Below are positions 1-64,000 of a stretch of DNA of 64,000 bases, in pieces. The notes beneath the pieces are model-generated. The model worked only from the letters and a program-made list of their open reading frames with translations, was not told the DNA's origin and searched no databases. The stretch lies in the NCBI RefSeq assembly GCF_003144095.1, contig NZ_NSKH01000018.1:2199541-2263540 (forward strand), written 5' to 3'. The stretch's first letter is position 1; each line of letters begins with the position of its first letter. This DNA is from Streptomyces sp. ICBB 8177. GTDB lineage: Bacteria; Actinomycetota; Actinomycetes; Streptomycetales; Streptomycetaceae. Position numbers and translations under genes: made by a program.

Positions 1-2189
1 CGGGGGCGCGTTCGCTGCCCGTGCTGCGGCGCGCGCTGACGTCGGCCGGGGTGCCGGTCGAGATCGACGGCGACGACCTCCCGCTGCGCGAGGAGCCCGC
101 CGTCGCCCCGCTGCTGCTGGCCCTGCGGGTGGCCGCGCGGGCGGCGCTGGAGGAGGCCTCTCGGGCCGGGGGCGACAGCGCCGCCACGCGCGCCGAGGAA
201 CCGCAGGGGCCCGCGGACGGTGCCGCCGCGCGGGCCGAAGAGCCGCAGGCGTCCGCGGACGGTGCCGCCGCCCGCGCCGAGGAGCCGCAGGCGTCCGCGG
301 ACGGTGCCGCCGAGCGCCCGCAGGCCGCCGACGGCCTCCCCGCCTGGCTGTCCGTCGAGGACGCCCTGACCCTGCTGACCTCCCCCCTCGCCGGTCTCGA
401 CGCCGCCGACCTGCGGGCGCTCGGCCGCGCGCTGCGCGAGGAGGAACGCGCCGCCGGGCGGGCCGTGCCCAGGCCGTCGGACGTCCTGCTCGCCGAGGCG
501 CTCGCCGAGCCGGAACGCCTGGCCGCCCACGACCCCGCCCACGCGGCCGGGGCCCGCCGCCTCGGCGACCTGCTGCGCCGCGCCCGCCGCACCCTCGCGC
601 GCGGCGGCACCCCGCAGGAGGCGCTGTGGCTGCTGTGGGACGGCACGCCGTGGCCCGCCCGGCTGGAGCGCACCGCCCTGCGCGGCGGCGCGGCGGCCCG
701 CAACGCCGACCGGGACCTGGACGCCGTCTGCGCGCTGTTCGAGACCGCCGCCCGGGCCGAGGAGCGCACCGGCGGCCGCGGCGCCCTCAACCTGCTCGCG
801 GAACTCGACGCCCAGGACATCGCCGCCGACGTGCTGACCCGCCGCGCCGTGCGGCCCGACGCGGTGCGCCTGATGACCGCGCACCGCAGCAAGGGCCTGG
901 AATGGCCGCTGGTGGTCGTCGCGGGCGTCCAGGAAGGCCTCTGGCCCGACCTGCGCAGGCGCGGCTCGCTGCTGGAGGCCGACCGCATCGGCCGCGACGG
1001 CCTGGCCGAGCCCCTGCCGCCAGGCGCGCTGCTCGCGGAGGAACGCAGGCTCTTCTACGTGGCCGCCACCCGCGCCCGCGACCGCCTCGTCGTCACCGCC
1101 GTCAAGGCCCCGGCGGCCGACGGCGACCAGCCCTCCCGTTTCCTGGCCGAACTCGGCGTCGAGCCGCGCGACGTCACCGTGCGCCCGCGCCGTCCGCTCG
1201 CCGTCGCCGCGCTCGTCGCCGAACTGCGCGCCACCACCGTCGACCCCGACGCGACCCCGGCGCTGCGGCATGCCGCCGCCGTACGGCTGGCCCGGCTCGC
1301 CGCGCTCACCGACGACGACGGCCACGCCCTCGTACCGGCCGCGCACCCGGACCGCTGGTGGGGCCTGGACGAACCGACGCACACCAGCGCGCCGCTGCGC
1401 GACCCCGCGGAGCCGGTCGCGCTGTCCGCCAGCGCGCTGGACCAGCTGGTCAACACCTGCTCCTTGCAGTGGTTCCTGGGCCGGGAGGTACGCGCGCAGG
1501 ACCCGTCGAGCACCGCGCAGGGCTTCGGCAACGTGGTGCACGTCCTCGCCGACGAGGTCACGGCCGGGCGCGCCCCGGCCCGCCTCGACGTGCTCATGGA
1601 ACGCCTGGACTCGGTCTGGGACGCGCTCGCCTTCGAGGCGCCGTTCAAGTCCCGCCAGGAGCGCGAGCAGGCGCGCGCCGCGCTGGAGCGCTTCCTGCGC
1701 TGGCACGTCATGGAACGCGGCCGCGAGAGCGTCGAGTCCGAGCACGCGATCGACGTCACGCTCCAGGCCGGGCCCTACGCGGTCCACGTGCGCGGCAGCG
1801 TCGACCGCCTGGAGCGGGACGCGGACGGGCGGCTGTACGTCGTCGACTTCAAGACCGGTAAGAAGGCGCCCACCGGCCCCGAGGTCGCCCGCCACCCCCA
1901 GCTCGCCGTCTACCAGCTGGCCGTGCGCGAACAGACCGGCGCCGAGCCCGGCGGCGCCGAACTCGTCCAGCTGCGGCACCCGGCCCCGAAGAAGGAGGGC
2001 GGCGAGACGCTGCCCCGCGTCCAGACCCAGCCGGCTGTCGACGGCGACTGGGCGGCGGACCTCCTCGCCGAGGCCGCCTCCCGCGTCCTGGAGGAACGCT
2101 TCGTCCCCACCCCCGGCCGGCACTGCGGCCACTGCGCCTTCCACCGCACCTGCTCGGCCCGCCCCGAGGGCAGGCACGTCGTGGAGTGA
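1..2189 (+). CDS. adnA: AdnA-type helicase-nuclease subunit, 3' part only
   Basis: C-terminal part of a UvrD-like helicase fused to a RecB-like nuclease; the reading frame is already open at base 3, so the gene starts before the window. Helicase motif V is seen as TAHRSKGLEWP and motif VI as FYVAATRARDRL. The nuclease motif VVDFKTG with QLAVYQLAV follows near residue 608 (counted from base 21). A cysteine in NTCSLQW and three in CGHCAFHRTC fit the Fe-S cluster nuclease fold known for AdnA. Family knowledge: AdnAB is the actinobacterial double-strand-break resection machine. The partner adnB lies downstream but is separated by an antisense gene. A 14-residue linker repeat is present (see repeat at 189). 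Confidence 0.85.
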   Translation, partial: GARSLPVLRRALTSAGVPVEIDGDDLPLREEPAVAPLLLALRVAARAALEEASRAGGDSAATRAEEPQGPADGAAARAEEPQASADGAAARAEEPQASADGAAERPQAADGLPAWLSVEDALTLLTSPLAGLDAADLRALGRALREEERAAGRAVPRPSDVLLAEALAEPERLAAHDPAHAAGARRLGDLLRRARRTLARGGTPQEALWLLWDGTPWPARLERTALRGGAAARNADRDLDAVCALFETAARAEERTGGRGALNLLAELDAQDIAADVLTRRAVRPDAVRLMTAHRSKGLEWPLVVVAGVQEGLWPDLRRRGSLLEADRIGRDGLAEPLPPGALLAEERRLFYVAATRARDRLVVTAVKAPAADGDQPSRFLAELGVEPRDVTVRPRRPLAVAALVAELRATTVDPDATPALRHAAAVRLARLAALTDDDGHALVPAAHPDRWWGLDEPTHTSAPLRDPAEPVALSASALDQLVNTCSLQWFLGREVRAQDPSSTAQGFGNVVHVLADEVTAGRAPARLDVLMERLDSVWDALAFEAPFKSRQEREQARAALERFLRWHVMERGRESVESEHAIDVTLQAGPYAVHVRGSVDRLERDADGRLYVVDFKTGKKAPTGPEVARHPQLAVYQLAVREQTGAEPGGAELVQLRHPAPKKEGGETLPRVQTQPAVDGDWAADLLAEAASRVLEERFVPTPGRHCGHCAFHRTCSARPEGRHVVE
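189..314 (+). repeat. Three in-frame 42-bp tandem repeats in adnA
   Basis: Three head-to-tail 42-bp units encode 14-residue repeats of the type RAEEPQASADGAAA. They sit in a low-complexity insert between helicase segments and keep frame, so the copy number could vary without breaking the protein. Confidence 0.9.
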
Positions 2190-2204
2190 GGCTGCCGACG
2201 GCGC

Positions 2205-2747
2205 TCAGTCGCGCGGCCAGTTCGCGGTGTCGAGCGGGATCTGTGAGACGGGCAGCACGAAGGAGATCCCGAAGGGGTAGGACTGGGTTTCCCGGTACGT
2301 GCCGTCCCGCGGCTCACTGAAGACGTGCACCAGCCCGGGCCTGGGGTCGACGATCACGTACTCCGGCACGCCCGCCGCGGCGTAGGTGTCCAACTTGGAG
2401 CCGTAGTCGTCCCTCTTGCTGCTGTACGACACCACCTCGGCCACCAGCTCGACATCCCGGTAACCGTAACGGCCACCCAGTGCCTTGGCCGCGTTGTCGG
2501 CCACCAAGGTGACGTCGGGCGCGTACCCGTTGAGCGTCCCCGGAAAATCGACCCGCACGTCCCACAGAATCGGCGCGTCCTCGCCCCGTGCCGCTTCAAG
2601 GGCACGGGTGAACTTGCGGATGATGGTCGCGTGCGTGGCCCGCTGCGGGTTCAGGACGATCTCCCCCTCGATGATCTCCGCGCGGTAGCCCTCAGGGACG
2701 TTCATGGCCTCGATCAGTTCGAACATCTCGTCCAGCGTGGTGGACAC
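2205..2747 (-). CDS. Uma2-family (DUF820) putative endonuclease
   Basis: 180-residue protein with the Uma2/DUF820 pattern of a PD-(D/E)XK nuclease-like fold: EIIEGEIVLNP near the N terminus, then DVRVDFPG, YAPDVTLV, and VELVAEVVSYSSKRDDYGSKLDTYAAAGVPEYVIVD split around the core. The function of the family is uncertain; it often occurs in many copies per genome. I chose GTG at 2747 because GGGAGG lies 5 bases upstream; ATG at 2765 is the longer option. It lies antisense in the gap between adnA and adnB, where those genes are normally adjacent, which suggests insertion. Confidence 0.8.
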   Translation of the reverse strand: MSTTLDEMFELIEAMNVPEGYRAEIIEGEIVLNPQRATHATIIRKFTRALEAARGEDAPILWDVRVDFPGTLNGYAPDVTLVADNAAKALGGRYGYRDVELVAEVVSYSSKRDDYGSKLDTYAAAGVPEYVIVDPRPGLVHVFSEPRDGTYRETQSYPFGISFVLPVSQIPLDTANWPRD

Positions 2748-2835
2748 GGCGCCCTCCCAGGTCATTTCGGGGCAGTCTAGGGGTGGTCGTACCCCATCCG
2801 CTCGGGTTGTCCGAGGTCACGGATAGCCTCCCGGT

Positions 2836-5800
2836 GTGTCCTCGCGCCTCACCGATCCCGAGCAGCTGAAGGAACTGCTCGGGATCCCGTTCACCCCGGA
2901 GCAGCTGGCCTGCGTCACCGCGCCGCTCGCGCCGAACGTCATCGTGGCCGGAGCCGGATCCGGCAAGACCACGGTGATGGCCGCCCGGGTGGTGTGGCTG
3001 GTCGGCACCGGGCAGGTCGCCCCCGACCGCGTGCTGGGACTGACGTTCACCAACAAGGCCGCCGGCGAGCTGTCCGAGCGCGTGCGCGCCGCCCTCGTGC
3101 GCGCCGGCGTCACCGACCCCGACCCAGCCGATCCCGACACCGCCCCCGGTGACCCGCGCATCTCCACCTACCACGCCTTCGCCGGGCAGCTCCTGACCGA
3201 CCACGGCCTGCGCATCGGCCTGGAACCCGGCTCCCGGCTGCTGGCCGACGCCACCCGCTACCAGCTCGCCGCCCGCGTCCTGGCCGCCAGCCCCGGCCCC
3301 CACCCCGCCCTCACCCGCGGCCTGTCCACCCTCGCCTCCGACCTGCTCGCCCTCGACGCGGAACTGTCCGAGCACCTCACCGACCCCGCCCGGCTGATCG
3401 CGTACGACGGCGAACTGACCGCCCTGCTCGACACCCTCGACCCGGCGAAACGCGGCTACGCGTGGGTGCGCGACGTCGCCCCGGCCGTGCGCGCCCGCAC
3501 CGAGCTGGCCTCACTCGTGGCCGCCTACCGCGCCCAGAAGAAGAGCCGCGACCTGGTCGACTTCGGGGACCAGATCGCGCTGTCCGCGGAACTCGCCCGC
3601 CGCCACCCGCAGGTCGGGCGGGCGCTGCGGGAGGAGTTCGGCGTCGTGCTGCTGGACGAGTACCAGGACACCTCCGTCGCCCAGCGGCTGCTGCTCGCCG
3701 CCCTCTTCGGCGACGGCACCGGCCACCCGGTCACCGCCGTCGGCGACCCGTGCCAGGCCATCTACGGCTGGCGCGGCGCCTCCGTCGCCAACCTCGACGA
3801 CTTCCCCCGGCACTTCCCGCACCGCGACGGCACCCCGGCCGCCCGCCACTCCCTCAGCGAGAACCGCCGCAGCGGCGGCCGCCTGCTGGAGTTCGCCAAC
3901 CGCCTCGCCGCCCCGCTGCGCGCCCGCCACGAGGGCGTCGAGGCGCTGCGGCCCGCGCCCGGCGCGGAGCGCGACGGGACGGTGCGCTGCGCCCTGCTGC
4001 CGACCCAGGCCGACGAGACCGCCTGGGTCGCCGACTCCGTGCGCCATCTGGTCGCCACCGGCACCCCGCCCGGTGAGATCGCGGTGCTGTGCCGCACCGC
4101 CGGGCAGTTCTCCGACCTGCACGCCGCCCTGGTGGAACGCGACGTGCCCGTCGAGGTCGTCGGCCTGTCCGGGCTGCTGCACCTGCCGGAGATCGCCGAT
4201 CTCGTCGCCACCTGCGAGGTGCTGCACGACCCGACCGCCAACTCCGCCCTGGTCCGCCTGCTGACCGGCCCGCGCTGGCGCATCGGCCCGCGTGACCTGG
4301 CCCTGCTCGGCCGCCGCGCCCGGCTGCTGGTCCGGCACGCCGGGGGCGACGACGGCGGCGACCCGCTGGCCAGGGCCGTCGAGGGCACCGACCCCGCCGA
4401 GGTCGTCTCGCTCGCCGACGCCCTGGAGACCTTCCTCGACGCCGCCTCCTACCCCGGCGACGGACTGCCGTTCTCCACCGCCGCCCGCAGCCGCTTCGCC
4501 CGGCTCGCCGCCGAACTGCGCGACCTGCGCCGCGCGCTCGCCGACCCGCTGATGGACGTGCTGCACCGAGTGCTCGCCGTCACCGGCCTGGAGGTCGAGC
4601 TGTCCGCGTCCCCGCACGCGCTGGCCGCCCGCCGCCGCGAGACACTGCGCGCCTTCCTCGACGTCGCCGCGGGCTTCGCCTCCCTCGACGGCGATGCCAC
4701 TCTGCGCGCCTTCCTCGCCTTCCTGCGCACCGCCGTCCAGTACGAGAAGGGTCTCGACGGCTCCCTGCCCGGCGGCGAGAACACCGTCAAGGTGCTCACC
4801 GCCCACAAGGCCAAGGGCCTGGAGTGGGACGTGGTCGTGGTGCCGGGGCTGGTCCGCGACGCGTTCCCCTCCGCCAAGGCGCGCGAGCTGTGGCCCACCA
4901 GCCCCCAGGTGCTGCCGCACGCCCTGCGCGGCGACGCGGCCACCCTGCCCGACGTCACCGAGTGGACCAAGCAGGGCCTCGACGCCTTCCGCACCGCCAT
5001 GCGCGAGCACGACGCCACCGAGGAACTGCGCCTGGGCTACGTCACGTTCACCCGCCCGCGCTCCCTGCTGCTGGCCAGCGGCCACTGGTGGGGGCCCACC
5101 CAGAAGAAGAAGCGCGGCCCCTCCGACTTCCTGCTGGCGCTGCGCGAGCACTGCGAGGCGGGCACCGGTTCCGGCGAGATCGAGGCGTGGGCCGACGAAC
5201 CGGCCGACGACGACCCGAACCCTTCGCTGGACGCCGCCCCCGACCACACCTGGCCGCTGCCGCTCGACCCCGCCGCGCTGGAACGCCGCCGGGAGGCGGC
5301 CCGGACGGTGCGGGGACTGCTGGAGGAGTGGGCGGCGGCGTCCGGCTCGCGCGAGTGCGCCGGCCGGGCCGAGGACCTCGTGGACCCCGACTGGCCGCCA
5401 CCGCAGGAGCCGGAGGAGCCCGACTGGGAAGGCCACGAGGAGCTTGACAGGGAGGACGGCGCCTGGGAGGAGTGGTCCACCGAGCGCCCCCGCGTGCCCG
5501 CGGCCCGCCCGGAGGCCGACCCCGTCGCGCCCGGCCCCGTACCGGAGCCCGAGCCGCGGACCACGTCGGCGCTGCTGCCCGAGGAGGCCCGCGCCGTCGC
5601 CTCCTGGGACCGGGACCTCGACGCGCTCGCCGCCGAGCTGCGCGCGGCCCGCCGCACCGGCCGGGACGTGCCCGTGCCCGCGTCGCTCACCGCCTCGCAG
5701 CTGCTGCGGATGGCCCAGGACCCCGACGCGTTCGCAAGCGAGCTGGCCCGGCCCATGCCGCGAGAGCCGCGGCCCGGCGCCCGGCGCGGCACCCGCTTCC

Positions 5801-6321
5801 ACGCCTGGCTGGAGTCGCGCTTCGAGGAGCTGCCGCTGATCGGCCTCGACGAGCTGCCCGGCATGGAACCGGAACCGGACGCCGAGATCGCCGACGAACG
5901 CGACCTGGAAGCCCTCAAGGAGGCGTTCGCCCACACGCCCTACGCCGACCGCGCCCCGCACGCCGTGGAGTTCCCCTTCCAGCTGACGCTGGCCGGACGC
6001 CTGGTACGCGGCCGTATCGACGCGGTCTACGCCGAGCCCGACGGCGGCTTCGAGATCGTCGACTGGAAGACCGGCCGCACCGCCGACGCCGACCCCCTCC
6101 AGCTCGCCGTCTACCGCCTGGCCTGGGCGGAACGGCACGGACTGGCGCCCGAGCAGGTCCGGGCCGCGTTCGTGTTCGTCCGCTCCGGCCGGATCGTGCG
6201 CCCGCCGGACCTGCCGGACCGCGCGGGCCTGGAGCGGCTGATGCGGGGCGAGGACGCCGGTGAGGCCTCGCGGGAGCGGCCGGCCGACCCGTTCGCGGCA
6301 GTCCTGGACGAAGCGCCCTGA
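2836..6321 (+). CDS. adnB: AdnB-type helicase-nuclease
   Basis: 1161-residue UvrD/RecB-like motor plus nuclease. Walker A AGAGSGKTT is near residue 37, motif II LLDEYQD near 273, motif III GDPCQAIYGWRGA near 300, TAHKAKGLEWD near 654 and TFTRPRSLLL near 735. The nuclease motif IVDWKTG with QLAVYRLAWA is near 1075. No Fe-S cysteine set is seen, unlike the upstream partner, matching the AdnB subunit. Residues about 780-940 form an acidic, low-complexity linker. GTG start; TAGCCT lies 6 bases upstream, so the mRNA may be leaderless. Works with AdnA in ATP-driven resection of DNA ends. Confidence 0.9.
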   Translation: MSSRLTDPEQLKELLGIPFTPEQLACVTAPLAPNVIVAGAGSGKTTVMAARVVWLVGTGQVAPDRVLGLTFTNKAAGELSERVRAALVRAGVTDPDPADPDTAPGDPRISTYHAFAGQLLTDHGLRIGLEPGSRLLADATRYQLAARVLAASPGPHPALTRGLSTLASDLLALDAELSEHLTDPARLIAYDGELTALLDTLDPAKRGYAWVRDVAPAVRARTELASLVAAYRAQKKSRDLVDFGDQIALSAELARRHPQVGRALREEFGVVLLDEYQDTSVAQRLLLAALFGDGTGHPVTAVGDPCQAIYGWRGASVANLDDFPRHFPHRDGTPAARHSLSENRRSGGRLLEFANRLAAPLRARHEGVEALRPAPGAERDGTVRCALLPTQADETAWVADSVRHLVATGTPPGEIAVLCRTAGQFSDLHAALVERDVPVEVVGLSGLLHLPEIADLVATCEVLHDPTANSALVRLLTGPRWRIGPRDLALLGRRARLLVRHAGGDDGGDPLARAVEGTDPAEVVSLADALETFLDAASYPGDGLPFSTAARSRFARLAAELRDLRRALADPLMDVLHRVLAVTGLEVELSASPHALAARRRETLRAFLDVAAGFASLDGDATLRAFLAFLRTAVQYEKGLDGSLPGGENTVKVLTAHKAKGLEWDVVVVPGLVRDAFPSAKARELWPTSPQVLPHALRGDAATLPDVTEWTKQGLDAFRTAMREHDATEELRLGYVTFTRPRSLLLASGHWWGPTQKKKRGPSDFLLALREHCEAGTGSGEIEAWADEPADDDPNPSLDAAPDHTWPLPLDPAALERRREAARTVRGLLEEWAAASGSRECAGRAEDLVDPDWPPPQEPEEPDWEGHEELDREDGAWEEWSTERPRVPAARPEADPVAPGPVPEPEPRTTSALLPEEARAVASWDRDLDALAAELRAARRTGRDVPVPASLTASQLLRMAQDPDAFASELARPMPREPRPGARRGTRFHAWLESRFEELPLIGLDELPGMEPEPDAEIADERDLEALKEAFAHTPYADRAPHAVEFPFQLTLAGRLVRGRIDAVYAEPDGGFEIVDWKTGRTADADPLQLAVYRLAWAERHGLAPEQVRAAFVFVRSGRIVRPPDLPDRAGLERLMRGEDAGEASRERPADPFAAVLDEAP
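2854..2886. repeat. 12-bp perfect inverted repeat in the adnB start region
   Basis: GATCCCGAGCAG at 2854-2865 and CTGCTCGGGATC at 2875-2886 are perfect inverted copies around a 9-base loop, at codons 7-17 of adnB. The RNA would form a stable hairpin just after initiation. It may be a coincidence of codon use. Confidence 0.6.
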
Positions 6322-6378
6322 CCGCCCGCGGCGGCCGCCCGCAGCCCGCCGCCGGTCACGCCCGGATAGGCTCGGGGC

Positions 6379-7776
6379 ATGAGTAGCACCCCGGACAACG
6401 GCGTCCGCGCGTACATCGACACCCACCGCGACGCCTTCCTCGACGACCTCGCGGCCTGGCTGCGCATCCCGTCGGTGTCGGCCGACCCCGAGCGCGCCGA
6501 CGACGTGGCCCGCAGCGCCGAGTGGCTGGCCGCCGAGCTGAGCGCCACCGGCTTCCCCGTCGTCGAGGTCTGGCCGACCCCCGGCCTGCCCGCGGTCTAC
6601 GCCGAGTGGCCGTCCGGCGACCCGGACGCGCCGACCGTCCTGGTCTACGGCCACCACGACGTGCAGCCCGCCGCCCGCGAGGACGGCTGGGACTCCGACC
6701 CGTTCGACCCGGTGGTCCGCGACGGCCGGATGTACGCGCGGGGCGCCGCAGACGACAAGGGGCAGGTCTTCTTCCACACCCTCGGGGTCCGCGCCCACCT
6801 CGCCGCCACCGGCCGCGCCGCCCCCGCCGTCAACCTCAAGCTGATCGTCGAGGGCGAGGAGGAGTCCGGCTCCCCGCACTTCGCCGCCCTGCTGCGCGAA
6901 CGCGCCGACCGGCTCGCCTGCGACACCGTGATCGTCTCCGACACCGGCATGTGGGCGAAGGACACCCCGACCGTGTGCACCGGCATGCGCGGCCTCGCCG
7001 ACTGCCAGGTCGACCTGTACGGGCCCGACCAGGACATCCACTCCGGCTCCTTCGGCGGCGCGGTCCCCAACCCCGCCACCGAAGCCGCCCGCCTCGCCGC
7101 CGCCCTGCACGACGAGGACCGCCGCGTCGCCATCCCCGGCTTCTACGACGGCGTCGCCGAGCTGACCGACCGCGAGCGCGAACTGTTCGCCGCCCTGCCC
7201 TTCGACGAGGCGGGCTGGCTGCGCACCGCGAAGTCCCACGCCACCCTCGGCGAGGCCGGCCACACCACCCTGGAGCGGATCTGGGCCCGCCCGACCGCCG
7301 AGGTCAACGGCATCCACGGCGGCTACGGCGGCCCCGGCGGCAAGACCATCGTGCCCTCCGGCGCGCAGTTGAAGCTGTCGTTCCGGCTGGTCGCCGGGCA
7401 GGACGCCGGCAAGGTGCAGCAGGCGGTACGGGACTGGATCGCCGCCCGGCTGCCCGCGGGCATCCGCCACGAGGTCACCTTCTGGGGCGCCACCCGCCCC
7501 TGCCTGACGCCGCTGGACCACCCCGCGCTGACCGCCCTGACCCGCGCGATGGGGCGGGCCTTCGAACGCGACGTGCTCTTCACTCGTGAGGGTGGCTCGG
7601 GTCCGGCCGCCGATCTCCAGGACGTGCTGGGCGTGCCCGTGCTCTTCCTGGGAATTTCCGTGCCGTCGGACGGTTGGCACTCGGTGAACGAGAAGGTCGA
7701 GCTGGATCTGCTCCTCAAGGGCGTGGAGACCGCCGCGTACCTGTGGAGCGACCTGGCGGAGAATTGGCGGCGGTGA
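6379..7776 (+). CDS. M20-family dipeptidase
   Basis: 465-residue zinc metallopeptidase of the M20 family (carnosine-type dipeptidases). Metal and catalytic motifs are visible: YGHHDVQPA near residue 90, GAADDKGQ near 122 and EGEEESGS near 157. The lid/dimer domain follows around residues 200-380. No signal peptide, so cytosolic; expected to cleave dipeptides or related amides, with the substrate unknown. The -10-like TAGGCT ends 7 bases before the ATG and there is no clear ribosome site, suggesting a leaderless mRNA. Confidence 0.88.
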   Translation: MSSTPDNGVRAYIDTHRDAFLDDLAAWLRIPSVSADPERADDVARSAEWLAAELSATGFPVVEVWPTPGLPAVYAEWPSGDPDAPTVLVYGHHDVQPAAREDGWDSDPFDPVVRDGRMYARGAADDKGQVFFHTLGVRAHLAATGRAAPAVNLKLIVEGEEESGSPHFAALLRERADRLACDTVIVSDTGMWAKDTPTVCTGMRGLADCQVDLYGPDQDIHSGSFGGAVPNPATEAARLAAALHDEDRRVAIPGFYDGVAELTDRERELFAALPFDEAGWLRTAKSHATLGEAGHTTLERIWARPTAEVNGIHGGYGGPGGKTIVPSGAQLKLSFRLVAGQDAGKVQQAVRDWIAARLPAGIRHEVTFWGATRPCLTPLDHPALTALTRAMGRAFERDVLFTREGGSGPAADLQDVLGVPVLFLGISVPSDGWHSVNEKVELDLLLKGVETAAYLWSDLAENWRR

Positions 7777-7923
7777 GCGCGCCGCCGTGAACCGAACGCG
7801 GCGCCGGGACGCGGGTGCCGCGAGGAGAACGCGGCGCCGCCCGGCGCCACACGCGACGCCGTACGGCACGACGTCGTACCGCGTCCCGGAACGTCCACGT
7901 TTCAAGGGGAGTTGGAAGCAGCC

Positions 7924-8862
7924 TTGTCCGTAGCAGAAGCACCCCTGCCCATGCGGCCGCTGGCCCTCACCCGCCCGGGTGTCGACCGCGCCGCCCACCA
8001 CCGGCTGGACGAGGCGTGGCTGGCGGCCGCCTGGAGCCACCCGTCCACCCGCGTCCTGGTGGTCTCCGGCGGCCAGGCCCTGGTCGAGGACACCGCTGAC
8101 GGGCGCACCGAACTCGTCCTCGTCCCCTCCTTCGACGCCCCCGTCAGCGAGAACCACCGCTACTTCCTGGGCACCGACGAGAAGGGCACGCACTACTTCG
8201 CCCTGCAGAAGGACACCCTGCCCGGCCGCATGGACGACGCCGCCAGGCCCGCAGGGCTGCGCGAGGTCGGCGGCCTGCTGTCGGACCGCGACGCGGGGCT
8301 GATGGTGCACGCCGTCGCGCTGGAGAACTGGCAGCGCATGCACCGCTTCTGCTCCCGCTGCGGCGAGCGCACCGTCATCGCCGCCGCCGGGCACGTGCGC
8401 CGTTGCCCGGCCTGCGGCGCCGAGCACTACCCGCGCACCGACCCGGCCGTCATCATGCTCGTCACCGACGACAAGGACCGCTGCCTGCTCGGCCACCAGC
8501 TGCACTGGCCGCAGGGCCGCTTCTCCACCCTCGCCGGGTTCGTCGAGCCGGGGGAGTCCATCGAGCAGGCCGTGGTGCGCGAGGTCGCCGAGGAGACCGG
8601 GGTGACGGTCGGCGAGGTCTCCTACGTCGCCAGCCAGCCCTGGCCGTTCCCCTCCAGCCTGATGCTGGGCTTCATGGCCCGCGCCACCAGCTCGCAGATC
8701 ACGGTGGACGGCGAGGAGATCCATGAGGCCCGCTGGTTCTCCCGCGACGACGTGCGCGAGGGCATCGAGTCCGGCGAGATCCTGCCGCCGAGCGGCATCT
8801 CGATCGCGGCCCGGCTGATCGAGCTGTGGTTCGGCGAGCCGCTTCCCACGGGGCGTAAGTAG
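7924..8862 (+). CDS. nudC: NADH pyrophosphatase / NAD-cap hydrolase
   Basis: 312-residue NudC. A zinc ribbon is formed by CSRCGERT (about residue 143) and CPACGAEHYPRTDP (about 161). The Nudix box GFVEPGESIEQAVVREVAEE follows at about 205, and the NudC hallmark SQPWPFPSS at about 237. The enzyme splits NAD(H) to NMN(H) and AMP and, by family knowledge, can decap NAD-capped RNA. TTG at 7924 is taken as start (GGAAG 5 bases upstream); TTG at 7912 is possible. It is convergent with the mycoredoxin gene across a 372-base gap. Confidence 0.9.
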   Translation: MSVAEAPLPMRPLALTRPGVDRAAHHRLDEAWLAAAWSHPSTRVLVVSGGQALVEDTADGRTELVLVPSFDAPVSENHRYFLGTDEKGTHYFALQKDTLPGRMDDAARPAGLREVGGLLSDRDAGLMVHAVALENWQRMHRFCSRCGERTVIAAAGHVRRCPACGAEHYPRTDPAVIMLVTDDKDRCLLGHQLHWPQGRFSTLAGFVEPGESIEQAVVREVAEETGVTVGEVSYVASQPWPFPSSLMLGFMARATSSQITVDGEEIHEARWFSRDDVREGIESGEILPPSGISIAARLIELWFGEPLPTGRK

Positions 8863-9234
8863 CGGCACGAGGGCCCGACGCGTGGTGGGGCGGGGCGGGC
8901 GCGTAGCCCGGTGGGGCCGAACGCGTGACCGGGCGCGGCGGGGCGCCCGGCGGGCGTGGGCGCGCGGTGCCTACCAGGGTCCGCGCACGCCTGCGCCCCG
9001 CGTCCGGGCGGTGGGCCTGGAGGCGGGGCGCGAGGACTGGCGTCATGGGCGCGCGGGCGCGGGCACGCCAAGCCGGGGGCGGGTGCCGGTGCCGGAGTCA
9101 GACGTGCGGGCGCGGTGCCTGACGGGCGGCGACGGGACCCGGTGCCTGACGGTCGGCGACGGGGCCCGGCGGTGCCTGACCGGCGGTGTGCGAGGCCGGC
9201 GCCTGGCGGGTGGCGCGGCCGCCCGCCGGGCCGC
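8863..9234. other. Gene-free, GC-rich spacer
   Basis: No credible gene on either strand. The spacer lies between the convergent nudC and mycoredoxin genes. Its only structure is the direct repeat described at 9113-9194. No clear terminator hairpin with a T-run was seen. Confidence 0.6.
9113..9194. repeat. Three imperfect copies of a 27-30 bp direct repeat
   Basis: Units starting CGGTGCCTGAC at 9113, 9140 and 9170 share most of their length (for example CGGCGACGGG in the first two). They are intergenic, downstream of mycoredoxin. Confidence 0.75.
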
Positions 9235-9492
9235 TCAGACCGCGAGGGCCTGCTTGACCTGGGCCAGGCTCGGGTTCGTCATCACGACGTCCTCGCCACC
9301 GCCCGCCGGGACGACCAGCACGGTCGGGACCGTCTGGTTGCCGCCGTTCGCCTTCTCCACGAACGCCGCCGACTCCGGGTCCTGCTCGATGTTGATCTCG
9401 GTGTACGCGATCCCCTCGCGGTCCAGCTGGCTCTTGAGCCGCCGGCAGTAGCCGCACCACGTGGTGCTGTACATCGTCACGGTCCCCTGCAT
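9235..9492 (-). CDS. mrx1: Mycoredoxin (glutaredoxin-like, mycothiol-linked)
   Basis: 85-residue thioredoxin-fold protein with active site WCGYC (Cys13 and Cys16) and the cis-proline loop QTVPTV. CGYC glutaredoxins in actinobacteria reduce mycothiol-mixed disulfides, so this is most likely mycoredoxin-1. It is cytosolic. The short upstream region carries a 7-bp inverted repeat at 9524-9543. Divergent from uvrD2. Confidence 0.85.
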   Translation of the reverse strand: MQGTVTMYSTTWCGYCRRLKSQLDREGIAYTEINIEQDPESAAFVEKANGGNQTVPTVLVVPAGGGEDVVMTNPSLAQVKQALAV

Positions 9493-9523
9493 CGGTCCTC
9501 GATCTCCCTCGGCGGTCGGTGGT

Positions 9524-9543
9524 GCGTTCCGATTCTGGAACGC
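9524..9543. promoter_or_regulatory. Inverted repeat upstream of mycoredoxin
   Basis: GCGTTCC-N6-GGAACGC, perfect 7-bp arms, ending 32 bases before the mycoredoxin start. Candidate operator; the regulator is unknown. Confidence 0.5.
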
Positions 9544-9624
9544 TCAACGACCGCCGTCGATTCCCGGCCCGCCGCCCTGCACAGGGCCGGCGCGCCCCGC
9601 CCTCCACAGGCCCGGTGCGCCACG

Positions 9625-9687
9625 CTGTCCACAGGCGCCGGCACTCCGCCGGTGTTCGTACGACCATCACACACCGCCTGTGGACAA
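9625..9687. promoter_or_regulatory. 12-bp inverted repeat carrying DnaA-box-like motifs
   Basis: TGTCCACAGGCG at 9626-9637 is repeated inverted as CGCCTGTGGACA at 9675-9686. Base 9687 completes TTGTCCACA on the minus strand, an exact match to the Streptomyces DnaA-box type; CTGTCCACA at 9625-9633 differs at the first base. Two weaker CCACAGG/GCACAGG copies lie upstream (9572-9610). The site is 40 bases before the uvrD2 start. Confidence 0.55.
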
Positions 9688-9726
9688 CTTTCCCGTCCGC
9701 TCCGGCGGACCTGGCAGCATGGCGGG

Positions 9727-12084
9727 GTGACTGCACCAACGGAAGCCTCCCTGTTCGCACCCGTCCCGGACTCCCCGGACGCGGTGCTCGAAGGGCTCGA
9801 CCCGGAGCAGCGCGCCGTCGCCACCGCGCTGCACGGGCCGGTGTGCGTGCTGGCCGGAGCCGGGACCGGCAAGACCCGCGCCATCACGCACCGCATCGCC
9901 TACGGGGTGCGCGCCGGGATACTCCAGCCCGGCAGCGTGCTGGCGGTCACCTTCACCGCGCGCGCCGCGGGCGAGATGCGCGGCAGGCTCCGGCAGCTGG
10001 GCGCCGCCGGAGTGCAGGCCCGTACGTTCCACGCCGCCGCCCTGCGCCAGTTGCAGTACTTCTGGCCCCGGGTCGTCGGCGGCCCGCTGCCGCGCCTGGT
10101 CGAGCGCAAGGCGCAGCTGGTCGCGGAGGCCGCCACGCGCGGCGGCCTGCGCCTGGACAGAGGCGAGCTGCGCGACGTCACCGGCGAGATCGAATGGGCC
10201 AAGGTCACCCAGACCGTCCCCGAGGACTACGCCACCGCCGCCGCCCGGGCCGGCCGCGAGGCCCCCCGCGACCCCGCCGAGATCGCCCGCCTCTACACCA
10301 CCTACGAGCAGCTCAAGCGCGACCGCGGCGTGATCGACTTCGAGGACGTGCTGCTGCTGACCGTCGGCGTGCTGCACGAGCGGCCCGACGTCGCCGACCA
10401 GATCCGCTCCCAGTACCAGCACTTCGTCGTCGACGAGTACCAGGACGTCAGCCCCCTCCAGCAGCGGCTGCTCGACCTGTGGCTCGGCGACCGCGACACG
10501 CTGTGCGTCGTCGGCGACGCGGGCCAGACCATCTACTCCTTCACCGGAGCCACCCCCGAGTACCTGCTCGGCTTCCGCGGCCGCTACCCCGGCGCCACCG
10601 TCGTGAAGCTGGTGCGCGACTACCGCTCCACCCCGCAGGTCGTCCACCTCGCCAACGGCGTGCTGTCCCAGGCCCGCGGCCGGTCCGCCGCCCACCGCCT
10701 CGAACTGGTCTCCCAGCGCCCCCCCGGCCCCGACCCCTCCTGCACCGAGTACGCCGACGAGCCCGCCGAGGCCGAGGGCACCGCACGCCACGTGCGCCGC
10801 CTGATCGACTCCGGCGTGCGACCCAGCGAGATCGCCGTGCTCTACCGCGTCAACGCCCAGTCCGAGGTCTACGAACAGGCACTCGCCGACGCGGGCATCC
10901 CCTACCAACTGCGCGGCGCCGAGCGGTTCTTCGAACGTGTCGAGGTCCGCGAGGCCGGAGCGGCCCTGCGCGGTGCCGCCCGCTTCGGCGCCAACGACAC
11001 CCTGCTGGACGGCGCCGTCGACCTGCCCTCCCAGGTGCGCGCCGTGCTGTCCACCAAGAACTGGACCCAGCGGCCCCCCGCCGGATCCGGCGCCGCCCGC
11101 GACCGCTGGGAGTCGCTTGCCGCGCTGGTGCGGCTCGCCGAGGACTTCGCCGCCGCCCGCCCCGACGCCGGCCTCGCCGACCTGGTCGCCGAACTCGACG
11201 AGCGCGCCGCCGCCCAGCACGCGCCCACCGTCGAAGGCGTCACCCTCGCCTCCCTGCACGCCGCCAAGGGCCTGGAATGGGACGCGGTCTTCCTCGTCGG
11301 CCTCACCGAGGGCACGCTGCCGATCACCTACGCGAAGACCGAGGCACAGATCGAGGAGGAACGACGCCTGCTCTACGTGGGCGTGACGCGGGCCCGCTGC
11401 CACCTGTCGCTGTCGTGGGCGCTGTCGCGTTCCCCCGGCGGATACGGCGGCCGCCGCCCCACCCGCTTCCTGACCGGCCTGCGCGGCGGCCCCGGCGCCC
11501 GCCACGCCGCGCCGGGACCGTACGGCGCCGGCGGATCGGTCACGGGTCCCGCCGCGGCCGCGGGCCCGGGGCGGGCGGGACGCGACCGCACGGACGGCGG
11601 GGGAGGCACGGGCGGCGTGGAGCGCGTGCCGGGGGCGCGACGGCGCGGGCCGGTGCGCTGCCGGGTGTGCGGGCGCACGCTCTCGGAGGCCGGCGAGATC
11701 AAACTGATGCGCTGCGAGGACTGCCCCAGCGATCTCGACGAGGGTCTCCACACGCGGCTGCACGACTGGCGGCGGGCCCGTGCGAGCGAACTCGGCCAGC
11801 CCGCGTTCTGCGTCTTCACCGACAAGACGCTGCTGGCCATCGCCGAGGCCCGGCCCGAGGACGAGACGGAACTGGCCCGCATCGCGGGCGTCGGCGCCCG
11901 TAAGCTGCGCAGCTTCGGCCCGGACGTCCTGGCGCTGTGCGCGGGCCGCGAACTCGCGCCGGAAGACGCCTCGGAAGAGACCTCGGAAGACATCTCAGAA
12001 GAAGCGGGGGAACCAGAACTGGCCGGAACCCCGGATTCCAGCGAAAGCGCTGGTGTCCCTGTTACGGATTCGTCGAATAAATAG
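9727..12084 (+). CDS. uvrD2: UvrD2 helicase with tetracysteine-linked HRDC domain
   Basis: 785-residue SF1 3'-5' helicase. Walker A AGAGTGKTRA is near residue 43, DEYQDVSPLQ near 237, SLHAAKGLEWD near 512 and LYVGVTRAR near 548. A zinc-type tetracysteine (RCRVCGRTL ... RCEDCP, about 644-665) leads into an HRDC domain (about 672-740), the layout known for mycobacterial UvrD2. The tail is an acidic, Ser/Thr/Glu-rich stretch. GTG start at 9727; it has no strong ribosome site. The stop codon overlaps the wblC promoter's AT-rich element. Confidence 0.9.
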   Translation: MTAPTEASLFAPVPDSPDAVLEGLDPEQRAVATALHGPVCVLAGAGTGKTRAITHRIAYGVRAGILQPGSVLAVTFTARAAGEMRGRLRQLGAAGVQARTFHAAALRQLQYFWPRVVGGPLPRLVERKAQLVAEAATRGGLRLDRGELRDVTGEIEWAKVTQTVPEDYATAAARAGREAPRDPAEIARLYTTYEQLKRDRGVIDFEDVLLLTVGVLHERPDVADQIRSQYQHFVVDEYQDVSPLQQRLLDLWLGDRDTLCVVGDAGQTIYSFTGATPEYLLGFRGRYPGATVVKLVRDYRSTPQVVHLANGVLSQARGRSAAHRLELVSQRPPGPDPSCTEYADEPAEAEGTARHVRRLIDSGVRPSEIAVLYRVNAQSEVYEQALADAGIPYQLRGAERFFERVEVREAGAALRGAARFGANDTLLDGAVDLPSQVRAVLSTKNWTQRPPAGSGAARDRWESLAALVRLAEDFAAARPDAGLADLVAELDERAAAQHAPTVEGVTLASLHAAKGLEWDAVFLVGLTEGTLPITYAKTEAQIEEERRLLYVGVTRARCHLSLSWALSRSPGGYGGRRPTRFLTGLRGGPGARHAAPGPYGAGGSVTGPAAAAGPGRAGRDRTDGGGGTGGVERVPGARRRGPVRCRVCGRTLSEAGEIKLMRCEDCPSDLDEGLHTRLHDWRRARASELGQPAFCVFTDKTLLAIAEARPEDETELARIAGVGARKLRSFGPDVLALCAGRELAPEDASEETSEDISEEAGEPELAGTPDSSESAGVPVTDSSNK

Positions 12085-12115
12085 TTTGCGCGCGTCGATG
12101 GAATCCTCATAGCCT
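12075..12115 (+). promoter_or_regulatory. wblC promoter with AT-rich WhiB7-type element
   Basis: -35 TTGCGC (12086-12091), 18-base spacer, -10 TAGCCT (12110-12115). An AT-rich patch GAATAAATAG (12075-12084) abuts the -35 element, in the place where WhiB7-family proteins bind in known autoregulated promoters. It overlaps the end of uvrD2. Predicted start is near 12122, giving a leader of about 645 nt before wblC. Confidence 0.65.
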
Positions 12116-12245
12116 GCGTGAGCACGGTCGCTCGCGGCCCTTCCGGGGGCCGAGGAAGCCGTGATGTACTGGTCCGGGCACGCCCTGGACCACCCGCAAG
12201 ACCCTGTCCCCATAAGCCGCGAGACGCCGAGAGGAGGCGAGAGAC

Positions 12246-12596
12246 ATGACCAGCATCACCGAGATCACCAAACTGACCGGTTGCCCGGCCACTGGCCTCC
12301 GCCTGTCCGGCGCCTCGTCGCTGTCCCTTGCCACCGCTGTGCGCGGCACCGGTCTGTCCGGCGCCGGCCTGTTCGGCGGCGGTCGTCTCTTCGGCGGTGC
12401 CGGCGAGCGACCGGTCCAGGCACCGGCGGCGGAAGCGGCAGTACTGGCCCTCGGCTATGCGTCCGCGGCCGACGGTGCCGGATTCCCGCAGCAGGACTGG
12501 GACAGCGCCGCCAATGGCGACACGACCGCAGTGACGAAGCACCACCGCAAGATGCGGGCCTTCCGCGGGCTCGAACCCTGGAGAGATCCAGCCTGA
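12246..12596 (+). CDS. Leader ORF of wblC
   Basis: 116-residue ORF with a near-perfect ribosome site (AGGAGG, 8 bases before ATG). It lies wholly in the wblC leader and ends 24 bases before a terminator-type hairpin. No domain is recognised; the middle is Gly/Ala-rich and the C terminus is basic (KHHRKMRAFRGLEPW). Known for the family: wblC/whiB7 leaders carry upstream ORFs whose translation controls attenuation. Bases 12561-12568 near its end are complementary to the 5' arm of the terminator, so it is probably a regulatory leader, though an independent protein is possible. Confidence 0.65.
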   Translation: MTSITEITKLTGCPATGLRLSGASSLSLATAVRGTGLSGAGLFGGGRLFGGAGERPVQAPAAEAAVLALGYASAADGAGFPQQDWDSAANGDTTAVTKHHRKMRAFRGLEPWRDPA

Positions 12597-12655
12597 TCCA
12601 CCATCAGGTCGGCACCTTCAGGGCCGCGGAACCCGTGAACCGGGATCCGCGGCCC
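12561..12655 (+). promoter_or_regulatory. Candidate transcription attenuator of wblC
   Basis: The terminator stem pairs 12621-12630 (GGGCCGCGGA) with 12646-12655 (TCCGCGGCCC), followed by TTCTGTTTGT. An upstream segment TTCCGCGG (12561-12568, inside the leader ORF) is an exact 8-base complement of 12624-12631, so the two pairings compete. A ribosome near the leader stop would cover 12561-12568 and favour termination; stalling farther upstream would free it. Confidence 0.6.
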
Positions 12656-12766
12656 TTCTGTTTGTGCAGGTGAAACAGGCGAAGGGGCCTCGGAAAAGAC
12701 ACCGACCCGGTACCGACCACAACCCGGCCCACCGGCCGGACCGACAGACGAGGAAGACACCAGACC

Positions 12767-13126
12767 GTGCATTCCACCCCGCCCTCCCCGTCAGTACCGC
12801 CTTCCGAAACGATCCCCCAGCCCGCAGTGCCTCCGGAGGCCCCCTTGCTCCCCCTGACCGAGCTCGACGACGAGATCGAGCGCCTCGGCGTCCCCGTTCC
12901 CTGTCGCTCCTACGACCCCGAGGTCTTCTTCGCCGAGACCCCGGCCGACGTCGAGTACGCCAAGTCCCTGTGCCAGACCTGCCCGGTCCGCGAGGCCTGC
13001 CTCGCCGGGGCCAAGGGCCGCCGTGAGCCCTGGGGCGTGTGGGGCGGTGAGCTGTTCGTGCAGGGCGTCGTGGTGCCCCGCAAGCGGCCGCGTGGGCGTC
13101 CGCGCAAGAACGAGGTCGTGGCATGA
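12767..13126 (+). CDS. wblC: WblC/WhiB7 family redox-type transcription factor
   Basis: 119-residue WhiB-like protein. The four Fe-S cysteines are C46, C69, C72 and C78 (CQTCPVREAC), followed by the GVWGG turn and a C-terminal AT-hook RGRPRK (109-114). The AT-hook marks the WhiB7/WblC subfamily, which works with the principal sigma factor to turn on intrinsic antibiotic resistance. GTG start with GAGGAAG upstream. The stop overlaps the start of the next ORF (ATGA). Regulated by the promoter and attenuator described upstream. Confidence 0.92.
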   Translation: MHSTPPSPSVPPSETIPQPAVPPEAPLLPLTELDDEIERLGVPVPCRSYDPEVFFAETPADVEYAKSLCQTCPVREACLAGAKGRREPWGVWGGELFVQGVVVPRKRPRGRPRKNEVVA

Positions 13127-13434
13127 GGCTCCGCGCCGCCACCGGAACGATCGACAACCCGATGACGCACAACCCCCAGAAGCAGGGCCCGATGACCCCG
13201 TCCGCCTACGAGACCACCCACCGCGCCGCCACCGCGGCAACCCGCCAGAACAGGACCCGTGAGATGCAACTCTTCCCAGAAGCCCTGGCCCGCGCCCATG
13301 TGCAGGAACGGCTCTACGAGGCCGAGTCCGAACGCGCCGCCCGCCGGGTGCTCACCGCTCGCCGCCTCCAGCGACGGGCCGAGCGCGCTTCGCTCAAGGC
13401 CCGCCGGGCGCTCGCCCTCGTCGTCATGCAGTAA
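13123..13434 (+). CDS. Small basic protein coupled to wblC
   Basis: 103-residue Arg/Ala-rich protein, not recognised. Its ATG overlaps the wblC stop (ATGA), suggesting translational coupling and a shared role or regulation. From MQLFPEALARAHVQERLYEAE (split here only by eye) onward it is predicted helical with alternating Glu and Arg, while the first 45 residues look disordered. ATG at 13162 or 13264 are alternative starts. Confidence 0.6.
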   Translation: MRLRAATGTIDNPMTHNPQKQGPMTPSAYETTHRAATAATRQNRTREMQLFPEALARAHVQERLYEAESERAARRVLTARRLQRRAERASLKARRALALVVMQ

Positions 13435-13500
13435 CTCGCGCGGACGCGACGGACGCGCGTGGTGACCGCAGTCGCCACCGCGTAACGATCACATAACGTC

Positions 13501-13556
13501 CCGGCTCCCCGCAGGAGCCGGAACCCCGGGGCCGGTCCGCCACAGGACCGGCCCCG
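13501..13556 (+). terminator. Tandem hairpins after the wblC unit
   Basis: Two stems: CCGGCTCC/GGAGCCGG (13501-13521) and CGGGGCCGGTCC/GGACCGGCCCCG (13527-13556, 12 bp perfect). Likely terminates wblC-unit transcripts; there is no T-run, as is common in high-GC actinomycetes. Confidence 0.7.
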
Positions 13557-13605
13557 CGGTGCGTTGTGTCCCGTTCCGCCCGGCGTACGGAGGTATCGTC
13601 TCCAG

Positions 13606-13824
13606 GTGGATCAGAAGACTCGCAACCCCGCTTCTGAAGAACGTCCCGCCGAACCGGACGCCGCCCCGCCCACGGTGTGCGCGCGCTGCGGCACCGCGAG
13701 CGAGCGAACACCGGTCACCTGGACCTGCTCCGTCGAAGGCGGCGTCCGCCGCTACTTCTGCGACGACTGCGCCCGCGCCCACCTGCGCAGCATCGAAGGC
13801 CGCCTCGACTCCGCGTGGTGGTAG
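13606..13824 (+). CDS. Small zinc-ribbon-like protein
   Basis: 72-residue protein with two CxxC pairs (CARCG and CDDC, about residues 25 and 55), consistent with one structural zinc. No function is known to me. GTG at 13606 is preceded by GGAGG 12 bases upstream. It is convergent with the ABC1 kinase gene, 9 bases apart. Confidence 0.7.
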   Translation: MDQKTRNPASEERPAEPDAAPPTVCARCGTASERTPVTWTCSVEGGVRRYFCDDCARAHLRSIEGRLDSAWW

Positions 13825-13833
13825 CCGCGCCCC

Positions 13834-15177
13834 TCAGCCCTCGGACTCGTCCGCCGCGAAACCCGGCAGCCAGTCGAGCAGTTCGTCCCGCAACCGCACC
13901 GCGGCGTCCAGTTGGCACAGCACGCCGATCGTGCTCAGCGTCACCCGGTGGATCAGCAGGTACGACGGGGGCAGGTTCAGCTGCTTGCCCAGCTGGTACG
14001 CGGGCGAGCGCGGATCGGCCACCCGCGCCGCCTGGTTGCGCATCCAGCCGCGCCCGAAGGTGAACTCCTCCACCCCCGCCGGCTCGATGATCGGCAGCAG
14101 GTAGTCCAGCACCGCGTCCGGATCGAGGGTGATCGTCGGCCTGACGAACCCCTCCTCCCGCAGGATCGCCAGCACCGCCTCCGCGTCACCGTCCAGCGCC
14201 AGCCGCAACGACGTCCCGATCGGCAACGGCAACCCCTCCGGCAACCGGTCCACCGTCCCGAAGTCCAGCACCCCCAGCCGCCAGCCGTCCGCCGGGCCGT
14301 CGTCCACCAGCAGCCGGAAGTTCCCCGGATGCGGATCGGCGTGCAGCAAGCCGGTGCGCGCCGGACCCGCGAACAGGAAGTGCGCCAGCAACTGCCCCGC
14401 CCGGTCCCGCTCCGACTTCGTGCCCTCCGAGATCACCTCCGCCAGCGGCACCCCGTCCATCCACTCCGTCACCAGGACCTGCTCGGCCTGGTGCACCACG
14501 TCCGGCACCACCACGTCCGGATCGTCCGCGAACTCCACCGCGTGCGCGTGCTGCGCCTGCGCCTCCAACGCGTAGTCCAGCTCCTCGGAGACCCGGTCAC
14601 GCAACTCCGTGATCAGCGGCTTGATGTCCATCCCCGGAATCAACGGCCCGAACAGCCTTGCCACCCGGCCCAGTTGGGCCAAATCCGACAGCAACGCCGC
14701 GCCCGCCCCCGGGTACTGCACCTTGACCGCCACCACCCGGCCGTCGTGCCACACCGCCCGGTGCACCTGCCCGATCGAGGCCGCCGCCGCGGGCTGCTCG
14801 TCGAACTCCTCGAACAACTCCCGCCAGTCCTCGCCCAGCGCCTTCGCCAGCACCTCGTGCACCGTCCGCGCGGGCATCGGCGGCGCCGCGTCCTGCAACT
14901 TCGTCAGCGCCGCCCGGTACGGCCCGGCGACCTCCTCCGGCAGCGCCGCCTCGAAGACGGACAGCGCCTGCCCGAACTTCATCGCGCCGCCCTTGAGTTC
15001 CCCCAGCACCTTGAACAACTGCTCGGCGGTGCGCTGCTGCAACTCGCTCGCCACGACATCCGCGGGGCGCCCCCCGATCCGCTTGCCGAGCCCCAGCGTG
15101 GCCCGGCCCGCGAAGCCGAGAGGCAGCGCCGCGAGCTTGGCGGTCCGAGTCACTGCCTTGCGAGGAAGATCCGACAT
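13834..15177 (-). CDS. ABC1/AarF (UbiB-like) atypical kinase
   Basis: 447-residue ABC1-family protein. The family motif KGGAMKFGQ is near residue 63, then the Ala-rich loop AAASIGQVHRA (about 130), the ATP-binding lysine in VAVKVQYPG (about 148), catalytic HADPHPGN (about 275) and DFG in VLDFGTV (about 297). Family members regulate quinone or lipid metabolism; the substrate here is unknown. ATG at 15177 has AGAGGGG just upstream, so it is preferred over the upstream GTG at 15195. Confidence 0.87.
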   Translation of the reverse strand: MSDLPRKAVTRTAKLAALPLGFAGRATLGLGKRIGGRPADVVASELQQRTAEQLFKVLGELKGGAMKFGQALSVFEAALPEEVAGPYRAALTKLQDAAPPMPARTVHEVLAKALGEDWRELFEEFDEQPAAAASIGQVHRAVWHDGRVVAVKVQYPGAGAALLSDLAQLGRVARLFGPLIPGMDIKPLITELRDRVSEELDYALEAQAQHAHAVEFADDPDVVVPDVVHQAEQVLVTEWMDGVPLAEVISEGTKSERDRAGQLLAHFLFAGPARTGLLHADPHPGNFRLLVDDGPADGWRLGVLDFGTVDRLPEGLPLPIGTSLRLALDGDAEAVLAILREEGFVRPTITLDPDAVLDYLLPIIEPAGVEEFTFGRGWMRNQAARVADPRSPAYQLGKQLNLPPSYLLIHRVTLSTIGVLCQLDAAVRLRDELLDWLPGFAADESEG

Positions 15178-15225
15178 GCGCCCCTCTTTCGTCACACCCG
15201 TGCCGCCCGCCTCGGCGCGGGGTGG

Positions 15226-16635
15226 TCACCCGGCCATTGTCGCGCGCCTCGCCCCGCGCCCCGCACCACACCCGCAATCCGGATGCGGCGGGGCGGGGGA
15301 GAGGACGGGGGTGAGATCGGCGAGGGAGACGGTGAGGCGAACACCTACGCACGGGCCGCCTGGTGGGGGGCTCCCCACCCCCTCCCCCTCCTCCCCGCCC
15401 CCCGCTTTCGGTGTGTCCCCGGCCCCCGGCGACAAGCGCTCCGCGCGCCCGCCCGCAGCCTGCGCCGTGCCCGCGCCCGTCCGCGCCGCGCTCGCCGCGG
15501 TCGACACCGCGCCCGCCCCCGCCCACGCCACGCCCGCGCCTGCTCCCGTCGACGCCGCGCTCGCCGCGGTCGACACCGCGCCCGCCCCCGCCCACGCCAC
15601 GCCCGCGCCTGCTCCCGTCGACGCCGTGCCCGCCCCCGCCGCGCCCGCCTCCGTCATCCCTCCGCCGCCGCCATCCAGGAACGCCAGCGCGTGGGCCGCC
15701 GTCAGACCGGCCACCGCGGTCGCCAGTGCCACGTCGCAGGCCGGGACGCCGGGCGGTCGACCGGAACGCAGCTGTGCCAGGAGCCGGGGCCACGCCGGGT
15801 CCGCCCGCGCCCGGTGCAGTTCCAGGCACCCCGCGCAGCCCGTCCTGCCCGGCAGCACCAGCGGGCCGACCACCCCCGTGCTCTCGCAGACACCGGCGTA
15901 CAGATGCGGGATCCCGGCCGCCATCAACGCCTCCGCCTGCGAAGGGTCGGGCGCGTAGGCGCCGAGCCCGTCCCGCGGGGCCAGTACGACCAGGGCCAGT
16001 GGCGGTTCCGGCGCGGCGCGGGCGGTCCTGGGCCTCGGGCGCGGATCCGGCGCGGCCCTGCGCATCGCACCCCGGGCGGCCGACTCCCTGCGCTCGCCCA
16101 CCTGGGCCGCGCCGACCCCGGCAGGAGCGGCGTCCCACGGCTCGACCGTGCCGCCGTCCACCACGTCGACCGTGCCCACGCCCGCCGCCGACAGCACGGA
16201 GGCGACCGAGGCGCCCACCCGCCCGGCGCCGCGCACCTGGACGCGTATCGCCCGCCGGTCCGCCATCCGCCGCGCCGCCGCGCCCGGCTCCGGGTGCACC
16301 ACGGACAGCGACGCCAGGTCGGGACGCAGCCGCTCCAGGGTGCCGGGGCGGCGTATCACCTCGCCCAACTCGACCGCACTGTCCGCGTCGTCCAGCACAC
16401 CGCCCCGCCTCAGCTGCGCCAGCAACCGTCGCACCCGCTGCGGACCGAGTCCCAGCGCGGCGGCCTCCTGCCGGAGCAGGTCCGGCCCCCGCGTACCGTC
16501 GAGCATCCGCAGGAACCGCGCCGTCGCGTCGTCCACCGGCTCCAGCACCACGGCCCGCCCGGGATCGACGCCGAACTGCAGACTGTCCCGTGTCCGCCAG
16601 CCACGCCGCAGGGCCGGCTTGAGCAGGGGATGCAT
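15226..16635 (-). CDS. ThiF/E1-like adenylyltransferase family protein
   Basis: About 469 residues. A winged-helix-like N-terminal part is followed by a Rossmann core with RGAGRVGASV and VDVVDGGTVEPWD, as in ThiF/MoeB/E1 proteins. A zinc-type CAGC (about 268) pairs with a C-terminal CGC (HPDCGCG, about 453). Between them lies a low-complexity insert with a 23-residue tandem repeat. The motif set is degenerate relative to active E1 enzymes, so activity is unsure. ATG at 16635 has GGAGG 8 bases upstream; a longer frame runs to 16731. Confidence 0.75.
   Translation of the reverse strand: MHPLLKPALRRGWRTRDSLQFGVDPGRAVVLEPVDDATARFLRMLDGTRGPDLLRQEAAALGLGPQRVRRLLAQLRRGGVLDDADSAVELGEVIRRPGTLERLRPDLASLSVVHPEPGAAARRMADRRAIRVQVRGAGRVGASVASVLSAAGVGTVDVVDGGTVEPWDAAPAGVGAAQVGERRESAARGAMRRAAPDPRPRPRTARAAPEPPLALVVLAPRDGLGAYAPDPSQAEALMAAGIPHLYAGVCESTGVVGPLVLPGRTGCAGCLELHRARADPAWPRLLAQLRSGRPPGVPACDVALATAVAGLTAAHALAFLDGGGGGMTEAGAAGAGTASTGAGAGVAWAGAGAVSTAASAASTGAGAGVAWAGAGAVSTAASAARTGAGTAQAAGGRAERLSPGAGDTPKAGGGEEGEGVGSPPPGGPCVGVRLTVSLADLTPVLSPAPPHPDCGCGAGRGARRATMAG
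15485..15622 (-). repeat. Two exact-type 69-bp repeats in the ThiF-like gene
   Basis: Tandem units 15485-15553 and 15554-15622 encode 23-residue Gly/Ala repeats in a linker before the C-terminal CGC motif. They are nearly identical, so the duplication is recent or under gene conversion. Confidence 0.85.
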
Positions 16636-16723
16636 CCTGACCACCTCCGTCGCGAGGTCCGCTTCCGTGATCCGGTTGATCACGGGAACAGCATGCGGCG
16701 GGTAACCGATCGCGTGCGCAGAG

Positions 16724-16732
16724 TTATCCACA
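16724..16732 (+). promoter_or_regulatory. DnaA-box match TTATCCACA
   Basis: Exact match to the classic DnaA box, in an otherwise AT-poor intergenic region about 90 bases upstream of the ThiF-like gene. A single site; its role is unproven. Confidence 0.45.
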
Positions 16733-16766
16733 GGCGGCCGGGAAAGTCATCTCATCGCACCCAGTT

Positions 16767-16931
16767 CCCCGTACTGGCCCGGGCCCCGTACTGGCCCGGG
16801 CCCCGTACTGGCCCGGGCCCCGTACTGGCCCGGGCCCCGCGCCAGCCCGGGTCCCCGCACCAGTTCCTCGCACCGGACCGGTTCCCCGCACCAGTTCCTC
16901 GCACCGGACCGGTTCCCCGCACTGGCCCGGT
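16767..16931. repeat. Intergenic tandem repeats: 17-bp x5 and 31-bp x2
   Basis: CCCCGTACTGGCCCGGG occurs four times exactly (16767-16834) with a fifth diverged copy (16835-16851). Two exact 31-bp units follow (16852-16882 and 16883-16913), then a shorter variant. Each 17-mer contains the palindrome GGCCCGGGCC when joined to the next, so the block can form hairpins. Confidence 0.92.
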
Positions 16932-17063
16932 TCGGCGCGTCGCGCCGGTTCCCGCACCGGACCGGTTCCCCGCGGCGATCCCTCGCATCAATCGGCTGCC
17001 GTGGGCCCTGCCCACGCAGCCCGCGCGCCTCCCCGCCCGTATCCCCCTCTGTACCGTCGTCCC

Positions 17064-17765
17064 ATGCCCGTCACCCCGGCCGACCCCGCCCGCCCCACCG
17101 GTGCCGCCCCGACCGCCGCTCCCACGACCGAGCCCGCCACCGCACTCGCTCCCACGACCGAGCCCGCCACCGGACCCGCGCCCACGGGCGCCGCCCCGGC
17201 ACCCACGACCGCCCCCGCCGACACGGCGCCCGCCACCGGCCCCGGCGACGCCGCCTCCCTCATCGAAGTCCGCCGCAGTCCGCGTCGCAGGCGAACCGTC
17301 TCCGCCTATCGCGAGGGGGAGCGGACCATCGTGCTGCTTCCGGCGCGGATGTCCGCCGCCGAGGAGAAGCGCTGGGTGGCCGTCATGCTGGAGCGGCTGG
17401 CCGCCAAGGAACGGCGCCAGCCCCGTGGCGACGACGCCCTCGCGGAACGGGCGGCGCGGCTGTCGGCGCAGTACCTCGACGGACGCGCCCGGCCCGACAC
17501 CGTGCGCTGGGTGACCAACCAGAACTCCCGCTGGGGCTCCTGCACCCCCGCCGAAGGCAGCATCCGGCTCTCGCACCGGTTGCAGGGGATGCCGGACCAC
17601 GTCATCGACTACGTCCTCCTGCACGAGCTGGCCCACCTGCTCGTGCCCGGCCACGGCCCTGACTTCTGGGCGCTGTTGGCGGCCTACCCGCGTACCGAAC
17701 GCGCCCGCGGCTACCTGGAAGGCGTCGCCGCGGCGGCCCACCTGCCCGGGCTCTCCGAGGGCTGA
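17064..17765 (+). CDS. YgjP/M48-like metal-dependent hydrolase
   Basis: 233-residue protein of the YgjP (DUF45) family. The zinc site HELAHLLVPGHGPDFW is near residue 187, preceded by the family signature NSRWGSC (about 154). The first 60 residues are Pro/Thr/Ala-rich repeats (TTEPAT twice) and probably disordered. Predicted cytosolic peptidase-like protein of unknown substrate. ATG 17064 is the natural start. Confidence 0.82.
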   Translation: MPVTPADPARPTGAAPTAAPTTEPATALAPTTEPATGPAPTGAAPAPTTAPADTAPATGPGDAASLIEVRRSPRRRRTVSAYREGERTIVLLPARMSAAEEKRWVAVMLERLAAKERRQPRGDDALAERAARLSAQYLDGRARPDTVRWVTNQNSRWGSCTPAEGSIRLSHRLQGMPDHVIDYVLLHELAHLLVPGHGPDFWALLAAYPRTERARGYLEGVAAAAHLPGLSEG

Positions 17766-17784
17766 CCCCGCGAGCCGGCCGCCC

Positions 17785-18405
17785 TCAGCCCAGCACCTCG
17801 CGCGTCCGTGCGAGCAACCGCACCACCGACGTGTCCGCGACCGACGCCACCTCGTCGTAGGCGAACCACCGCAGGTCCAGCGACTCGTCGCTGATCGCCT
17901 CCACCGCACCCGCCGGGGCCAGTGCCGCGTACTGCACGTCCAAGTGCCAGGCGCACGGCGTCAGATGACGGTCGAGACGGACCGGGCCGCCGGGCAGCAG
18001 GGACAGCCCCTCGATGCCCGACTCCTCCGTCGCCTCACGCAGCGCCGCCCGCTCCAGCGTCGCGTCGGACGGCTCGCAGTGGCCGCCCATCTGCAACCAC
18101 ATCCGCAACTTCCGGTGCAGCGTCAGCAACACGCGTCCGCTCGACGGGTCGATCACCAGCGCGCTCGCCGTCACATGCCCGTCGCCGCACGACTTCCACA
18201 TCCCGTCCGGGTGGGCGGCCAGATGCCCGAGGTAGTCCGCGCGCAGGCGCTCCTGCTCCGCCGCCTCCGACGGCTCCGCCGCCCCCAATGCCTCCGCCGC
18301 CTTCAACGGCTCCGGTGGGCCCGCGACCCGCGCGCGCCAGCCCTCCAGCACCCGCACCGCGTCTCCGTGCAGACTCCCGCCGACCGCGACCCCCCGCTCG
18401 CTCAC
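17785..18405 (-). CDS. Nudix hydrolase
   Basis: 206-residue Nudix protein. The Nudix box is seen as GGHCEPSDATLERAALREAT(E)E(S) around residues 125-147. Substrate unknown. The GTG start overlaps the stop of the upstream gene (GTGA), so it is translationally coupled to the metalloprotease-like gene. The N terminus has an Ala/Glu-rich linker. Confidence 0.85.
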   Translation of the reverse strand: MSERGVAVGGSLHGDAVRVLEGWRARVAGPPEPLKAAEALGAAEPSEAAEQERLRADYLGHLAAHPDGMWKSCGDGHVTASALVIDPSSGRVLLTLHRKLRMWLQMGGHCEPSDATLERAALREATEESGIEGLSLLPGGPVRLDRHLTPCAWHLDVQYAALAPAGAVEAISDESLDLRWFAYDEVASVADTSVVRLLARTREVLG

Positions 18406-20024
18406 TTCGTACCGGCCGGACCGTCTCCGGCCGGACCGTCTCCGGAAGGCCCGTCCGCGGAGGGCCCGCCCTCGCCCTGCGGCCCCTTGCCGTCTCCGTC
18501 CTCGCCGCGCGCCGCGTCGCCCAGCATCCGGTCCAGCGCGTCGAAGTCGAACGCCTCCTCCGCCTCCCGGTGCACGAAGCCGTCCGGGTCGTCGAGGTCG
18601 GCGGCGGTCGGCAGCATGTCGGGGTGCGCCCACAGCGCGTCCCGGCCGTCCACGCCGCGCGCGTCGGCCAGCGAGGCCCACAGCCGGGAGGCGTCCCGCA
18701 GCCTGCGCGGGCGCAGTTCGAGACCGATCAGCGTGGCGAACGTCTGCTCGGCCGGACCACCCGTGGCCCGGCGCCTGCGCAGCGTCTCGCGCAACGCGCC
18801 CGCGGACGGCAGGTGCGGCGCGGCGGCCGCGTGCACCACCGCGTCCACCCAGCCCTCGACCAGCGCCAACGCCGTCTCCAGACGTGCCAGCGCCGCCTTC
18901 TGCTCCGGGGTGTCCTCCGGCTGGAACATGCCCTGCTGCAACGCGTCCTGCAACGCCTGCGGGTTCGACGGGTCCAGCTGGCCCACCGCGTCCTCCAGGC
19001 GCGCGGTGTCGACCTTGATGCCGCGCGCGTAGCCCTCCACGGCGCCGAACAGGTGCGCCCGCAGCCACGGCACGTGGGCGAACAACCGCTGGTGGGCGGC
19101 CTCGCGCAGCGCCAGGTACAGCCGGACCTGGTCCTCGGGGACGCCGAGCCCGGAGCCGAACGCGGCGACGTTCGCCGGGAGCAGCGCGGCCTTCCCCGCC
19201 GGGCCCAGCGGCAGGCCGACGTCGGTCGAGCCGACCACCTCGCCCGCCAGCACGCCCAGCGCCTGGCCGATCTGGGTGCCGAACATCGCGCCACCCATCG
19301 AACGCATCATCCCGAGCAGCGGGCCCGCCATGGCCTGCATCTCCTCGGGCAGCACGCCGCCCATCGCGGTGCCGACCCGCTCCGCGACCGGGTCGACCAG
19401 CTCCTTCCACACCGGCAGCGTCGCCTCGACCCACTCGGCCCGGCTCCACGCCACAGCGCCACCGGAACCCGACGGCAGCGACGTCGTGCCGTCCAGCCAC
19501 AGGTCGGCCAGGCGCAGCGCCTCCTGCACCGCGGCACGCTCGGACGCGCCCACGCTGGCGTCCTTGGAGCCGTCCTGCGCGCCCTGAGCCACCGTCTGGC
19601 GGGCGATGTCCTTGGCCATCTCCCAGTTCACCGGGCCGCCCTCGTACGAGAGCATCTGCCCGAGCTGCTGGAAGGCGGCGCCCAGGTCGTTGGGGTTGAG
19701 CGAGCCGAACATGGCCGCCAGCGGGTTGTCCGCGCCAGGACCGCCAGGACCGCCCGGACCGCCGGAGCCACCGGGCAGGCCGAAACCACCGAAGCCGCCG
19801 GGCAGCCCGCCGAAACCGAACGGATTGCCGCCCGGCCCCTGCCCCTGACCCTGGCCGGAGTCCCGGCTGCCGCCCTGACCCTGACCCCGGCCCTTGCCGT
19901 CGCCCTGGCCCTTGTCGCCGCCGGCGCCGTCACCGCCGTCGCCGCGGCCCTTGCCGGACGCCCCCTCGCCCCCGTCCTCGGGCTCCTCAGGAGGGACGCC
20001 GAATCCAAATGGGGTGTCGCTCAC
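18402..20024 (-). CDS. Zinc-dependent metalloprotease-like protein (TIGR03624 type)
   Basis: 540 residues. After a Gly/Asp/Gln-rich low-complexity N terminus (about 15-100), the core contains LREAAHQRLF (about residue 298), the variant zinc-helix motif of an actinobacterial putative metalloprotease family, and conserved MGGAMFGTQIGQALG. The catalytic role is inferred by family only. The C-terminal tail repeats DGPAGDGPAG. Upstream gene of a two-gene unit with the Nudix gene. Confidence 0.8.
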   Translation of the reverse strand: MSDTPFGFGVPPEEPEDGGEGASGKGRGDGGDGAGGDKGQGDGKGRGQGQGGSRDSGQGQGQGPGGNPFGFGGLPGGFGGFGLPGGSGGPGGPGGPGADNPLAAMFGSLNPNDLGAAFQQLGQMLSYEGGPVNWEMAKDIARQTVAQGAQDGSKDASVGASERAAVQEALRLADLWLDGTTSLPSGSGGAVAWSRAEWVEATLPVWKELVDPVAERVGTAMGGVLPEEMQAMAGPLLGMMRSMGGAMFGTQIGQALGVLAGEVVGSTDVGLPLGPAGKAALLPANVAAFGSGLGVPEDQVRLYLALREAAHQRLFAHVPWLRAHLFGAVEGYARGIKVDTARLEDAVGQLDPSNPQALQDALQQGMFQPEDTPEQKAALARLETALALVEGWVDAVVHAAAAPHLPSAGALRETLRRRRATGGPAEQTFATLIGLELRPRRLRDASRLWASLADARGVDGRDALWAHPDMLPTAADLDDPDGFVHREAEEAFDFDALDRMLGDAARGEDGDGKGPQGEGGPSADGPSGDGPAGDGPAGTK

Positions 20025-20228
20025 GGGTTTCCTCGGCTCTGTGTGTGCGGACTGTCTCTGTGCGGACTGTCTGTCTACGGTCTGTCTGGCTACGGAGTGG
20101 GTGTGTACGGAGTGGGTGTGCGGGAGGCTGTACCACCAGCGTAGACACCTCTCAGGCAGGATGGGACGCGCGCATCCCCGTCACACGTGGCGGAACCTCG
20201 TACCAAGGACAACAGTGGGAGACACCCG

Positions 20229-21344
20229 GTGAGTTCCCCGGAACCGCACGTTCGCTCAGGGCGGAGCAGCGCCCCGGCCTCAGGACCGGTGGTCGCCGTC
20301 ACCGGCGCGGCGTCCGGCGTCGGCCACCTCCTCGCGCGGCGGCTGGCGGAGTCCGACGAGGTCAGGAAGGTCGTCGCGATCGACGAGCGGCGCGCGGAGG
20401 TGCCCGGCGTGCTGTGGCGGGTGCTGGACGTGCGCGATCCGGCCATCGCCGACCGGCTGCGCGTCGACGGCCGCCCGGTCGACGTCGTCGTCCACCTCGC
20501 GCTCGACCTCGACCTGGAGTCCGACCCCAAGGCCCGCACCGCGTACAACGTGCGCGGCACCCAGACCGTGCTGACGGCCGCCGCGGCCGCGGGCGTGCAC
20601 CGGGTCGTCCTGGTCACCTCCGCCATGGTCTACGGCGCGCTGCCCGACAACGACGTGCCGCTCGCCGAGGACGCGCCGCTGCGCGCCACCGAGGAGGCGA
20701 CCGGCGTCGGCGACCTGCTGGAGATCGAACGCCTCGGCCGCCGCGCCCCGCGCGCCCACCCCGGACTCAACGTCACCGTGGTGCGCCCCGCCGTCCTGGT
20801 CGGCGGCACCGACACCGCGCTGACCCGCTACTTCGAGTCGCCGCGCCTGCTGGTCGTCGCGGGCAGCCGCCCCTGCTGGCAGTTCTGCCACGTCGAGGAC
20901 CTGGTCAGCGCCCTGGAGTACGCGGCGCTCGGCAAGGCGGAGGGCGAGATGGCGGTGGGCTGCGACGGCTGGCTGGAACAGGAGGAGGTCGAGGAGTTGT
21001 CCGGCATCCGCCGCATGGAACTGCCGCAGTCCGTCGCCCTGGGCGCCGCGTCCCGCCTGCACCGGCTGGGCCTGACGCCCTCCCCGGCCGGCGACCTCGC
21101 GTACACCATGCACCCGTGGGTGGTCTCCGGCAGCAGGCTGCACGAAGCGGGCTGGCGGCCGAAGTGGACCAACGAGGAGGTGCTCGCCGAACTCCTGGAG
21201 GAGGTCGCGGGCCGCCACACCGTCGCCGGGCGCCGCCTGGGCCGCAAGGACGCCGCCGCGTCGCTGGGCGCGGCGGGCGCCACGGTCGCGCTGGTCGGCA
21301 CGGCCGCGCTGGTGCGCAGGGCACGCAAGCGACGCGGCATCTAG
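20229..21344 (+). CDS. NAD-dependent epimerase / SDR family protein
   Basis: 371-residue extended SDR. The dinucleotide motif VTGAASGVG (about residue 21) starts a Rossmann fold, with a VVHLAL segment and the catalytic-type SAMVYG (about 137). A hydrophobic C-terminal segment (GAAGATVALVGTAALV) followed by RRARKRR suggests a membrane tail. GTG at 20229 has GGGAG 7 bases upstream; an upstream GTG at 20187 lacks one. Substrate unknown. Confidence 0.83.
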   Translation: MSSPEPHVRSGRSSAPASGPVVAVTGAASGVGHLLARRLAESDEVRKVVAIDERRAEVPGVLWRVLDVRDPAIADRLRVDGRPVDVVVHLALDLDLESDPKARTAYNVRGTQTVLTAAAAAGVHRVVLVTSAMVYGALPDNDVPLAEDAPLRATEEATGVGDLLEIERLGRRAPRAHPGLNVTVVRPAVLVGGTDTALTRYFESPRLLVVAGSRPCWQFCHVEDLVSALEYAALGKAEGEMAVGCDGWLEQEEVEELSGIRRMELPQSVALGAASRLHRLGLTPSPAGDLAYTMHPWVVSGSRLHEAGWRPKWTNEEVLAELLEEVAGRHTVAGRRLGRKDAAASLGAAGATVALVGTAALVRRARKRRGI

Positions 21345-21423
21345 GCGGTCGGCGGCGGGCGGTTCGAAAGGACCCGCCGGGGGCTCCGGCCGGATTCCTT
21401 TGTCGGATCCACCGGAGGAGCGG

Positions 21424-21439
21424 CTGTATTTTCATACAG
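21424..21439. promoter_or_regulatory. Inverted repeat CTGTAT-N4-ATACAG before moaE
   Basis: Perfect 6-bp arms with a 4-base spacer, 37 bases before the moaE ATG, in an unusually AT-rich patch. Candidate operator; no known regulator assigned. Confidence 0.55.
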
Positions 21440-21475
21440 GAATCGCGTTTTCGTTTGCCCCGGGGGTGCGGCACG

Positions 21476-21940
<465 letters not shown>

Positions 21941-22080
21941 GCCGGCCCCTCAAGCCCGACCCCGCGCACCCCCCTCCCACCCCTCGCGCAGCGCTCCCTC
22001 ACTCTTCTGCCGTACCGAACCTCACCGCTCCGGGTGCGTGCGGTTGCGTAACCGGCGCCCCGCCAGCAGCGTTGGAGCGG

Positions 22081-22099
22081 TGAGCAATTAATGTGCTCA
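22081..22099. promoter_or_regulatory. Inverted repeat TGAGCA-N7-TGCTCA
   Basis: Perfect 6-bp arms around ATTAATG, which itself resembles a -10 element, 47 bases before the small membrane protein gene. Candidate operator. Confidence 0.5.
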
Positions 22100-22145
22100 T
22101 AGGTCCTGCTTCGGTACGTGTGTGTGTTGTCGTCGGGAGGCCGGT

Positions 22146-22331
22146 ATGGGGGCGTTGGCGTGGTTGCTGATTCCGGTCATCGGTGCGGTCACCGCCACCT
22201 TGTGGGCGGGCTGGGCCGGGCGCAACCGTAAGAAGGCGGGCGACAACGACTCGCTCGCCGGGTACGAGCGCTTCCGTGAGGCGATGGCGAAGTCGGCGAC
22301 CGCCGGCGATCCCGGCCCGGACCAGGCCTGA
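22146..22331 (+). CDS. Small membrane protein
   Basis: 61 residues: one N-terminal transmembrane segment (about 3-21, LAWLLIPVIGAVTATLWAGW), then a basic stretch NRKK and a polar tail. ATG is preceded by GGAGG at 5 bases. Function unknown; not recognised. Confidence 0.65.
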   Translation: MGALAWLLIPVIGAVTATLWAGWAGRNRKKAGDNDSLAGYERFREAMAKSATAGDPGPDQA

Positions 22332-22408
22332 CCGCGCCGTCCGCCCCGGCAACTCTGACGGGCTCACCCCGCGGGCGCGTTGACAGGCAGGTCCCGTACT
22401 GTCATGGC

Positions 22409-23479
22409 ATGCCACGCCGGACCGCGACCCTGCTGACCTCGACGCTGCTGCTGATAGCGCTGCTGTGCGTCGGGGTGCTGATCCCCGTGCCGTACTCCGA
22501 GATGTCCCCGGGGCCCACCGTCAACACGCTCGGCGACAACGACGGGCAGCCCGTGCTGCAGATCTCCGGCCACAAGACGTACCCGACGTCCGGCAACCTC
22601 AACATGACGACGGTGCGGGTGACCGGTTCCGACTACACCATGAACCTCGTCGAGGCGGTCGCCGGCTGGCTGTCCGACGACGACGTGGTCGTGCCGCACT
22701 CCACGCTCTACCCGGACAACCAGACCGCGCAGCAGGCCAACCAGGAGGACGCGGAGGAGTTCAGCCAGTCCCAGGACAGCGCGAAGGCCGCCGCGCTGAA
22801 GGCCCTGCACATCCCGGTCGGCTCGCAGGTCGTCGTCGGCGCCGTCGTCAAGGGCGACCCGGCCGAGGGCAAGCTGCACGCGGGCGACGTCATCAAGGCC
22901 GTCGACGGCACCGCCGTCACCCAGCCCGGCGACGTCGCGAAGCTGGTCACCAAGCACAAGCCGGGCCAGGACGTGGTGTTCACCGTGATCCCGGCGAAGA
23001 ACGCGGGCACCTCCGGCGCCGCCACCCGGAAGGTCGCCGTGCGCACCGCCAAGGCGTCCGACAACGACCGCGCGATCGTCGGCATCCAGGCGCAGACGGC
23101 GCACACCTACCCGTTCCCGATCAACATCCAGCTCGCGAACGTCGGCGGGCCGAGCGCGGGCATGATGTTCTCCCTCGGCATCATCGACAAGCTCACCCCG
23201 ACCGACCTGACCGGCGGGAAGTTCGTCGCGGGCACCGGCACCATCGACGACAACGGGAACGTCGGTCCGATCGGCGGCATCCCGTTGAAGATCATCGCGG
23301 CGCACGACGCGGGCGCCACGTACTTCCTGACGCCGAAGGGCAACTGCGCCGAGGCCTCCCAGAACCCGCCCTCCGGCATCCGCCTGGTCGAGGTCTCCAC
23401 GCTCAACGACTCCCTGGGCGCTCTCACCGACATCCGCGAGGGCAAGCTGTCCGCCCTGCCGAGCTGCACCAAGGGCTGA
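22409..23479 (+). CDS. Membrane-anchored PDZ / Lon-type (S16) serine protease
   Basis: 356 residues: transmembrane anchor (about 7-25), a PDZ domain (about 125-215) and a Lon-like S16 domain. The Ser-Lys dyad is visible: Ser249 in GGPSAGMM and Lys294 in GGIPLKIIAA. It belongs to the YlbL type, expected to act outside the membrane on unknown substrates. Followed by a strong terminator shared with a convergent gene. Confidence 0.88.
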   Translation: MPRRTATLLTSTLLLIALLCVGVLIPVPYSEMSPGPTVNTLGDNDGQPVLQISGHKTYPTSGNLNMTTVRVTGSDYTMNLVEAVAGWLSDDDVVVPHSTLYPDNQTAQQANQEDAEEFSQSQDSAKAAALKALHIPVGSQVVVGAVVKGDPAEGKLHAGDVIKAVDGTAVTQPGDVAKLVTKHKPGQDVVFTVIPAKNAGTSGAATRKVAVRTAKASDNDRAIVGIQAQTAHTYPFPINIQLANVGGPSAGMMFSLGIIDKLTPTDLTGGKFVAGTGTIDDNGNVGPIGGIPLKIIAAHDAGATYFLTPKGNCAEASQNPPSGIRLVEVSTLNDSLGALTDIREGKLSALPSCTKG

Positions 23480-23501
23480 CGCGGGCCGCGTTCACGACAG
23501 C

Positions 23502-23542
23502 GGTGAGGGGCCCGCGCGGATCGTCCGCGCGGGCCCCTCACC
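23502..23542. terminator. Bidirectional terminator hairpin
   Basis: Perfect 19-bp stem (23502-23520 with 23524-23542), loop TCG, between the convergent protease and PPA1309 genes. Confidence 0.88.
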
Positions 23543-23591
23543 ACGTACCGGGAACGCGGGCCCTCATCGCGTGCCGACGGCCGGTCGGCCC

Positions 23592-24158
23592 TCAGTCCTC
23601 GAACGTCGCGCGCAGCGCCTCCGCCAGCCCCGGCACCAGCTCCGAGCCGGTCAGCACCTCGCGCGCCGAGTCCTTCTCGCGCAGCCGGATCGCCGACTCC
23701 CGGGTGCCGTCGCGCAGCACGCCCACCGTCAGCCGCACCTCCTGGCGTTCCGGGTGCTCGGCGACCCACGCGGCCAGCGCCTGATCGTCCAGGTCGCGCG
23801 GCATCGACGCCTCCGCGCTCGGCGGCAGCATCAGCCGCTCCACGGCCAGCGCGCAGCCCGCCACCACGTCAGGCCAGGCGATCGTCGCCAGGAACTCGTC
23901 CAGCGGCGCGCCCGCGGGGATCTCGTCCTGCTCGACCGGGGTCAGCGCCCCGGTCTCGGAGCCGTCCTCCAGCCCGAGCTGCTCGCTCAGCGCGGGCTCC
24001 TGGGAGCGCAGCCGCTCGGTGTCGACCAGGGCGAACAGCCGCGCGGGCTGGTCCCAGCCGAGGCCCGAGGCGTAGTCGTCGATCTCCAGGACGGCGCGGG
24101 TCAGGGGGGTGGCGGCGATCGGGGTGCCGTCGCCGGGGGCAGCGGGAGTGTTGGACAT
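23592..24158 (-). CDS. PPA1309 family protein
   Basis: 188-residue actinobacterial protein of unknown function, with the family pattern [20 protein letters not shown] near the N terminus and [12 protein letters not shown] in the middle, and a conserved [13 protein letters not shown]. No membrane segments. ATG at 24158 begins [11 protein letters not shown]; upstream sequence in frame is not coding-like. Confidence 0.8.
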
Positions 24159-24300
24159 GGGGACCATCCTGCCCTCCCGGCCACCCGGAACGGGAACCGC
24201 GTCAGCCCTGAGTAAGTTGGCATGGGTGGGTGTCCGCACCCGGACGCCGTACGGGAGGCCGTGCGGCACGCCTGTTCGCCGACGTTTCGAGGTGCGCGCC

Positions 24301-27153
24301 TTGGCTTTCCACATGCCCGACCGCGAGGAGGGCCCGACCGGACCCGCCCTGGCCGTGGGCGGAACGTCGCGGCGGGTGCGGGCGCTGTTCGTGACCCTCG
24401 GCGCGCTCGCCGTGCTGGGCATGGCGTTCGTGATGTTCTCCGGCTTCTGGACCGACTGGCTGTGGTACCGGTCGGTGCGCTTCACCTCGGTCTTCACCGT
24501 CACCTGCCGGGCCCGGCTCGGGCTGTTCACCGTCTTCGGCCTGGTCATGGCCGTCGCCGTCGGACTGAACGTGCACCTGGCGCACCGGCTGCGCCCGCCG
24601 CTGGGCGCGATGTCCGCGGAACAGCAGAGCCTGGACCGCTACCGGCTGGGCATCGCCCCGTTCCGCACCTGGCTGCTGGTGGCCGTGTGCGCGGTGGTCG
24701 GGCTGATCGCCGGGGCGTCGGCCGCCGGGCAGTGGCGCACCTGGCTGCTGTACGAGCACGCGGTGCCGTTCGGCACCAAGGACCCGCGCTTCGGCCTGGA
24801 CGTGTCGTTCTACACCTTCTACCTGCCGTGGTACCGCTTCCTGCTCAGCTTCGGGTTCGCCGCCGTGCTGCTGTGCCTGCTGGCGTCGGCCCTCACCCAC
24901 TACCTCTACGGCGGGCTGCGCCTGGCCACCCCCGGCGGTGCCCGCGCCACCGCCGCCGCCACCGGCCACCTGTCGGTGCTGATGGGGCTGTTCCTGTCGC
25001 TCAAGGCCGTCGCGTACTGGCTGGACCGCTACGGGCTGGCCGTCAAGGGCGGCGGCATCAAGGCGGTGCCCGGCTGGAGCGGACTGCGCTACGTCGACGC
25101 GGACGCCTACCTGCCCGCCAAGACCATCCTGTGCTGCATCGCGATCATCTGCGCGCTGCTGTTCTTCGCCACCCTGTGGCGGCGCACCTGGAGCCTGCCG
25201 GTGCTGGGCCTGGGCCTGATGGCGCTGTCCGCGATCCTCATCGGCGGGCTGTACCCGGCGATCGTGCAGAAGTTCCAGGTGCAGCCCGACGAGGCGGCCA
25301 AGGAAGCGCCGTACCTGCAGAAGAACATCGACGCCACCCGCGCCGCCTACGGCATCGCGAACACCAAGGAGACCGCCTACCCGGGCACCGCCGCGTCGTC
25401 GGTGCCCGCCACGAAGCTGCGCGACGACGCCGCGGGCGCCGCCGACGTGCCGCTGCTCGACCCGGACCTGGCAGCGCCCGCCTTCCAGCAGGCACGGGCG
25501 GGCCGCGGCGCCTACGCGTTCGACTCGCCGCTGTCCGTCGACCGCGCCGCGGCACCCGGCGGCACGCAGCGCGAGACGGTCGTCGGCGTACGAGAGCTGA
25601 ACTCCGACGCCGTGCCGGGCGGCGACTGGATCGACGACCACCTGCGCTACACCCACGGCTACGGCCTGGTCACCGCCGACGCCGACACGGTCACCGCCTC
25701 CGGCGCCCCCGACTTCACCGGCACCGGCGCGGGCGGCGGCGCCGTCCAGCCGCGGATCTACTACGGCGAGCAGACCACGCGGTACGCCATCGTGGACGGC
25801 CCCACCCCCGAGGCGGACGAGTCGGCCGGGACCGGCGGCAAGGGCTACCACTACACCGGCGGCAGCGGCGTGAGCCTGGCCGACCCGCTCACCCGCGCCG
25901 CCTACGCCGTCCAGCTCGGCCAGCCGCAACTGCTGTACTCCGACGCCGTCGGCAAGAAATCACGCATCCTGTACGACCGCACGCCCCAGCAGCGGGTGCG
26001 GGCGGTCGCGCCCTGGCTGACCGTCGACGACGACCCGTACCCGGCGGTGGTCGACGGCCACATCGAGTGGGTCGTCGACGGCTACACCACCAGCGACGAC
26101 TACCCGTACTCCTCCCGCACCACCCTGGGCGACCCGGCCTCCGCGGGGGACGGCGACGGGGCGAGTGCCGCCTTTGACGGCCAGGTGAACTACGTGCGCG
26201 ACGCGGTCAAGGCGACCGTCGACGCGTACACCGGGCAGGTCCGGCTCTACCAGTGGGACACCACCGATCCGGTCCTCAAGACGTGGACGCGCGCCTACCC
26301 CGGCACCGTGCTGCCCAGGTCCGCGATACCCGCGGACCTGATGCCCCACCTGCGCTACCCGACGGACCTGTTCACCGTGCAGCGGCAGATGCTGACCCGC
26401 TACCACGTCACCGACGCCGCCGCCCTCTTCAGCGGCGACCAGCAGCTGCGGGTCCCCGACGACCCGGCCGACAAGGGCTCCGGCGCGATCCGGCCGGCCT
26501 ACCTCGACGTGCGGCTGCCCGGCAGCACCACCCAGCGCTACAGCCTCACCAGCGTCCTGACCCCTGCCGGCCGCGGCACCCTCGGCGGCTACCTCGCCGT
26601 CGACTCCGACGCGACCAGCCCCGGCTACGGCACCCTCACCCTGCTGCGGACGCCCGCGGGCGGCGCAGGACCCGGACCCGCGCAGGTGCACGACCGGCTG
26701 AGCACCGACACCGGCGTCGCCGCGCAGATCGGCGCCCTGCGCCGCGGGGGCTCGGACGTCGAGTACGGCGAGCAGGTGGCCGTGCCGCTGGACGGCGGGA
26801 TGCTGTACGCCGAGCCGGTCTACGTACGCGGCGCGGGCGCCGGCGCCCCGCTGCTCAAGAAGGTGCTGGTGGCCTACGGGAACCGCACCGCGCTCGGCGA
26901 CACCCTCGGCGACTCCCTCGACGACCTGTTCGGCACCACCACCTCCGGCGCCCCGCCGCCCGCCGCCACCGGCGCCTCCCAGGCCGTCCAGCAGGCGCTC
27001 GCCGACGCCCAACGGGCGTACGACGCGGGGCAGAAGGCGCTCAAGGCGGGCGACTGGACGGCGTACGGCACCGCGCAGCGGCAGCTCGGCGAGGCGCTCC
27101 AGCGGGCGCGTGCCGCCGCGTCGGACACCGGCACACCCGCCCCGACGTCGTAG
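24301..27153 (+). CDS. UPF0182 family large membrane protein
   Basis: 950 residues. About seven transmembrane helices occupy residues 20-325, followed by a large extracytoplasmic domain and a Pro/Thr-rich, Ala-rich helical C terminus. Function of the family is unknown. TTG at 24301 is preferred: GAGG lies 8 bases upstream and the encoded start ([15 protein letters not shown]) resembles known family N termini; ATG at 24313 is the alternative. Confidence 0.85.
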
Positions 27154-27216
27154 AACGCCGAATACGGCCGCAGTGCGGGACAACTCCCGCGTCGTGGTAC
27201 GGTTGCCGCACAACGA

Positions 27217-27290
27217 CGCGGGGTGGAGCAGCTCGGTAGCTCGCTGGGCTCATAACCCAGAGGTCGCAGGTTCAAATCCTGTCCCCGCTA
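27217..27290 (+). tRNA. Initiator tRNA-Met (CAT), copy 1
   Basis: 74 bases without encoded CCA. The anticodon loop is CTCATAA; the stem CTGGG/CCCAG supplies the three G:C pairs typical of initiator tRNA, and position 1:72 is a C:U mismatch. D-stem GAGC/GCTC and T-stem GCAGG/CCTGT fold. Followed by a terminator hairpin. Confidence 0.95.
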
Positions 27291-27297
27291 CTGGAGA

Positions 27298-27336
27298 GGG
27301 AAGGCCCGGAAGTCCCCAGGGACTCCGGGCCTTCCC
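27298..27336 (+). terminator. Terminator after tRNA copy 1
   Basis: Stem GGGAAGGCCCGGA / TCCGGGCCTTCCC with one bulged A in the upper part, starting 8 bases after the tRNA. Confidence 0.8.
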
Positions 27337-27541
27337 CATGTGCGGAACGGGTGCGGACTGGTGCGGGGGCTGGTGCGGAACCGTGCGCGGTCCCCGGAGC
27401 GTGTTCGAACGCGGATGCGGGGGACAGGTGCCCCAACCGCCGTTGTTTGCCATGTCGTTGTGTCGGGAAGTCGACAAAACGCTGTAGAGACCTCACAGGC
27501 TGCGGTATACCAGGTGTACGCCGGTTGCGGGTGGTGCGACG

Positions 27542-29314
27542 ATGGATCCCATGGGGGATGGTGCGAAAGTTCTTCAGGCTCGTCCGCCGACTCGCGGCGC
27601 GAGCGCAACGACCGTGTCCGACCAGCCGGTTGAGACCGCGGTCGTCCTCGACGACGACATGCTGACGGCCCGTGAGGAAGCCGAGCTGGAGGCCCGCCAC
27701 CGGCGCGCCGCGGACGCGGGGGACGCGGGCGCGTGCAGCCTGCTCGGCACCCTGCTGCTGCGCCGCGGCGACGTGGACGCGGCCGAGCCCTACCTGCGCG
27801 CCGCCGGCGCCGCCGGTGACCGGGCCGCCGCCAACAACCTGGGCGTGCTGCTGCACCAGCGCGGACTGGTCGACGAGGCCGCGGGCTGGTGGCGGGTCGC
27901 CGCCGTCGCGGGCAGCGCCGCCGCCGCCCACGCGCTCGGCCGCCACCACCGCGAGCGCGGCGACGAGAGCGGCGCCGAGTACTGGCTGCGGCAGGCCGCC
28001 GAGTCCGGCCACGCCCTCGGCGCGTACGCCCTCGCCCAGCTGCTGGAGCACCGCCGCGACGTCGCCGCGGAACGCTGGTACCGGGCCGCCGCCGAGCAGG
28101 GCCACCGCGAGGCGATCCACCGCGTCGCGCGGTACTGCGCCGAGCGTGGCGAGAGCGCCGAGGCGGAGCAGTGGTACCGGCAGGCCGCCGCCCGCGGCCA
28201 CCGCGTCGCCGCCCTGCGCCTGGGCACGGTGCTGGAGGAGCGCGGCGAGGTGAAGGAGGCCGCCCGCTGGTACCTGACGGCCGCCAAGGACGGCGAGCCG
28301 CGGGCCGCCTGCGCGCTGGGCTTCCTGCTGCGCGACGAGGGCGACGTGGACGGCGCCGCCGAGTGGTGGCGGCGCGCCGCTCTCGACGGCGACGGCCGGG
28401 CCGCCAACGCGCTGGGCGCGCTGCACGCCCAGGAGGGCGAGACGCAGACCGCCGAGCGCTGGTACCGCGTCGCGCTCGAAGCGGGCGATGACAACGGTGC
28501 CTACAACCTCGGCCTGCTGTGCGCCGCCCGCGGCCGCACCGCCCAGGCCGAGCAGTGGTACCGCCGTGCCGCCTACGCCGGCCACCGCGAGGCCGCCAAC
28601 GCGCTCGCCGTCCAGCTGCTCCAGCAGGGCGACGCGGCGGGCGCCGAGCCGTGGTTCTCCAAGGCCGCCGAAGCAGGCAGCGTGGACGCCGCGTTCAACC
28701 TCGGCATCCTGTGCGCGGGCCGCGACGACCACGAGGCCGCGCTCGGCTGGTACCGGCGGGCCGCCGCCGAGGGCCACACCGAGGCCGCCCTCCAGGTCGG
28801 CATCGCCCTGCAACGCGACGGCGACGCGCCGGCCGCCGAGCAGCACCTGCGCCGGGCGGCCGGCGGCGGCAGCGCGGAGGCCGCGTTCCGTCTCGGCGCC
28901 GTCCTGGACCAGGACGGCGCCGAGTGCGAGGAGTGGTACGAGCGGGCCGCCCGGCACGGCCACCGCAGGGCGCAGGTGCGCCTCGGCATGCGCGCCGCCC
29001 GCCGCGGCGACACCGTGGACGCCGCCCGCTGGTACCGGCTGGCCGCCGAGGCGGGCAGCCGTGACGGCGCGTTCAACCTGGGGCTGCTGCTGGCCCGCGA
29101 GGGCAGCGAGCCGGAGGCCGCGCTGTGGTGGCGGCGCGCCGCCGAAGGCGGCCACGGCCGGGCCGCGCTGCGTCTGGCCCTGCTGGCCGCCCGGCGCGGG
29201 GCGCTGGACGACGCCAGGACGTGGTGCGCGCGGGCCGTCGAGTGCGGCCCCGCCGAGGTCGCCGAACGCGCGGCGCGGCTGGCGGACGCCCTGCGCCAGG
29301 AGCTGACCGCCTGA
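27542..29314 (+). CDS. Sel1/TPR-like repeat protein
   Basis: 590 residues. From about residue 50 to 575 it is built of roughly fifteen 36-residue helix pairs with the Sel1 pattern (A..LG.LL...GD...A..WYRRAAE.GH), for example AEQWYRQAAARGH and EWWRRAALDGD. Such solenoids act as protein-binding scaffolds; no enzymatic domain is present. ATG at 27542 or 27551; ribosome site is weak. It lies alone between two identical initiator tRNA genes. Confidence 0.88.
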   Translation: MDPMGDGAKVLQARPPTRGASATTVSDQPVETAVVLDDDMLTAREEAELEARHRRAADAGDAGACSLLGTLLLRRGDVDAAEPYLRAAGAAGDRAAANNLGVLLHQRGLVDEAAGWWRVAAVAGSAAAAHALGRHHRERGDESGAEYWLRQAAESGHALGAYALAQLLEHRRDVAAERWYRAAAEQGHREAIHRVARYCAERGESAEAEQWYRQAAARGHRVAALRLGTVLEERGEVKEAARWYLTAAKDGEPRAACALGFLLRDEGDVDGAAEWWRRAALDGDGRAANALGALHAQEGETQTAERWYRVALEAGDDNGAYNLGLLCAARGRTAQAEQWYRRAAYAGHREAANALAVQLLQQGDAAGAEPWFSKAAEAGSVDAAFNLGILCAGRDDHEAALGWYRRAAAEGHTEAALQVGIALQRDGDAPAAEQHLRRAAGGGSAEAAFRLGAVLDQDGAECEEWYERAARHGHRRAQVRLGMRAARRGDTVDAARWYRLAAEAGSRDGAFNLGLLLAREGSEPEAALWWRRAAEGGHGRAALRLALLAARRGALDDARTWCARAVECGPAEVAERAARLADALRQELTA

Positions 29315-29330
29315 TCCGCGCCGGAAGGAT

Positions 29331-29360
29331 TTGCACTGCTCAGAACGCGTCGTCTACAGT
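29331..29360 (+). promoter_or_regulatory. Promoter of tRNA copy 2
   Basis: -35 TTGCAC (29331-29336), 18-base spacer, -10 TACAGT (29355-29360), 13 bases before the tRNA 5' end. Confidence 0.65.
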
Positions 29361-29373
29361 GAAGACACAACGA

Positions 29374-29447
29374 CGCGGGGTGGAGCAGCTCGGTAGCTCG
29401 CTGGGCTCATAACCCAGAGGTCGCAGGTTCAAATCCTGTCCCCGCTA
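29374..29447 (+). tRNA. Initiator tRNA-Met (CAT), copy 2
   Basis: Identical over all 74 bases to the copy at 27217. The preceding 8 bases (CACAACGA) are also shared. Followed by its own terminator hairpin. Confidence 0.95.
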
Positions 29448-29452
29448 CTGAA

Positions 29453-29490
29453 CGGTGAGGCCCGGGACCGCGAGGTTCCGGGCCTCACCG
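29453..29490 (+). terminator. Terminator after tRNA copy 2
   Basis: Stem CGGTGAGGCCCGG(G)A / TCCGGGCCTCACCG followed by CTTTTCC. Confidence 0.85.
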
Positions 29491-29545
29491 CTTTTCCCGT
29501 CACACGGGCGACTTTCTCGGTAGGCGGACGCCGCCGCGAGTGCCG

Positions 29546-30421
29546 TCAGTGGCCCGCCTGGCCGCCCTGGCCCGCGACCGCCTCCGCCAGCAGGGAGCGG
29601 GTCGCCGCCGTGAAGTACGGGCTGTAGGAGACCGCGTCCGCGTGCGGGTCGTCGTCCGAGGGGCCGCCGCCGTTGAAGCCGCCGACGATGCCGACCAGCT
29701 CGCCCGTCCTGGCCCCCGGCCTCAGCCGCACCCACGGCCCGCCCGAGACCCCGGTGGTGTAGCCGTCGCAGTGCATCTCGCGGTACTTCGGCTGCGCGGG
29801 GGAGCGGTAGACGTCCATCGTGCAGCTCAGCTGCGCGTCGCCCGGGTTGTCGTCGTCCGGGTAGCCGGTCGTGGTCACCGACGTCAGGTGGTACGGCAGG
29901 TCCGTCGCCAGCGTGTCGGCGCCGACCGCGTCCTCGATCCGGGCCCCGTCGGGCCGCGTCACGCGCAGGAACGCGTAGTCGTAGTCCTCGTCGTGGTTGT
30001 CGGTGTAGTGCGGGTCCACCCAGATCCGGTCGACCTGCCAGGTGCCGTGCGGGTTGTCACCGCCGGTCGTGCCCGGCGCCACCGACAGGCCGGTGTTGTA
30101 CGAGCCGTCGGCGAACACGCAGTGGGCCGCGGTGATCACGATGTCGCCGCCGGGGCTGTGCACCACGGCGCCGCTACACGTGGGGGTCGAGTCGCTGCCC
30201 AGCAGCCGCACCACCGACGGGTACGCCTGCCCGGCGCCCAGGTACGTGCCCTTGCGGTTCCAGTCGTCCGGGGGCGTGGGCTCGGCCGTCGCCTGGGCGC
30301 GGTGCCTGGGCTGCTGCGCCAGCGCCACCACGTGCGGGGCGTACTCCACGAGTCCGGCGGCGACGGCGAGGACACCCACCGCCGTCAGGAACGCGATCCG
30401 CGTCCGCCTGCGCCGGCCCAC
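29546..30421 (-). CDS. Secreted trypsin-like serine protease
   Basis: 291 residues. Basic N terminus and hydrophobic segment (about 9-27) indicate a signal peptide or anchor. The catalytic triad is visible: His in TAAHC (about 98), Asp in DYDYAF (about 148) and Ser in GVSGGPW (about 226), with paired cysteines around them. GTG start with GGGAGG about 7 bases upstream. Exported; substrate unknown. Confidence 0.87.
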   Translation of the reverse strand: MGRRRRTRIAFLTAVGVLAVAAGLVEYAPHVVALAQQPRHRAQATAEPTPPDDWNRKGTYLGAGQAYPSVVRLLGSDSTPTCSGAVVHSPGGDIVITAAHCVFADGSYNTGLSVAPGTTGGDNPHGTWQVDRIWVDPHYTDNHDEDYDYAFLRVTRPDGARIEDAVGADTLATDLPYHLTSVTTTGYPDDDNPGDAQLSCTMDVYRSPAQPKYREMHCDGYTTGVSGGPWVRLRPGARTGELVGIVGGFNGGGPSDDDPHADAVSYSPYFTAATRSLLAEAVAGQGGQAGH

Positions 30422-30596
30422 CCCGAACCTCCCTCAGCTCGCTGTGCTGTCGCTGTGGGGACAACGCCGTCCAGAATACGGTGCACCCCGTCGACTCGAA
30501 CCAGTCTTCGGTAGAGGACCGGTATGGCCTGGGCAAAGGCGAGCAAACTCCCTTGGACGGCGGCCCGCGCCGGGAGATTCTGGAACCGGGAGCGGC

Positions 30597-32300
30597 GTGG
30601 GAGCGGCGGAGGCGGCATTGCTGCGCAGAGGACAGGCGCGAACGGTGCTGCGCCGCCGGGCCCCGGCAGGCGGGGCGGCGGACGGCGATCGCTGGCGAAC
30701 GCTGCGCGGGTCGGCGGCGACCGGCGCTCCGGCGGCCGTCACCGCCCTGCTGACCGCCCTGCGCGCGAGCGCGGCCACCGCGGGCGCGGAGGACCGCTCC
30801 GCCGCGCTGGCCGAACTGCTGCACGCGCCCCCGCAGCTGTGGCTCGCTCTCGACCGCGCGGCCCGCGAGCCGTCGGTCGGCCCCGGCGCGTCCGCCGGCC
30901 ACGCCCCGGCCCCGTACGGCCCCGCCGCCACCGCCGTCGCACCGGGCGCCGCAGGCCGCGGCCGGCCCGCGTCCGGGGCCCGCGACGACGAGCCGCTGCG
31001 GCTGCTGCTGGACTCCTTCGACCGCGACGGCCACCGCAGACAGCGCGCCGTCGAACGCCTGGCCCTCGTCGGCGGGCCGGCGGCCGCGGTGGCGCTGGCC
31101 CTGCGCGCCGACGACTGGGTGCCCGCGGTGCGCGAACGCGCCGTCGCCGCGCTGCTCGCCCATGTCGCGCCGGACGAGGCGACCGCCGCGGTACGGGTAC
31201 TGGCCAGGCTGGAGCGGCGCGGCCGGGCGGGCGAGGCGCTGGCCGCCTACCGGACGGCGCTGTCGGCGCCGGAACGCCGCCGCACCGTGCGCCGCCTGGC
31301 CGCCGAACCCGACCCGTACGCCCGGCGCTTCGGCATGGCGCTCGCCCTGGAACTCGGCGAGTACGTCCGCGGCGACCTGGCCCGCGCCGCGCTGCACGAC
31401 CACGACCAGGTCTGCCGTGAGCTGTGCGCGCAGGCGCTCCTCGACCTCGACCCGGACCAGGCCGGACGGCTGATGTGGGCGCGGTCGGCGGGGGTGCGGG
31501 AACTGGCGGTGGCCGCGCTGCCCGACGACGTGCCCGCCGCCCGGCTGGTGGCGCCGCTGGCCGACCGCTCCCGCGCGGTGCGCGCCCAGGCCCGCTGGAA
31601 GCTCTACCGGCGCGGCGAGCCCCCGGTCGACGTCTACCGCAAGCAGCTGCGCCGCTGCGGCCGCACCACCCACCCCCGCCTGGTCGCCGGGCTCGCCGCG
31701 GGCCTGGGGGAGTGCGGGGACGCCTGTGACCTGCCCCTGCTGGCCGTGCTCGCCGAGGACCCTTCGTGGGCGCCGGTGATCCGCCGCGCGGCGGTGCGCG
31801 CCCTCGGCAGGCTGGCCGCCGGTCCCCCGCCGTGCCCCCGGCCGCCGCACGGGACGAGGACGGCACGCGGGCAGGGCCAGGGGCTGGACGTGGCCGAGGT
31901 GCTGCGGGCGGCGGCCGGCGACCCGGCCGCGGGCGTGGCGCGCGAGGCGCTGGACGCGCTGGCCGCCACCGGGACGGCGGACCTCGCGACGCTGCTCACG
32001 GCGCTGGAGCGCCCCGAGTCGCCGGTGTGGCGGGCGGCGTTGCGCGCGGCGGAGGCGCTGGGACGCCTCGACCGGCTGGAGTTGCTGCTGCGGGCGGCGG
32101 CCGATGCCAGGCCGCAGGTCGCGACACGCGCCAGGACGAGGGTGCGCGCCTGGCTGCTCGCGCCCGCCGAGGACGGCACGGCGGCGCCGGAACGCGGACG
32201 GAGGGAGGGTCTGGAGCGGCTGCTGCGGCGGGCGCCGCTCAGCCAGGCCGACCGCGACGCGATCACCCGGGCGCTGCGGACGACACCGCCCGCGCCGTGA
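30597..32300 (+). CDS. HEAT-repeat protein
   Basis: 567-residue Ala/Arg/Leu-rich protein of repeated helix pairs (for example VRERAVAALLAHVAPDEA, VRELAVAALPDDVP, IRRAAVRALGRLA), consistent with a HEAT/armadillo solenoid that binds partners. No catalytic domain. GTG at 30597 with GGGAG 4 bases upstream is the likely start; the frame remains open much farther upstream, but that part overlaps the divergent protease and is not coding-like. Confidence 0.7.
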   Translation: MGAAEAALLRRGQARTVLRRRAPAGGAADGDRWRTLRGSAATGAPAAVTALLTALRASAATAGAEDRSAALAELLHAPPQLWLALDRAAREPSVGPGASAGHAPAPYGPAATAVAPGAAGRGRPASGARDDEPLRLLLDSFDRDGHRRQRAVERLALVGGPAAAVALALRADDWVPAVRERAVAALLAHVAPDEATAAVRVLARLERRGRAGEALAAYRTALSAPERRRTVRRLAAEPDPYARRFGMALALELGEYVRGDLARAALHDHDQVCRELCAQALLDLDPDQAGRLMWARSAGVRELAVAALPDDVPAARLVAPLADRSRAVRAQARWKLYRRGEPPVDVYRKQLRRCGRTTHPRLVAGLAAGLGECGDACDLPLLAVLAEDPSWAPVIRRAAVRALGRLAAGPPPCPRPPHGTRTARGQGQGLDVAEVLRAAAGDPAAGVAREALDALAATGTADLATLLTALERPESPVWRAALRAAEALGRLDRLELLLRAAADARPQVATRARTRVRAWLLAPAEDGTAAPERGRREGLERLLRRAPLSQADRDAITRALRTTPPAP

Positions 32301-32315
32301 CGAGCCGCCGGGCCG

Positions 32316-32732
32316 TCAGGCCCTGACGCACTCCGGGCACAGCCCGCGGTAGGTGACCTCGACCTCGGAGACCGTGAAGCCGAAGCGTTCGCTCGACGGC
32401 AGGTCGGCCAGCGGGTCGCCCGCGGGGTGGACGTCGCGGATGGCGCCGCAGCGCGAACAGACCAGGTGCTGGTGCGGGCGGTGCGCGTTGGGGTCGTAGC
32501 GCTTGGCCCGCCCGTCGGTCGCGACCTCGATGACCTCGCCGATGGTCACCAGCTCACCCAGGGTGTTGTAGACGGTCGCCCGGGAGATCTCGGGAAGGCG
32601 CGAAGCGGCTCGCGCGTGCACCTCGTCCGCGGTCAGGTGGACGTGGTCCCCGTCGAGCACCTCGGCGACCACCCGGCGCTGTGCGGTCAGCCGCCAGCCG
32701 CGTCCGCGAAGTCGTTCCAGCAGGTCACTCAT
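32316..32732 (-). CDS. Fur-family regulator, PerR/CatR-like
   Basis: 138 residues. A winged helix (about 1-80) with SRATVYNTLGEL recognition helix, a metal site HRPHQHLVC (about 92), and two zinc CxxC pairs (CSRC and CPEC). The closest match from memory is CatR, the peroxide-sensing repressor of Streptomyces catalase, but no catalase gene is next to it here. ATG 32732; TAGGCT about 10 bases upstream. A strong divergent promoter lies at 32810. Confidence 0.83.
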   Translation of the reverse strand: MSDLLERLRGRGWRLTAQRRVVAEVLDGDHVHLTADEVHARAASRLPEISRATVYNTLGELVTIGEVIEVATDGRAKRYDPNAHRPHQHLVCSRCGAIRDVHPAGDPLADLPSSERFGFTVSEVEVTYRGLCPECVRA

Positions 32733-32809
32733 GCACACCAGCCTAACAGTGCGATATCCGGACTCCGAATCCGTATGGGACGGGACTTGTTCCGGGGCTG
32801 GGCCTCATC

Positions 32810-32837
32810 TTGACTTGGACTCTGTCTACCGTAGGAT
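32810..32837 (+). promoter_or_regulatory. Strong divergent promoter with palindrome
   Basis: -35 TTGACT (32810-32815), 16-base spacer, -10 TAGGAT (32832-32837). CTAC-C-GTAG overlaps the -10 region, a candidate site for the Fur-type regulator encoded next door. Confidence 0.65.
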
Positions 32838-32843
32838 CGAGGT

Positions 32844-32970
32844 CGGGGAACCGGAACGGGGGCGAGGACTACGGCAAGCGGCTGGAGGCGGCGGCACAAG
32901 GCCCTCCGCGGCCGACGGGCGTTTGCCGTATGAGGGGACCGGAGCCTCAGGCCCCGGTCCCCTCAAAGGT
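32844..32970 (+). ncRNA. Candidate small RNA beside the Fur gene
   Basis: About 125 nt between the promoter at 32810 and a strong terminator hairpin (GAGGGGACCGG near 32932 with CCGGTCCCCTC near 32955-32965). No ORF with a ribosome site fits. It could instead be the promoter and 3' end left after loss of a gene such as a catalase. Confidence 0.4.
32932..32966 (+). terminator. Terminator hairpin
   Basis: Stem GAGGGGACCGG-A-GCC with GG-CCCCGGTCCCCTC, loop TCA, one mismatch. It ends the candidate RNA and faces the convergent CBS gene. Confidence 0.8.
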
Positions 32971-32988
32971 GCGCGCGTCCCGGGCGGC

Positions 32989-33399
32989 TCACACCAGCGC
33001 CGCCTGCTCCGGCGTCGCCGAGTGCCTCCCCCTGGTCCAGCAGCGGATGATGTCCCGGACCGAGACCATGCCCACCGGGGCCTCGTCCCGCACCACGATC
33101 AGGTGGCGGAAGCCTCCCCGGACCATGGCCGACGCCGCCTCCTCCAGGGTCCACGCCGGGGCCGCGAAGACCACCGACGTCGTGGTGTGGGCGTGCGCCG
33201 GCTCGCGGTCGGGGTCCAGGCCCAGGCCGATCGCGTTCAGGATGTCGCGTTCGGTCAGTATGCCGAGGCCGCAGGTGTCGGGGTCGAGCACGACCGCCGA
33301 GCCGACCCGCCGAGCCGACATCAGGGCCGCCGCCTGACGCAGCGTGTGGGTGGGGCCGATGGTGAGGACTACCGTGGTCATCGCGTCACGGACCAGCAT
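32989..33399 (-). CDS. CBS-domain pair protein
   Basis: 136 residues holding two CBS motifs (VRDAMTTVVLTIGP and ILTERDILNAIGLG in the first half; VVFAAPAWTLEEAASAM and MVSVRDIIRCW in the second). CBS pairs bind adenine nucleotides and act as sensors. No other domain. Upstream lies a pair of 16-bp direct repeats. Confidence 0.85.
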   Translation of the reverse strand: MLVRDAMTTVVLTIGPTHTLRQAAALMSARRVGSAVVLDPDTCGLGILTERDILNAIGLGLDPDREPAHAHTTTSVVFAAPAWTLEEAASAMVRGGFRHLIVVRDEAPVGMVSVRDIIRCWTRGRHSATPEQAALV

Positions 33400-33429
33400 G
33401 GGCTACCCCTGGGGAAGAGCCGTCACGGC

Positions 33430-33477
33430 TTCACATGTTCACAAGCCGCTCGGTCTTCATTTTCACATGTGCACAAG
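33430..33477. promoter_or_regulatory. Two 16-bp direct repeats upstream of the CBS gene
   Basis: TTCACATGTTCACAAG (33430-33445) and TTCACATGTGCACAAG (33462-33477) differ at one base and are 32 bp apart, three helical turns. They sit 31-78 bases before the CBS start, in a locally AT-rich stretch. Likely a cooperative operator. Confidence 0.65.
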
Positions 33478-33533
33478 GAGCGCGGCAAGGGGCGCGCGGG
33501 GGCCCGATCGCCTCGGGCTGCCACCGTGAGCCC

Positions 33534-34352
33534 TCAGCGCGCCGCGGGCCCCCGGCCCAGGCGGGCCAGCAGTTCCTCGTGGAGCAGGCCGTTCGACGCC
33601 GCCGCGTTCTCGCCGTACGGGCCCGGGACGCCGTCCAGCGACGTGAAGCGGCCGCCCGCCTCGCGGACCACGACCGACGGCGCGGCCATGTCCCAGACGC
33701 TCAGTTCCGGCTCGGCGGCCAGGTCCACCGAGCCCTCGGCGACCATCATGTACGACCAGAAGTCGCCGTACGCCCGGGTGCGCCAGCAGGCCCGGCCCAG
33801 GTCGAGGAACGCGTCCAGGCGGCCGCGCTCCTCCCAGCCGCTCAGCGACGAGTAGGACAACGACGCGTCCGCCAGCCGGTCCACCCCGGACACCTTCAGC
33901 CGGGTCGCCGACGACAGGCTGCGGCCGGTGTACGCGCCACCGCCCTTCGACGCCCACCAGCGGCGGCCCAGCGCGGGCGCCGAGACCAGCCCGACCACCC
34001 CGTCGTCGCCCTCCGGGCCGCCCTCGCCGCGTACCGACAGCGCGATCAGCGTGGCCCACACCGGCACGCCGCGCACGTAGTTCTTGGTGCCGTCGATCGG
34101 GTCGACGATCCAGCGCCGCGCGCCGCCGCCCTCGGTGCCGAACTCCTCGCCCAGCACCGCGTCCCGCGGCCGGGCCCGCTGCAACTGGCTGCGGATCAGC
34201 TCCTCGGCGGCCTTGTCCGCCTCGCTGACCGGCGTCATGTCCGGCTTGGTCTCCACCTTCAGGTCCAGCGCCTTGAACCGCGCCATCGTCACGGAGTCGG
34301 CGGCGTCGGCCAGGATGTGGGCGAGGCGCAGGTCGTCGTAGAAGTCCGGCAT
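33534..34352 (-). CDS. hisN: Histidinol-phosphatase, IMPase family
   Basis: 272 residues of the inositol-monophosphatase fold. Metal-binding motifs are GEEFGTE (about 70), [15 protein letters not shown] (about 85) and the C-terminal [17 protein letters not shown] (about 216). This form with [13 protein letters not shown] matches actinobacterial HisN, which dephosphorylates histidinol phosphate. ATG at 34352. Confidence 0.87.
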
Positions 34353-34428
34353 GCGGTGAACAGTAGCGATCCGGCCCGCCCCGCGGCTACGCGCGCCGCC
34401 GCCGGGCGGGTCCCCGGGGGCGCCCCGG

Positions 34429-36108
34429 CTACTTCACCCAGCCGACCTTGGAGTAGTCGGTGAAGTTGACCAGACCGGACGCGCCGAAGTTGGCCAGGCC
34501 CGTGCGGACCGCGTCGACCTGCGGGCGCTGGAACAGCTCGACCGAGTTGCCGGCCTGCCAGATCAGCTTGTCCGCCTGGTTGTAGAGCGCCTGCGCCCTC
34601 GTCTTGTCCGTGGTGCCCGCGGCCTGCTTCAGCAGCGCGTCGATCTGCGGGGTGCTGACCGAGCCGAAGTTCTGGAAGAGGTTCTTGCCCTGCGGCTCCT
34701 GGTAGACCGACACCAGCGTCGAGGGGTACATCGAGTCGGTGTTGCGGAAGCTCACCAGGTCGAAGTTGCCGAGGTTGACGTACTTGTCGAAGAAGTCGTT
34801 GTCCGGCACCTTCTGGATGTCCACCTTGATGCCGATCTGGCCGAGCATCTGCTGGATCAACTGGGCGGTGTCCACCGTGGTCTGCGGCGAGCCCGCGCTC
34901 AGCAGGTAGCCCACCTCCAGCTTCTGGCCGTCCTTGGTGCGCGGCTTGCCCGCTCCGTTGTCCTTCCAGCCCGCCTCGTCCAGCAGCTTGCCCGCGGCCG
35001 CCGGGTCGAACTTCCCGTAGACGCCCGCGTTGTCCTGGTAGCCCTGCTGGTCGGGCATGAAGAAGTGGTTGCCCAACACGTTGATTTTGTACGGCAGTCC
35101 GGATCCGAAGGCGTCCGCGGTGGCCTGCCGGTTGATCGCCTCGCCGATCGCCTGGCGCACCCGCACGTCCTTCAGGGGCCCGTGTGCGCCGTTGATCGTG
35201 ACGTGCACCTCGTCCCAGCGCGAACCGGTGCGGATCTGCGCGTCCTTGTCCTTCACCAGCCGCCGGTAGTCGTCCGGGTCCTCGGCCTGCGCCTCGTCGA
35301 TCTCCCCGTTGAGGAACGCGTCGGTGATCGCCGTCTGCGCCATCGCCCGGTACACCAGCGAGCTGAGCTTGGGCCTGGTGCCCCACCACTTCGGGTCGGG
35401 GGTGAGCGTCAGGGTCTGGTCGGTCTTGTCGTACGTGGTGATGCGGAACGCGCCCGCGGTGATCGGGATCCTCTGCGTCCAGCCGTTGTTGAACTCCTGC
35501 GGCGTGGAGTACGCGGCGGCCGGGAACAGCGGGGTGAACAGCCGCTGCCAGTCGGCGTAGGGGGAGCTGAAGGTGACCTTCACCTGCTGGGGGTCGGCGC
35601 CCTGCGCCACGCCGGAGATCTGGTCGTAGCCGGAGGTGTCGGCCGCCTGGTAGGCGGTGTTGCCGCCGTTGAGCGCCTTCCACTGGGCCTGGAAGTCGCG
35701 CCAGCTCAGCTGCGTGCCGTCGGACCAGCGGGCCTTCGGGTTCAGCTGGTAGGTGACGACCTGCGGCGAGGTCGAGGTGACCTGGGCGGACACCAGGTAG
35801 TCGGGGTCCAGCCGCGGCACACCGTGCTCGTCGGTGCGGAACAGCACCGGCTCGACGTCCGCGGTGATCTCCGAGGCGTCGCCCTGCGCGCCGTCGGCGG
35901 TGTTGGAGTTGTACTGGTCGATCCACTGCTCGATCGGGAGCCGCAGCGTGCCGCCCTGCTTGAGGTCGCTGAGCGGACGGGCGTTGACGTCGGCCACGGC
36001 CACCTGCTGCTTGCCGTCCGACGAGCCGCCCGAGGACCCGCCGCACCCCGACAGCACGAGGGAGGCGGTCGCGGTGGCCGCGAGGGCGAGTGTGGTGGAT
36101 CTGCGCAT
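34429..36108 (-). CDS. Dipeptide/oligopeptide-binding lipoprotein (SBP family 5)
   Basis: 559 residues. Lipobox LVLSGC near residue 16-21 gives a lipid-anchored extracytoplasmic protein. The family 5 signature runs through [21 protein letters not shown] and [11 protein letters not shown]. It supplies substrate to the ABC permease/ATPase operon transcribed divergently from 36348. Probable peptide or nickel-type uptake; the ligand is not readable from sequence. Confidence 0.88.
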
Positions 36109-36347
36109 GACGGGTGCGTCCTTCGTCGGTTCGTGGGCCGGTGGACAGGGCTCGGCAGACCGTAGAACGCGCTCCGCCGCTGAGGCAGGTACCGCGGAAC
36201 ATTGTCATGGGCTCTTCACACTGCCGCAATAGGGAGCGATCATGCTGAACGGCGCGCCGCGCGTGCCGCGGTACGGACACCGCTCACCGCACACCGGACG
36301 GAACACATCGGGGGACACGCCCCCAACGCACAGGAAGGCGGCCACCG

Positions 36348-37331
36348 TTGGGGGTCTATCTGGCCAAGCGGCTCGGCTACTACGTCGTGCTGCTGGTGGT
36401 CGCCATCTGCCTGTCGTATCTGCTGGCCTCCGTCGCGCTCGACCCGCGCGCCTACTACGCGGGCCGCCAGCCGCCCATCTCGCCGGCCGCCGTCGACGCC
36501 CACCTCACCGCGATCGGTGTCAACGACCACACGCCGCTGATGGACCGCTTCGGCCACTGGGCGGTGCGCGCCCTGCACGGCGACCTCGGCAGGACCATCG
36601 ACGGCACCTCCGTCAACGCCGAGTTCGGGCGGCGGCTCGGGGTGAGCCTGCGGCTGCTGCTGGCCGGGACGATCATCGGCACCGTGCTCGGGGTGCTGGT
36701 CGGGGCCTGGACCGCGGTGCGGCAGTACCGGCTGTCGGACCGCGTGGTGACGCTGGCGTCGTTCGCGCTGCTGTCCACGCCGGTCTTCCTGCTCGCGGTG
36801 CTGCTGAAGACCGGGGCGATCTGGTTCAACAACACCACCGGCACGCACGTCATCCAGTTCACCGGCGAGGCCACGCCGGGCCTGGGCGGCGGGTTCTGGA
36901 CGGTGCTGAAGGACCGCTCGGTGCACCTGCTGCTGCCGACCATCTCCGTCGCGCTGTTCGCCATCGCCTCCTACAGCCGCTACCAGCGCAGCACCATGCT
37001 CGACGTGCTCGGCTCCGACTACCTGCGCACCGCCCGGGCCAAGGGGCTGCGCAGGCGCACAGCGCTGCTGCGGCACGGGCTGCGCACCGCGCTCATCCCG
37101 ATGTCGACCTTCTTCTCCTACGGCTTCCTCGCCCTGTTCACCGGCGCCACCTTCACCGAGACCATCTTCGGCTGGCACGGCATGGGGGAGTGGTTCATCA
37201 GCGCCATCAACAACAACGACGTCAACTCCGTCGTCGCCGTCAACGTCTTCGCCGCCGTCGTGGTGCTGCTGTCCGGCTTCCTCGCCGACCTGCTGCACGC
37301 CTCGCTCGACCCGCGCGTCCGGCACGCCTGA
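36348..37331 (+). CDS. Dipeptide-type ABC permease, DppB family
   Basis: 327 residues with about six transmembrane helices and the EAA-type loop DYLRTARAKGLRR (about 225). TTG start; AGGAAGG lies 11 bases upstream. First gene of a three-gene operon with DppC-like and fused ATPase genes. Confidence 0.85.
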   Translation: MGVYLAKRLGYYVVLLVVAICLSYLLASVALDPRAYYAGRQPPISPAAVDAHLTAIGVNDHTPLMDRFGHWAVRALHGDLGRTIDGTSVNAEFGRRLGVSLRLLLAGTIIGTVLGVLVGAWTAVRQYRLSDRVVTLASFALLSTPVFLLAVLLKTGAIWFNNTTGTHVIQFTGEATPGLGGGFWTVLKDRSVHLLLPTISVALFAIASYSRYQRSTMLDVLGSDYLRTARAKGLRRRTALLRHGLRTALIPMSTFFSYGFLALFTGATFTETIFGWHGMGEWFISAINNNDVNSVVAVNVFAAVVVLLSGFLADLLHASLDPRVRHA

Positions 37332-37347
37332 GGAGTCAGGACCCCCC

Positions 37348-38280
37348 ATGACCACGACCACCACCCCCGCCGTCCTCGTCGACGCCGAGGCCGTCGCCGA
37401 GCGGCCCGCCGCCTCGCGCGCCCGCGTCGTCGCCCGGCGATTCCTGCGCAACAAGGGCGCGCTGGCCGGAGCCGTCGTCCTGGTGGCGCTCTTCCTGCTC
37501 GCGTTCGCCGGACCGTACGCAACCCACTGGTCGTACGAGGCCATCGACTACACCGCGCTGCGCCAACCGCCGTCCGCACGGCACTGGTTCGGCACCAACG
37601 GGATCGGGCAGGACGTCTTCGCCCAGACCGTGCGCGGGCTCCAGAAGTCGCTGCTGATCGGGTTGCTGGTCGCGTTGTTCTCCACCGTGCTGGCCTCCCT
37701 GGTGGGCGCCTGCGCCGGGTACTTCGGCGGCTGGACCGACCGGCTGCTGATGTTCGCCGTCGACCTGCTGCTGGTCTTCCCCAGCTTCCTGATCATCGCC
37801 ATCGTCTCGCCCCGGCTGCGCTCCGGCGGATGGCTGGCGTTCGTCGGACTGCTCGCCGTCTTCGGCTGGATGATCACCGCCCGGGTGGTGCGGTCGATGA
37901 CGATCTCGCTGCGCGAGCGGGAGTTCGTACGGGCCGCCCGCTACATGGGCGTCGGGCCGTTCCGCGTCATCCTCCGCCACGTCCTGCCCAACGTGGCGTC
38001 CTTCCTCATCATCGACGCGACCATCGCCGTCGGCGGCGCGGTGATGAGCGAGACCGCGCTGTCGTACTTCGGCTTCGGCGTGCAGCCGCCGGACGTCTCC
38101 CTGGGCACCCTCATCGCGGACGGCACGCCCTCGGCCGTGACCTACCCGTGGATGTTCTTCTTCGCCGCCGGACTGCTGGTGCTGTTCGTGCTGGCCGTCA
38201 ACCTCGTCGGCGACGGACTGCGCGACGCGATCGACCCCACGGCCGGTGGCGGCCGCGGGCGCAAGGGAGGGCGGCGATGA
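37348..38280 (+). CDS. Dipeptide-type ABC permease, DppC family
   Basis: 310 residues; N-terminal cytosolic segment, then about six helices, EAA loop REFVRAARYMGVG (about 190). Stop overlaps the start of the ATPase gene (ATGA). Partner of the upstream DppB-type permease. Confidence 0.87.
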   Translation: MTTTTTPAVLVDAEAVAERPAASRARVVARRFLRNKGALAGAVVLVALFLLAFAGPYATHWSYEAIDYTALRQPPSARHWFGTNGIGQDVFAQTVRGLQKSLLIGLLVALFSTVLASLVGACAGYFGGWTDRLLMFAVDLLLVFPSFLIIAIVSPRLRSGGWLAFVGLLAVFGWMITARVVRSMTISLREREFVRAARYMGVGPFRVILRHVLPNVASFLIIDATIAVGGAVMSETALSYFGFGVQPPDVSLGTLIADGTPSAVTYPWMFFFAAGLLVLFVLAVNLVGDGLRDAIDPTAGGGRGRKGGRR

Positions 38281-40619
38281 CCGCGCTGGACCACCACCGG
38301 ATCGCGGCGCCGGACGGCCCGGCCGCGCCCGTGCTCGACGTGAGCGGCCTGCGTGTCGCGTTCGACGGCGTCGAGGCGGTACGCGGCGTCGACCTCACGC
38401 TGCGCCGCGGCGAGGTGCTCGGCCTCGTCGGCGAGTCCGGCTCGGGCAAGTCCACGGTCGCGCTGGCGATCCTCGGCCTGCTCCCGGCCACCGCGACCGC
38501 GGCCGGCTCCGTGCTGCTCGGCGGCGAACAACTCGTCGGCGCCGGCGACGCCGCCCTGTCCCGCCTGCGCGGCAGCCGCATCGCCATGGTCTTCCAGGAC
38601 CCGCTGTCCGCGTTCACCCCGGTCTACCGCATCGGCGACCAGATCGCGGAGGCGATCCGCGCGCACCGCGACGTCAGCCGCGCCGCCGCCCGCCAACGGG
38701 CCGTGGAACTGCTGGACCTGGTCGGCATCCCGGAACCGCGGGCCCGCGCCGACGCGTTCCCGCACGAGTTCTCCGGCGGCATGCGGCAGCGCGCGATGAT
38801 CGCGATGGCGGTCGCCAACGACCCCGACGTCATCCTCGCCGACGAGCCGACCACCGCGCTGGACGTGACGATCCAGGCCCAGGTGCTGGACGTGCTGCGC
38901 ACCGCGCAACGCGAGACGGGCGCGGCGATGCTCCTGGTCAGCCACGACCTGGGGGTGATCGCCGGACAGGCCGACCGGGTCGCGGTGATGTACGCGGGCC
39001 GGGTCGTGGAGACCGCGCCGGTGGAGGCGCTGTTCACCGCCCCGAGGATGCCGTACACGCTGGCGCTGATCGGTGCCGTGCCCCGGCTGGACGGGCTGGA
39101 AGTGGTGACCGGGCAGGAGGCGCAGGCCGCCGCGGGGCCGGAGGCCGTCGCGGAGCCCGGGTCCCCCGAAGGCGGCTCGGCGTCCGAAGGCGGCCCCACC
39201 TCCGGAGGCGGCTCCGCGCCCCAAGGCGGCGCCGCGTCCGGCGAGGGAGCGGCGTCCGGCGAAGGCGTCACGGCGGACGAAGGCTCCGCGCCGGACGCGG
39301 GCTCCACGTCCGGGGACGGTGACGCCCCGGTGCCCGTGGTGCGCACGACCCGCAGGGCGCTCGTGCCGATTCCCGGTGCGCCGCCCAGCCCGGGCGCGCT
39401 GCCTGCCGGGTGCGCCTTCGCGCCCCGGTGCCCGCTCGCCGAGGACGCCTGCCGTCAGGCCGAGCCCGCGCTCACCCAGGCCGGGGACGGCGGCCACCTC
39501 GCCGCCTGCCTGCGCTCCGACGCCCTCGTCGGCGCCGCGCCCGCCGACGTCTTCCCGGTGCCTCGGCTGCCCGAGCCCGCCCGCGTCGAGCGTGCCGAAC
39601 GCGAGCAGGTGCTGCGCGTCGAAGGGCTGACCAAGACCTTCCCGCTGCTCAAGGGCGTCGCGTTCAAGCGCAGGGTCGGCAGCGTCTACGCGGTCGACGG
39701 CGTGGACCTCGACATCCGGCGCGGCGAGACCCTCGCCCTGGTCGGCGAGTCGGGCTCGGGGAAGTCCACGACGCTCTTCGAGATCCTCGGCATGACCGCC
39801 CCGGAGAGCGGCACCGTGGAACTGCTCGGCACCAGCGTCAGTGAGTTGACCAAGCGTCAGGTCGCCGCGTTGCGCTCCCGGGTGCAGATCGTCTTCCAGG
39901 ACCCGATGGCCAGCCTCGACCCGCGTATGACGGTCGGCGACATCGTCACCGAACCGCTGCGCGCCCAGGGCGCCTCCCGGGCCGAAGCGGCCCGCGCCGT
40001 ACCGGAGTTGCTGCGCCAGGTCGGCCTGGAGGCGGCGCACGCCGAGCGCTTCCCGCACGAGTTCTCCGGCGGGCAGCGCCAGCGCGTCGGCATCGCGCGC
40101 GCCCTGTCCGTCAGCCCCGACCTGCTGGTGCTTGACGAGCCGGTCTCCGCGCTGGACGTCTCGGTGCAGGCGGGCGTGCTCAACCTGCTGCACCGCCTCA
40201 AGGCCGAACTCGGCCTGTCCTACCTCTTCGTCTCCCACGACCTGTCGGTCGTGCGCAACATCGCCGACCGGGTCAGCGTCGTCTACCTCGGCCGCACCGT
40301 CGAGGCCGGCGACGTCGAGCGGGTCTTCGGGCACGCGCGGCACCCCTACACCCAGGCGCTGCTGTCCGCCGTGCCGCTGCCGGACCCGGTCGCCGAACGC
40401 CGCAGGGCCCGTGTCCTGCTGGCCGGCGACCCCCCGTCGCCGACCACCCGCCACACCGGCTGCCGCTTCCGCTCCCGCTGCCCGGTGTACGCCGCCCTGC
40501 CCGAGGCCGACCGGGCCCGCTGCCGGGACGAGGTCCCGGCGGCGCTCCCGCAGGCCGCCGACCACGTGACCGCCTGCCACTTCCCCCGGGAGCGCGAGGG
40601 CATCACCGCCCCCGCCTGA
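38277..40619 (+). CDS. Fused double ABC ATPase (DppD-DppF type)
   Basis: 780 residues with two complete ATPase domains. Each has Walker A GESGSGKST (about 58 and 491), a signature FSGGMRQR / FSGGQRQR and VILADEPTTALD / LLVLDEPVSALD. Each is followed by the oligopeptide-transporter C-terminal cysteine motif (FAPRCPLAEDAC and CRFRSRCPVY). A Gly/Ser/Ala/Pro linker of about 70 residues (281-351) joins the halves. Most systems use two separate ATPases, so this is a fusion. Confidence 0.9.
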   Translation: MTALDHHRIAAPDGPAAPVLDVSGLRVAFDGVEAVRGVDLTLRRGEVLGLVGESGSGKSTVALAILGLLPATATAAGSVLLGGEQLVGAGDAALSRLRGSRIAMVFQDPLSAFTPVYRIGDQIAEAIRAHRDVSRAAARQRAVELLDLVGIPEPRARADAFPHEFSGGMRQRAMIAMAVANDPDVILADEPTTALDVTIQAQVLDVLRTAQRETGAAMLLVSHDLGVIAGQADRVAVMYAGRVVETAPVEALFTAPRMPYTLALIGAVPRLDGLEVVTGQEAQAAAGPEAVAEPGSPEGGSASEGGPTSGGGSAPQGGAASGEGAASGEGVTADEGSAPDAGSTSGDGDAPVPVVRTTRRALVPIPGAPPSPGALPAGCAFAPRCPLAEDACRQAEPALTQAGDGGHLAACLRSDALVGAAPADVFPVPRLPEPARVERAEREQVLRVEGLTKTFPLLKGVAFKRRVGSVYAVDGVDLDIRRGETLALVGESGSGKSTTLFEILGMTAPESGTVELLGTSVSELTKRQVAALRSRVQIVFQDPMASLDPRMTVGDIVTEPLRAQGASRAEAARAVPELLRQVGLEAAHAERFPHEFSGGQRQRVGIARALSVSPDLLVLDEPVSALDVSVQAGVLNLLHRLKAELGLSYLFVSHDLSVVRNIADRVSVVYLGRTVEAGDVERVFGHARHPYTQALLSAVPLPDPVAERRRARVLLAGDPPSPTTRHTGCRFRSRCPVYAALPEADRARCRDEVPAALPQAADHVTACHFPREREGITAPA

Positions 40620-40631
40620 TGCGGCCGCGCC

Positions 40632-41096
40632 TCAGCGCAGCGTGAGCTTGAACCCGATGTGGGTCGCCTCGAACCCCAGCTTCTCGTAGAAGCGGTGGGC
40701 GTCGAGGCGGGTCACGTCGGAGGTCAACTGCACCAGCGTGCAGCCGTGTTCGCGTGAGCGCGCCACGCACCACTCGATGAGTCGCGAGCCCAGGCCGGTG
40801 CCGCGTGCCGCCTCGCCGATCCGCACCGCCTCGATCTGCGCCCGGGTCGCGCCGCGCCGCGACAGGCCGGGGATGTAGGTCAGTTGCGCGGTGCCGATCA
40901 CGCCGCCGTCGCGTTCGGCCACCAGCAGCGTCTGCGCCGGGTCCGCGTCCAGGGCGGCGAACGCGGCCAGGTAAGGGGCGGGGTCGTCCGGGGTCTCGCG
41001 GCTCGCGCCGAGCGTGTCGTCGGCCAGCAGCGCCACGATGGCGGTGACGTCGTCGGCGGTCGCGCGCCGGATGGTGATCTCGTCCATGCGGCGCAT
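40632..41096 (-). CDS. GNAT-family N-acetyltransferase
   Basis: 154 residues; acetyl-CoA motif RIGEAARGTGLGSRLIEW (about 91-108) and the C-terminal RFYEKLGFEATHIGFKL. Substrate unknown. ATG at 41096 or 41087. Convergent with the ABC operon, 12 bases apart. Confidence 0.85.
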   Translation of the reverse strand: MRRMDEITIRRATADDVTAIVALLADDTLGASRETPDDPAPYLAAFAALDADPAQTLLVAERDGGVIGTAQLTYIPGLSRRGATRAQIEAVRIGEAARGTGLGSRLIEWCVARSREHGCTLVQLTSDVTRLDAHRFYEKLGFEATHIGFKLTLR

Positions 41097-41193
41097 CCCA
41101 TCATCTTCCCGGCCGCCCGCGCCACGTCCGCCGCGGCCGGGGGCGCGGCCCGGTCCGCGGCGGTGGCCCGTGGCAACGGGCGGTGGCCGCCGG

Positions 41194-42021
41194 TCAGCGC
41201 GTCGCGGCCACCGGCCCGGACTCCGCGTTGACGAACGCGCCGATCGCCTCCAGGACCACCTCCGGCTGCTCGACGTGCGGGAAGTGCCCGGCCTCCGCCA
41301 CGGGCCGGAACGTCGCGCGCGGGAAGGCGGAGGCGAGGGCGCGCTGGTAGGCGAAGGGCGCGATGCCGTCCTGCTCGCCCGCGAGCACCAGCACGGGGAC
41401 GGTGACCCGGTGCAGCCTGCCGCGCAGCTTCGGGTCGTGGCAGAACGGGTCGCCCGCGTAGACGGCGAGGGCGCGCTGGTTGGCGGCCATCACGGCCTTC
41501 TGCTCCTCGCTCAGCGTGGCCGGGTCGGGGCGGAACGCGGGGTTGTGGAAGGCGAGTTCGCCGGTCCTGACCGGTCCGAGCGCGGCCGGGTCGGCGAACC
41601 GCACCCCGGGCTCGGGCGTGATGCCCGTCGCGCCCAGCAGCGCCAGGCGGCCGATCCGGCGGCCGGTGTCGCGCAGCGCCATCTCCGCCGCTATCCACCC
41701 GCCGACCGAACTGCCGGCCACCAGCACGTCGCGCAGGCCGAGTTCGTCGAGCACGTCGAGGTAGGCGACGGCCAGGTCGGCGACGCAGTCGGCCCACTCA
41801 GGCCGGGGCGTGCCGTCGAACCCGGGGTGGGTGGGCACGATGACGCGGGCGTGCCGCGAGACCGCCGCGGCGAAGCCGCCCATCGAGCGCGGCCCGGCGC
41901 CGCCGTGCAGCATCAGGACGCCGGTGGTGGCGCCGGAGTCGCCGAGATCCTGGACGGTGACGCTCAGGCCGTCGCGCAGGTCGATCACGCGGGTGGTGGC
42001 GGTGGGAGCGGAAGTCGTCAT
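41194..42021 (-). CDS. Alpha/beta hydrolase
   Basis: 275 residues. Nucleophile elbow GSSVGG (about 102), acid in AGEQDGIAPF (about 216) and His in AGHFPHVEQP (about 245). Oxyanion loop LHGGAGPRSMGG. Lies in one unit with the cupin gene; ATG 42021 is preferred, while GTG at 42078 would give GTGA coupling to the cupin stop. Confidence 0.85.
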   Translation of the reverse strand: MTTSAPTATTRVIDLRDGLSVTVQDLGDSGATTGVLMLHGGAGPRSMGGFAAAVSRHARVIVPTHPGFDGTPRPEWADCVADLAVAYLDVLDELGLRDVLVAGSSVGGWIAAEMALRDTGRRIGRLALLGATGITPEPGVRFADPAALGPVRTGELAFHNPAFRPDPATLSEEQKAVMAANQRALAVYAGDPFCHDPKLRGRLHRVTVPVLVLAGEQDGIAPFAYQRALASAFPRATFRPVAEAGHFPHVEQPEVVLEAIGAFVNAESGPVAATR

Positions 42022-42074
42022 GGTGGGGCGTTCCTTGTCGTCGTGGGTGCGGGTGGGGGCGTGCCGGCGTCGCG

Positions 42075-42566
42075 TCACTCGGCCGCGCCGCCCGTGGGAG
42101 TGGTGGCGTAGCGGCTCATCACCTCGGTGACCGCCCCGGGGGTCATGGCGCCGCCGCCGGAGAGCATGTCGCGCAGGTCCCGGAAGTACTGGACGTACAG
42201 GTCCGGTGTGAAGGTGTTGATCATCACCAGCGGCTGGTCGCCGGGGTTGGCGAAGGTGTGCGGGGCGCCGGGCGGGACCATGACCAGCGTTCCGGCGGGT
42301 GCCTCGTGCACGGTCTCGCCGACGGTGAAGACCGCGGCGCCGGACACCACGTAGAAACCCTCGTCGTGCTGCGCGTGGCGGTGCTGCGGCGGCCCCTCGG
42401 TGTGCGGGGGGATGGTGATCTCGGCGATGCCGAGGCGGTGCCCGGTGGTGGTGCCGTCCTCCAGGATCCGGACGCGGGCCGTGCCCAGGTCGATGACCTC
42501 ACCGCCGTCCCGGGTCACCAGGGCGACCTCGGGGGCGGGGGAGGGGAGGGGTGGATCGTCGGTCAT
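42075..42566 (-). CDS. Cupin-domain protein
   Basis: 163 residues; one cupin barrel with metal-type motif PPQHRHAQHDEGFYVVSG (split in the barrel at about 70-88) and VPPGAPHTFANPGD (about 110). ATG 42566 with GGAG upstream. Same direction as the hydrolase; divergent from the TetR gene, so the pair is its likely target. Confidence 0.82.
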   Translation of the reverse strand: MTDDPPLPSPAPEVALVTRDGGEVIDLGTARVRILEDGTTTGHRLGIAEITIPPHTEGPPQHRHAQHDEGFYVVSGAAVFTVGETVHEAPAGTLVMVPPGAPHTFANPGDQPLVMINTFTPDLYVQYFRDLRDMLSGGGAMTPGAVTEVMSRYATTPTGGAAE

Positions 42567-42597
42567 GGCCTGCTCCTGCTGTTCGTCCTGCCGCTCG

Positions 42598-42613
42598 TGA
42601 GAGCCGACTCTCA
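42598..42613. promoter_or_regulatory. Palindrome TGAGAG-N4-CTCTCA
   Basis: Perfect 6-bp arms in the 119-base divergent region between the cupin and TetR genes; likely TetR operator. A looser inverted pair ATGAATG/CGTTCAT lies just beside it (42613-42640). Confidence 0.65.
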
Positions 42614-42685
42614 TGAATGTAGGCACCGGAGGGCGTTCATGCAAGCCCTCTCTCATAACCAGAGTGGACTTGCTAGAGTGGTCCC

Positions 42686-43306
42686 ATGCAGCAGCGAAGC
42701 GAACAGGCGTCGCGGCGGGGTCCCAGCGCCGGCCGCGCCAACCAGAAGCTGCGGACGCGCACCGCGATCCTGCGGGCCGCCTCCGAGCTGATGCGCGAGG
42801 GGCGGAACGTGACGATGCCCGAGGTCGCCAAGGCCGCCCTGGTCTCCGAGGCCACGGCCTACCGCTACTTCCCCGACCTGGCCAGCCTGCTGGGGGAGGC
42901 GATGGCCGGTCAGTGGCCCGCCCCCGCCGAGGCGCTGGCCCACGTGGCCGGCTCCACCGACCCGGTGGAGCGCGTCGCCGCCGCGGCCGAGCACCTGGCC
43001 CGCACCGTGCTCGCCCACGACGGCGCCCCCCGCGCCATGATCGCCGCCACCATCACCCGGCCCGAGGACGTCTCGGCCCGCCCCGCCCTGCGCCTCGGCC
43101 TGATCGACCACGCGCTCGCGCCGGTCGCCGGCACCCTCGACGCCGACGCGCTGGAGCAGCTGAAGCGGGGCCTGTCGATCGTCATCAGCGCCGAGGCCGT
43201 CTTCACCCTGACCGACCTGCTCGGGCTCGACGCGCAGGAGGCGGTGGCGAGCGTCGTGAGCACCGCGACCGCACTGACCCGCGAGGCCGTGCGGCCTCAG
43301 GCCTAG
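42686..43306 (+). CDS. TetR-family regulator
   Basis: 206 residues; N-terminal helix-turn-helix with TMPEVAKAALVSEATAYRYF (about 46-65), variable ligand-binding C-terminal domain. ATG 42686. Divergent from the cupin-hydrolase unit and overlapping the SMR gene by 4 bases at their 3' ends. Confidence 0.87.
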   Translation: MQQRSEQASRRGPSAGRANQKLRTRTAILRAASELMREGRNVTMPEVAKAALVSEATAYRYFPDLASLLGEAMAGQWPAPAEALAHVAGSTDPVERVAAAAEHLARTVLAHDGAPRAMIAATITRPEDVSARPALRLGLIDHALAPVAGTLDADALEQLKRGLSIVISAEAVFTLTDLLGLDAQEAVASVVSTATALTREAVRPQA

Positions 43307-43626
43307 TGGGTGGCCCCCGACAGCGGCAGGCCGACGATGCCCGCGATGACCAGCGTGATCGAGACGATCTTCAGCACGTTGACCGTGTCGCCCAGGAAGA
43401 CCATGCCGTAGATCGCCGTGCCGCTCGCGCCGATGCCCGTCCACACCGCGTACGCCGGACCCACGTCCAGCTTGCGCAGCGACAGCGTCAGCAGCCCGAA
43501 GCTGCCGAGCGCGAAGCAGGCGAAGGCGATGGTCGGCCACAGCCGGGTGAAGCCGTGGGAGAGCTTGAGGCAGACCGCGAACCCGGTCTCCAGCAGTCCG
43601 GCCACCACGACCAGCAGCCATGCCAT
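43303..43626 (-). CDS. SMR-family small multidrug/guanidinium exporter
   Basis: 107 residues, four transmembrane helices. The essential Glu is in AGLLETGFAVCLK (about residue 13) and the family motif AYAVWTGIGASG (about 61) is present. SugE/Gdx-type features are possible (guanidinium export), but not decisive. ATG has GGAGG 8 bases upstream. No riboswitch was recognised upstream. Confidence 0.85.
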   Translation of the reverse strand: MAWLLVVVAGLLETGFAVCLKLSHGFTRLWPTIAFACFALGSFGLLTLSLRKLDVGPAYAVWTGIGASGTAIYGMVFLGDTVNVLKIVSITLVIAGIVGLPLSGATH

Positions 43627-43749
43627 GTGCGCGCCTCCGATCCCCGTCCACCGGACCGGTAGATCATCACACAGACGCCACCACGGTGAGCGGCAACCGG
43701 GCCGACCGGCGCCCTGAGTGCCCTGAGCGCGCACGCCCGGCACCCCGCC

Positions 43750-44754
43750 TCAGTCGCCCTCGCGGCGCTCCCGGGTCGCCAGCAGCCGCCGCAGCGAGTA
43801 CAGCCGGGCGGGCTCGGCGTGCCCCGCCTCGACCCAGGCGTCCAGCGCGCAGTCCGGCTCGTCGTGGCTGCACGCCCTCGGGCACTCGGCGGTGCCCGGT
43901 TCCAGGTCGGGGAAGGCGTGGATGACGCGGGACGGATCGACGTGGTGCAGGCCGAAGGAGCGCACGCCCGGGGTGTCGATGACCCAGCCCTCGCCGTCCG
44001 GCAGCGGCAGCGCGAGCGCCGACGTCGTGGTGTGCCGGCCGCGTCCGGTGACCGCGTTGACGTGCCCGGTGGCCCGCGCGTGCTCCGGTACCAGTGCGTT
44101 GACCAGGGTCGTCTTGCCCACGCCGCTGTGGCCGACGCAGGCGGTCACCCGGCCGGCCAACCGCTCGCGCACCGCGGCCAGCGCGTCCCCGGTCAGCTCC
44201 TCACGACTGGTGACCACATACGGCACGCCCAGCGGCGCGTACGTCTCCAACAGCGGTTCCGCGGGCGCCAGATCGGCCTTCGTCAGCACCAGCAGCGGCT
44301 CAAGCCCGGCGTCGTAGGCGGCCACCAGGCAGCGGTCGATCAGCCGCGGGCGCGGCTCCGGGTCGGCCAGCGCGGTCACGATCGCCAACTGGTCGGCGTT
44401 GGCCACCACCACCCGCTCGTACGGATCGTCGTCGTCGGCGGTGCGGCGCAGCACCGAGCTGCGCTCCTTGACCCGCACGATCCGCGCCAGCGTGTCCTTG
44501 TCGCCCGACAGGTCGCCGACGATGTCCACCCGGTCGCCGACCGCGATGCCCTTGCGGCCCAGCTCGCGGGCCTTCATCGCGGTGATGTGGCGGTCCTCGA
44601 CCAGGCAGGTGACCCGGCCCCGGTCCACGGTGAGCACGAAGCCCTCGGCTGCGTCCTCGTGCTTGGGGCGGATGCGGGTGCGTGGGCGGGTGCCCTTGCG
44701 GCCCGGGCGCACCCGCACGTCGTCCTCGTCGGCGTCCTTGCCGTAGCGCCGCAT
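43750..44754 (-). CDS. rsgA: Ribosome small-subunit GTPase RsgA
   Basis: 334 residues; OB domain first, then circularly permuted GTPase: G4 LLVLTKADL (about 160) precedes G1 GHSGVGKTTL (about 210) and G3 DTPG (about 262). A C-terminal zinc site CPRACSHDEPDC closes the protein. Late 30S ribosome maturation. 9 bases downstream of aroA, same direction. Confidence 0.92.
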   Translation of the reverse strand: MRRYGKDADEDDVRVRPGRKGTRPRTRIRPKHEDAAEGFVLTVDRGRVTCLVEDRHITAMKARELGRKGIAVGDRVDIVGDLSGDKDTLARIVRVKERSSVLRRTADDDDPYERVVVANADQLAIVTALADPEPRPRLIDRCLVAAYDAGLEPLLVLTKADLAPAEPLLETYAPLGVPYVVTSREELTGDALAAVRERLAGRVTACVGHSGVGKTTLVNALVPEHARATGHVNAVTGRGRHTTTSALALPLPDGEGWVIDTPGVRSFGLHHVDPSRVIHAFPDLEPGTAECPRACSHDEPDCALDAWVEAGHAEPARLYSLRRLLATRERREGD

Positions 44755-44763
44755 GGCGGGGTG

Positions 44764-46128
44764 TCAGGCTTCCCGTCCGGCGAGCGCGTCACCGCGCGCC
44801 GCGAGCATCCCGGTCCACAGTTCGGGGAAGTCCGGCAGCGTCTTGGCGGTGGTCGCCACGTTCTCCACCTCGACGCCGTCCACCACGAGGCCCAGCACCG
44901 CGGCGGCGGTCGCCAGCCGGTGGTCCTCGTAGGTGTGGAAGACGCCGCCGTGCAGCGGCCGGGGGCGGATGCGCAGGCCGTCCGCGGTCTCGGTGACGTC
45001 ACCGCCCAGCTCGTTCAGCTCCTTGGCCAGCGCCGCGAGCCGGTCGGTCTCGTGCAGCCGCAGGTGCGCGATGCCGCGCAGCTCGGACTCCGAGTCGGCC
45101 AGCGCCGCGACCGCCGCGATCACCGGGGTCAGCTCGCCCACCTCGTGCAGGTCGGCGTCGATGCCCTGGACCCGGCCGGTGCCGGTGAAGGTCAGGCCGC
45201 GCTCGTCCAGCTCGTACGTGCCACCCATCCGGGTGAAGATCTCGCGCAGCGCGTCGCCCGGCTGCGTGGTGCGCTCCGGCCAGTCCGGAACGGTGACCCG
45301 GCCGCCGGTGACCAGCGCGGCGGCCAGGAACGGCGCGGCGTTGGACAGGTCCGGCTCCACGGTCAGGTCGCGGCCGAGCAGCGCGCTGGGCGCCACCCGC
45401 CACACGTTCTGCTCGCCGCCTCCCTCGGGGGAGTCCACCTTGGCCCCGGCCATCCGCAGCATGTCCACCGTCATCCGGATGTGCGGCAGCGACGGCAGGG
45501 TGGCGCCGGTGTGCCGCAGCTCCACGCCCTGGTTGAAGCGCGGCGCGGACAGCAGCAGCGCGCTGACGAACTGCGACGAGGAGGAGGCGTCCACCTCCAC
45601 CCGGCCACCGGTGAGCGAACCGCCGCCGTGCACCGTCAACGGCAGCGCGCCGCGCCCCTCGTCGTCGATCCGGGCGCCCAGCGCGCGCAGCGCGTCGATG
45701 ACGCCGTGCAGCGGGCGTTCGTGGCTGCGCGGGTCGCCGTCGAAGCGGACCGGCCCGTCCGCCAGCGCCGCCACCGGGGGCAGGAACCGCATCACGGTGC
45801 CCGCGTTGCCCACGTCCACCTGGGCGGGCCCGTACAGCCCGGCCGGGATGACCCGCCAGGCCTCGCCGCCGGTGGACTCCGCCGCGCCGGAGGCACTGTT
45901 GGGCAGCGCCTCGATGCCCACGCCCATGGCGCGCAGCGCGTCCGCCATCAGCAGGGTGTCGCGGCTGCGCAGCGGGCGGCGCAGCCAGCCCGGTTCGGAG
46001 GCCAGGGCGGCGAGCACCAGGGCCCGGTTGGTGACCGACTTGGATCCGGGCACGGTGACGATCGCGTCGACTGCGCCGGATGCGGTCGGTGCGGGCCAAA
46101 GGTCGGTGTGCGCGGGGTTCTCGGTCAT
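44764..46128 (-). CDS. aroA: EPSP synthase (shikimate pathway)
   Basis: 454 residues. Phosphoenolpyruvate/S3P motifs [11 protein letters not shown] (about 29), [14 protein letters not shown] (about 105) and [12 protein letters not shown] (about 132) are present. Catalyses 5-enolpyruvylshikimate-3-phosphate formation. No clear ribosome site before ATG 46128, so possibly leaderless. Operon with rsgA. Confidence 0.93.
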
Positions 46129-46310
46129 GGGAAGCAACTCTAGTGGCTAGGTGAAGCGGCGAATCGTGACCGGAACGGTCGAAATCCGCCGGAAACAACG
46201 ACTTGGTATGAGCCTGCGGTCACCCGTCCGCACGTGCGGCCCCGGTCGCGGGCGCGTTCACGCCCTCGGCGCAACGCCGCGCTCACCACCGGCGCACGCG
46301 CGGCTCGCAG

Positions 46311-46367
46311 CCCGAGCGGCCACAGGCCCACAACCCGAGCGGCCGCCGGCTCACACCCCGAGCAGCC
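46311..46367. repeat. Three 23-bp imperfect repeats at the M50 3' end
   Basis: CCCGAGCGGCC (46311), CCCGAGCGGCC (46334) and CCCGAGCAGCC (46357) have a 23-bp period. The last lies in the end of the M50 gene, so the stop-codon region has been copied outward. Confidence 0.7.
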
Positions 46368-47064
46368 ACCGCCCGCCGCCCACCAGCGCGCACAGCGCGA
46401 CCGCGTAGAAGAGCACCAGCCACATCGCCGCCGGCACGTTGGTCAGCCGGGCGAGCTGGTCGGCGTCGGAGTCCGGCGCCTGCCCGTAGCGCCGCTTGCC
46501 CTGGAGCTCGATCACCGGCCGTACCCCGCCCAGCAGCAGGAACCACACCGCCAGATACCCGAACGCGGCCTGGGTCGTCGCCCCCGTCAGCCAGGAGACC
46601 AGGAAGAACGCGCCGCCCGCGACCACCACGGTCAGCACCCCGTAGGCGTTGCGGATCATCACCAGCATCGCCACCAGCAGCGCCACCGCCCCCCACAGCA
46701 GCGCGGTGATGTGCCCCGCCGCCAGCAGCCAGGCGCCGAGCAGGCCTATCAGGGACGGCGCGGTGTAGCCCGCGGCGGCGGTCAGCACCATGCCGATGCC
46801 GTGCGGCTTGCCCCGCGAGACGGTCAGCCCCGAGGTGTCGGAGTGCAGCCGGATGCCCTCGAGGCTGCGCCCGCTCAGCAGCGCCACCAGCCCGTGGCCG
46901 CCCTCGTGCGCGATGGTGACCGCGTTGCGGGTGACGTGCCAGACGCCGCGCGGCAGCACGGCGGCGAGCGCGACCACGCCGGTCACCCCCACCAGCCAGG
47001 CCGGCGGGTGCGGCTGCGTGCCCACGACCCGGTCCCACACGTCGCTGATGTCCTTGATGTCCAT
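46351..47064 (-). CDS. M50-family membrane metalloprotease-like protein
   Basis: 237 residues. Zinc motif AHEGGHGLVALL (about 53) on the second hydrophobic segment, several further helices, and a second-metal-ligand type RPVIELQGKRR. Related to intramembrane site-2 proteases, but the usual DG motif is not obvious. ATG 47064. Divergent from the SRAP gene. Confidence 0.8.
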   Translation of the reverse strand: MDIKDISDVWDRVVGTQPHPPAWLVGVTGVVALAAVLPRGVWHVTRNAVTIAHEGGHGLVALLSGRSLEGIRLHSDTSGLTVSRGKPHGIGMVLTAAAGYTAPSLIGLLGAWLLAAGHITALLWGAVALLVAMLVMIRNAYGVLTVVVAGGAFFLVSWLTGATTQAAFGYLAVWFLLLGGVRPVIELQGKRRYGQAPDSDADQLARLTNVPAAMWLVLFYAVALCALVGGGRWLLGV

Positions 47065-47151
47065 GGCTCCCCTGAGAAGAACGACGCCCTTGCAACGTGT
47101 GGAGCCGGGGCATGGTGCCGGCGCCCGCGACGCCGTGGCAGTGTTGCACCC

Positions 47152-47970
47152 ATGTGCGGGCGATACGCGGCGAGCCGGGATGCGGGGGAGTTGGCCGAGC
47201 GGTTCGGGGCGGAGCGCCGGGACCCCGCCGAGCAGCTCGCGCCGGACTGGAACGTCGCCCCGACCAAACGCGTGTACGCGGTCCTGGACCGGCCGGAGAA
47301 GGGGTCCGGATCGCCGCGCCCGGTACGGCAGTTGAGGGTGCTGCGCTGGGGGCTCGTGCCGCCGTTCGCCACCTCGCCCGAGGGCGCCGCCCGCATGATC
47401 AACGCGCGGGCCGAGACCGTGCACGAGAAGCCGTCCTACCGGCGGGCGTTCGCCGCCCGCCGCTGCCTGCTGCCCGCCGACGGGTATTACGAGTGGCTGA
47501 CCGGCCCGGACGAACGGCAGCTCGAGGAGCAGGGCAAGCGCAAACGCGCGCGCAAGCAGCCGTACTTCGTCACCCCGGCCGACGGCGAGGTGATGGCGTT
47601 CGCCGGGCTCTACGAGTTCTGGCGCGACCCCGCGCTCCCGCCGGACCACCCGGACGCCTGGCGGGTGACCTGCGCGGTGATCACCACCGAGGCCGACACC
47701 GAGCCGCTGGCGGGGGCCGCCTACGAGGGCGGTCCGGCCGCGCTCGCCGACATTCACCCCCGCATGCCGCTGATCGTCACCCCCGACCGCTGGGACGCCT
47801 GGCTCGACCCGTCCCGCACCGGCGAGGAGGAGACGCGCGCCCTGCTCGTGCCGCCGCCCGCCGGGACGGTCCGCGCCTACCCTGTGACGACCGGGGTCAG
47901 CGACGTGCGCAACAACGGCCCCGAACTGCTCCAGCCGCTGCCCGCGCCCGAGGAGGCGACGCTGTTTTGA
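47152..47970 (+). CDS. SRAP (YedK/HMCES) DNA-protein-crosslink protein
   Basis: 272 residues with catalytic Cys2 (MCGRY), MINARAETVHEKPSYR (about 83), CLLPADGYYEW (about 105) and the His motif IHPRMPLIV (about 202). These covalently trap abasic sites in single-stranded DNA. The stop overlaps the next TTG (TTGA). Confidence 0.9.
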   Translation: MCGRYAASRDAGELAERFGAERRDPAEQLAPDWNVAPTKRVYAVLDRPEKGSGSPRPVRQLRVLRWGLVPPFATSPEGAARMINARAETVHEKPSYRRAFAARRCLLPADGYYEWLTGPDERQLEEQGKRKRARKQPYFVTPADGEVMAFAGLYEFWRDPALPPDHPDAWRVTCAVITTEADTEPLAGAAYEGGPAALADIHPRMPLIVTPDRWDAWLDPSRTGEEETRALLVPPPAGTVRAYPVTTGVSDVRNNGPELLQPLPAPEEATLF

Positions 47971-48626
47971 CCGAGCGCGAGGGCGCCCCCGCTGAGGAGC
48001 GCGAGACGGTCGCCACCTCGCAGGGCGACGCCCGCATCACCTGGCACCGGGCAGCCCGGCCGTACGCGGTGCTGGCCGCCGGGCACGGCGCCGGGGGCGG
48101 GATCGAGGCGCGCGACCTGGTGGCGCTGGCCGCCGCGCTGCCGCCGCAGGGGGTCACCGTGGCGCTGGTCGAGCAGCCGTGGCGGGTGGCGGGCAAGAAG
48201 GTCGCCCCGGCGCCGAGGACGCTGGACGCGGCATGGACCGCGCTGTGGCCCGCGCTGGCCCGCGAAGGGCTCCCGGTGGCCGCCTCGGGCCGCAGCGCCG
48301 GGGCCAGGGTCGCCTGCCGCACCGCCAAGGGCCTGGGCGCCGCGGCCGTGGTCGCGCTGTCCTTCCCCCTCCACCCCCCGGGGAAGCCGGAGAAGTCCCG
48401 CGCGGACGAACTGCTGGGCGCCGGGGTGCCGACGCTGGTGGTGCAGGGCGGTCGTGACCCCTTCGGGCGCCCCGGGGAGTTCCCGGCCCCGGTGGCGCCC
48501 GTCGAGGTGCCGTACGGCGACCACGGCTTCGCCGTGCCGAAGCGGGCCCCCGTCACCCAGGAGGCCGCCCTGGCCCTGCTGACGGGCACCGTCGCGGACT
48601 GGCTGGCGGCCACGCTCAAGCCGTAG
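47967..48626 (+). CDS. Alpha/beta hydrolase, KANL3/Tex30 type
   Basis: 219 residues. Nucleophile in SGRSAGAR (about 108), acid in [10 protein letters not shown] (about 163) and His in GDHGF (about 187), with oxyanion [12 protein letters not shown] start overlaps the SRAP stop, so co-translated. Substrate unknown. Confidence 0.8.
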
Positions 48627-48713
48627 CGGCCACACTGCGGGCCGCAGCGGTCGCGCTCCGGCGCGTACGTACGGGCTTCGGCGCGTACGTACGGAGGCGT
48701 GCGCTCCGGCGCG

Positions 48714-48739
48714 GGAATGACTGGGCGGGCCGTCGCGTT
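48714..48739 (+). promoter_or_regulatory. Sigma-R-type promoter of sigR
   Basis: GGAAT (48714-48718), 18-base spacer, GTT (48737-48739): the SigR consensus. It precedes the long sigR form, so SigR activates its own gene. Two copies of GGCGCGTACGTACGG lie just upstream. Confidence 0.8.
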
Positions 48740-48811
48740 GTGCCAGGCGACAGTACGCGGCGGCGGCCCGCCGGACCGCGTAGGTACCCGCTCGATCGAG
48801 GAAGGCAGCGC

Positions 48812-49653
<842 letters not shown>

Positions 49654-49657
<4 letters not shown>

Positions 49658-50100
49658 GCTGCGGCGATCCGCACGAGACGGACTGCTCCGAGGTTCTCGA
49701 CCACCTCTACGAGTACCTCGACCGCGAGATGCCCGAGGGCGACTGCACCAAGTTCGAGGAGCACTTCGGCGAGTGCAACCCGTGCCTGGAGAAGTACGGC
49801 CTGGAGCAGGCCGTGAAGAAGCTGGTCAAGCGCTGCTGCGGGCATGACGACGTGCCCGGGGACCTGCGCTCGAAGGTGCTGGGCCGCATCGAGATGATCC
49901 GCGCCGGGGAGATCCGGCCTGAGGCCGAGGCGTCCCGGGACCAGGCGTGCGAAGACCCCGCCAAGGCCTCGGAGCCGGAGCCCTCGAAGGCGTCGCGGGC
50001 ATCGAACGCCGCACAGGCATCGAACGCCGCACAGGCCTCGAACGCCGCACAGGCCTCGAACGCCGCACAGGCCTCGAAGCCCGAGAGCGAGCCTGCCTGA
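49654..50100 (+). CDS. rsrA: Redox-sensing anti-sigma factor RsrA with repeat tail
   Basis: 148 residues. The zinc/redox set is intact: C11, H37, C41, C44 (HFGECNPC), as in ZAS anti-sigma factors. Oxidation releases zinc and frees SigR. The start overlaps sigR (ATGA). Unlike the usual roughly 105-residue form (from memory), the C terminus continues with four ASNAAQ repeats and a charged tail (about 110-148). The repeats are exact at DNA level. Confidence 0.92.
49999..50070 (+). repeat. Four 18-bp repeats in the rsrA tail
   Basis: Tandem units (GCATCGAACGCCGCACAG type) at 49999, 50017, 50035 and 50053, differing only in A/C at one position, encode ASNAAQ. In frame and near the stop codon. Confidence 0.9.
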
Positions 50101-50392
50101 GGCGTCCGGTGAGCTCGACCGGCAGCGACCCACGGACACCGCTCACCGCACCGGTACCGCGCACCACACCGGCGACGCCGGTAACACCATCACCCTTTCC
50201 GACGGGCGTGGCCCGCCATACGACGACGCATGCGCGTTCGGTGGCGTACCACGCCCGTAGGCGTACCTGAACGGCCGAGAAAACTCCCCGTAAGGGGCGA
50301 ACCGGTCGGTAATGAGCGAGGTTCCGCGCCCTCGTGGTTGGATGCGCACCAGGGGAGGGGTTGACGCCCCCGCCGGCTGGCAAGGAGGAGTG

Positions 50393-50608
50393 GTGAGCAC
50401 CGAAATCCAGGCGGAAATGGTGGCCAATGTATGGAAGGTTGTCGCTCATGAGGGCGATGCCCTGACGGAAGGCGACACCTTGGTGATTCTGGAGTCGATG
50501 AAGATGGAGATCCCGGTGCTCGCCGAGTCGACGGGCGTCGTCGCGGAACTCAAGGTGGCGGAGGGCGACGTGGTGCAGGAGGGCGACGTCCTGGCCGTCA
50601 TCGGCTGA
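50393..50608 (+). CDS. Biotin/lipoyl carrier-domain protein
   Basis: 71 residues forming one biotinyl domain; the modified lysine is in ESMKME. Starts GTG 50393 behind AAGGAGGAG. A stand-alone carrier beside sigR-rsrA; its partner carboxylase is not in the window. The 292 bases before it hold only short hairpins (CCCC-GTAA-GGGG near 50287) and no gene. Confidence 0.85.
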   Translation: MSTEIQAEMVANVWKVVAHEGDALTEGDTLVILESMKMEIPVLAESTGVVAELKVAEGDVVQEGDVLAVIG

Positions 50609-50714
50609 GACGGCCCGGCTCCGGCACCAAAGGACATGGAGCCACGAGGCTCCCAGCCGCAGGGCTGCGAGCCACCAGGCCCCGACCATCGGCTCTGAAC
50701 CATCCGCAGCAGGC

Positions 50715-51752
50715 GTGGAACAGACCCAGACCAGCAACCGGCAGCAGGCGGGAATCGTGAGGATCTTCGGCAGAGTGCGGCACCGGCCCTCCACCACGTG
50801 GCGGCAGGCCACCGACCGTGCCTTCACGCTGATCGACGACGGGCGCTACGAGGACGCCGGCGCGCTGCTCACCCGCGCCGCCGACCTGGAGCCCTGGCTG
50901 CCCGAGTCCTGGTACAACCTGGCCCTGCTGCACAAGTTCCGCCACGACTGGGAGCAGGCCCGTTCCGCCGGTCTTCGCGCCGTCGCCCTGCTGGACCGCG
51001 ACTCCGGCGCCCCCGACTGGTGGAACATCGGCATCGCCGCCACCGCCCTTCAGGACTGGCCGCTGGCCCGCCGCGCCTGGCAGGCGTACGGCCTGCGGAT
51101 GCCGGCCGGCGAGGCCGGGGCGCCCTCGGACGCCCCGGTGACCATGGCGCTGGGCAGCGCCGCGGTGCGGTTGTCCCCCGAGGGGGAGGCCGAGGTCGTC
51201 TGGGGCCGCAGGCTGGACCCGGCCCGGCTGGAGGTCCTGAGCATCCCGCTGCCCTCCTCCGGGCGGCGCTGGGGCGAGGTGGTGCTGCACGACGGCGTCC
51301 CGCACGGCGAACGCGTCGCACCGGACGGCGGTACCTTCCCGGTCTTCGACGAGATCGAACTGTGGGCGCCCTCGCCGGTGCCGACCTGGCTGGTGCTGCT
51401 GGAGGCGGCCACCGAGGCCGACCGGGACGCGCTGGAGCGCCTCGCGGCCGACGCCGGGTACGCGGCGGAGGACTGGTCGTCGTCCGTGCGGCTGCTGTGC
51501 CGGACGTGCTCGGAGTCCCGGATGCCCACCGACGACGGCTCGGCCGCCACCCGCGACCCGCACGACCACGGCGAGCCGGGCCACCCCGGCCACCTCTCCC
51601 ACCTGTCGCACCGCAGCGAGGGCGCCCTGTGGGTGCCGGAGCGGGAGTGCGGGATCGCCGCCCCGGCCGGCCTGGTGCGCGGGCTGCTGGACGGCTGGGT
51701 CGCCGACAGCCCGGACAGCCGGGACTGGCGCGATCTGGAAGAGGTCTGCTGA
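50715..51752 (+). CDS. TPR-containing protein
   Basis: 345 residues. Two to three tetratricopeptide-like helix pairs near residues 28-130 ([32 protein letters not shown]). The rest is an unrecognised alpha/beta domain, with a cysteine pair [10 protein letters not shown] (about 257) and a His-rich loop. Role unknown; lies between the carrier protein and def. Confidence 0.75.
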
Positions 51753-51843
51753 GCGCCGCCCGGTGGCCGTACCCTTGACAGTCGTGCCGGTCCACGGGCC
51801 GGCCCCGGTCATCACGATGTTCAGGGAAGGCGTACGGCAGACC

Positions 51844-52470
51844 ATGACCCAGCAGGAGCAGACCGCTCAGGTGTCGGAGTTCACCGACGACACGGTGGAC
51901 GCCGAGCAGCGGGAGGCGGCGCACCGGGAGCGCGGCACGGTGCGCCCGATCACCGTCGTCGGCAACCCCGTGCTGCACAAGCCGTGCGCCACGGTCACCG
52001 AGTTCGACGACAAGCTCGCCGCCCTCATCGACGACATGTTCGCCAGCCAGCGCGCCGCCGAGGGCGTCGGCCTGGCCGCCAACCAGATCGGCGTGGACGC
52101 CCGGGTCTTCGTCTACGACTGCCCCGACGACGAGGGCGTGCGGCACGTCGGCCACGTCGTCAACCCGGTGCTCGACGAGCTTCCCGCCGACCAGCGGGTG
52201 CTGGACGACTCCAACGAGGGCTGCCTTTCGGTGCCCGGCGCCTACATGGAGCTGGCCCGCCCGGACTACGCGATCGTGCGCGGCCAGGACCTGCACGGCA
52301 ACCCGATCGCCGTCCACGGCCGCGGCTACTTCGCCCGCTGCCTCCAGCACGAGACCGACCACTTGAACGGCCACCTCTACCTCGACCGCCTCTCCAAGCG
52401 CGAACGCAAGGACGCCCTCCAGCAGATGGCCGAGAAGACCCCGCGCTACGAAGTCGTCCCCAACGACTGA
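51844..52470 (+). CDS. def: Peptide deformylase
   Basis: 208 residues; the three deformylase motifs are [10 protein letters not shown] (about 78), EGCLSVPG (about 125) and QHETDHLNG (about 171), giving Cys and two His metal ligands. Removes N-formyl from nascent proteins. The N-terminal 40 residues extend past the usual start. ATG 51844. Confidence 0.92.
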
Positions 52471-52492
52471 CGCCCCGGCCCGCGGCCCGCGA

Positions 52493-52542
52493 GAACGCCG
52501 AAGTGCCCCGGAAGGCTTTCCTTCCGGGGCACTTCGGCGTTC
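52493..52542. terminator. Strong bidirectional terminator
   Basis: 23-bp perfect stem (52493-52515 with 52520-52542), loop CTTT, between convergent def and nrdB. Confidence 0.93.
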
Positions 52543-52566
52543 AACGGCCCCTGGAACCGGCGGTTC

Positions 52567-53601
52567 CTAGAAGTCGTCGTCGAACGACACCGTGCCCTCG
52601 ACCGCCACCTGGTAGGCGGAGGCGCGGCGTTCGAAGAAGTTGGTCAGCTCCTGGACGTTCTGCAGTTCCATGAACGAGAACGGGTTGGCCGAGCCGTAGC
52701 GCACCGGCAGGCCCAGGCGGGCCAGGCGCTGGTCGGCGACCGCCTGGAGGTACTCGCGCATCGAGTCGGTGTTCATGCCCGCCAGGCCGTCGCCGCACAG
52801 GTCGCGGGCGAACTGCAGCTCCGCCTCGACCGCCTCCTCCAGCATCGCGGTGACCTGCCGGCCCATCTCGTCGTCGAACAGCTCGGGCTCCTCCTGGCGC
52901 ACGGTGTCGACCACCTGGAAGGCGAAGTCCATGTGCATCGACTCGTCGCGGAACACCCAGTTGGTGCCGGTCGCCAGGCCGTGCAGCAGACCGCGCGAGC
53001 GGAACCAGTAGACGTAGGCGAACGCGCCGTAGAAGAACAGGCCCTCGATGCACGCCGCGAAGCAGATCAGGTTCAGCAGGAAGCGCCGCCGGTCCGCCTT
53101 GGTCTCCAGGCGGTCCAGCTTCTCCACCGAGTCCATCCACGTGAAGCAGAACTGCGCCTTCTCGCGGATCGACGGGATGTTCTCCACCGCCGCGAACGCC
53201 GCCGCCCGGTCGTCGTGGTCGGGCAGGTAGGTGTCCAGCAGCGTCAGGTAGAACTGGACGTGCACGGCCTCCTCGAACAGCTGCCGCGACAAGTACAGCC
53301 GCGCCTCGGGGGAGTTGATGTGCTTGTAGAGGGTGAGCACCAGGTTGTTCGCCACGATCGAGTCACCGGTGGCGAAGAACGCGACCAGCCGGCCGATCAG
53401 GTGCTGCTCACCGGGGGAGAGCTTGGCCAGGTCGGCGACATCGGAGTTGAGGTCGACCTCCTCCACCGTCCAGGTGTTCTTGATCGCGTTGCGGTAGTGC
53501 TCGTAGAAGTCCGGGTAGCGCATCGGCCGCAGCGTCAGCTCGAAGCCCGGGTCCAGCAGGTTCTTGGTGGTCGTGGTCGTGGTCGTGGTCGGGGTGGACA
53601 T
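52567..53601 (-). CDS. nrdB: Class Ia ribonucleotide reductase small subunit
   Basis: 344 residues. Iron and radical ligands: EEAVHVQFY (EExxH and radical Tyr at +4, about 98-106), ACIEG (about 189) and RDESMHMD (about 224). Forms the tyrosyl radical for the large subunit. The N terminus is a poly-Thr stretch from a (GTGGTC)4 repeat. The ATG overlaps the nrdA stop by one base (TGATG). No nrdS follows. Confidence 0.92.
   Translation of the reverse strand: MSTPTTTTTTTTKNLLDPGFELTLRPMRYPDFYEHYRNAIKNTWTVEEVDLNSDVADLAKLSPGEQHLIGRLVAFFATGDSIVANNLVLTLYKHINSPEARLYLSRQLFEEAVHVQFYLTLLDTYLPDHDDRAAAFAAVENIPSIREKAQFCFTWMDSVEKLDRLETKADRRRFLLNLICFAACIEGLFFYGAFAYVYWFRSRGLLHGLATGTNWVFRDESMHMDFAFQVVDTVRQEEPELFDDEMGRQVTAMLEEAVEAELQFARDLCGDGLAGMNTDSMREYLQAVADQRLARLGLPVRYGSANPFSFMELQNVQELTNFFERRASAYQVAVEGTVSFDDDF
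53567..53590 (-). repeat. Hexanucleotide repeat (GTGGTC)4 in nrdB
   Basis: Four exact GTGGTC units encode alternating Thr codons at the nrdB N terminus; a slippage-prone microsatellite that stays in frame with whole units. Confidence 0.85.
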
Positions 53602-55976
53602 CACTGGCAGGCCTCGCAGGACTCGGGGTTCTCAAGGGAGCAGGCCACGGCGTCGGCCCCGGTGGTCTGCTGGGCGGGGACGGCCGCGGCTGCCGTCGCA
53701 CCGCTCGCCGCGCGGGCGATCCGGGTCGCCGGGCGCGAACGCAGGTAGTACGTGGTCTTCAGGCCCTTCTTCCACGCGTAGGCGTACATCGAGCTGAGCT
53801 TGCCGATGGTGGGCGACGCCATGAAGAGGTTCAGCGACTGGCTCTGGTCGAGGTACGCGGTGCGCTCGGCGGCCATGTCGATCAGCCCGCGCTGCGGCAG
53901 CTCCCACGCCGTGCGGTACAGGTCGCGCACGTCCTCGGGGATCCAGTTCAGCTCCTGCACCGAGCCGTTGGACTCGCGCAGCGCCTCCCGGGTCTGCGCG
54001 TCCCACACGCCCAGCGCCTTCAGCTCCTCCACCAGGTACGCGTTGACCTGGAGGAACTCACCGCTGAGCGTCTCGCGCTTGAAGAGGTTGGAGACCTGCG
54101 GCTCGATGCACTCGTAGACACCGGCGATCGAGGCGATGGTGGCGGTCGGGGCGATCGCCAGCAGCAGGGAGTTGCGCATGCCGGTCGCGGCGACGCGCTC
54201 GCGCAGCGCGTCCCAGCGCTCCGGCCAGGTGCGGGCGACGTCCGGGTAGTGGTCGGGGTGCAGCACGCCGCGCGCCGTCCGGGTCTCGCTCCAGGCGGGC
54301 AACGGGCCGTGACGTTCCGCCAGGTCGGCGGAGGCCTCGTAGGCGGCGAGCATGACGCGTTCGGCGATGCGGGTGGACAGCGCCCGCGCCCCCTCCGAGT
54401 CGAACGGCAGCCGCAGCCGGAAGAAGACGTCCTGCAGGCCCATCACCCCCAGACCCACCGGCCGCCAGCGGGAGTTGGAGGCGGCGGCCTCGCCGGTCGG
54501 ATAGAAGTTGATGTCGACGACGCGGTCGAGGAAGGTCACGGCGGTGCGCACGGTGGCGTCCAGCCGCTCCCAGTCCATCTCGCCGTCGGCGCCGAGGTGG
54601 GCGGCGAGGTTGACCGAGCCGAGGTTGCACACCGCGGTCTCGCCGTCGTCGGTGACCTCCAGGATCTCCGTGCACAGGTTGGACGAGTGCACGACCCGGC
54701 CCGGCTCGGCGGTCTGGTTGGCGGTGCGGTTGGAGGCGTCCTTGAAGGTCATCCAGCCGTTGCCGGTCTGCGCGAGGGTGCGCATCATGCGGGCGTACAA
54801 CTGCCGCGCGGGCACGCTCCGCACCGCCAGCCCCCGCGCCTCCGCCGCGCGGTACGCGGCGTCGAACTCGTCGCCCCACAGGTCGACCAGCTGCGGGACG
54901 TCGGCGGGGGAGAACAGCGACCACTCACCGTCCGACTCCACGCGGCGCATGAACTCGTCGGGGATCCAGTGCGCCAGGTTGAGGTTGTGGGTGCGCCGGG
55001 CGTCCTCGCCGGTGTTGTCGCGCAGCTCCAGGAACTCCTCGATGTCCGCGTGCCAGGTCTCCAGGTAGACGCAGGCCGCGCCCTTGCGGCGGCCGCCCTG
55101 GTTGACGGCGGCGACCGAGGAGTCGAGGGTGCGCAGGAACGGCACGATGCCGTTGGAGTGCCCGTTGGTGCCGCGGATCAGCGAACCGCGCGACCGGATG
55201 CGGGAGTACGGCAGGCCGATGCCGCCCGCGTGCTTCGACAGCCGCGCGACCTGGTGGTAGCGCTGGTAGATCGAGTCGAGCTGGTCGAGGGGGGAGTCCA
55301 GCAGGTAGCAGGAGGACATCTGCGGGTGGCGGGTGCCGGAGTTGAACAGCGTCGGCGAGCTGGGCAGGTAGTCCAGGCGGCTCATCAGCGCGTACAGCGA
55401 CAGCACGTCCTCCAGCGCCCGGCGCGAGTCGTCCTCGGCCAGGCCGCAGGCCACCCGGAGCATGAACTGCTGCGGCGTCTCGATGACCTGACGGGACGTC
55501 GGGTGACGCAGGAGGTAGCGGCTGTGCAGGGTGCGCAGGCCGAAGTAGCCGAAGCGGTCGTCGCCCTCGCGGTCGATCGCGGCGTCCAGGCGGGCGGCGT
55601 GCGCGGCGGCGAAGCCGGCGGTGCGGTCCGCGATCAGGCCCTCGCGGTGACCGGTCGCGATGGAGTCGCAGAACGTGACCACGCCCTGCCCCGCGGCCTC
55701 GTCGGCGATCGCGCGGGCCAGCAGACGGGCGGCGAGGCGGCTGTACTGCGGGTCCTCGGCGATCAGGCCGGCCGCGGCCTCGGTGGCCAGCGAGCGCAGT
55801 TCGGCGTCGTCGGACCCGGCGTGCCGGCCGCGCAGCGCGGCGGCGGCGACCCGTCCCGGGTCGGTGGCGGGCAGATCGGCGGTCAGCTCCGTCAGGGTGC
55901 GCAGCAGCGCGGTGCCGGGCCCTTCGGGCGCGTCGGGGGCGAGTGCTGAGGCGGGGTCTGCGGGCGCGATGGTCAC
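53601..55976 (-). CDS. nrdA: Class Ia ribonucleotide reductase large subunit
   Basis: 791 residues. Active-site segment SNLCTEIL (about 430) and VCNLGSVNL (about 446), radical-transfer/thiol region and the redox C-terminal tail ending CEACQ. Reduces NDPs to dNDPs with NrdB. GTG 55976 with GGGAG 10 bases upstream. The leader carries a cobalamin riboswitch and NrdR boxes, so it is repressed by B12 and by high dATP via NrdR. Confidence 0.93.
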   Translation of the reverse strand: MTIAPADPASALAPDAPEGPGTALLRTLTELTADLPATDPGRVAAAALRGRHAGSDDAELRSLATEAAAGLIAEDPQYSRLAARLLARAIADEAAGQGVVTFCDSIATGHREGLIADRTAGFAAAHAARLDAAIDREGDDRFGYFGLRTLHSRYLLRHPTSRQVIETPQQFMLRVACGLAEDDSRRALEDVLSLYALMSRLDYLPSSPTLFNSGTRHPQMSSCYLLDSPLDQLDSIYQRYHQVARLSKHAGGIGLPYSRIRSRGSLIRGTNGHSNGIVPFLRTLDSSVAAVNQGGRRKGAACVYLETWHADIEEFLELRDNTGEDARRTHNLNLAHWIPDEFMRRVESDGEWSLFSPADVPQLVDLWGDEFDAAYRAAEARGLAVRSVPARQLYARMMRTLAQTGNGWMTFKDASNRTANQTAEPGRVVHSSNLCTEILEVTDDGETAVCNLGSVNLAAHLGADGEMDWERLDATVRTAVTFLDRVVDINFYPTGEAAASNSRWRPVGLGVMGLQDVFFRLRLPFDSEGARALSTRIAERVMLAAYEASADLAERHGPLPAWSETRTARGVLHPDHYPDVARTWPERWDALRERVAATGMRNSLLLAIAPTATIASIAGVYECIEPQVSNLFKRETLSGEFLQVNAYLVEELKALGVWDAQTREALRESNGSVQELNWIPEDVRDLYRTAWELPQRGLIDMAAERTAYLDQSQSLNLFMASPTIGKLSSMYAYAWKKGLKTTYYLRSRPATRIARAASGATAAAAVPAQQTTGADAVACSLENPESCEACQ

Positions 55977-56112
55977 GGCGATCTGTCTCCCTCGTAGGCG
56001 GTGGCGACGCGAGGGGGCAGGCCGCGCACGGGCATGCCGCGGCGCGTCCACCGGCCCAACCCGCGAGGCCCGGACATCTCGGCACCACTCCGACCGGCCG
56101 GGCGGAGGATGC

Positions 56113-56215
56113 GCTGTCGACAGGTACTCGGACTCACGGGCGTACGGCCAGGTACGCTCGCACACCGTTGCGGGACAGTCCCGGATTCCCACCGGAGTTC
56201 CCCTGCGGCGACAGC
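56113..56215 (-). ncRNA. Cobalamin (B12) riboswitch before nrdA
   Basis: On the minus strand, P1 arms GCTGTCG (56215-56209) and CGACAGC (56119-56113) enclose GGTGGGAATCC, GTCCCGCAAC and the B12 box GAGTCCGAGTACCTGTCGAC (56135-56116), matching the cobalamin consensus. It is compact (about 103 nt). Known precedent: B12 represses nrdABS in Streptomyces through such a riboswitch. Confidence 0.92.
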
Positions 56216-56221
56216 ACGTCG

Positions 56222-56268
56222 AGCATACATCTTGTGGCTCGGAGGTTGAGCACCCCTAGATGTTGTGT
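56222..56268 (-). promoter_or_regulatory. Two NrdR boxes and nrdA promoter
   Basis: Box 1 ACACAACATCTAGGGG (56268-56253) and box 2 CCACAAGATGTATGCT (56237-56222) fit the NrdR core and are 31 bp apart, the usual phasing. Box 2 contains a -10-like TATGCT, placing the start near 56216 at the riboswitch edge. Confidence 0.75.
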
Positions 56269-56279
56269 CGTGTCGTGCC

Positions 56280-56484
56280 TCAGGCGGCGTCCTGGGCCAC
56301 CCTTTCGGCCACCTGGGCGAGCGACCCGCTGGGCGTGAGGGGCGCCGGGGGGTCGGTCTCCATCCCGAGCTCGGCCACCGCGGAGGCGTACGTATTCCAC
56401 CGCGGCCGCGGTGCCGCTCAGCATGGCCAGGAGGGGGCGCCGGCCCTTCGGGGCGATGCCCGGGTTGGTGTGCTCCTGGCACAC
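56280..56484 (-). pseudogene. Small ORF broken by a 4-bp duplication
   Basis: Two frames with strong GC3 coding bias meet at a tandem CGTACGTA (56387-56394). Removing one CGTA joins PLLAMLSGTAAAVEY to ASAVAELGMETDPPAPLTPS and yields a continuous 66-residue protein ending VAERVAQDAA. As written, it is frameshifted. GTG 56484 is the guessed start. Product unknown; it could also be a sequencing error. Confidence 0.5.
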
Positions 56485-56510
56485 CGGATCGTCCCATACG
56501 GGGCCAACGC

Positions 56511-56570
56511 CACACCGGTGCGCCGTCGTTCCCTCCCGCACGCGGGAGGGAACGACGGCGCACCGGTGTG
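56511..56570. terminator. Very long perfect hairpin after the symporter
   Basis: 28-bp perfect inverted repeat (56511-56538 with 56543-56570), loop CACG, just downstream of the symporter gene. Terminates it and shields the nrdA leader. Confidence 0.93.
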
Positions 56571-56573
56571 GGT

Positions 56574-58217
56574 CTACGACTCCGCGGCCAGGGTCAGGTC
56601 GGGCTTGTGGAGGCGGGGGGTGTCGGCGTCGGCCGTGTAGTCGGCCTCCGTGGTCTCGTCCGTGCCCTCGGGGGCCCTGAACGCCTTCAGGGCCAGGGTG
56701 AGGAGTACCGCCACGGCGACGTTCAACGCGAAGGCGGTGACGCCGATGTAGCCCAGGCGGCCGATGCCGGGGACCAGTTTCGAGCTGCCGGCGAAGTGCG
56801 CCTGCGTCGGACTGGCCACCGTCCACGCCGCCCACGTGCCGTACACCATGCCCACCAGCCAGCCCGCCAGCAGCGCCCAGCGGTGGAACCAGCGGGTGAA
56901 CAGGCCCGCCACGATCGCCGGGAAGGTCTGCAGGATCCAGATGCCGCCCAGCAGCTGGAGGTTGATGGCGACCGTCTTGTCCATGCTGAGCACGAAGACC
57001 AGCGCGCCGACCTTCACCACCAGCGACACCAGCTTCGAGACCCGCGTCTCCTGCTCCGGCGTGGCGTCCGGCTTGAGCAGGTCCTTGTAGACGTTGCGGG
57101 TGAACAGGTTCGCCGCCGCGATGGACATGATCGCCGCCGGGACCAGCGCGCCGATGCCGATCGCGGCGAAGGCGACGCCGGTGAACCAGGACGGGAAGAC
57201 GTCGCGGAACAACTGGGGGATCGCCAGCTGGCTGTTGTAGCCCTTGACGCCCTTGCCGACGCCCTCGGCGATCGCCATGAACCCGAGCATCGCCAGCAGT
57301 CCCAGCATCAGCGAGTACAGCGGCAGGATGGCGGTGTTGCGGCGCACCACGTCGCGGCTGCGGCTGGAGAGCGTCGCGGTGACCGAGTGCGGGTACATGA
57401 ACAGCGCCAGTCCGGAGCCGAGCGCCAGCGTCCCGTAGGCGAACTGGTTCTTCGCGCTGGTGATCAGCTCGCCGCGCGGCTTGTGGGTCGCCGGGTTGAC
57501 GGTGGCGTACGCGTGGCCCGCCTGCGCGAAGACGTGCCCGAACCCGCCCAGCCTGATGGGGATGTAGATGATGGCGACCGCGATCACCAGGTAGATCAGC
57601 GTGTCCTTGACGAACGCGATCAGCGCCGGCGCCCGCAGCCCCGAGGAGTAGGTGTACGCGGCGAGCACGGCGAACGCGATCAGCAGCGGCAGGTCGCGCA
57701 CCAGCCGGCCCGCGTGCGCGCCGCCCCCGATGCCCATCACGTCCAGCACGGCCTGGATGCCCACCAGTTGCAGGGCGATGTACGGCATCGTGGCGAGGAT
57801 GCCGGTGACCGCGACGGCCAGCGACAGCCCCTTCGAGCCGTACCGCCCGCGCACGAAGTCCGAGGGCGTGACGTACCCGTGGCGGTGCGAGACCGACCAC
57901 AGCCGGGGCAGGAAGCAGAAGATGAGCGGGTAGACCAGGACGGTGTACGGGACGGCGAAGAAGCCGGAGGCGCCGGCCGCGTAGACCGCCGCGGGGACGG
58001 CGACGAAGGTGTACGCGGTGTACAGGTCGCCGCCGAGCAGGAACCAGGTCACCCAGGTCCCGAAACTGCGGCCGCCCAGGCCCCATTCGTCCAGGTGCTG
58101 CGCGTTCGCGGCGCGGCGCCAGCGGGAGGCGAGGAAGCCGAGGACGGTGACCAGGAGGAAGAAGACGAGGAAGACGGCGAGCGTGACGCCGTTGACGTGA
58201 TCGGCACCACCGTGCAT
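56574..58217 (-). CDS. Sodium:solute symporter (SSS family)
   Basis: 547 residues, about 13 transmembrane helices. SSS features include SDFVRGRYGSKGLSLAVAV and IGIGALVPAAIMSIAAANLFTRNVYKD. Paired with a DUF3311 protein (1-base TGATG overlap), as in MctP-type monocarboxylate or related carriers; the substrate is inferred, not shown. Confidence 0.87.
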   Translation of the reverse strand: MHGGADHVNGVTLAVFLVFFLLVTVLGFLASRWRRAANAQHLDEWGLGGRSFGTWVTWFLLGGDLYTAYTFVAVPAAVYAAGASGFFAVPYTVLVYPLIFCFLPRLWSVSHRHGYVTPSDFVRGRYGSKGLSLAVAVTGILATMPYIALQLVGIQAVLDVMGIGGGAHAGRLVRDLPLLIAFAVLAAYTYSSGLRAPALIAFVKDTLIYLVIAVAIIYIPIRLGGFGHVFAQAGHAYATVNPATHKPRGELITSAKNQFAYGTLALGSGLALFMYPHSVTATLSSRSRDVVRRNTAILPLYSLMLGLLAMLGFMAIAEGVGKGVKGYNSQLAIPQLFRDVFPSWFTGVAFAAIGIGALVPAAIMSIAAANLFTRNVYKDLLKPDATPEQETRVSKLVSLVVKVGALVFVLSMDKTVAINLQLLGGIWILQTFPAIVAGLFTRWFHRWALLAGWLVGMVYGTWAAWTVASPTQAHFAGSSKLVPGIGRLGYIGVTAFALNVAVAVLLTLALKAFRAPEGTDETTEADYTADADTPRLHKPDLTLAAES

Positions 58218-58546
58218 CAGGCGTCGCCTCCCTGCCCGTTGAGGCCGTTCGCGCCCTCGGCTTCGGTGGCGGCGGCCGTTCCGACCGTCGCCACCGGCTG
58301 CCTGCGGGCCCGCTCCTCACGGCGGACCAGCACGTACGCGGCGGCGGTGAAGGCGGCGGAGACGATCACCCAGGCCATCTGGTACCAGTAGAAGAACGGG
58401 ATGCCGATGAACGCGGGCGTGGCCCGCGCGTACGAACTCACCCACATCGTGGCGACGACGGGGACCGCCAGCAGGACGCCGGCGACCACCCGGGTGGGCG
58501 TGATCACCCGGCGCCCGGCGGCGGACGGCGGATCGGACACGGACAT
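58217..58546 (-). CDS. DUF3311 small membrane protein
   Basis: 109 residues, two transmembrane segments (about 21-38 and 47-71) with the conserved IPFFYWYQMAWV between them. DUF3311 proteins accompany SSS symporters of the acetate/monocarboxylate type. Stop overlaps the symporter start. A palindromic operator lies upstream. Confidence 0.83.
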   Translation of the reverse strand: MSVSDPPSAAGRRVITPTRVVAGVLLAVPVVATMWVSSYARATPAFIGIPFFYWYQMAWVIVSAAFTAAAYVLVRREERARRQPVATVGTAAATEAEGANGLNGQGGDA

Positions 58547-58608
58547 GCGGCGGCTCCCCGTGGTGTCGACGGCGTTCCCGCGCGGGACGGCGTGCGGTGC
58601 GGGACGGC

Positions 58609-58631
58609 TTTCCTGTGCGATGCGCAGGAAA
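58609..58631. promoter_or_regulatory. Operator palindrome upstream of the symporter unit
   Basis: TTTCCTGTGC-GAT-GCGCAGGAAA, 9 of 10 arm positions paired. It overlaps the predicted start: on the minus strand TAGATT (-10) lies just before it. Likely repressor site for the DUF3311-symporter operon. Confidence 0.65.
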
Positions 58632-58773
58632 TCTAGGCCAGTGTCCGCTGCCGGGTCACCACTCGTCCGCGTATCGGTACGGAAAGTTGATCTGAATCCG
58701 CCGAACGGGCATACGGAACAGGCGGGTTGACGTCCTCCCGCGGGGAGCCGCCGGGAGGCGCGGGAACGGTCAC

Positions 58774-58789
58774 GTTCCGTGAGGAACGG
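58774..58789 (-). terminator. Short hairpin after dasR
   Basis: CGTTCC-GTGA-GGAACG, 6-bp stem 15 bases beyond the dasR stop. Weak candidate terminator. Confidence 0.4.
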
Positions 58790-58803
58790 CGCCCCGCTCC
58801 GCC

Positions 58804-59601
58804 CTAGGGGACCGGCCGCTGGAGCCGGGCGACGAACTTGTACCTGTCACCGCGGTACACCGACCGCACCCACTCCACCGGTTCGCCCGTCGTGTCGATC
58901 GAGTGGCGCGACAGCAGCAGCATCGGCAGCCCGGTGTCGGTGCCCAGCAGACCCGCCTCACGGGGTGTGGCCAGCGACGTCTCGATGGTCTCCTCGGCCT
59001 CCGCGAGGTGGACGCCGTAGACCTCGGCGAGCGCGGTGTACAGCGAGGTGTGCTTGGCGAGGTTGCGGCGCAGGGCCGGGAAGCGCTTGGCGGACAGGTG
59101 CGTGGTCTCGATGGCCATCGGCTCGCCGTTCGCCAGCCGCAGCCGCTCGATGCGCAGCACCCGGCCGCCCGGCCTGATGTCCAGCAGGTCCGCGAGGCGG
59201 TCGTCGGCGGTGACGTAGCCGATGTCCAGCAGCTGGGACGCCGGTTCCAGTCCCTGGGCGCGCATGTCCTCGGTGTACGACGTCAGTTGCAGCGCCTGGG
59301 CGACCTTGGGCTTGGCCACGAAGGTGCCCTTGCCCTGCACCCGCTCCAGCCTGCCTTCGACCACCAGCTCCTGGAGCGCCTGGCGTACGGTGGTGCGCGA
59401 GGTGTCGAACTCGGCGGCCAGCGTGCGTTCCGGAGGCACCGGGGTGCCGGGCGGCATGGTCTGGGTGATCTCCAGCAGGTGCCGCTTGAGCCGGTAGTAC
59501 TTGGGCACGCGCGCGGTGCGGGTGCCGGTGGCGTTCGTGCCGCCCTCCGGCGCGTCCGCCGCCGCGGCCGCCGGTGCTCCGGCGCCCCCCTCGGTCTCCA
59601 T
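58804..59601 (-). CDS. dasR: GntR/HutC-family global regulator DasR
   Basis: 265 residues. Winged helix ending in [16 protein letters not shown] (about 70-85) and a UTRA effector domain that binds glucosamine-6-phosphate in DasR. The sequence is close to S. coelicolor DasR from memory. Represses the divergent das sugar operon at dre sites between them. ATG 59601 has GGGAG upstream; GTG 59664 would add 21 residues without a ribosome site. The first 35 residues are Ala/Gly-rich. Confidence 0.92.
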
Positions 59602-59772
59602 GGACTGTGCTCCCGACTCCTTCTCGGCTGCCGTCACCGGCTCCTCCGTCCAATCGCGGCTCACATGGTGGCACGGCCGGTTCCGCCCCGGCGGGCGGCC
59701 CGCACCCCCGCTGGCCAGGTGTCGGTCCGGTAACGGACTCCACAGCCGCTCTTATACACCCTTGACACCCCT

Positions 59773-59813
59773 AAAGGTCTAGGCCAAGCTCCCCGGTACT
59801 GGTCTAAACCATT
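59773..59813. promoter_or_regulatory. Two dre-like DasR sites
   Basis: ACTGGTCTAAACCATT (59798-59813) matches 14 of 16 positions of the dre consensus ACTGGTCTAGACCACT. AAAGGTCTAGGCCAAG (59773-59788) matches 11. Both lie between dasR and dasA, 44-84 bases before dasA. Confidence 0.82.
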
Positions 59814-59856
59814 AAAGACCAGGGGGGTTTCCCGGGCACTCTCGGAGGGTGACGTG

Positions 59857-61152
59857 ATGGGCAAGCGCAGAGCGGCGATCGCCGTGTTGGGGGCCGCGGT
59901 GATGGCCGTGTCCGTGGCGGCGTGCGGATCCGGCGGCGGGGGCAGCAGCGACAAGGCGTCCGGCCCTGACGCGTTCAAGGGCAAGACGCTGACCGTGTGG
60001 GTGATGAGCGGTTCCAACCCGCCCGGGTGGACGAAGGACATCACGGCCGCCTTCGAGAAGCAGTACACCGGAGCCAAGGTCGACATCAAGGTCCAGCAGT
60101 GGGACGGCATCCAGCAGAAGCTGACCACCGCCCTGTCGGAGAGCAACCCGCCGGACGTCTTCGAGGTCGGCAACACCCAGACCCCGTACTACGCGGCCAC
60201 CGGCGGCCTGAAGGACCTGTCCGCCGACAAGTCCTCGCTCGGCGGTGACTCCTGGGCCCCGTCGATGAACGCCTCGGCGGTCTACCAGGGCAAGCAGTAC
60301 GCCGCCCCCTGGTACTTCGCCACCCGCGTCGTGGTCTACAACAAGAAGATCTGGGCCGGCGCCGGCATCACCAGCACCCCCAAGACCCAGGACGACCTGT
60401 TCAAGGACCTGGCCGCGATCAAGGCCAAGGGCACCCAGGACGCGTTCTACCTGCCCGGCCAGGACTGGTACGCCTTCGACGGCTTCCTGCTGGACGCGGG
60501 CGCCGACCTGGTCAAGGACAACGGCGGCAAGTACACCGCGGACCTCGACAGCCCGCAGGCGGCCAGCGCCATCAACCTGTACAAGAAGCTCAACTCCTAC
60601 GGCACCGCCCCCAAGGACAAGGACGAGGCCACCCCGCAGCAGTCCGACGTCTTCGCCAAGGGCGACGTCGGCGCGTTCCTGGGCCTGGGCTGGGAGGCGG
60701 CGGGCGCCATCGCCAAGAACCCGGCCCTCAAGAACGAGGTCGGCTACTTCCCGATGCCGGGCGCGAGCGCCAACACCCCCGCCAAGGTCTTCATCGGCGG
60801 CTCCAACCTCGCCATCGCGCAGAACAGCAAGAACCCGCAGATGGCCGAGGACTTCCTGAAGCTGGCGCTCTCCGACAAGTTCGAGGGCGAGCTGGCCAAG
60901 GAGGGCGGCGTCATCCCGAACAAGACCTCGCTCGACTCCAACCTCGCGGGCAACGACTACGGCACGGTCTCGGCGACGGCGGCCACCAACGGCGGCACCA
61001 CCCCGCTGATCCCCACCTGGGGCAACGTGGAGAACGCGCCCAACCCGATCACCACCTTGTTCATGACCCCCGTGCTCCAGGGCCAGGACCCGGCCGCCGC
61101 GGCCAAGAAGGCCGACGCGGAGGTCGACAACAGGCTCAACCAGAAGCAGTAG
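59857..61152 (+). CDS. dasA: Sugar-binding lipoprotein DasA
   Basis: 431 residues, family 1 solute-binding protein with lipobox SVAACG (about 17-22). Central motifs APWYFATRVVVYNK and PMPGASANTPAKVF fit sugar binders. In Streptomyces, DasA binds N,N'-diacetylchitobiose. ATG 59857 is 8 bases after GGAGG; GTG 59854 is less likely. Works with DasB and DasC; the energising ATPase (MsiK type) is encoded elsewhere. Confidence 0.9.
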   Translation: MGKRRAAIAVLGAAVMAVSVAACGSGGGGSSDKASGPDAFKGKTLTVWVMSGSNPPGWTKDITAAFEKQYTGAKVDIKVQQWDGIQQKLTTALSESNPPDVFEVGNTQTPYYAATGGLKDLSADKSSLGGDSWAPSMNASAVYQGKQYAAPWYFATRVVVYNKKIWAGAGITSTPKTQDDLFKDLAAIKAKGTQDAFYLPGQDWYAFDGFLLDAGADLVKDNGGKYTADLDSPQAASAINLYKKLNSYGTAPKDKDEATPQQSDVFAKGDVGAFLGLGWEAAGAIAKNPALKNEVGYFPMPGASANTPAKVFIGGSNLAIAQNSKNPQMAEDFLKLALSDKFEGELAKEGGVIPNKTSLDSNLAGNDYGTVSATAATNGGTTPLIPTWGNVENAPNPITTLFMTPVLQGQDPAAAAKKADAEVDNRLNQKQ

Positions 61153-61162
61153 GCCGCAAGAG

Positions 61163-61201
61163 GGCCGGCCGGGGCGGCGGAGGAAACCGCCCCGGCCGGC
61201 C
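61163..61201 (+). terminator. Hairpin between dasA and dasB
   Basis: 15-bp stem GGCCGGCCGGGGCGG / CCGCCCCGGCCGGCC with a 9-base loop. Such hairpins after binding-protein genes limit read-through and give more binding protein than permease. Confidence 0.75.
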
Positions 61202-61258
61202 GCACGGCCCTGCGGGGACCAGCGGTTCGGCGGGATTCGGCGGGAGGAAGACAACGCA

Positions 61259-62242
61259 ATGGCGGCGCAAACCACAGGCGCCCGGACGCGTCCCGGGCGA
61301 GGCAGGGCGCCCGACGCGCCACCGGCGGACCGCGTGCGGCGCGGCGGGAGGGGGCTCGGCGCCCGCAGCGCGCCGTACCTGCTGATCCTGCCGGCGTGCG
61401 TGGCGACGATCGCGCTGCTCGGCTATCCGCTGGTGCGCAACGTCATCATCTCCTTCCAGGACCTCAACGCCTTCCAGCTGATCCAGCACACCACCCAGTG
61501 GACCGGCTTCAGCAACTACACCGACCAGCTGAGCAGTTCCACCTTCTGGCACACCGTGCTGCGCTCGGTGCTGTTCACCCTCGCCAACGTGGCGCTGATC
61601 ATGGCCTTCGGCACCGCGGTGGGCCTGCTGCTGAACCGGCTCGGCAAGCGGATGCGGCTGCTGGTGCAGCTCGGCCTGGTGCTGGCCTGGGCGATGCCGG
61701 TGGTCGCGGGCACCACCGTCTACCAGTGGCTGTTCGACTCCCAGTACGGCGTCGTCAACTGGTGCCTGGCCAAGCTCGGCTGGCACTCGATGGCCGGGTA
61801 CAACTGGTTCGGCCACCAGTTCTCGACGTTCTCCGTCATCACGTTGATGATCGTCTGGCAGTCGGTGCCGTTCGTGGCGCTCAACCTCTACGCCGGACTG
61901 ACCACGATCTCCGCCGAGCTGTTCGAGGCGGCCCGGATGGACGGCGCCGGTGCCTGGCGCACCTTCGGCTCGGTGACCTTCCCGATCCTCAAGCCCTTCT
62001 TCCTGGGCACCACGTTCCTCGAAGTCATCTGGGTCTTCAAGGCGTTCACCCAGGTCTACGCGCTCAACGCGGGCGGCCCCGAGGGGTCCACCGAGACGCT
62101 TCCGGTGTACGCGTTCATCGAAGGCGTCGGCAACCAGCACTACGGGATGGGTGCGGCGATCTCCACGCTCACCATCGTGATCCTGCTGGCGCTGATGTCG
62201 TACTACTTCCGCATCATGCTCAAGCAGGAGGACGACCTGTGA
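61259..62242 (+). CDS. dasB: Sugar ABC permease DasB
   Basis: 327 residues, six transmembrane helices, EAA loop ELFEAARMDGAGAWRTF (about 218). ATG 61259 after GGAGG. The stop overlaps the dasC GTG (GTGA). Confidence 0.88.
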   Translation: MAAQTTGARTRPGRGRAPDAPPADRVRRGGRGLGARSAPYLLILPACVATIALLGYPLVRNVIISFQDLNAFQLIQHTTQWTGFSNYTDQLSSSTFWHTVLRSVLFTLANVALIMAFGTAVGLLLNRLGKRMRLLVQLGLVLAWAMPVVAGTTVYQWLFDSQYGVVNWCLAKLGWHSMAGYNWFGHQFSTFSVITLMIVWQSVPFVALNLYAGLTTISAELFEAARMDGAGAWRTFGSVTFPILKPFFLGTTFLEVIWVFKAFTQVYALNAGGPEGSTETLPVYAFIEGVGNQHYGMGAAISTLTIVILLALMSYYFRIMLKQEDDL

Positions 62243-63066
62243 GGCGCTCGCTGTTCGGACGCGTCTGGCCCAACGCCGTCGCCGTCGTCCTGTTCGTCTT
62301 CTTCGTCTTCCCCGTCTACTGGATGGCGACGACGGCCTTCAAGCCGGACCTCGACATCATCAGCAAGACCCCGGTGTTCATACCGGTCCACGGCACGCTC
62401 GCCCACTTCCGCGCGGCCGTCCACGCGGCCGGCTTCTGGACGCTGGTGCGCAACAGCTTCACCGTGACCGTCTCGGCCGTGCTGCTGTCCCTGGTGGTGG
62501 CGCTGCTCGCGGCGTTCGCGGTGGCCCGGATGCGCTTTCGCGGACGCAAGGCCTTCATCCTGGTGATCATGATGGCGCAGATGGCGCCCTGGGAGGTCAT
62601 GACGATCTCCGTGTACATGATCGTCCGCGACCAGAACCAGCTCGACAGCCTGCTGCCGCTGACCCTCTTCTACATGATGATGGTGCTGCCGTTCACCGTC
62701 TGGACGCTGCGCGGTTTCGTCGCCGCGGTGCCCAGGGAACTGGAGGAGTCGGCGCTCGTCGACGGCTGCACCCGATTCCAGGCGTTCGTGCGGATCGTCT
62801 TCCCGCTGCTGGCGCCGGGGTTGATGGCCACCTCGCTGTTCGGCTTCATCACCGCGTGGAACGAGTTCCCCCTCGTGCTGATCCTCAACAAGAACAGCGC
62901 CCAGACCCTGCCGCTGTGGCTGACGCAGTTCCAGACCAACTTCGGTGACGACTGGGGTGCCACCATGGCCGCCTCCACCCTGTTCACCCTGCCGGTGATC
63001 ATCGTCTTCCTCTTCCTCCAGCGCCGGGCCGTCGGCGGCCTGACCGCGGGGGCGGTGAAGGGATGA
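62239..63066 (+). CDS. dasC: Sugar ABC permease DasC
   Basis: 275 residues, six helices, EAA loop ELEESALVDGCTRFQAF (about 170). GTG 62239 overlaps dasB; the stop overlaps the glycosidase start (ATGA), so all are translationally coupled. Confidence 0.88.
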   Translation: MRRSLFGRVWPNAVAVVLFVFFVFPVYWMATTAFKPDLDIISKTPVFIPVHGTLAHFRAAVHAAGFWTLVRNSFTVTVSAVLLSLVVALLAAFAVARMRFRGRKAFILVIMMAQMAPWEVMTISVYMIVRDQNQLDSLLPLTLFYMMMVLPFTVWTLRGFVAAVPRELEESALVDGCTRFQAFVRIVFPLLAPGLMATSLFGFITAWNEFPLVLILNKNSAQTLPLWLTQFQTNFGDDWGATMAASTLFTLPVIIVFLFLQRRAVGGLTAGAVKG

Positions 63067-64000
63067 CGGTGGCGGCGACCGACACGGTCACCCGGGACGC
63101 GCTCGCCGTCCTGCAACCGGGCTTCACCGGGACCACCGCGCCCGACTGGGTGCTGCGCAGGCTCGGCGAGGGACTGGGCTCGGTCGCCCTGTTCGCCCGC
63201 AACGTCGTCACCCCCGAGCAGGTCGCCGCCCTCACCGCGCGAATGCGCGCCGAATCCCCGGACGTGGTGGTCGCCGCCGACGAGGAGGGCGGCGACGTCA
63301 CCCGGCTGGAGGCGCGCACCGGCTCGTCCTTCCCCGGCAACCACGCGCTCGGCGCCGTCGACGACCCGGCTCTGACCCGCGAGGTCGCCCGGGAGCTGGG
63401 CCGCGTGCTGCGCTCCTGCGGCGTCACCCTCGACTGGGCGCCGTCCGCCGACGTCAACTCCGACCCCGGAAACCCGGTCATCGGGGTGCGCTCGTTCGGC
63501 GCCGACCCCGACCTGGTCGCCCGGCACACCGCCGCCTACGTCGAGGGACTCCAGTCCGCCGGGGTCGCCGCCTGCGTCAAGCACTTCCCCGGTCACGGCG
63601 ACACCGCCGTCGACTCCCACCACGCCCTGCCGCGGGTCGACGCCGACCTCGCCACGCTGCGCGCCCGCGAACTCGTGCCGTTCCGCGCCGCGCTGGCCGC
63701 CGGGACGCGGGCCGTGATGAGCGCCCACATCCTGCTGCCCGCGCTGGACGCCACGCTCCCGGCCACCCTCAGCCCCGCCGCGCTGACCGGCCTGCTGCGC
63801 GCACCGGAACGCGAGGGCGGCCTCGGCTACGACGGGCTGATCGTCACCGACGGCGTCGAGATGCGCGCCATCTCCGCGACCTACGGCATCGCTCGCGGCA
63901 CCGTGCTGGCGCTCGCCGCGGGCGCCGACGCGATCTGCGTGGGCGGCGGCCTCGCCGACGAGGAGACCGTGCTGCGGCTGCGCGACGCGCTGGTCGAGGC
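63063..64000 (+). CDS. GH3 beta-N-acetylhexosaminidase, 3' end missing
   Basis: At least 312 residues; continues past the window. GH3/NagZ features: EEGGDVTRL (about 76), the NagZ His/Asp loop KHFPGHGDTAVDSH (about 172) and the nucleophile region VTDGVEM (about 262). Expected to split N-acetylglucosamine from the imported chitobiose, in step with dasABC (the dasD position). No signal peptide, so cytosolic. Confidence 0.9.
   Translation, partial: MTVAATDTVTRDALAVLQPGFTGTTAPDWVLRRLGEGLGSVALFARNVVTPEQVAALTARMRAESPDVVVAADEEGGDVTRLEARTGSSFPGNHALGAVDDPALTREVARELGRVLRSCGVTLDWAPSADVNSDPGNPVIGVRSFGADPDLVARHTAAYVEGLQSAGVAACVKHFPGHGDTAVDSHHALPRVDADLATLRARELVPFRAALAAGTRAVMSAHILLPALDATLPATLSPAALTGLLRAPEREGGLGYDGLIVTDGVEMRAISATYGIARGTVLALAAGADAICVGGGLADEETVLRLRDALVE

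Follow-up and report, generated by a model that had tools for sequence, protein, structure and literature searches.

A predicted ribosome-mediated transcription attenuator with a long upstream ORF in the wblC leader of Streptomyces sp. ICBB 8177

In actinomycetes, the wblC/whiB7 gene is one of the main switches controlling intrinsic antibiotic resistance. Its control by ribosome-mediated attenuation in Streptomyces and mycobacteria was reportedly published by Lee, Lee & Roe in 2022, according to papers that cite that work. Attenuation of wblC/whiB7 through an upstream open reading frame (uORF) is described in the accessible parts of several reports (PMC7157823, PMC11550727, PMC10727445, PMC12421871, PMC13393426), and the accessible literature also contains drug- or starvation-dependent read-through in wblC/whiB7 orthologues. 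As outlined there, the attenuators of S. coelicolor wblC and mycobacterial whiB7 have a long leader with a WblC-type promoter, a uORF, an intrinsic terminator, and an antiterminator to which both the uORF and the terminator contribute sequence. By sequence and structure prediction, the locus described here shares these features, and it carries the orthologous gene. Attenuators of the trp/ilv type, such as Mtb ilvB1 (the available text of PMC13236596), are similar in that ribosome position selects the terminator or the antiterminator, and a ribosome at the stop codon leads to termination. Unlike these, the uORF of the present locus, with 116 codons, showed no clustering of regulatory codons that specify a single class of amino acid. 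Reading this uORF for a run of one regulatory codon near its end revealed none, and its longest run of a single residue is three glycines (codons 44-46), far from the end. Since the uORF is so long, stalling at nearly any of its codons should have an effect. The leaders of the Streptomyces ABCF genes are5sc and tiaA are also proposed, in the available text of PMC12421871, to contain an antibiotic-dependent terminator/antiterminator switch. In contrast to the present locus, their uORFs encode MLV and MVGDDDISG, and drugs stall ribosomes at the start codons (PMC12421871, same portion).

The DNA analyzed, hereafter the window, is a 64,000-nucleotide stretch of the Streptomyces sp. ICBB 8177 genome (contig NZ_NSKH01000018.1). 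All features below are on the + strand. The wblC/whiB7 gene (12767..13126) has a GTG start, encodes 119 amino acids, and matches the Pfam family Whib (PF02467, 6.2e-15). Its best match in its own genome is the window gene itself. A best match at an E-value of 1e-23 or better was found in 59 of 61 genomes, and G053 and G055 contained only weak Wbl-type matches. The leader was compared in 107 distinct leaders (105 after dereplication) and in 29 more distant ones. With an RNA model of the leader region, its own genome gave a single strong match (E 2.9e-27), and the only other match below 0.1 was the same terminator on the opposite strand. The model matched 147 of 197 genomes of the class, some of which were sources of model sequences, and 50 of the 197 gave no match. 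The best 30 matches were all upstream of a WhiB7-type gene. A search of the leader against Rfam yielded no family at the gathering score, and a permissive threshold (E<=1) gave four weak matches that fall far short of it.

The leader promoter (12075..12115) overlaps the 3' end of an upstream UvrD-type gene. It consists of a WhiB7/WblC-type AT-rich element, GAATAAATAG (12075-12084), a -35-like TTTGCGC (12085-12091), and a -10-like TAGCCT (12110-12115), which would place the transcription start near 12121. The WblC motif GAAAWY is located 3 nt 5' of the -35 element according to the accessible part of PMC7157823, and the AT-rich element of the window deviates from GAAAWY at some positions. The layout of the three elements was matched in 106 of the 107 leaders, in line with the AT-rich WhiB7-type element named in a preliminary description of this DNA. 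Close to the predicted start is a 5' hairpin, Helix A (12123..12163). Its six basal pairs have a mean pair probability of 0.67-0.75 over 105 leaders, and it shows 10 compensatory double changes, a number reached by none of 150 tree nulls.

Between the promoter and wblC is a uORF that, judged by sequence, is translatable. It extends over 12246..12596, from ATG at 12246 to a TGA stop at 12594-12596, and is preceded by the Shine-Dalgarno (SD) sequence AGGAGG (12232-12237). A corresponding uORF and terminator are kept in all 107 distinct leaders, and a start with an SD match of at least 4 bases could be assigned in each, so the reading of a well-initiated leader ORF holds. The same description had considered the ORF long for a leader peptide. 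Instead, its length is ordinary for wblC: uORFs range over 90-181 codons in the 107 leaders and 50-152 codons in those distant leaders to which a uORF could be assigned (26 of 29). The spacing from the stop codon to the terminator arm is 22-29 nt in the 107 leaders and 18-31 nt in 26 of the 29 distant leaders, where the peptides appear unrelated. As read from these alignments, both an open uORF and a constant spacing of its stop from the terminator are maintained, and its amino-acid sequence is overall little constrained.

The predicted intrinsic terminator (12620..12663), located between the uORF and wblC, has arms at 12620-12634 and 12642-12656, followed by the short U-tract TTCTGTTT (12656-12663). 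Its stem, GGGCCGCGGA-A-CCCG / CGGG-A-TCCGCGGCCC, had previously been noticed at 12621-12655 and is borne out both by folding, as the energy of the 141-nt stretch 12540-12680 is below that of 200/200 shuffles (z -3.8), and by its conservation in the 107 leaders. The terminator is near-invariant among the 105 leaders, and it alone is recovered in an RNAalifold consensus of 52 sequences. A simple terminator scan did not report it, probably because of its internal A/A mismatch. Of 26 distant leaders examined with a stem-plus-T-run scan, 19 were reported to contain the terminator.

The 5' arm of this terminator is also predicted to pair with the end of the uORF. An 8-base competitor at 12561-12568 had been proposed earlier; it is real but incomplete, being part of a longer predicted antiterminator. 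Its sequence, TTCCGCGG, matches the reverse complement of CCGCGGAA (12624-12631) at all eight bases. Taken by itself, this match is less convincing than it seems, because its CCGCGG is palindromic and occurs in both terminator arms. In prefix folding, the antiterminator further includes CCCUGGAG x CUUCAGGG and GCGGG x CCCGU. It thus has two strands: alpha (GCGGG-CC-TTCCGCGG, 12554..12568), which pairs with alpha' at 12624-12636, and beta (CCCTGGAG, 12576..12583), which pairs with CTTCAGGG at beta' (12616-12623). The receiving strand (12616..12636) overlaps the terminator 5' arm, and beta lies within the stretch that a ribosome positioned at the stop codon would occupy. Alignment of the 8-base pairing, as the preliminary description had suggested, revealed that its 6-bp core can pair in 105/105 dereplicated leaders and its remaining hexamers in 89/105 and 92/105. 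The beta hexamers each pair in 97-98 of the 105. Conserved complementarity by itself proves little, because the hexamer scan behind these counts gave 29 conserved antiparallel pairs versus 22 in its parallel control. Covariation cannot test the two strands either, since alpha and beta are nearly invariant within the 105 leaders (tree-null p 0.53 for both). The antiterminator duplex energy, at p<=0.05 relative to shuffles, was significant in 105 of the 107 leaders. Among the distant leaders, 17/29 passed and 12/29 failed; ten of those passing (L119-L128) belong to one genus and are non-independent, with a different beta sequence and z-scores of -3.1 to -6.5.

Folding with ribosome masks is consistent with a competition between the two structures. 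In prefix folds of window transcripts ending at 12632-12648, the pairing probability is 0.97-1.0 for alpha and 1.0 for beta. Over the 107 leaders, the uORF end holds the terminator 5' arm with a median of 0.97 before the 3' arm emerges, and the value is 0.00 when a ribosome mask extends past the stop. Once the 3' arm is present, the terminator is formed with a median of 0.99 (>=0.9 in 86/107 leaders). The arm was held at >=0.9 in 97/107 real leaders versus 6/428 controls with a shuffled uORF end, although at >=0.5 it was still held in 217/428 shuffles. Over 12540-12660, the antiterminator is predicted at -53.5 and the terminator at -59.2 kcal/mol. Since the finished terminator is the more stable, the choice would be kinetic. 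In the ribosome-free full fold, beta remains partly paired (0.5-0.63) alongside the finished terminator; the predicted mutual exclusion of antiterminator and terminator is therefore strict for alpha and not fully so for beta. The terminator 5' arm is predicted to be freed from the uORF end by a ribosome that covers about the final twelve codons.

Together with the literature on wblC/whiB7, this conservation and folding back the earlier proposal that ribosome occupancy at the ORF end sets termination, and the leader is very probably a ribosome-mediated transcription attenuator of wblC. Following RNA polymerase, a ribosome would begin to translate the uORF. Should it occupy one of about the final twelve codons, or the stop, during terminator synthesis, antiterminator strands would be covered, the terminator (12620-12656) would form, and transcription would end before wblC. 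The exact blocking step is uncertain, because a ribosome parked precisely on the stop would mask beta and leave alpha exposed. If the ribosome is stalled or slowed upstream by translation inhibitors or amino-acid shortage, or never loads, alpha (12554-12568) and beta (12576-12583) would be free to pair with 12616-12636 once that stretch emerges, and this two-part antiterminator would hold the terminator 5' arm while the polymerase passes. As described for the orthologues, from whose literature this is carried over, ribosome stalling may induce wblC here and WblC may activate its own gene. The two-part antiterminator, the constant spacing between stop and terminator, and a hairpin that recurs at the stop codon lead to precise predictions testable across many genera, and these concern the way in which translation can be sensed over a broad spectrum of drugs with no codons specific to any of them.

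The conserved end of the uORF can be read in terms of its peptide. The C terminus had been noted as constrained, and as perhaps reflecting a functional protein. The constraint is seen in the alignment of 107 leaders, where the C-terminal peptide is strongly conserved and an RG..PW motif occurs in 107/107. A small protein made alongside wblC, with its C terminus kept for protein function, could also account for the pN/pS of 0.58 in codons 104-116 and 0.71 in codons 54-79. Over the whole uORF, however, pN/pS is 0.93 versus 0.36 for wblC, and the last 13 codons (104-116) also have the lowest synonymous change (pS 0.17). Rare codons (<15% usage) are at least 80% fixed in 7/25 conserved-residue columns of the uORF, versus 0/155 in the upstream UvrD-type control gene. 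Other, unrelated-looking C-terminal peptides occupy the same place in distant leaders, six of the same family among them, and the uORF matched no entry in Pfam or NCBIfam. A functional protein is thus not supported and is a highly improbable explanation. Some peptide-level constraint on the last 13 codons is possible, because of their pN/pS of 0.58.

The same conserved peptide would also be expected if the nascent C terminus stalled the ribosome in the exit tunnel in a drug-specific manner, leading to antitermination. Yet a stall at the very end would cover beta and favor termination, and the peptide is not kept in more distant leaders. At codon 113, the R/S difference alters the free base within a GNGA stretch, and the A/V difference at codon 116 is matched by the base that pairs with it in hairpin P2. 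We regard such an arrest peptide as very unlikely, on a par with the functional protein. RNA accounts for at least some of the C-terminal conservation, and the uORF looks kept for RNA pairing and stop-codon position more than for its encoded protein. More generally, a strongly conserved C-terminal peptide can be the footprint of an RNA constraint. The hairpin might, instead, merely end an independent small transcript, with wblC expressed mainly from a promoter 3' of 12656. The 110 nt from the hairpin to wblC could house one, but the complementarity of the uORF end to the terminator arm and the conservation of the far-upstream WblC-type promoter argue against it. A simple scan of 11900-13300 found no sigma-70-type match, though the same scan misses the upstream promoter also. 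This arrangement is the least probable of the three.

The hairpin P2 (12591..12609) spans the uORF stop codon. It shows 11 double events, which none of 150 tree nulls reached. A stem of at least 6 bp is present at the P2 position in 105/105 leaders and 26/29 distant ones; the stop-codon stem recurs with different sequences. Individually, stems in 57 of the 105 leaders and 12 distant ones are below shuffles at p<=0.05, and P2 is absent from the RNAalifold consensus. A possible small hairpin, P1 (CTGGA-GNGA-TCCAG, 12578..12591), would use the beta strand. Its loop is GTGA, GAGA, or GCGA in most of the 105 leaders. The sequence with its GNRA-type loop is kept, yet the stem is lost in some leaders, no covariation was detected, and its median probability in prefix folds is 0.00. 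A role for P1 is doubtful.

Helices are also predicted inside the uORF. Helix C (12419..12479) is a hairpin within codons 58-78, whose six basal pairs have a mean probability of about 0.7. It shows 14 double events versus a maximum of 9 in tree nulls (0/150 reach 14) and 8 in slid controls, and its inner part alone is not significant (19/150). The median folding z of this region is -3.5 (below -1.64 in 95/107 leaders); the comparison codons 25-53 lean negative too (median -1.57, below -1.64 in 51/103). The tentative Helix B (12222..12315) covers the uORF SD and start codon with three segments: 12222-12231 x 12306-12315, 12233-12239 x 12290-12296, and 12245-12251 x 12279-12285. Mean pair probabilities are about 0.3-0.75. 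Double events number 5 in the outer segment (nulls 1/150), 5 in the inner (2/150), and 0 in the middle; for the outer segment, the fraction of paired cells does not exceed the null (21/150). The SD is unpaired at 0.09, versus 0.21 when codons 9-27 are shuffled. These tests of named helices are post hoc: the helices were chosen by eye or from pair probabilities, a choice for which the 150-replicate counts carry no correction. An APC-corrected scan of all pairs against a tree-based null gave no significant pair, because shared ancestry dominates.

From these helices one can picture a dual-coded uORF RNA in which internal hairpins time the sensor and the protein sequence is a by-product; we consider this unlikely, less so than the rivals above. 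If it were true, Helix B, through codons 12-24 and the SD/start, would shut the uORF ribosome-binding site soon after synthesis, so that entry would be limited to a pioneer ribosome that closely follows RNA polymerase. Helix C would pause the polymerase or otherwise keep polymerase and ribosome in step. The long uORF would then act as an integrator, with wblC opened by stalling at nearly any of its codons.

Other candidates were rejected. The idea that the uORF body is unusually structured throughout is not supported: the mean z of folding windows is -0.49 for the uORF (last 40 nt excluded), -0.26 for the UvrD-type control, +0.42 for wblC, and -0.13 for distant uORF bodies, all from a sample of every third leader. 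A relay of mutually exclusive helices (12474-12480 x 12610-12616 and 12345-12350 x 12474-12479) looks conserved but is within the tree null. A hairpin of 12275-12280 x 12285-12290 shows double changes without excess (56/150 nulls reach the observed number).

Downstream of wblC is a conserved ORF of 103 amino acids (13123..13434) with no match in Pfam or NCBIfam. It has a tblastn match in 109/110 loci. Its start overlaps the wblC stop by ATGA, as in 76/80 named loci, and it is probably co-transcribed with wblC.

The leader of the antibiotic-resistance regulator gene wblC/whiB7 (12767-13126, with a Whib Pfam match) is most likely a ribosome-mediated transcription attenuator, judging from the present analysis and from literature on orthologues. 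Ribosomes translating the leader ORF (uORF, 12246-12596) to its end would permit termination, and stalled or absent ribosomes would permit antitermination. Ribosome-mediated attenuation of wblC/whiB7 is stated in passages of PMC7157823 (Fig. 8 legend), PMC11550727, PMC10727445, PMC12421871, and PMC13393426.

The leader, about 650 nt long, lies between wblC and an upstream UvrD-type helicase gene that carries an HRDC domain and ends at 12084. It consists of an AT-rich WblC-type promoter, the 116-codon uORF (AGGAGG, ATG), and a strong G+C hairpin with TTCTGTTT after it; some 100 nt then remain to wblC. All elements named in the preliminary description were found where it had placed them. The promoter element (12075-12091) overlaps the final codons and stop of the UvrD-type gene. 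Among the fetched loci, the nearest named relative is Streptantibioticus parmotrematis (WblC identity 98%).

Two predicted antiterminator strands in the uORF end, alpha (12554-12568) and beta (12576-12583), share a receiving strand (12616-12636) that overlaps the 5' arm (12620-12634) of the terminator (12620-12663; 3' arm, 12642-12656). The 8-base competing segment proposed earlier (12561-12568) is predicted to pair, but it is incomplete, being one part of a larger predicted helix to which the uORF contributes GCGGG-CC-UUCCGCGG and CCCUGGAG, and the terminator side CUUCAGGG-CCGCGGAA-CCCGU. In folds of transcripts ending at 12632-12648, with the terminator 3' arm still incomplete, alpha paired with a probability of 0.97-1.0 and beta with one of 1.0. 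The terminator prevails from 12652 onward; without a ribosome, beta is still partly paired at the end (0.5-0.63) beside the winning terminator. Over 12540-12660, the terminator has the lower predicted energy (-59.2 vs. -53.5 kcal/mol for the antiterminator), so the switch would be kinetic.

A ribosome was represented by making all RNA up to its leading edge unavailable for pairing. Alpha was kept with the edge up to 12555, fell to 0.61 at 12560, and was lost at 12565, while beta stood at 0.18 at 12580 and was lost at 12585. With the P-site taken 14 nt behind the edge, these losses place it near codons 103 and 109, respectively. Across 107 leaders, the hold on the terminator 5' arm was 0.94 with the edge 36 nt before the stop-codon end and dropped to 0.02 with the edge only 9 nt before it. 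Shuffling the uORF end weakens this hold: the arm was held at 0.9 or more in 97 of the 107 real leaders vs. 6 of 428 shuffles, although 217 of the 428 still reached 0.5.

These closer leaders come from a whole-genome search and a named-contig search. Of the 110 loci obtained, 107 differ from one another in the leader; the loci are those whose WblC is most similar, and all belong to one family, that of the window. An ORF with a terminal RG..PW motif (loose pattern) lies right before the terminator core in all 107, with a length of 90-181 codons and a stop codon 22-29 nt from the terminator arm. For the promoter, 106 showed the same layout, and across these the AAAATAG core ahead of TTTGC is near-invariant.

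More distant leaders (29; 7 from the same family, 15 from the same order, and 7 from the same class) came from genomes in which the whole-genome search had yielded no locus. The terminator core, in any of three near-identical spellings, is present in 29/29, three of them with the gene placed by an assumed offset, and a stem-plus-T-run scan reported a terminator in 19 of the 26 examined. The duplex between the ORF end and the terminator arm was better than shuffles (p ≤ 0.05) in 17 and did not reach this level in 12. In ten genomes of one genus (L119-L128), the beta sequence differs yet pairs with GGACTTGAGG, and 10/10 pass. A uORF of 50-152 codons, ending 18-31 nt before the arm, was assigned in 26/29; by eye, the C-terminal peptides appear unrelated to that of the window, including in six same-family leaders. 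A stop-codon stem of at least 6 bp, with many different sequences, is found in 26/29, and it was individually better than shuffles in 12/29 distant and 57/105 closer leaders.

The suggestion that the long uORF may also make a functional protein is not supported. Its pN/pS is 0.93, vs. 0.36 for wblC (5,289 pairs with wblC pS of 0.05-0.45). Values below 1 in codons 104-116 (0.58) and 54-79 (0.71) count against pure RNA constraint. In seven of 25 conserved-residue columns (Met and Trp excluded), one codon with a usage of <15% is fixed to at least 80%, as with AAA at codon 9, CGA at 55, GCA at 59, and CCA at 115, compared with 0/155 columns in the UvrD-type gene; this fixation of rare codons reflects constraint at the nucleotide level. 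Residue variation at two codons fits the RNA: at codon 113, R/S alters the free base of a GNGA stretch; at codon 116, A/V accompanies C-G/U-A changes in the stop-codon hairpin.

The more interesting question is why so long a uORF retains RNA hairpins within coding sequence. Pair probabilities were averaged over 105 dereplicated leaders, and double compensatory events were counted on the tree against simulated independent columns; these counts flatter all four helices because they were picked from the same alignment. Helix A in the 5' UTR (12123-12163; 10 events), helix C at codons 58-78 (12419-12479; 14 events, vs. at most 8 in slid controls), and P2, which spans the stop codon (12591-12609; 11 events), stand out, each with 0/150 nulls. 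Helix B over the uORF start (12222-12315) is weaker, with five events in each of two segments (1/150 and 2/150 nulls), zero in the middle segment, and a paired fraction within the null in the outer segment (21/150). An unbiased all-pairs covariation scan found nothing, and sampled uORF bodies are barely more structured than control coding sequence. By folding, the uORF SD is predicted to be 9% unpaired, vs. 21% with codons 9-27 shuffled.

Searching the window's own genome with an RNA model made from 52 leaders recovers this leader with an E-value of 2.9e-27, and the next place there, with the same terminator on the opposite strand set aside, lies at 0.13. The model matches 147/197 class genomes and 67/91 genera, some of which supplied model sequences; the 50 genomes with no match may have no whiB7, may have no such leader, or may score below the filter. 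The 30 best matches, when fetched, were all upstream of a WhiB7-type gene. The switch is well supported and of an already known kind, occurring in much of its class, for which finer anatomical detail is given here; no claim is made that the leader elements described are unpublished. The primary paper on wblC/whiB7 attenuation is reportedly that of Lee, Lee & Roe (2022; doi 10.1111/mmi.14834).

Downstream, a 103-aa ORF (13123-13434, + strand) overlaps the wblC stop by ATGA, as in 76/80 named loci. It has a tblastn match in 109/110 loci (median identity 62%) and no match in Pfam or NCBIfam, and appears to be a conserved partner in the wblC operon without an assigned family. A small ORF at 13564-13824 (+ strand), which starts with TTG and contains two CxxC motifs, has similar sequence in 78/110 loci and no confident family in Pfam/NCBIfam searches. 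Elsewhere, the window carries a cobalamin riboswitch aptamer (56102-56238, - strand; 37.4 bits, exceeding the gathering score) and two tRNA-Met (CAT) genes (27217-27291 and 29374-29448, + strand), which lie about 2.2 kb from each other and score equally in Rfam.
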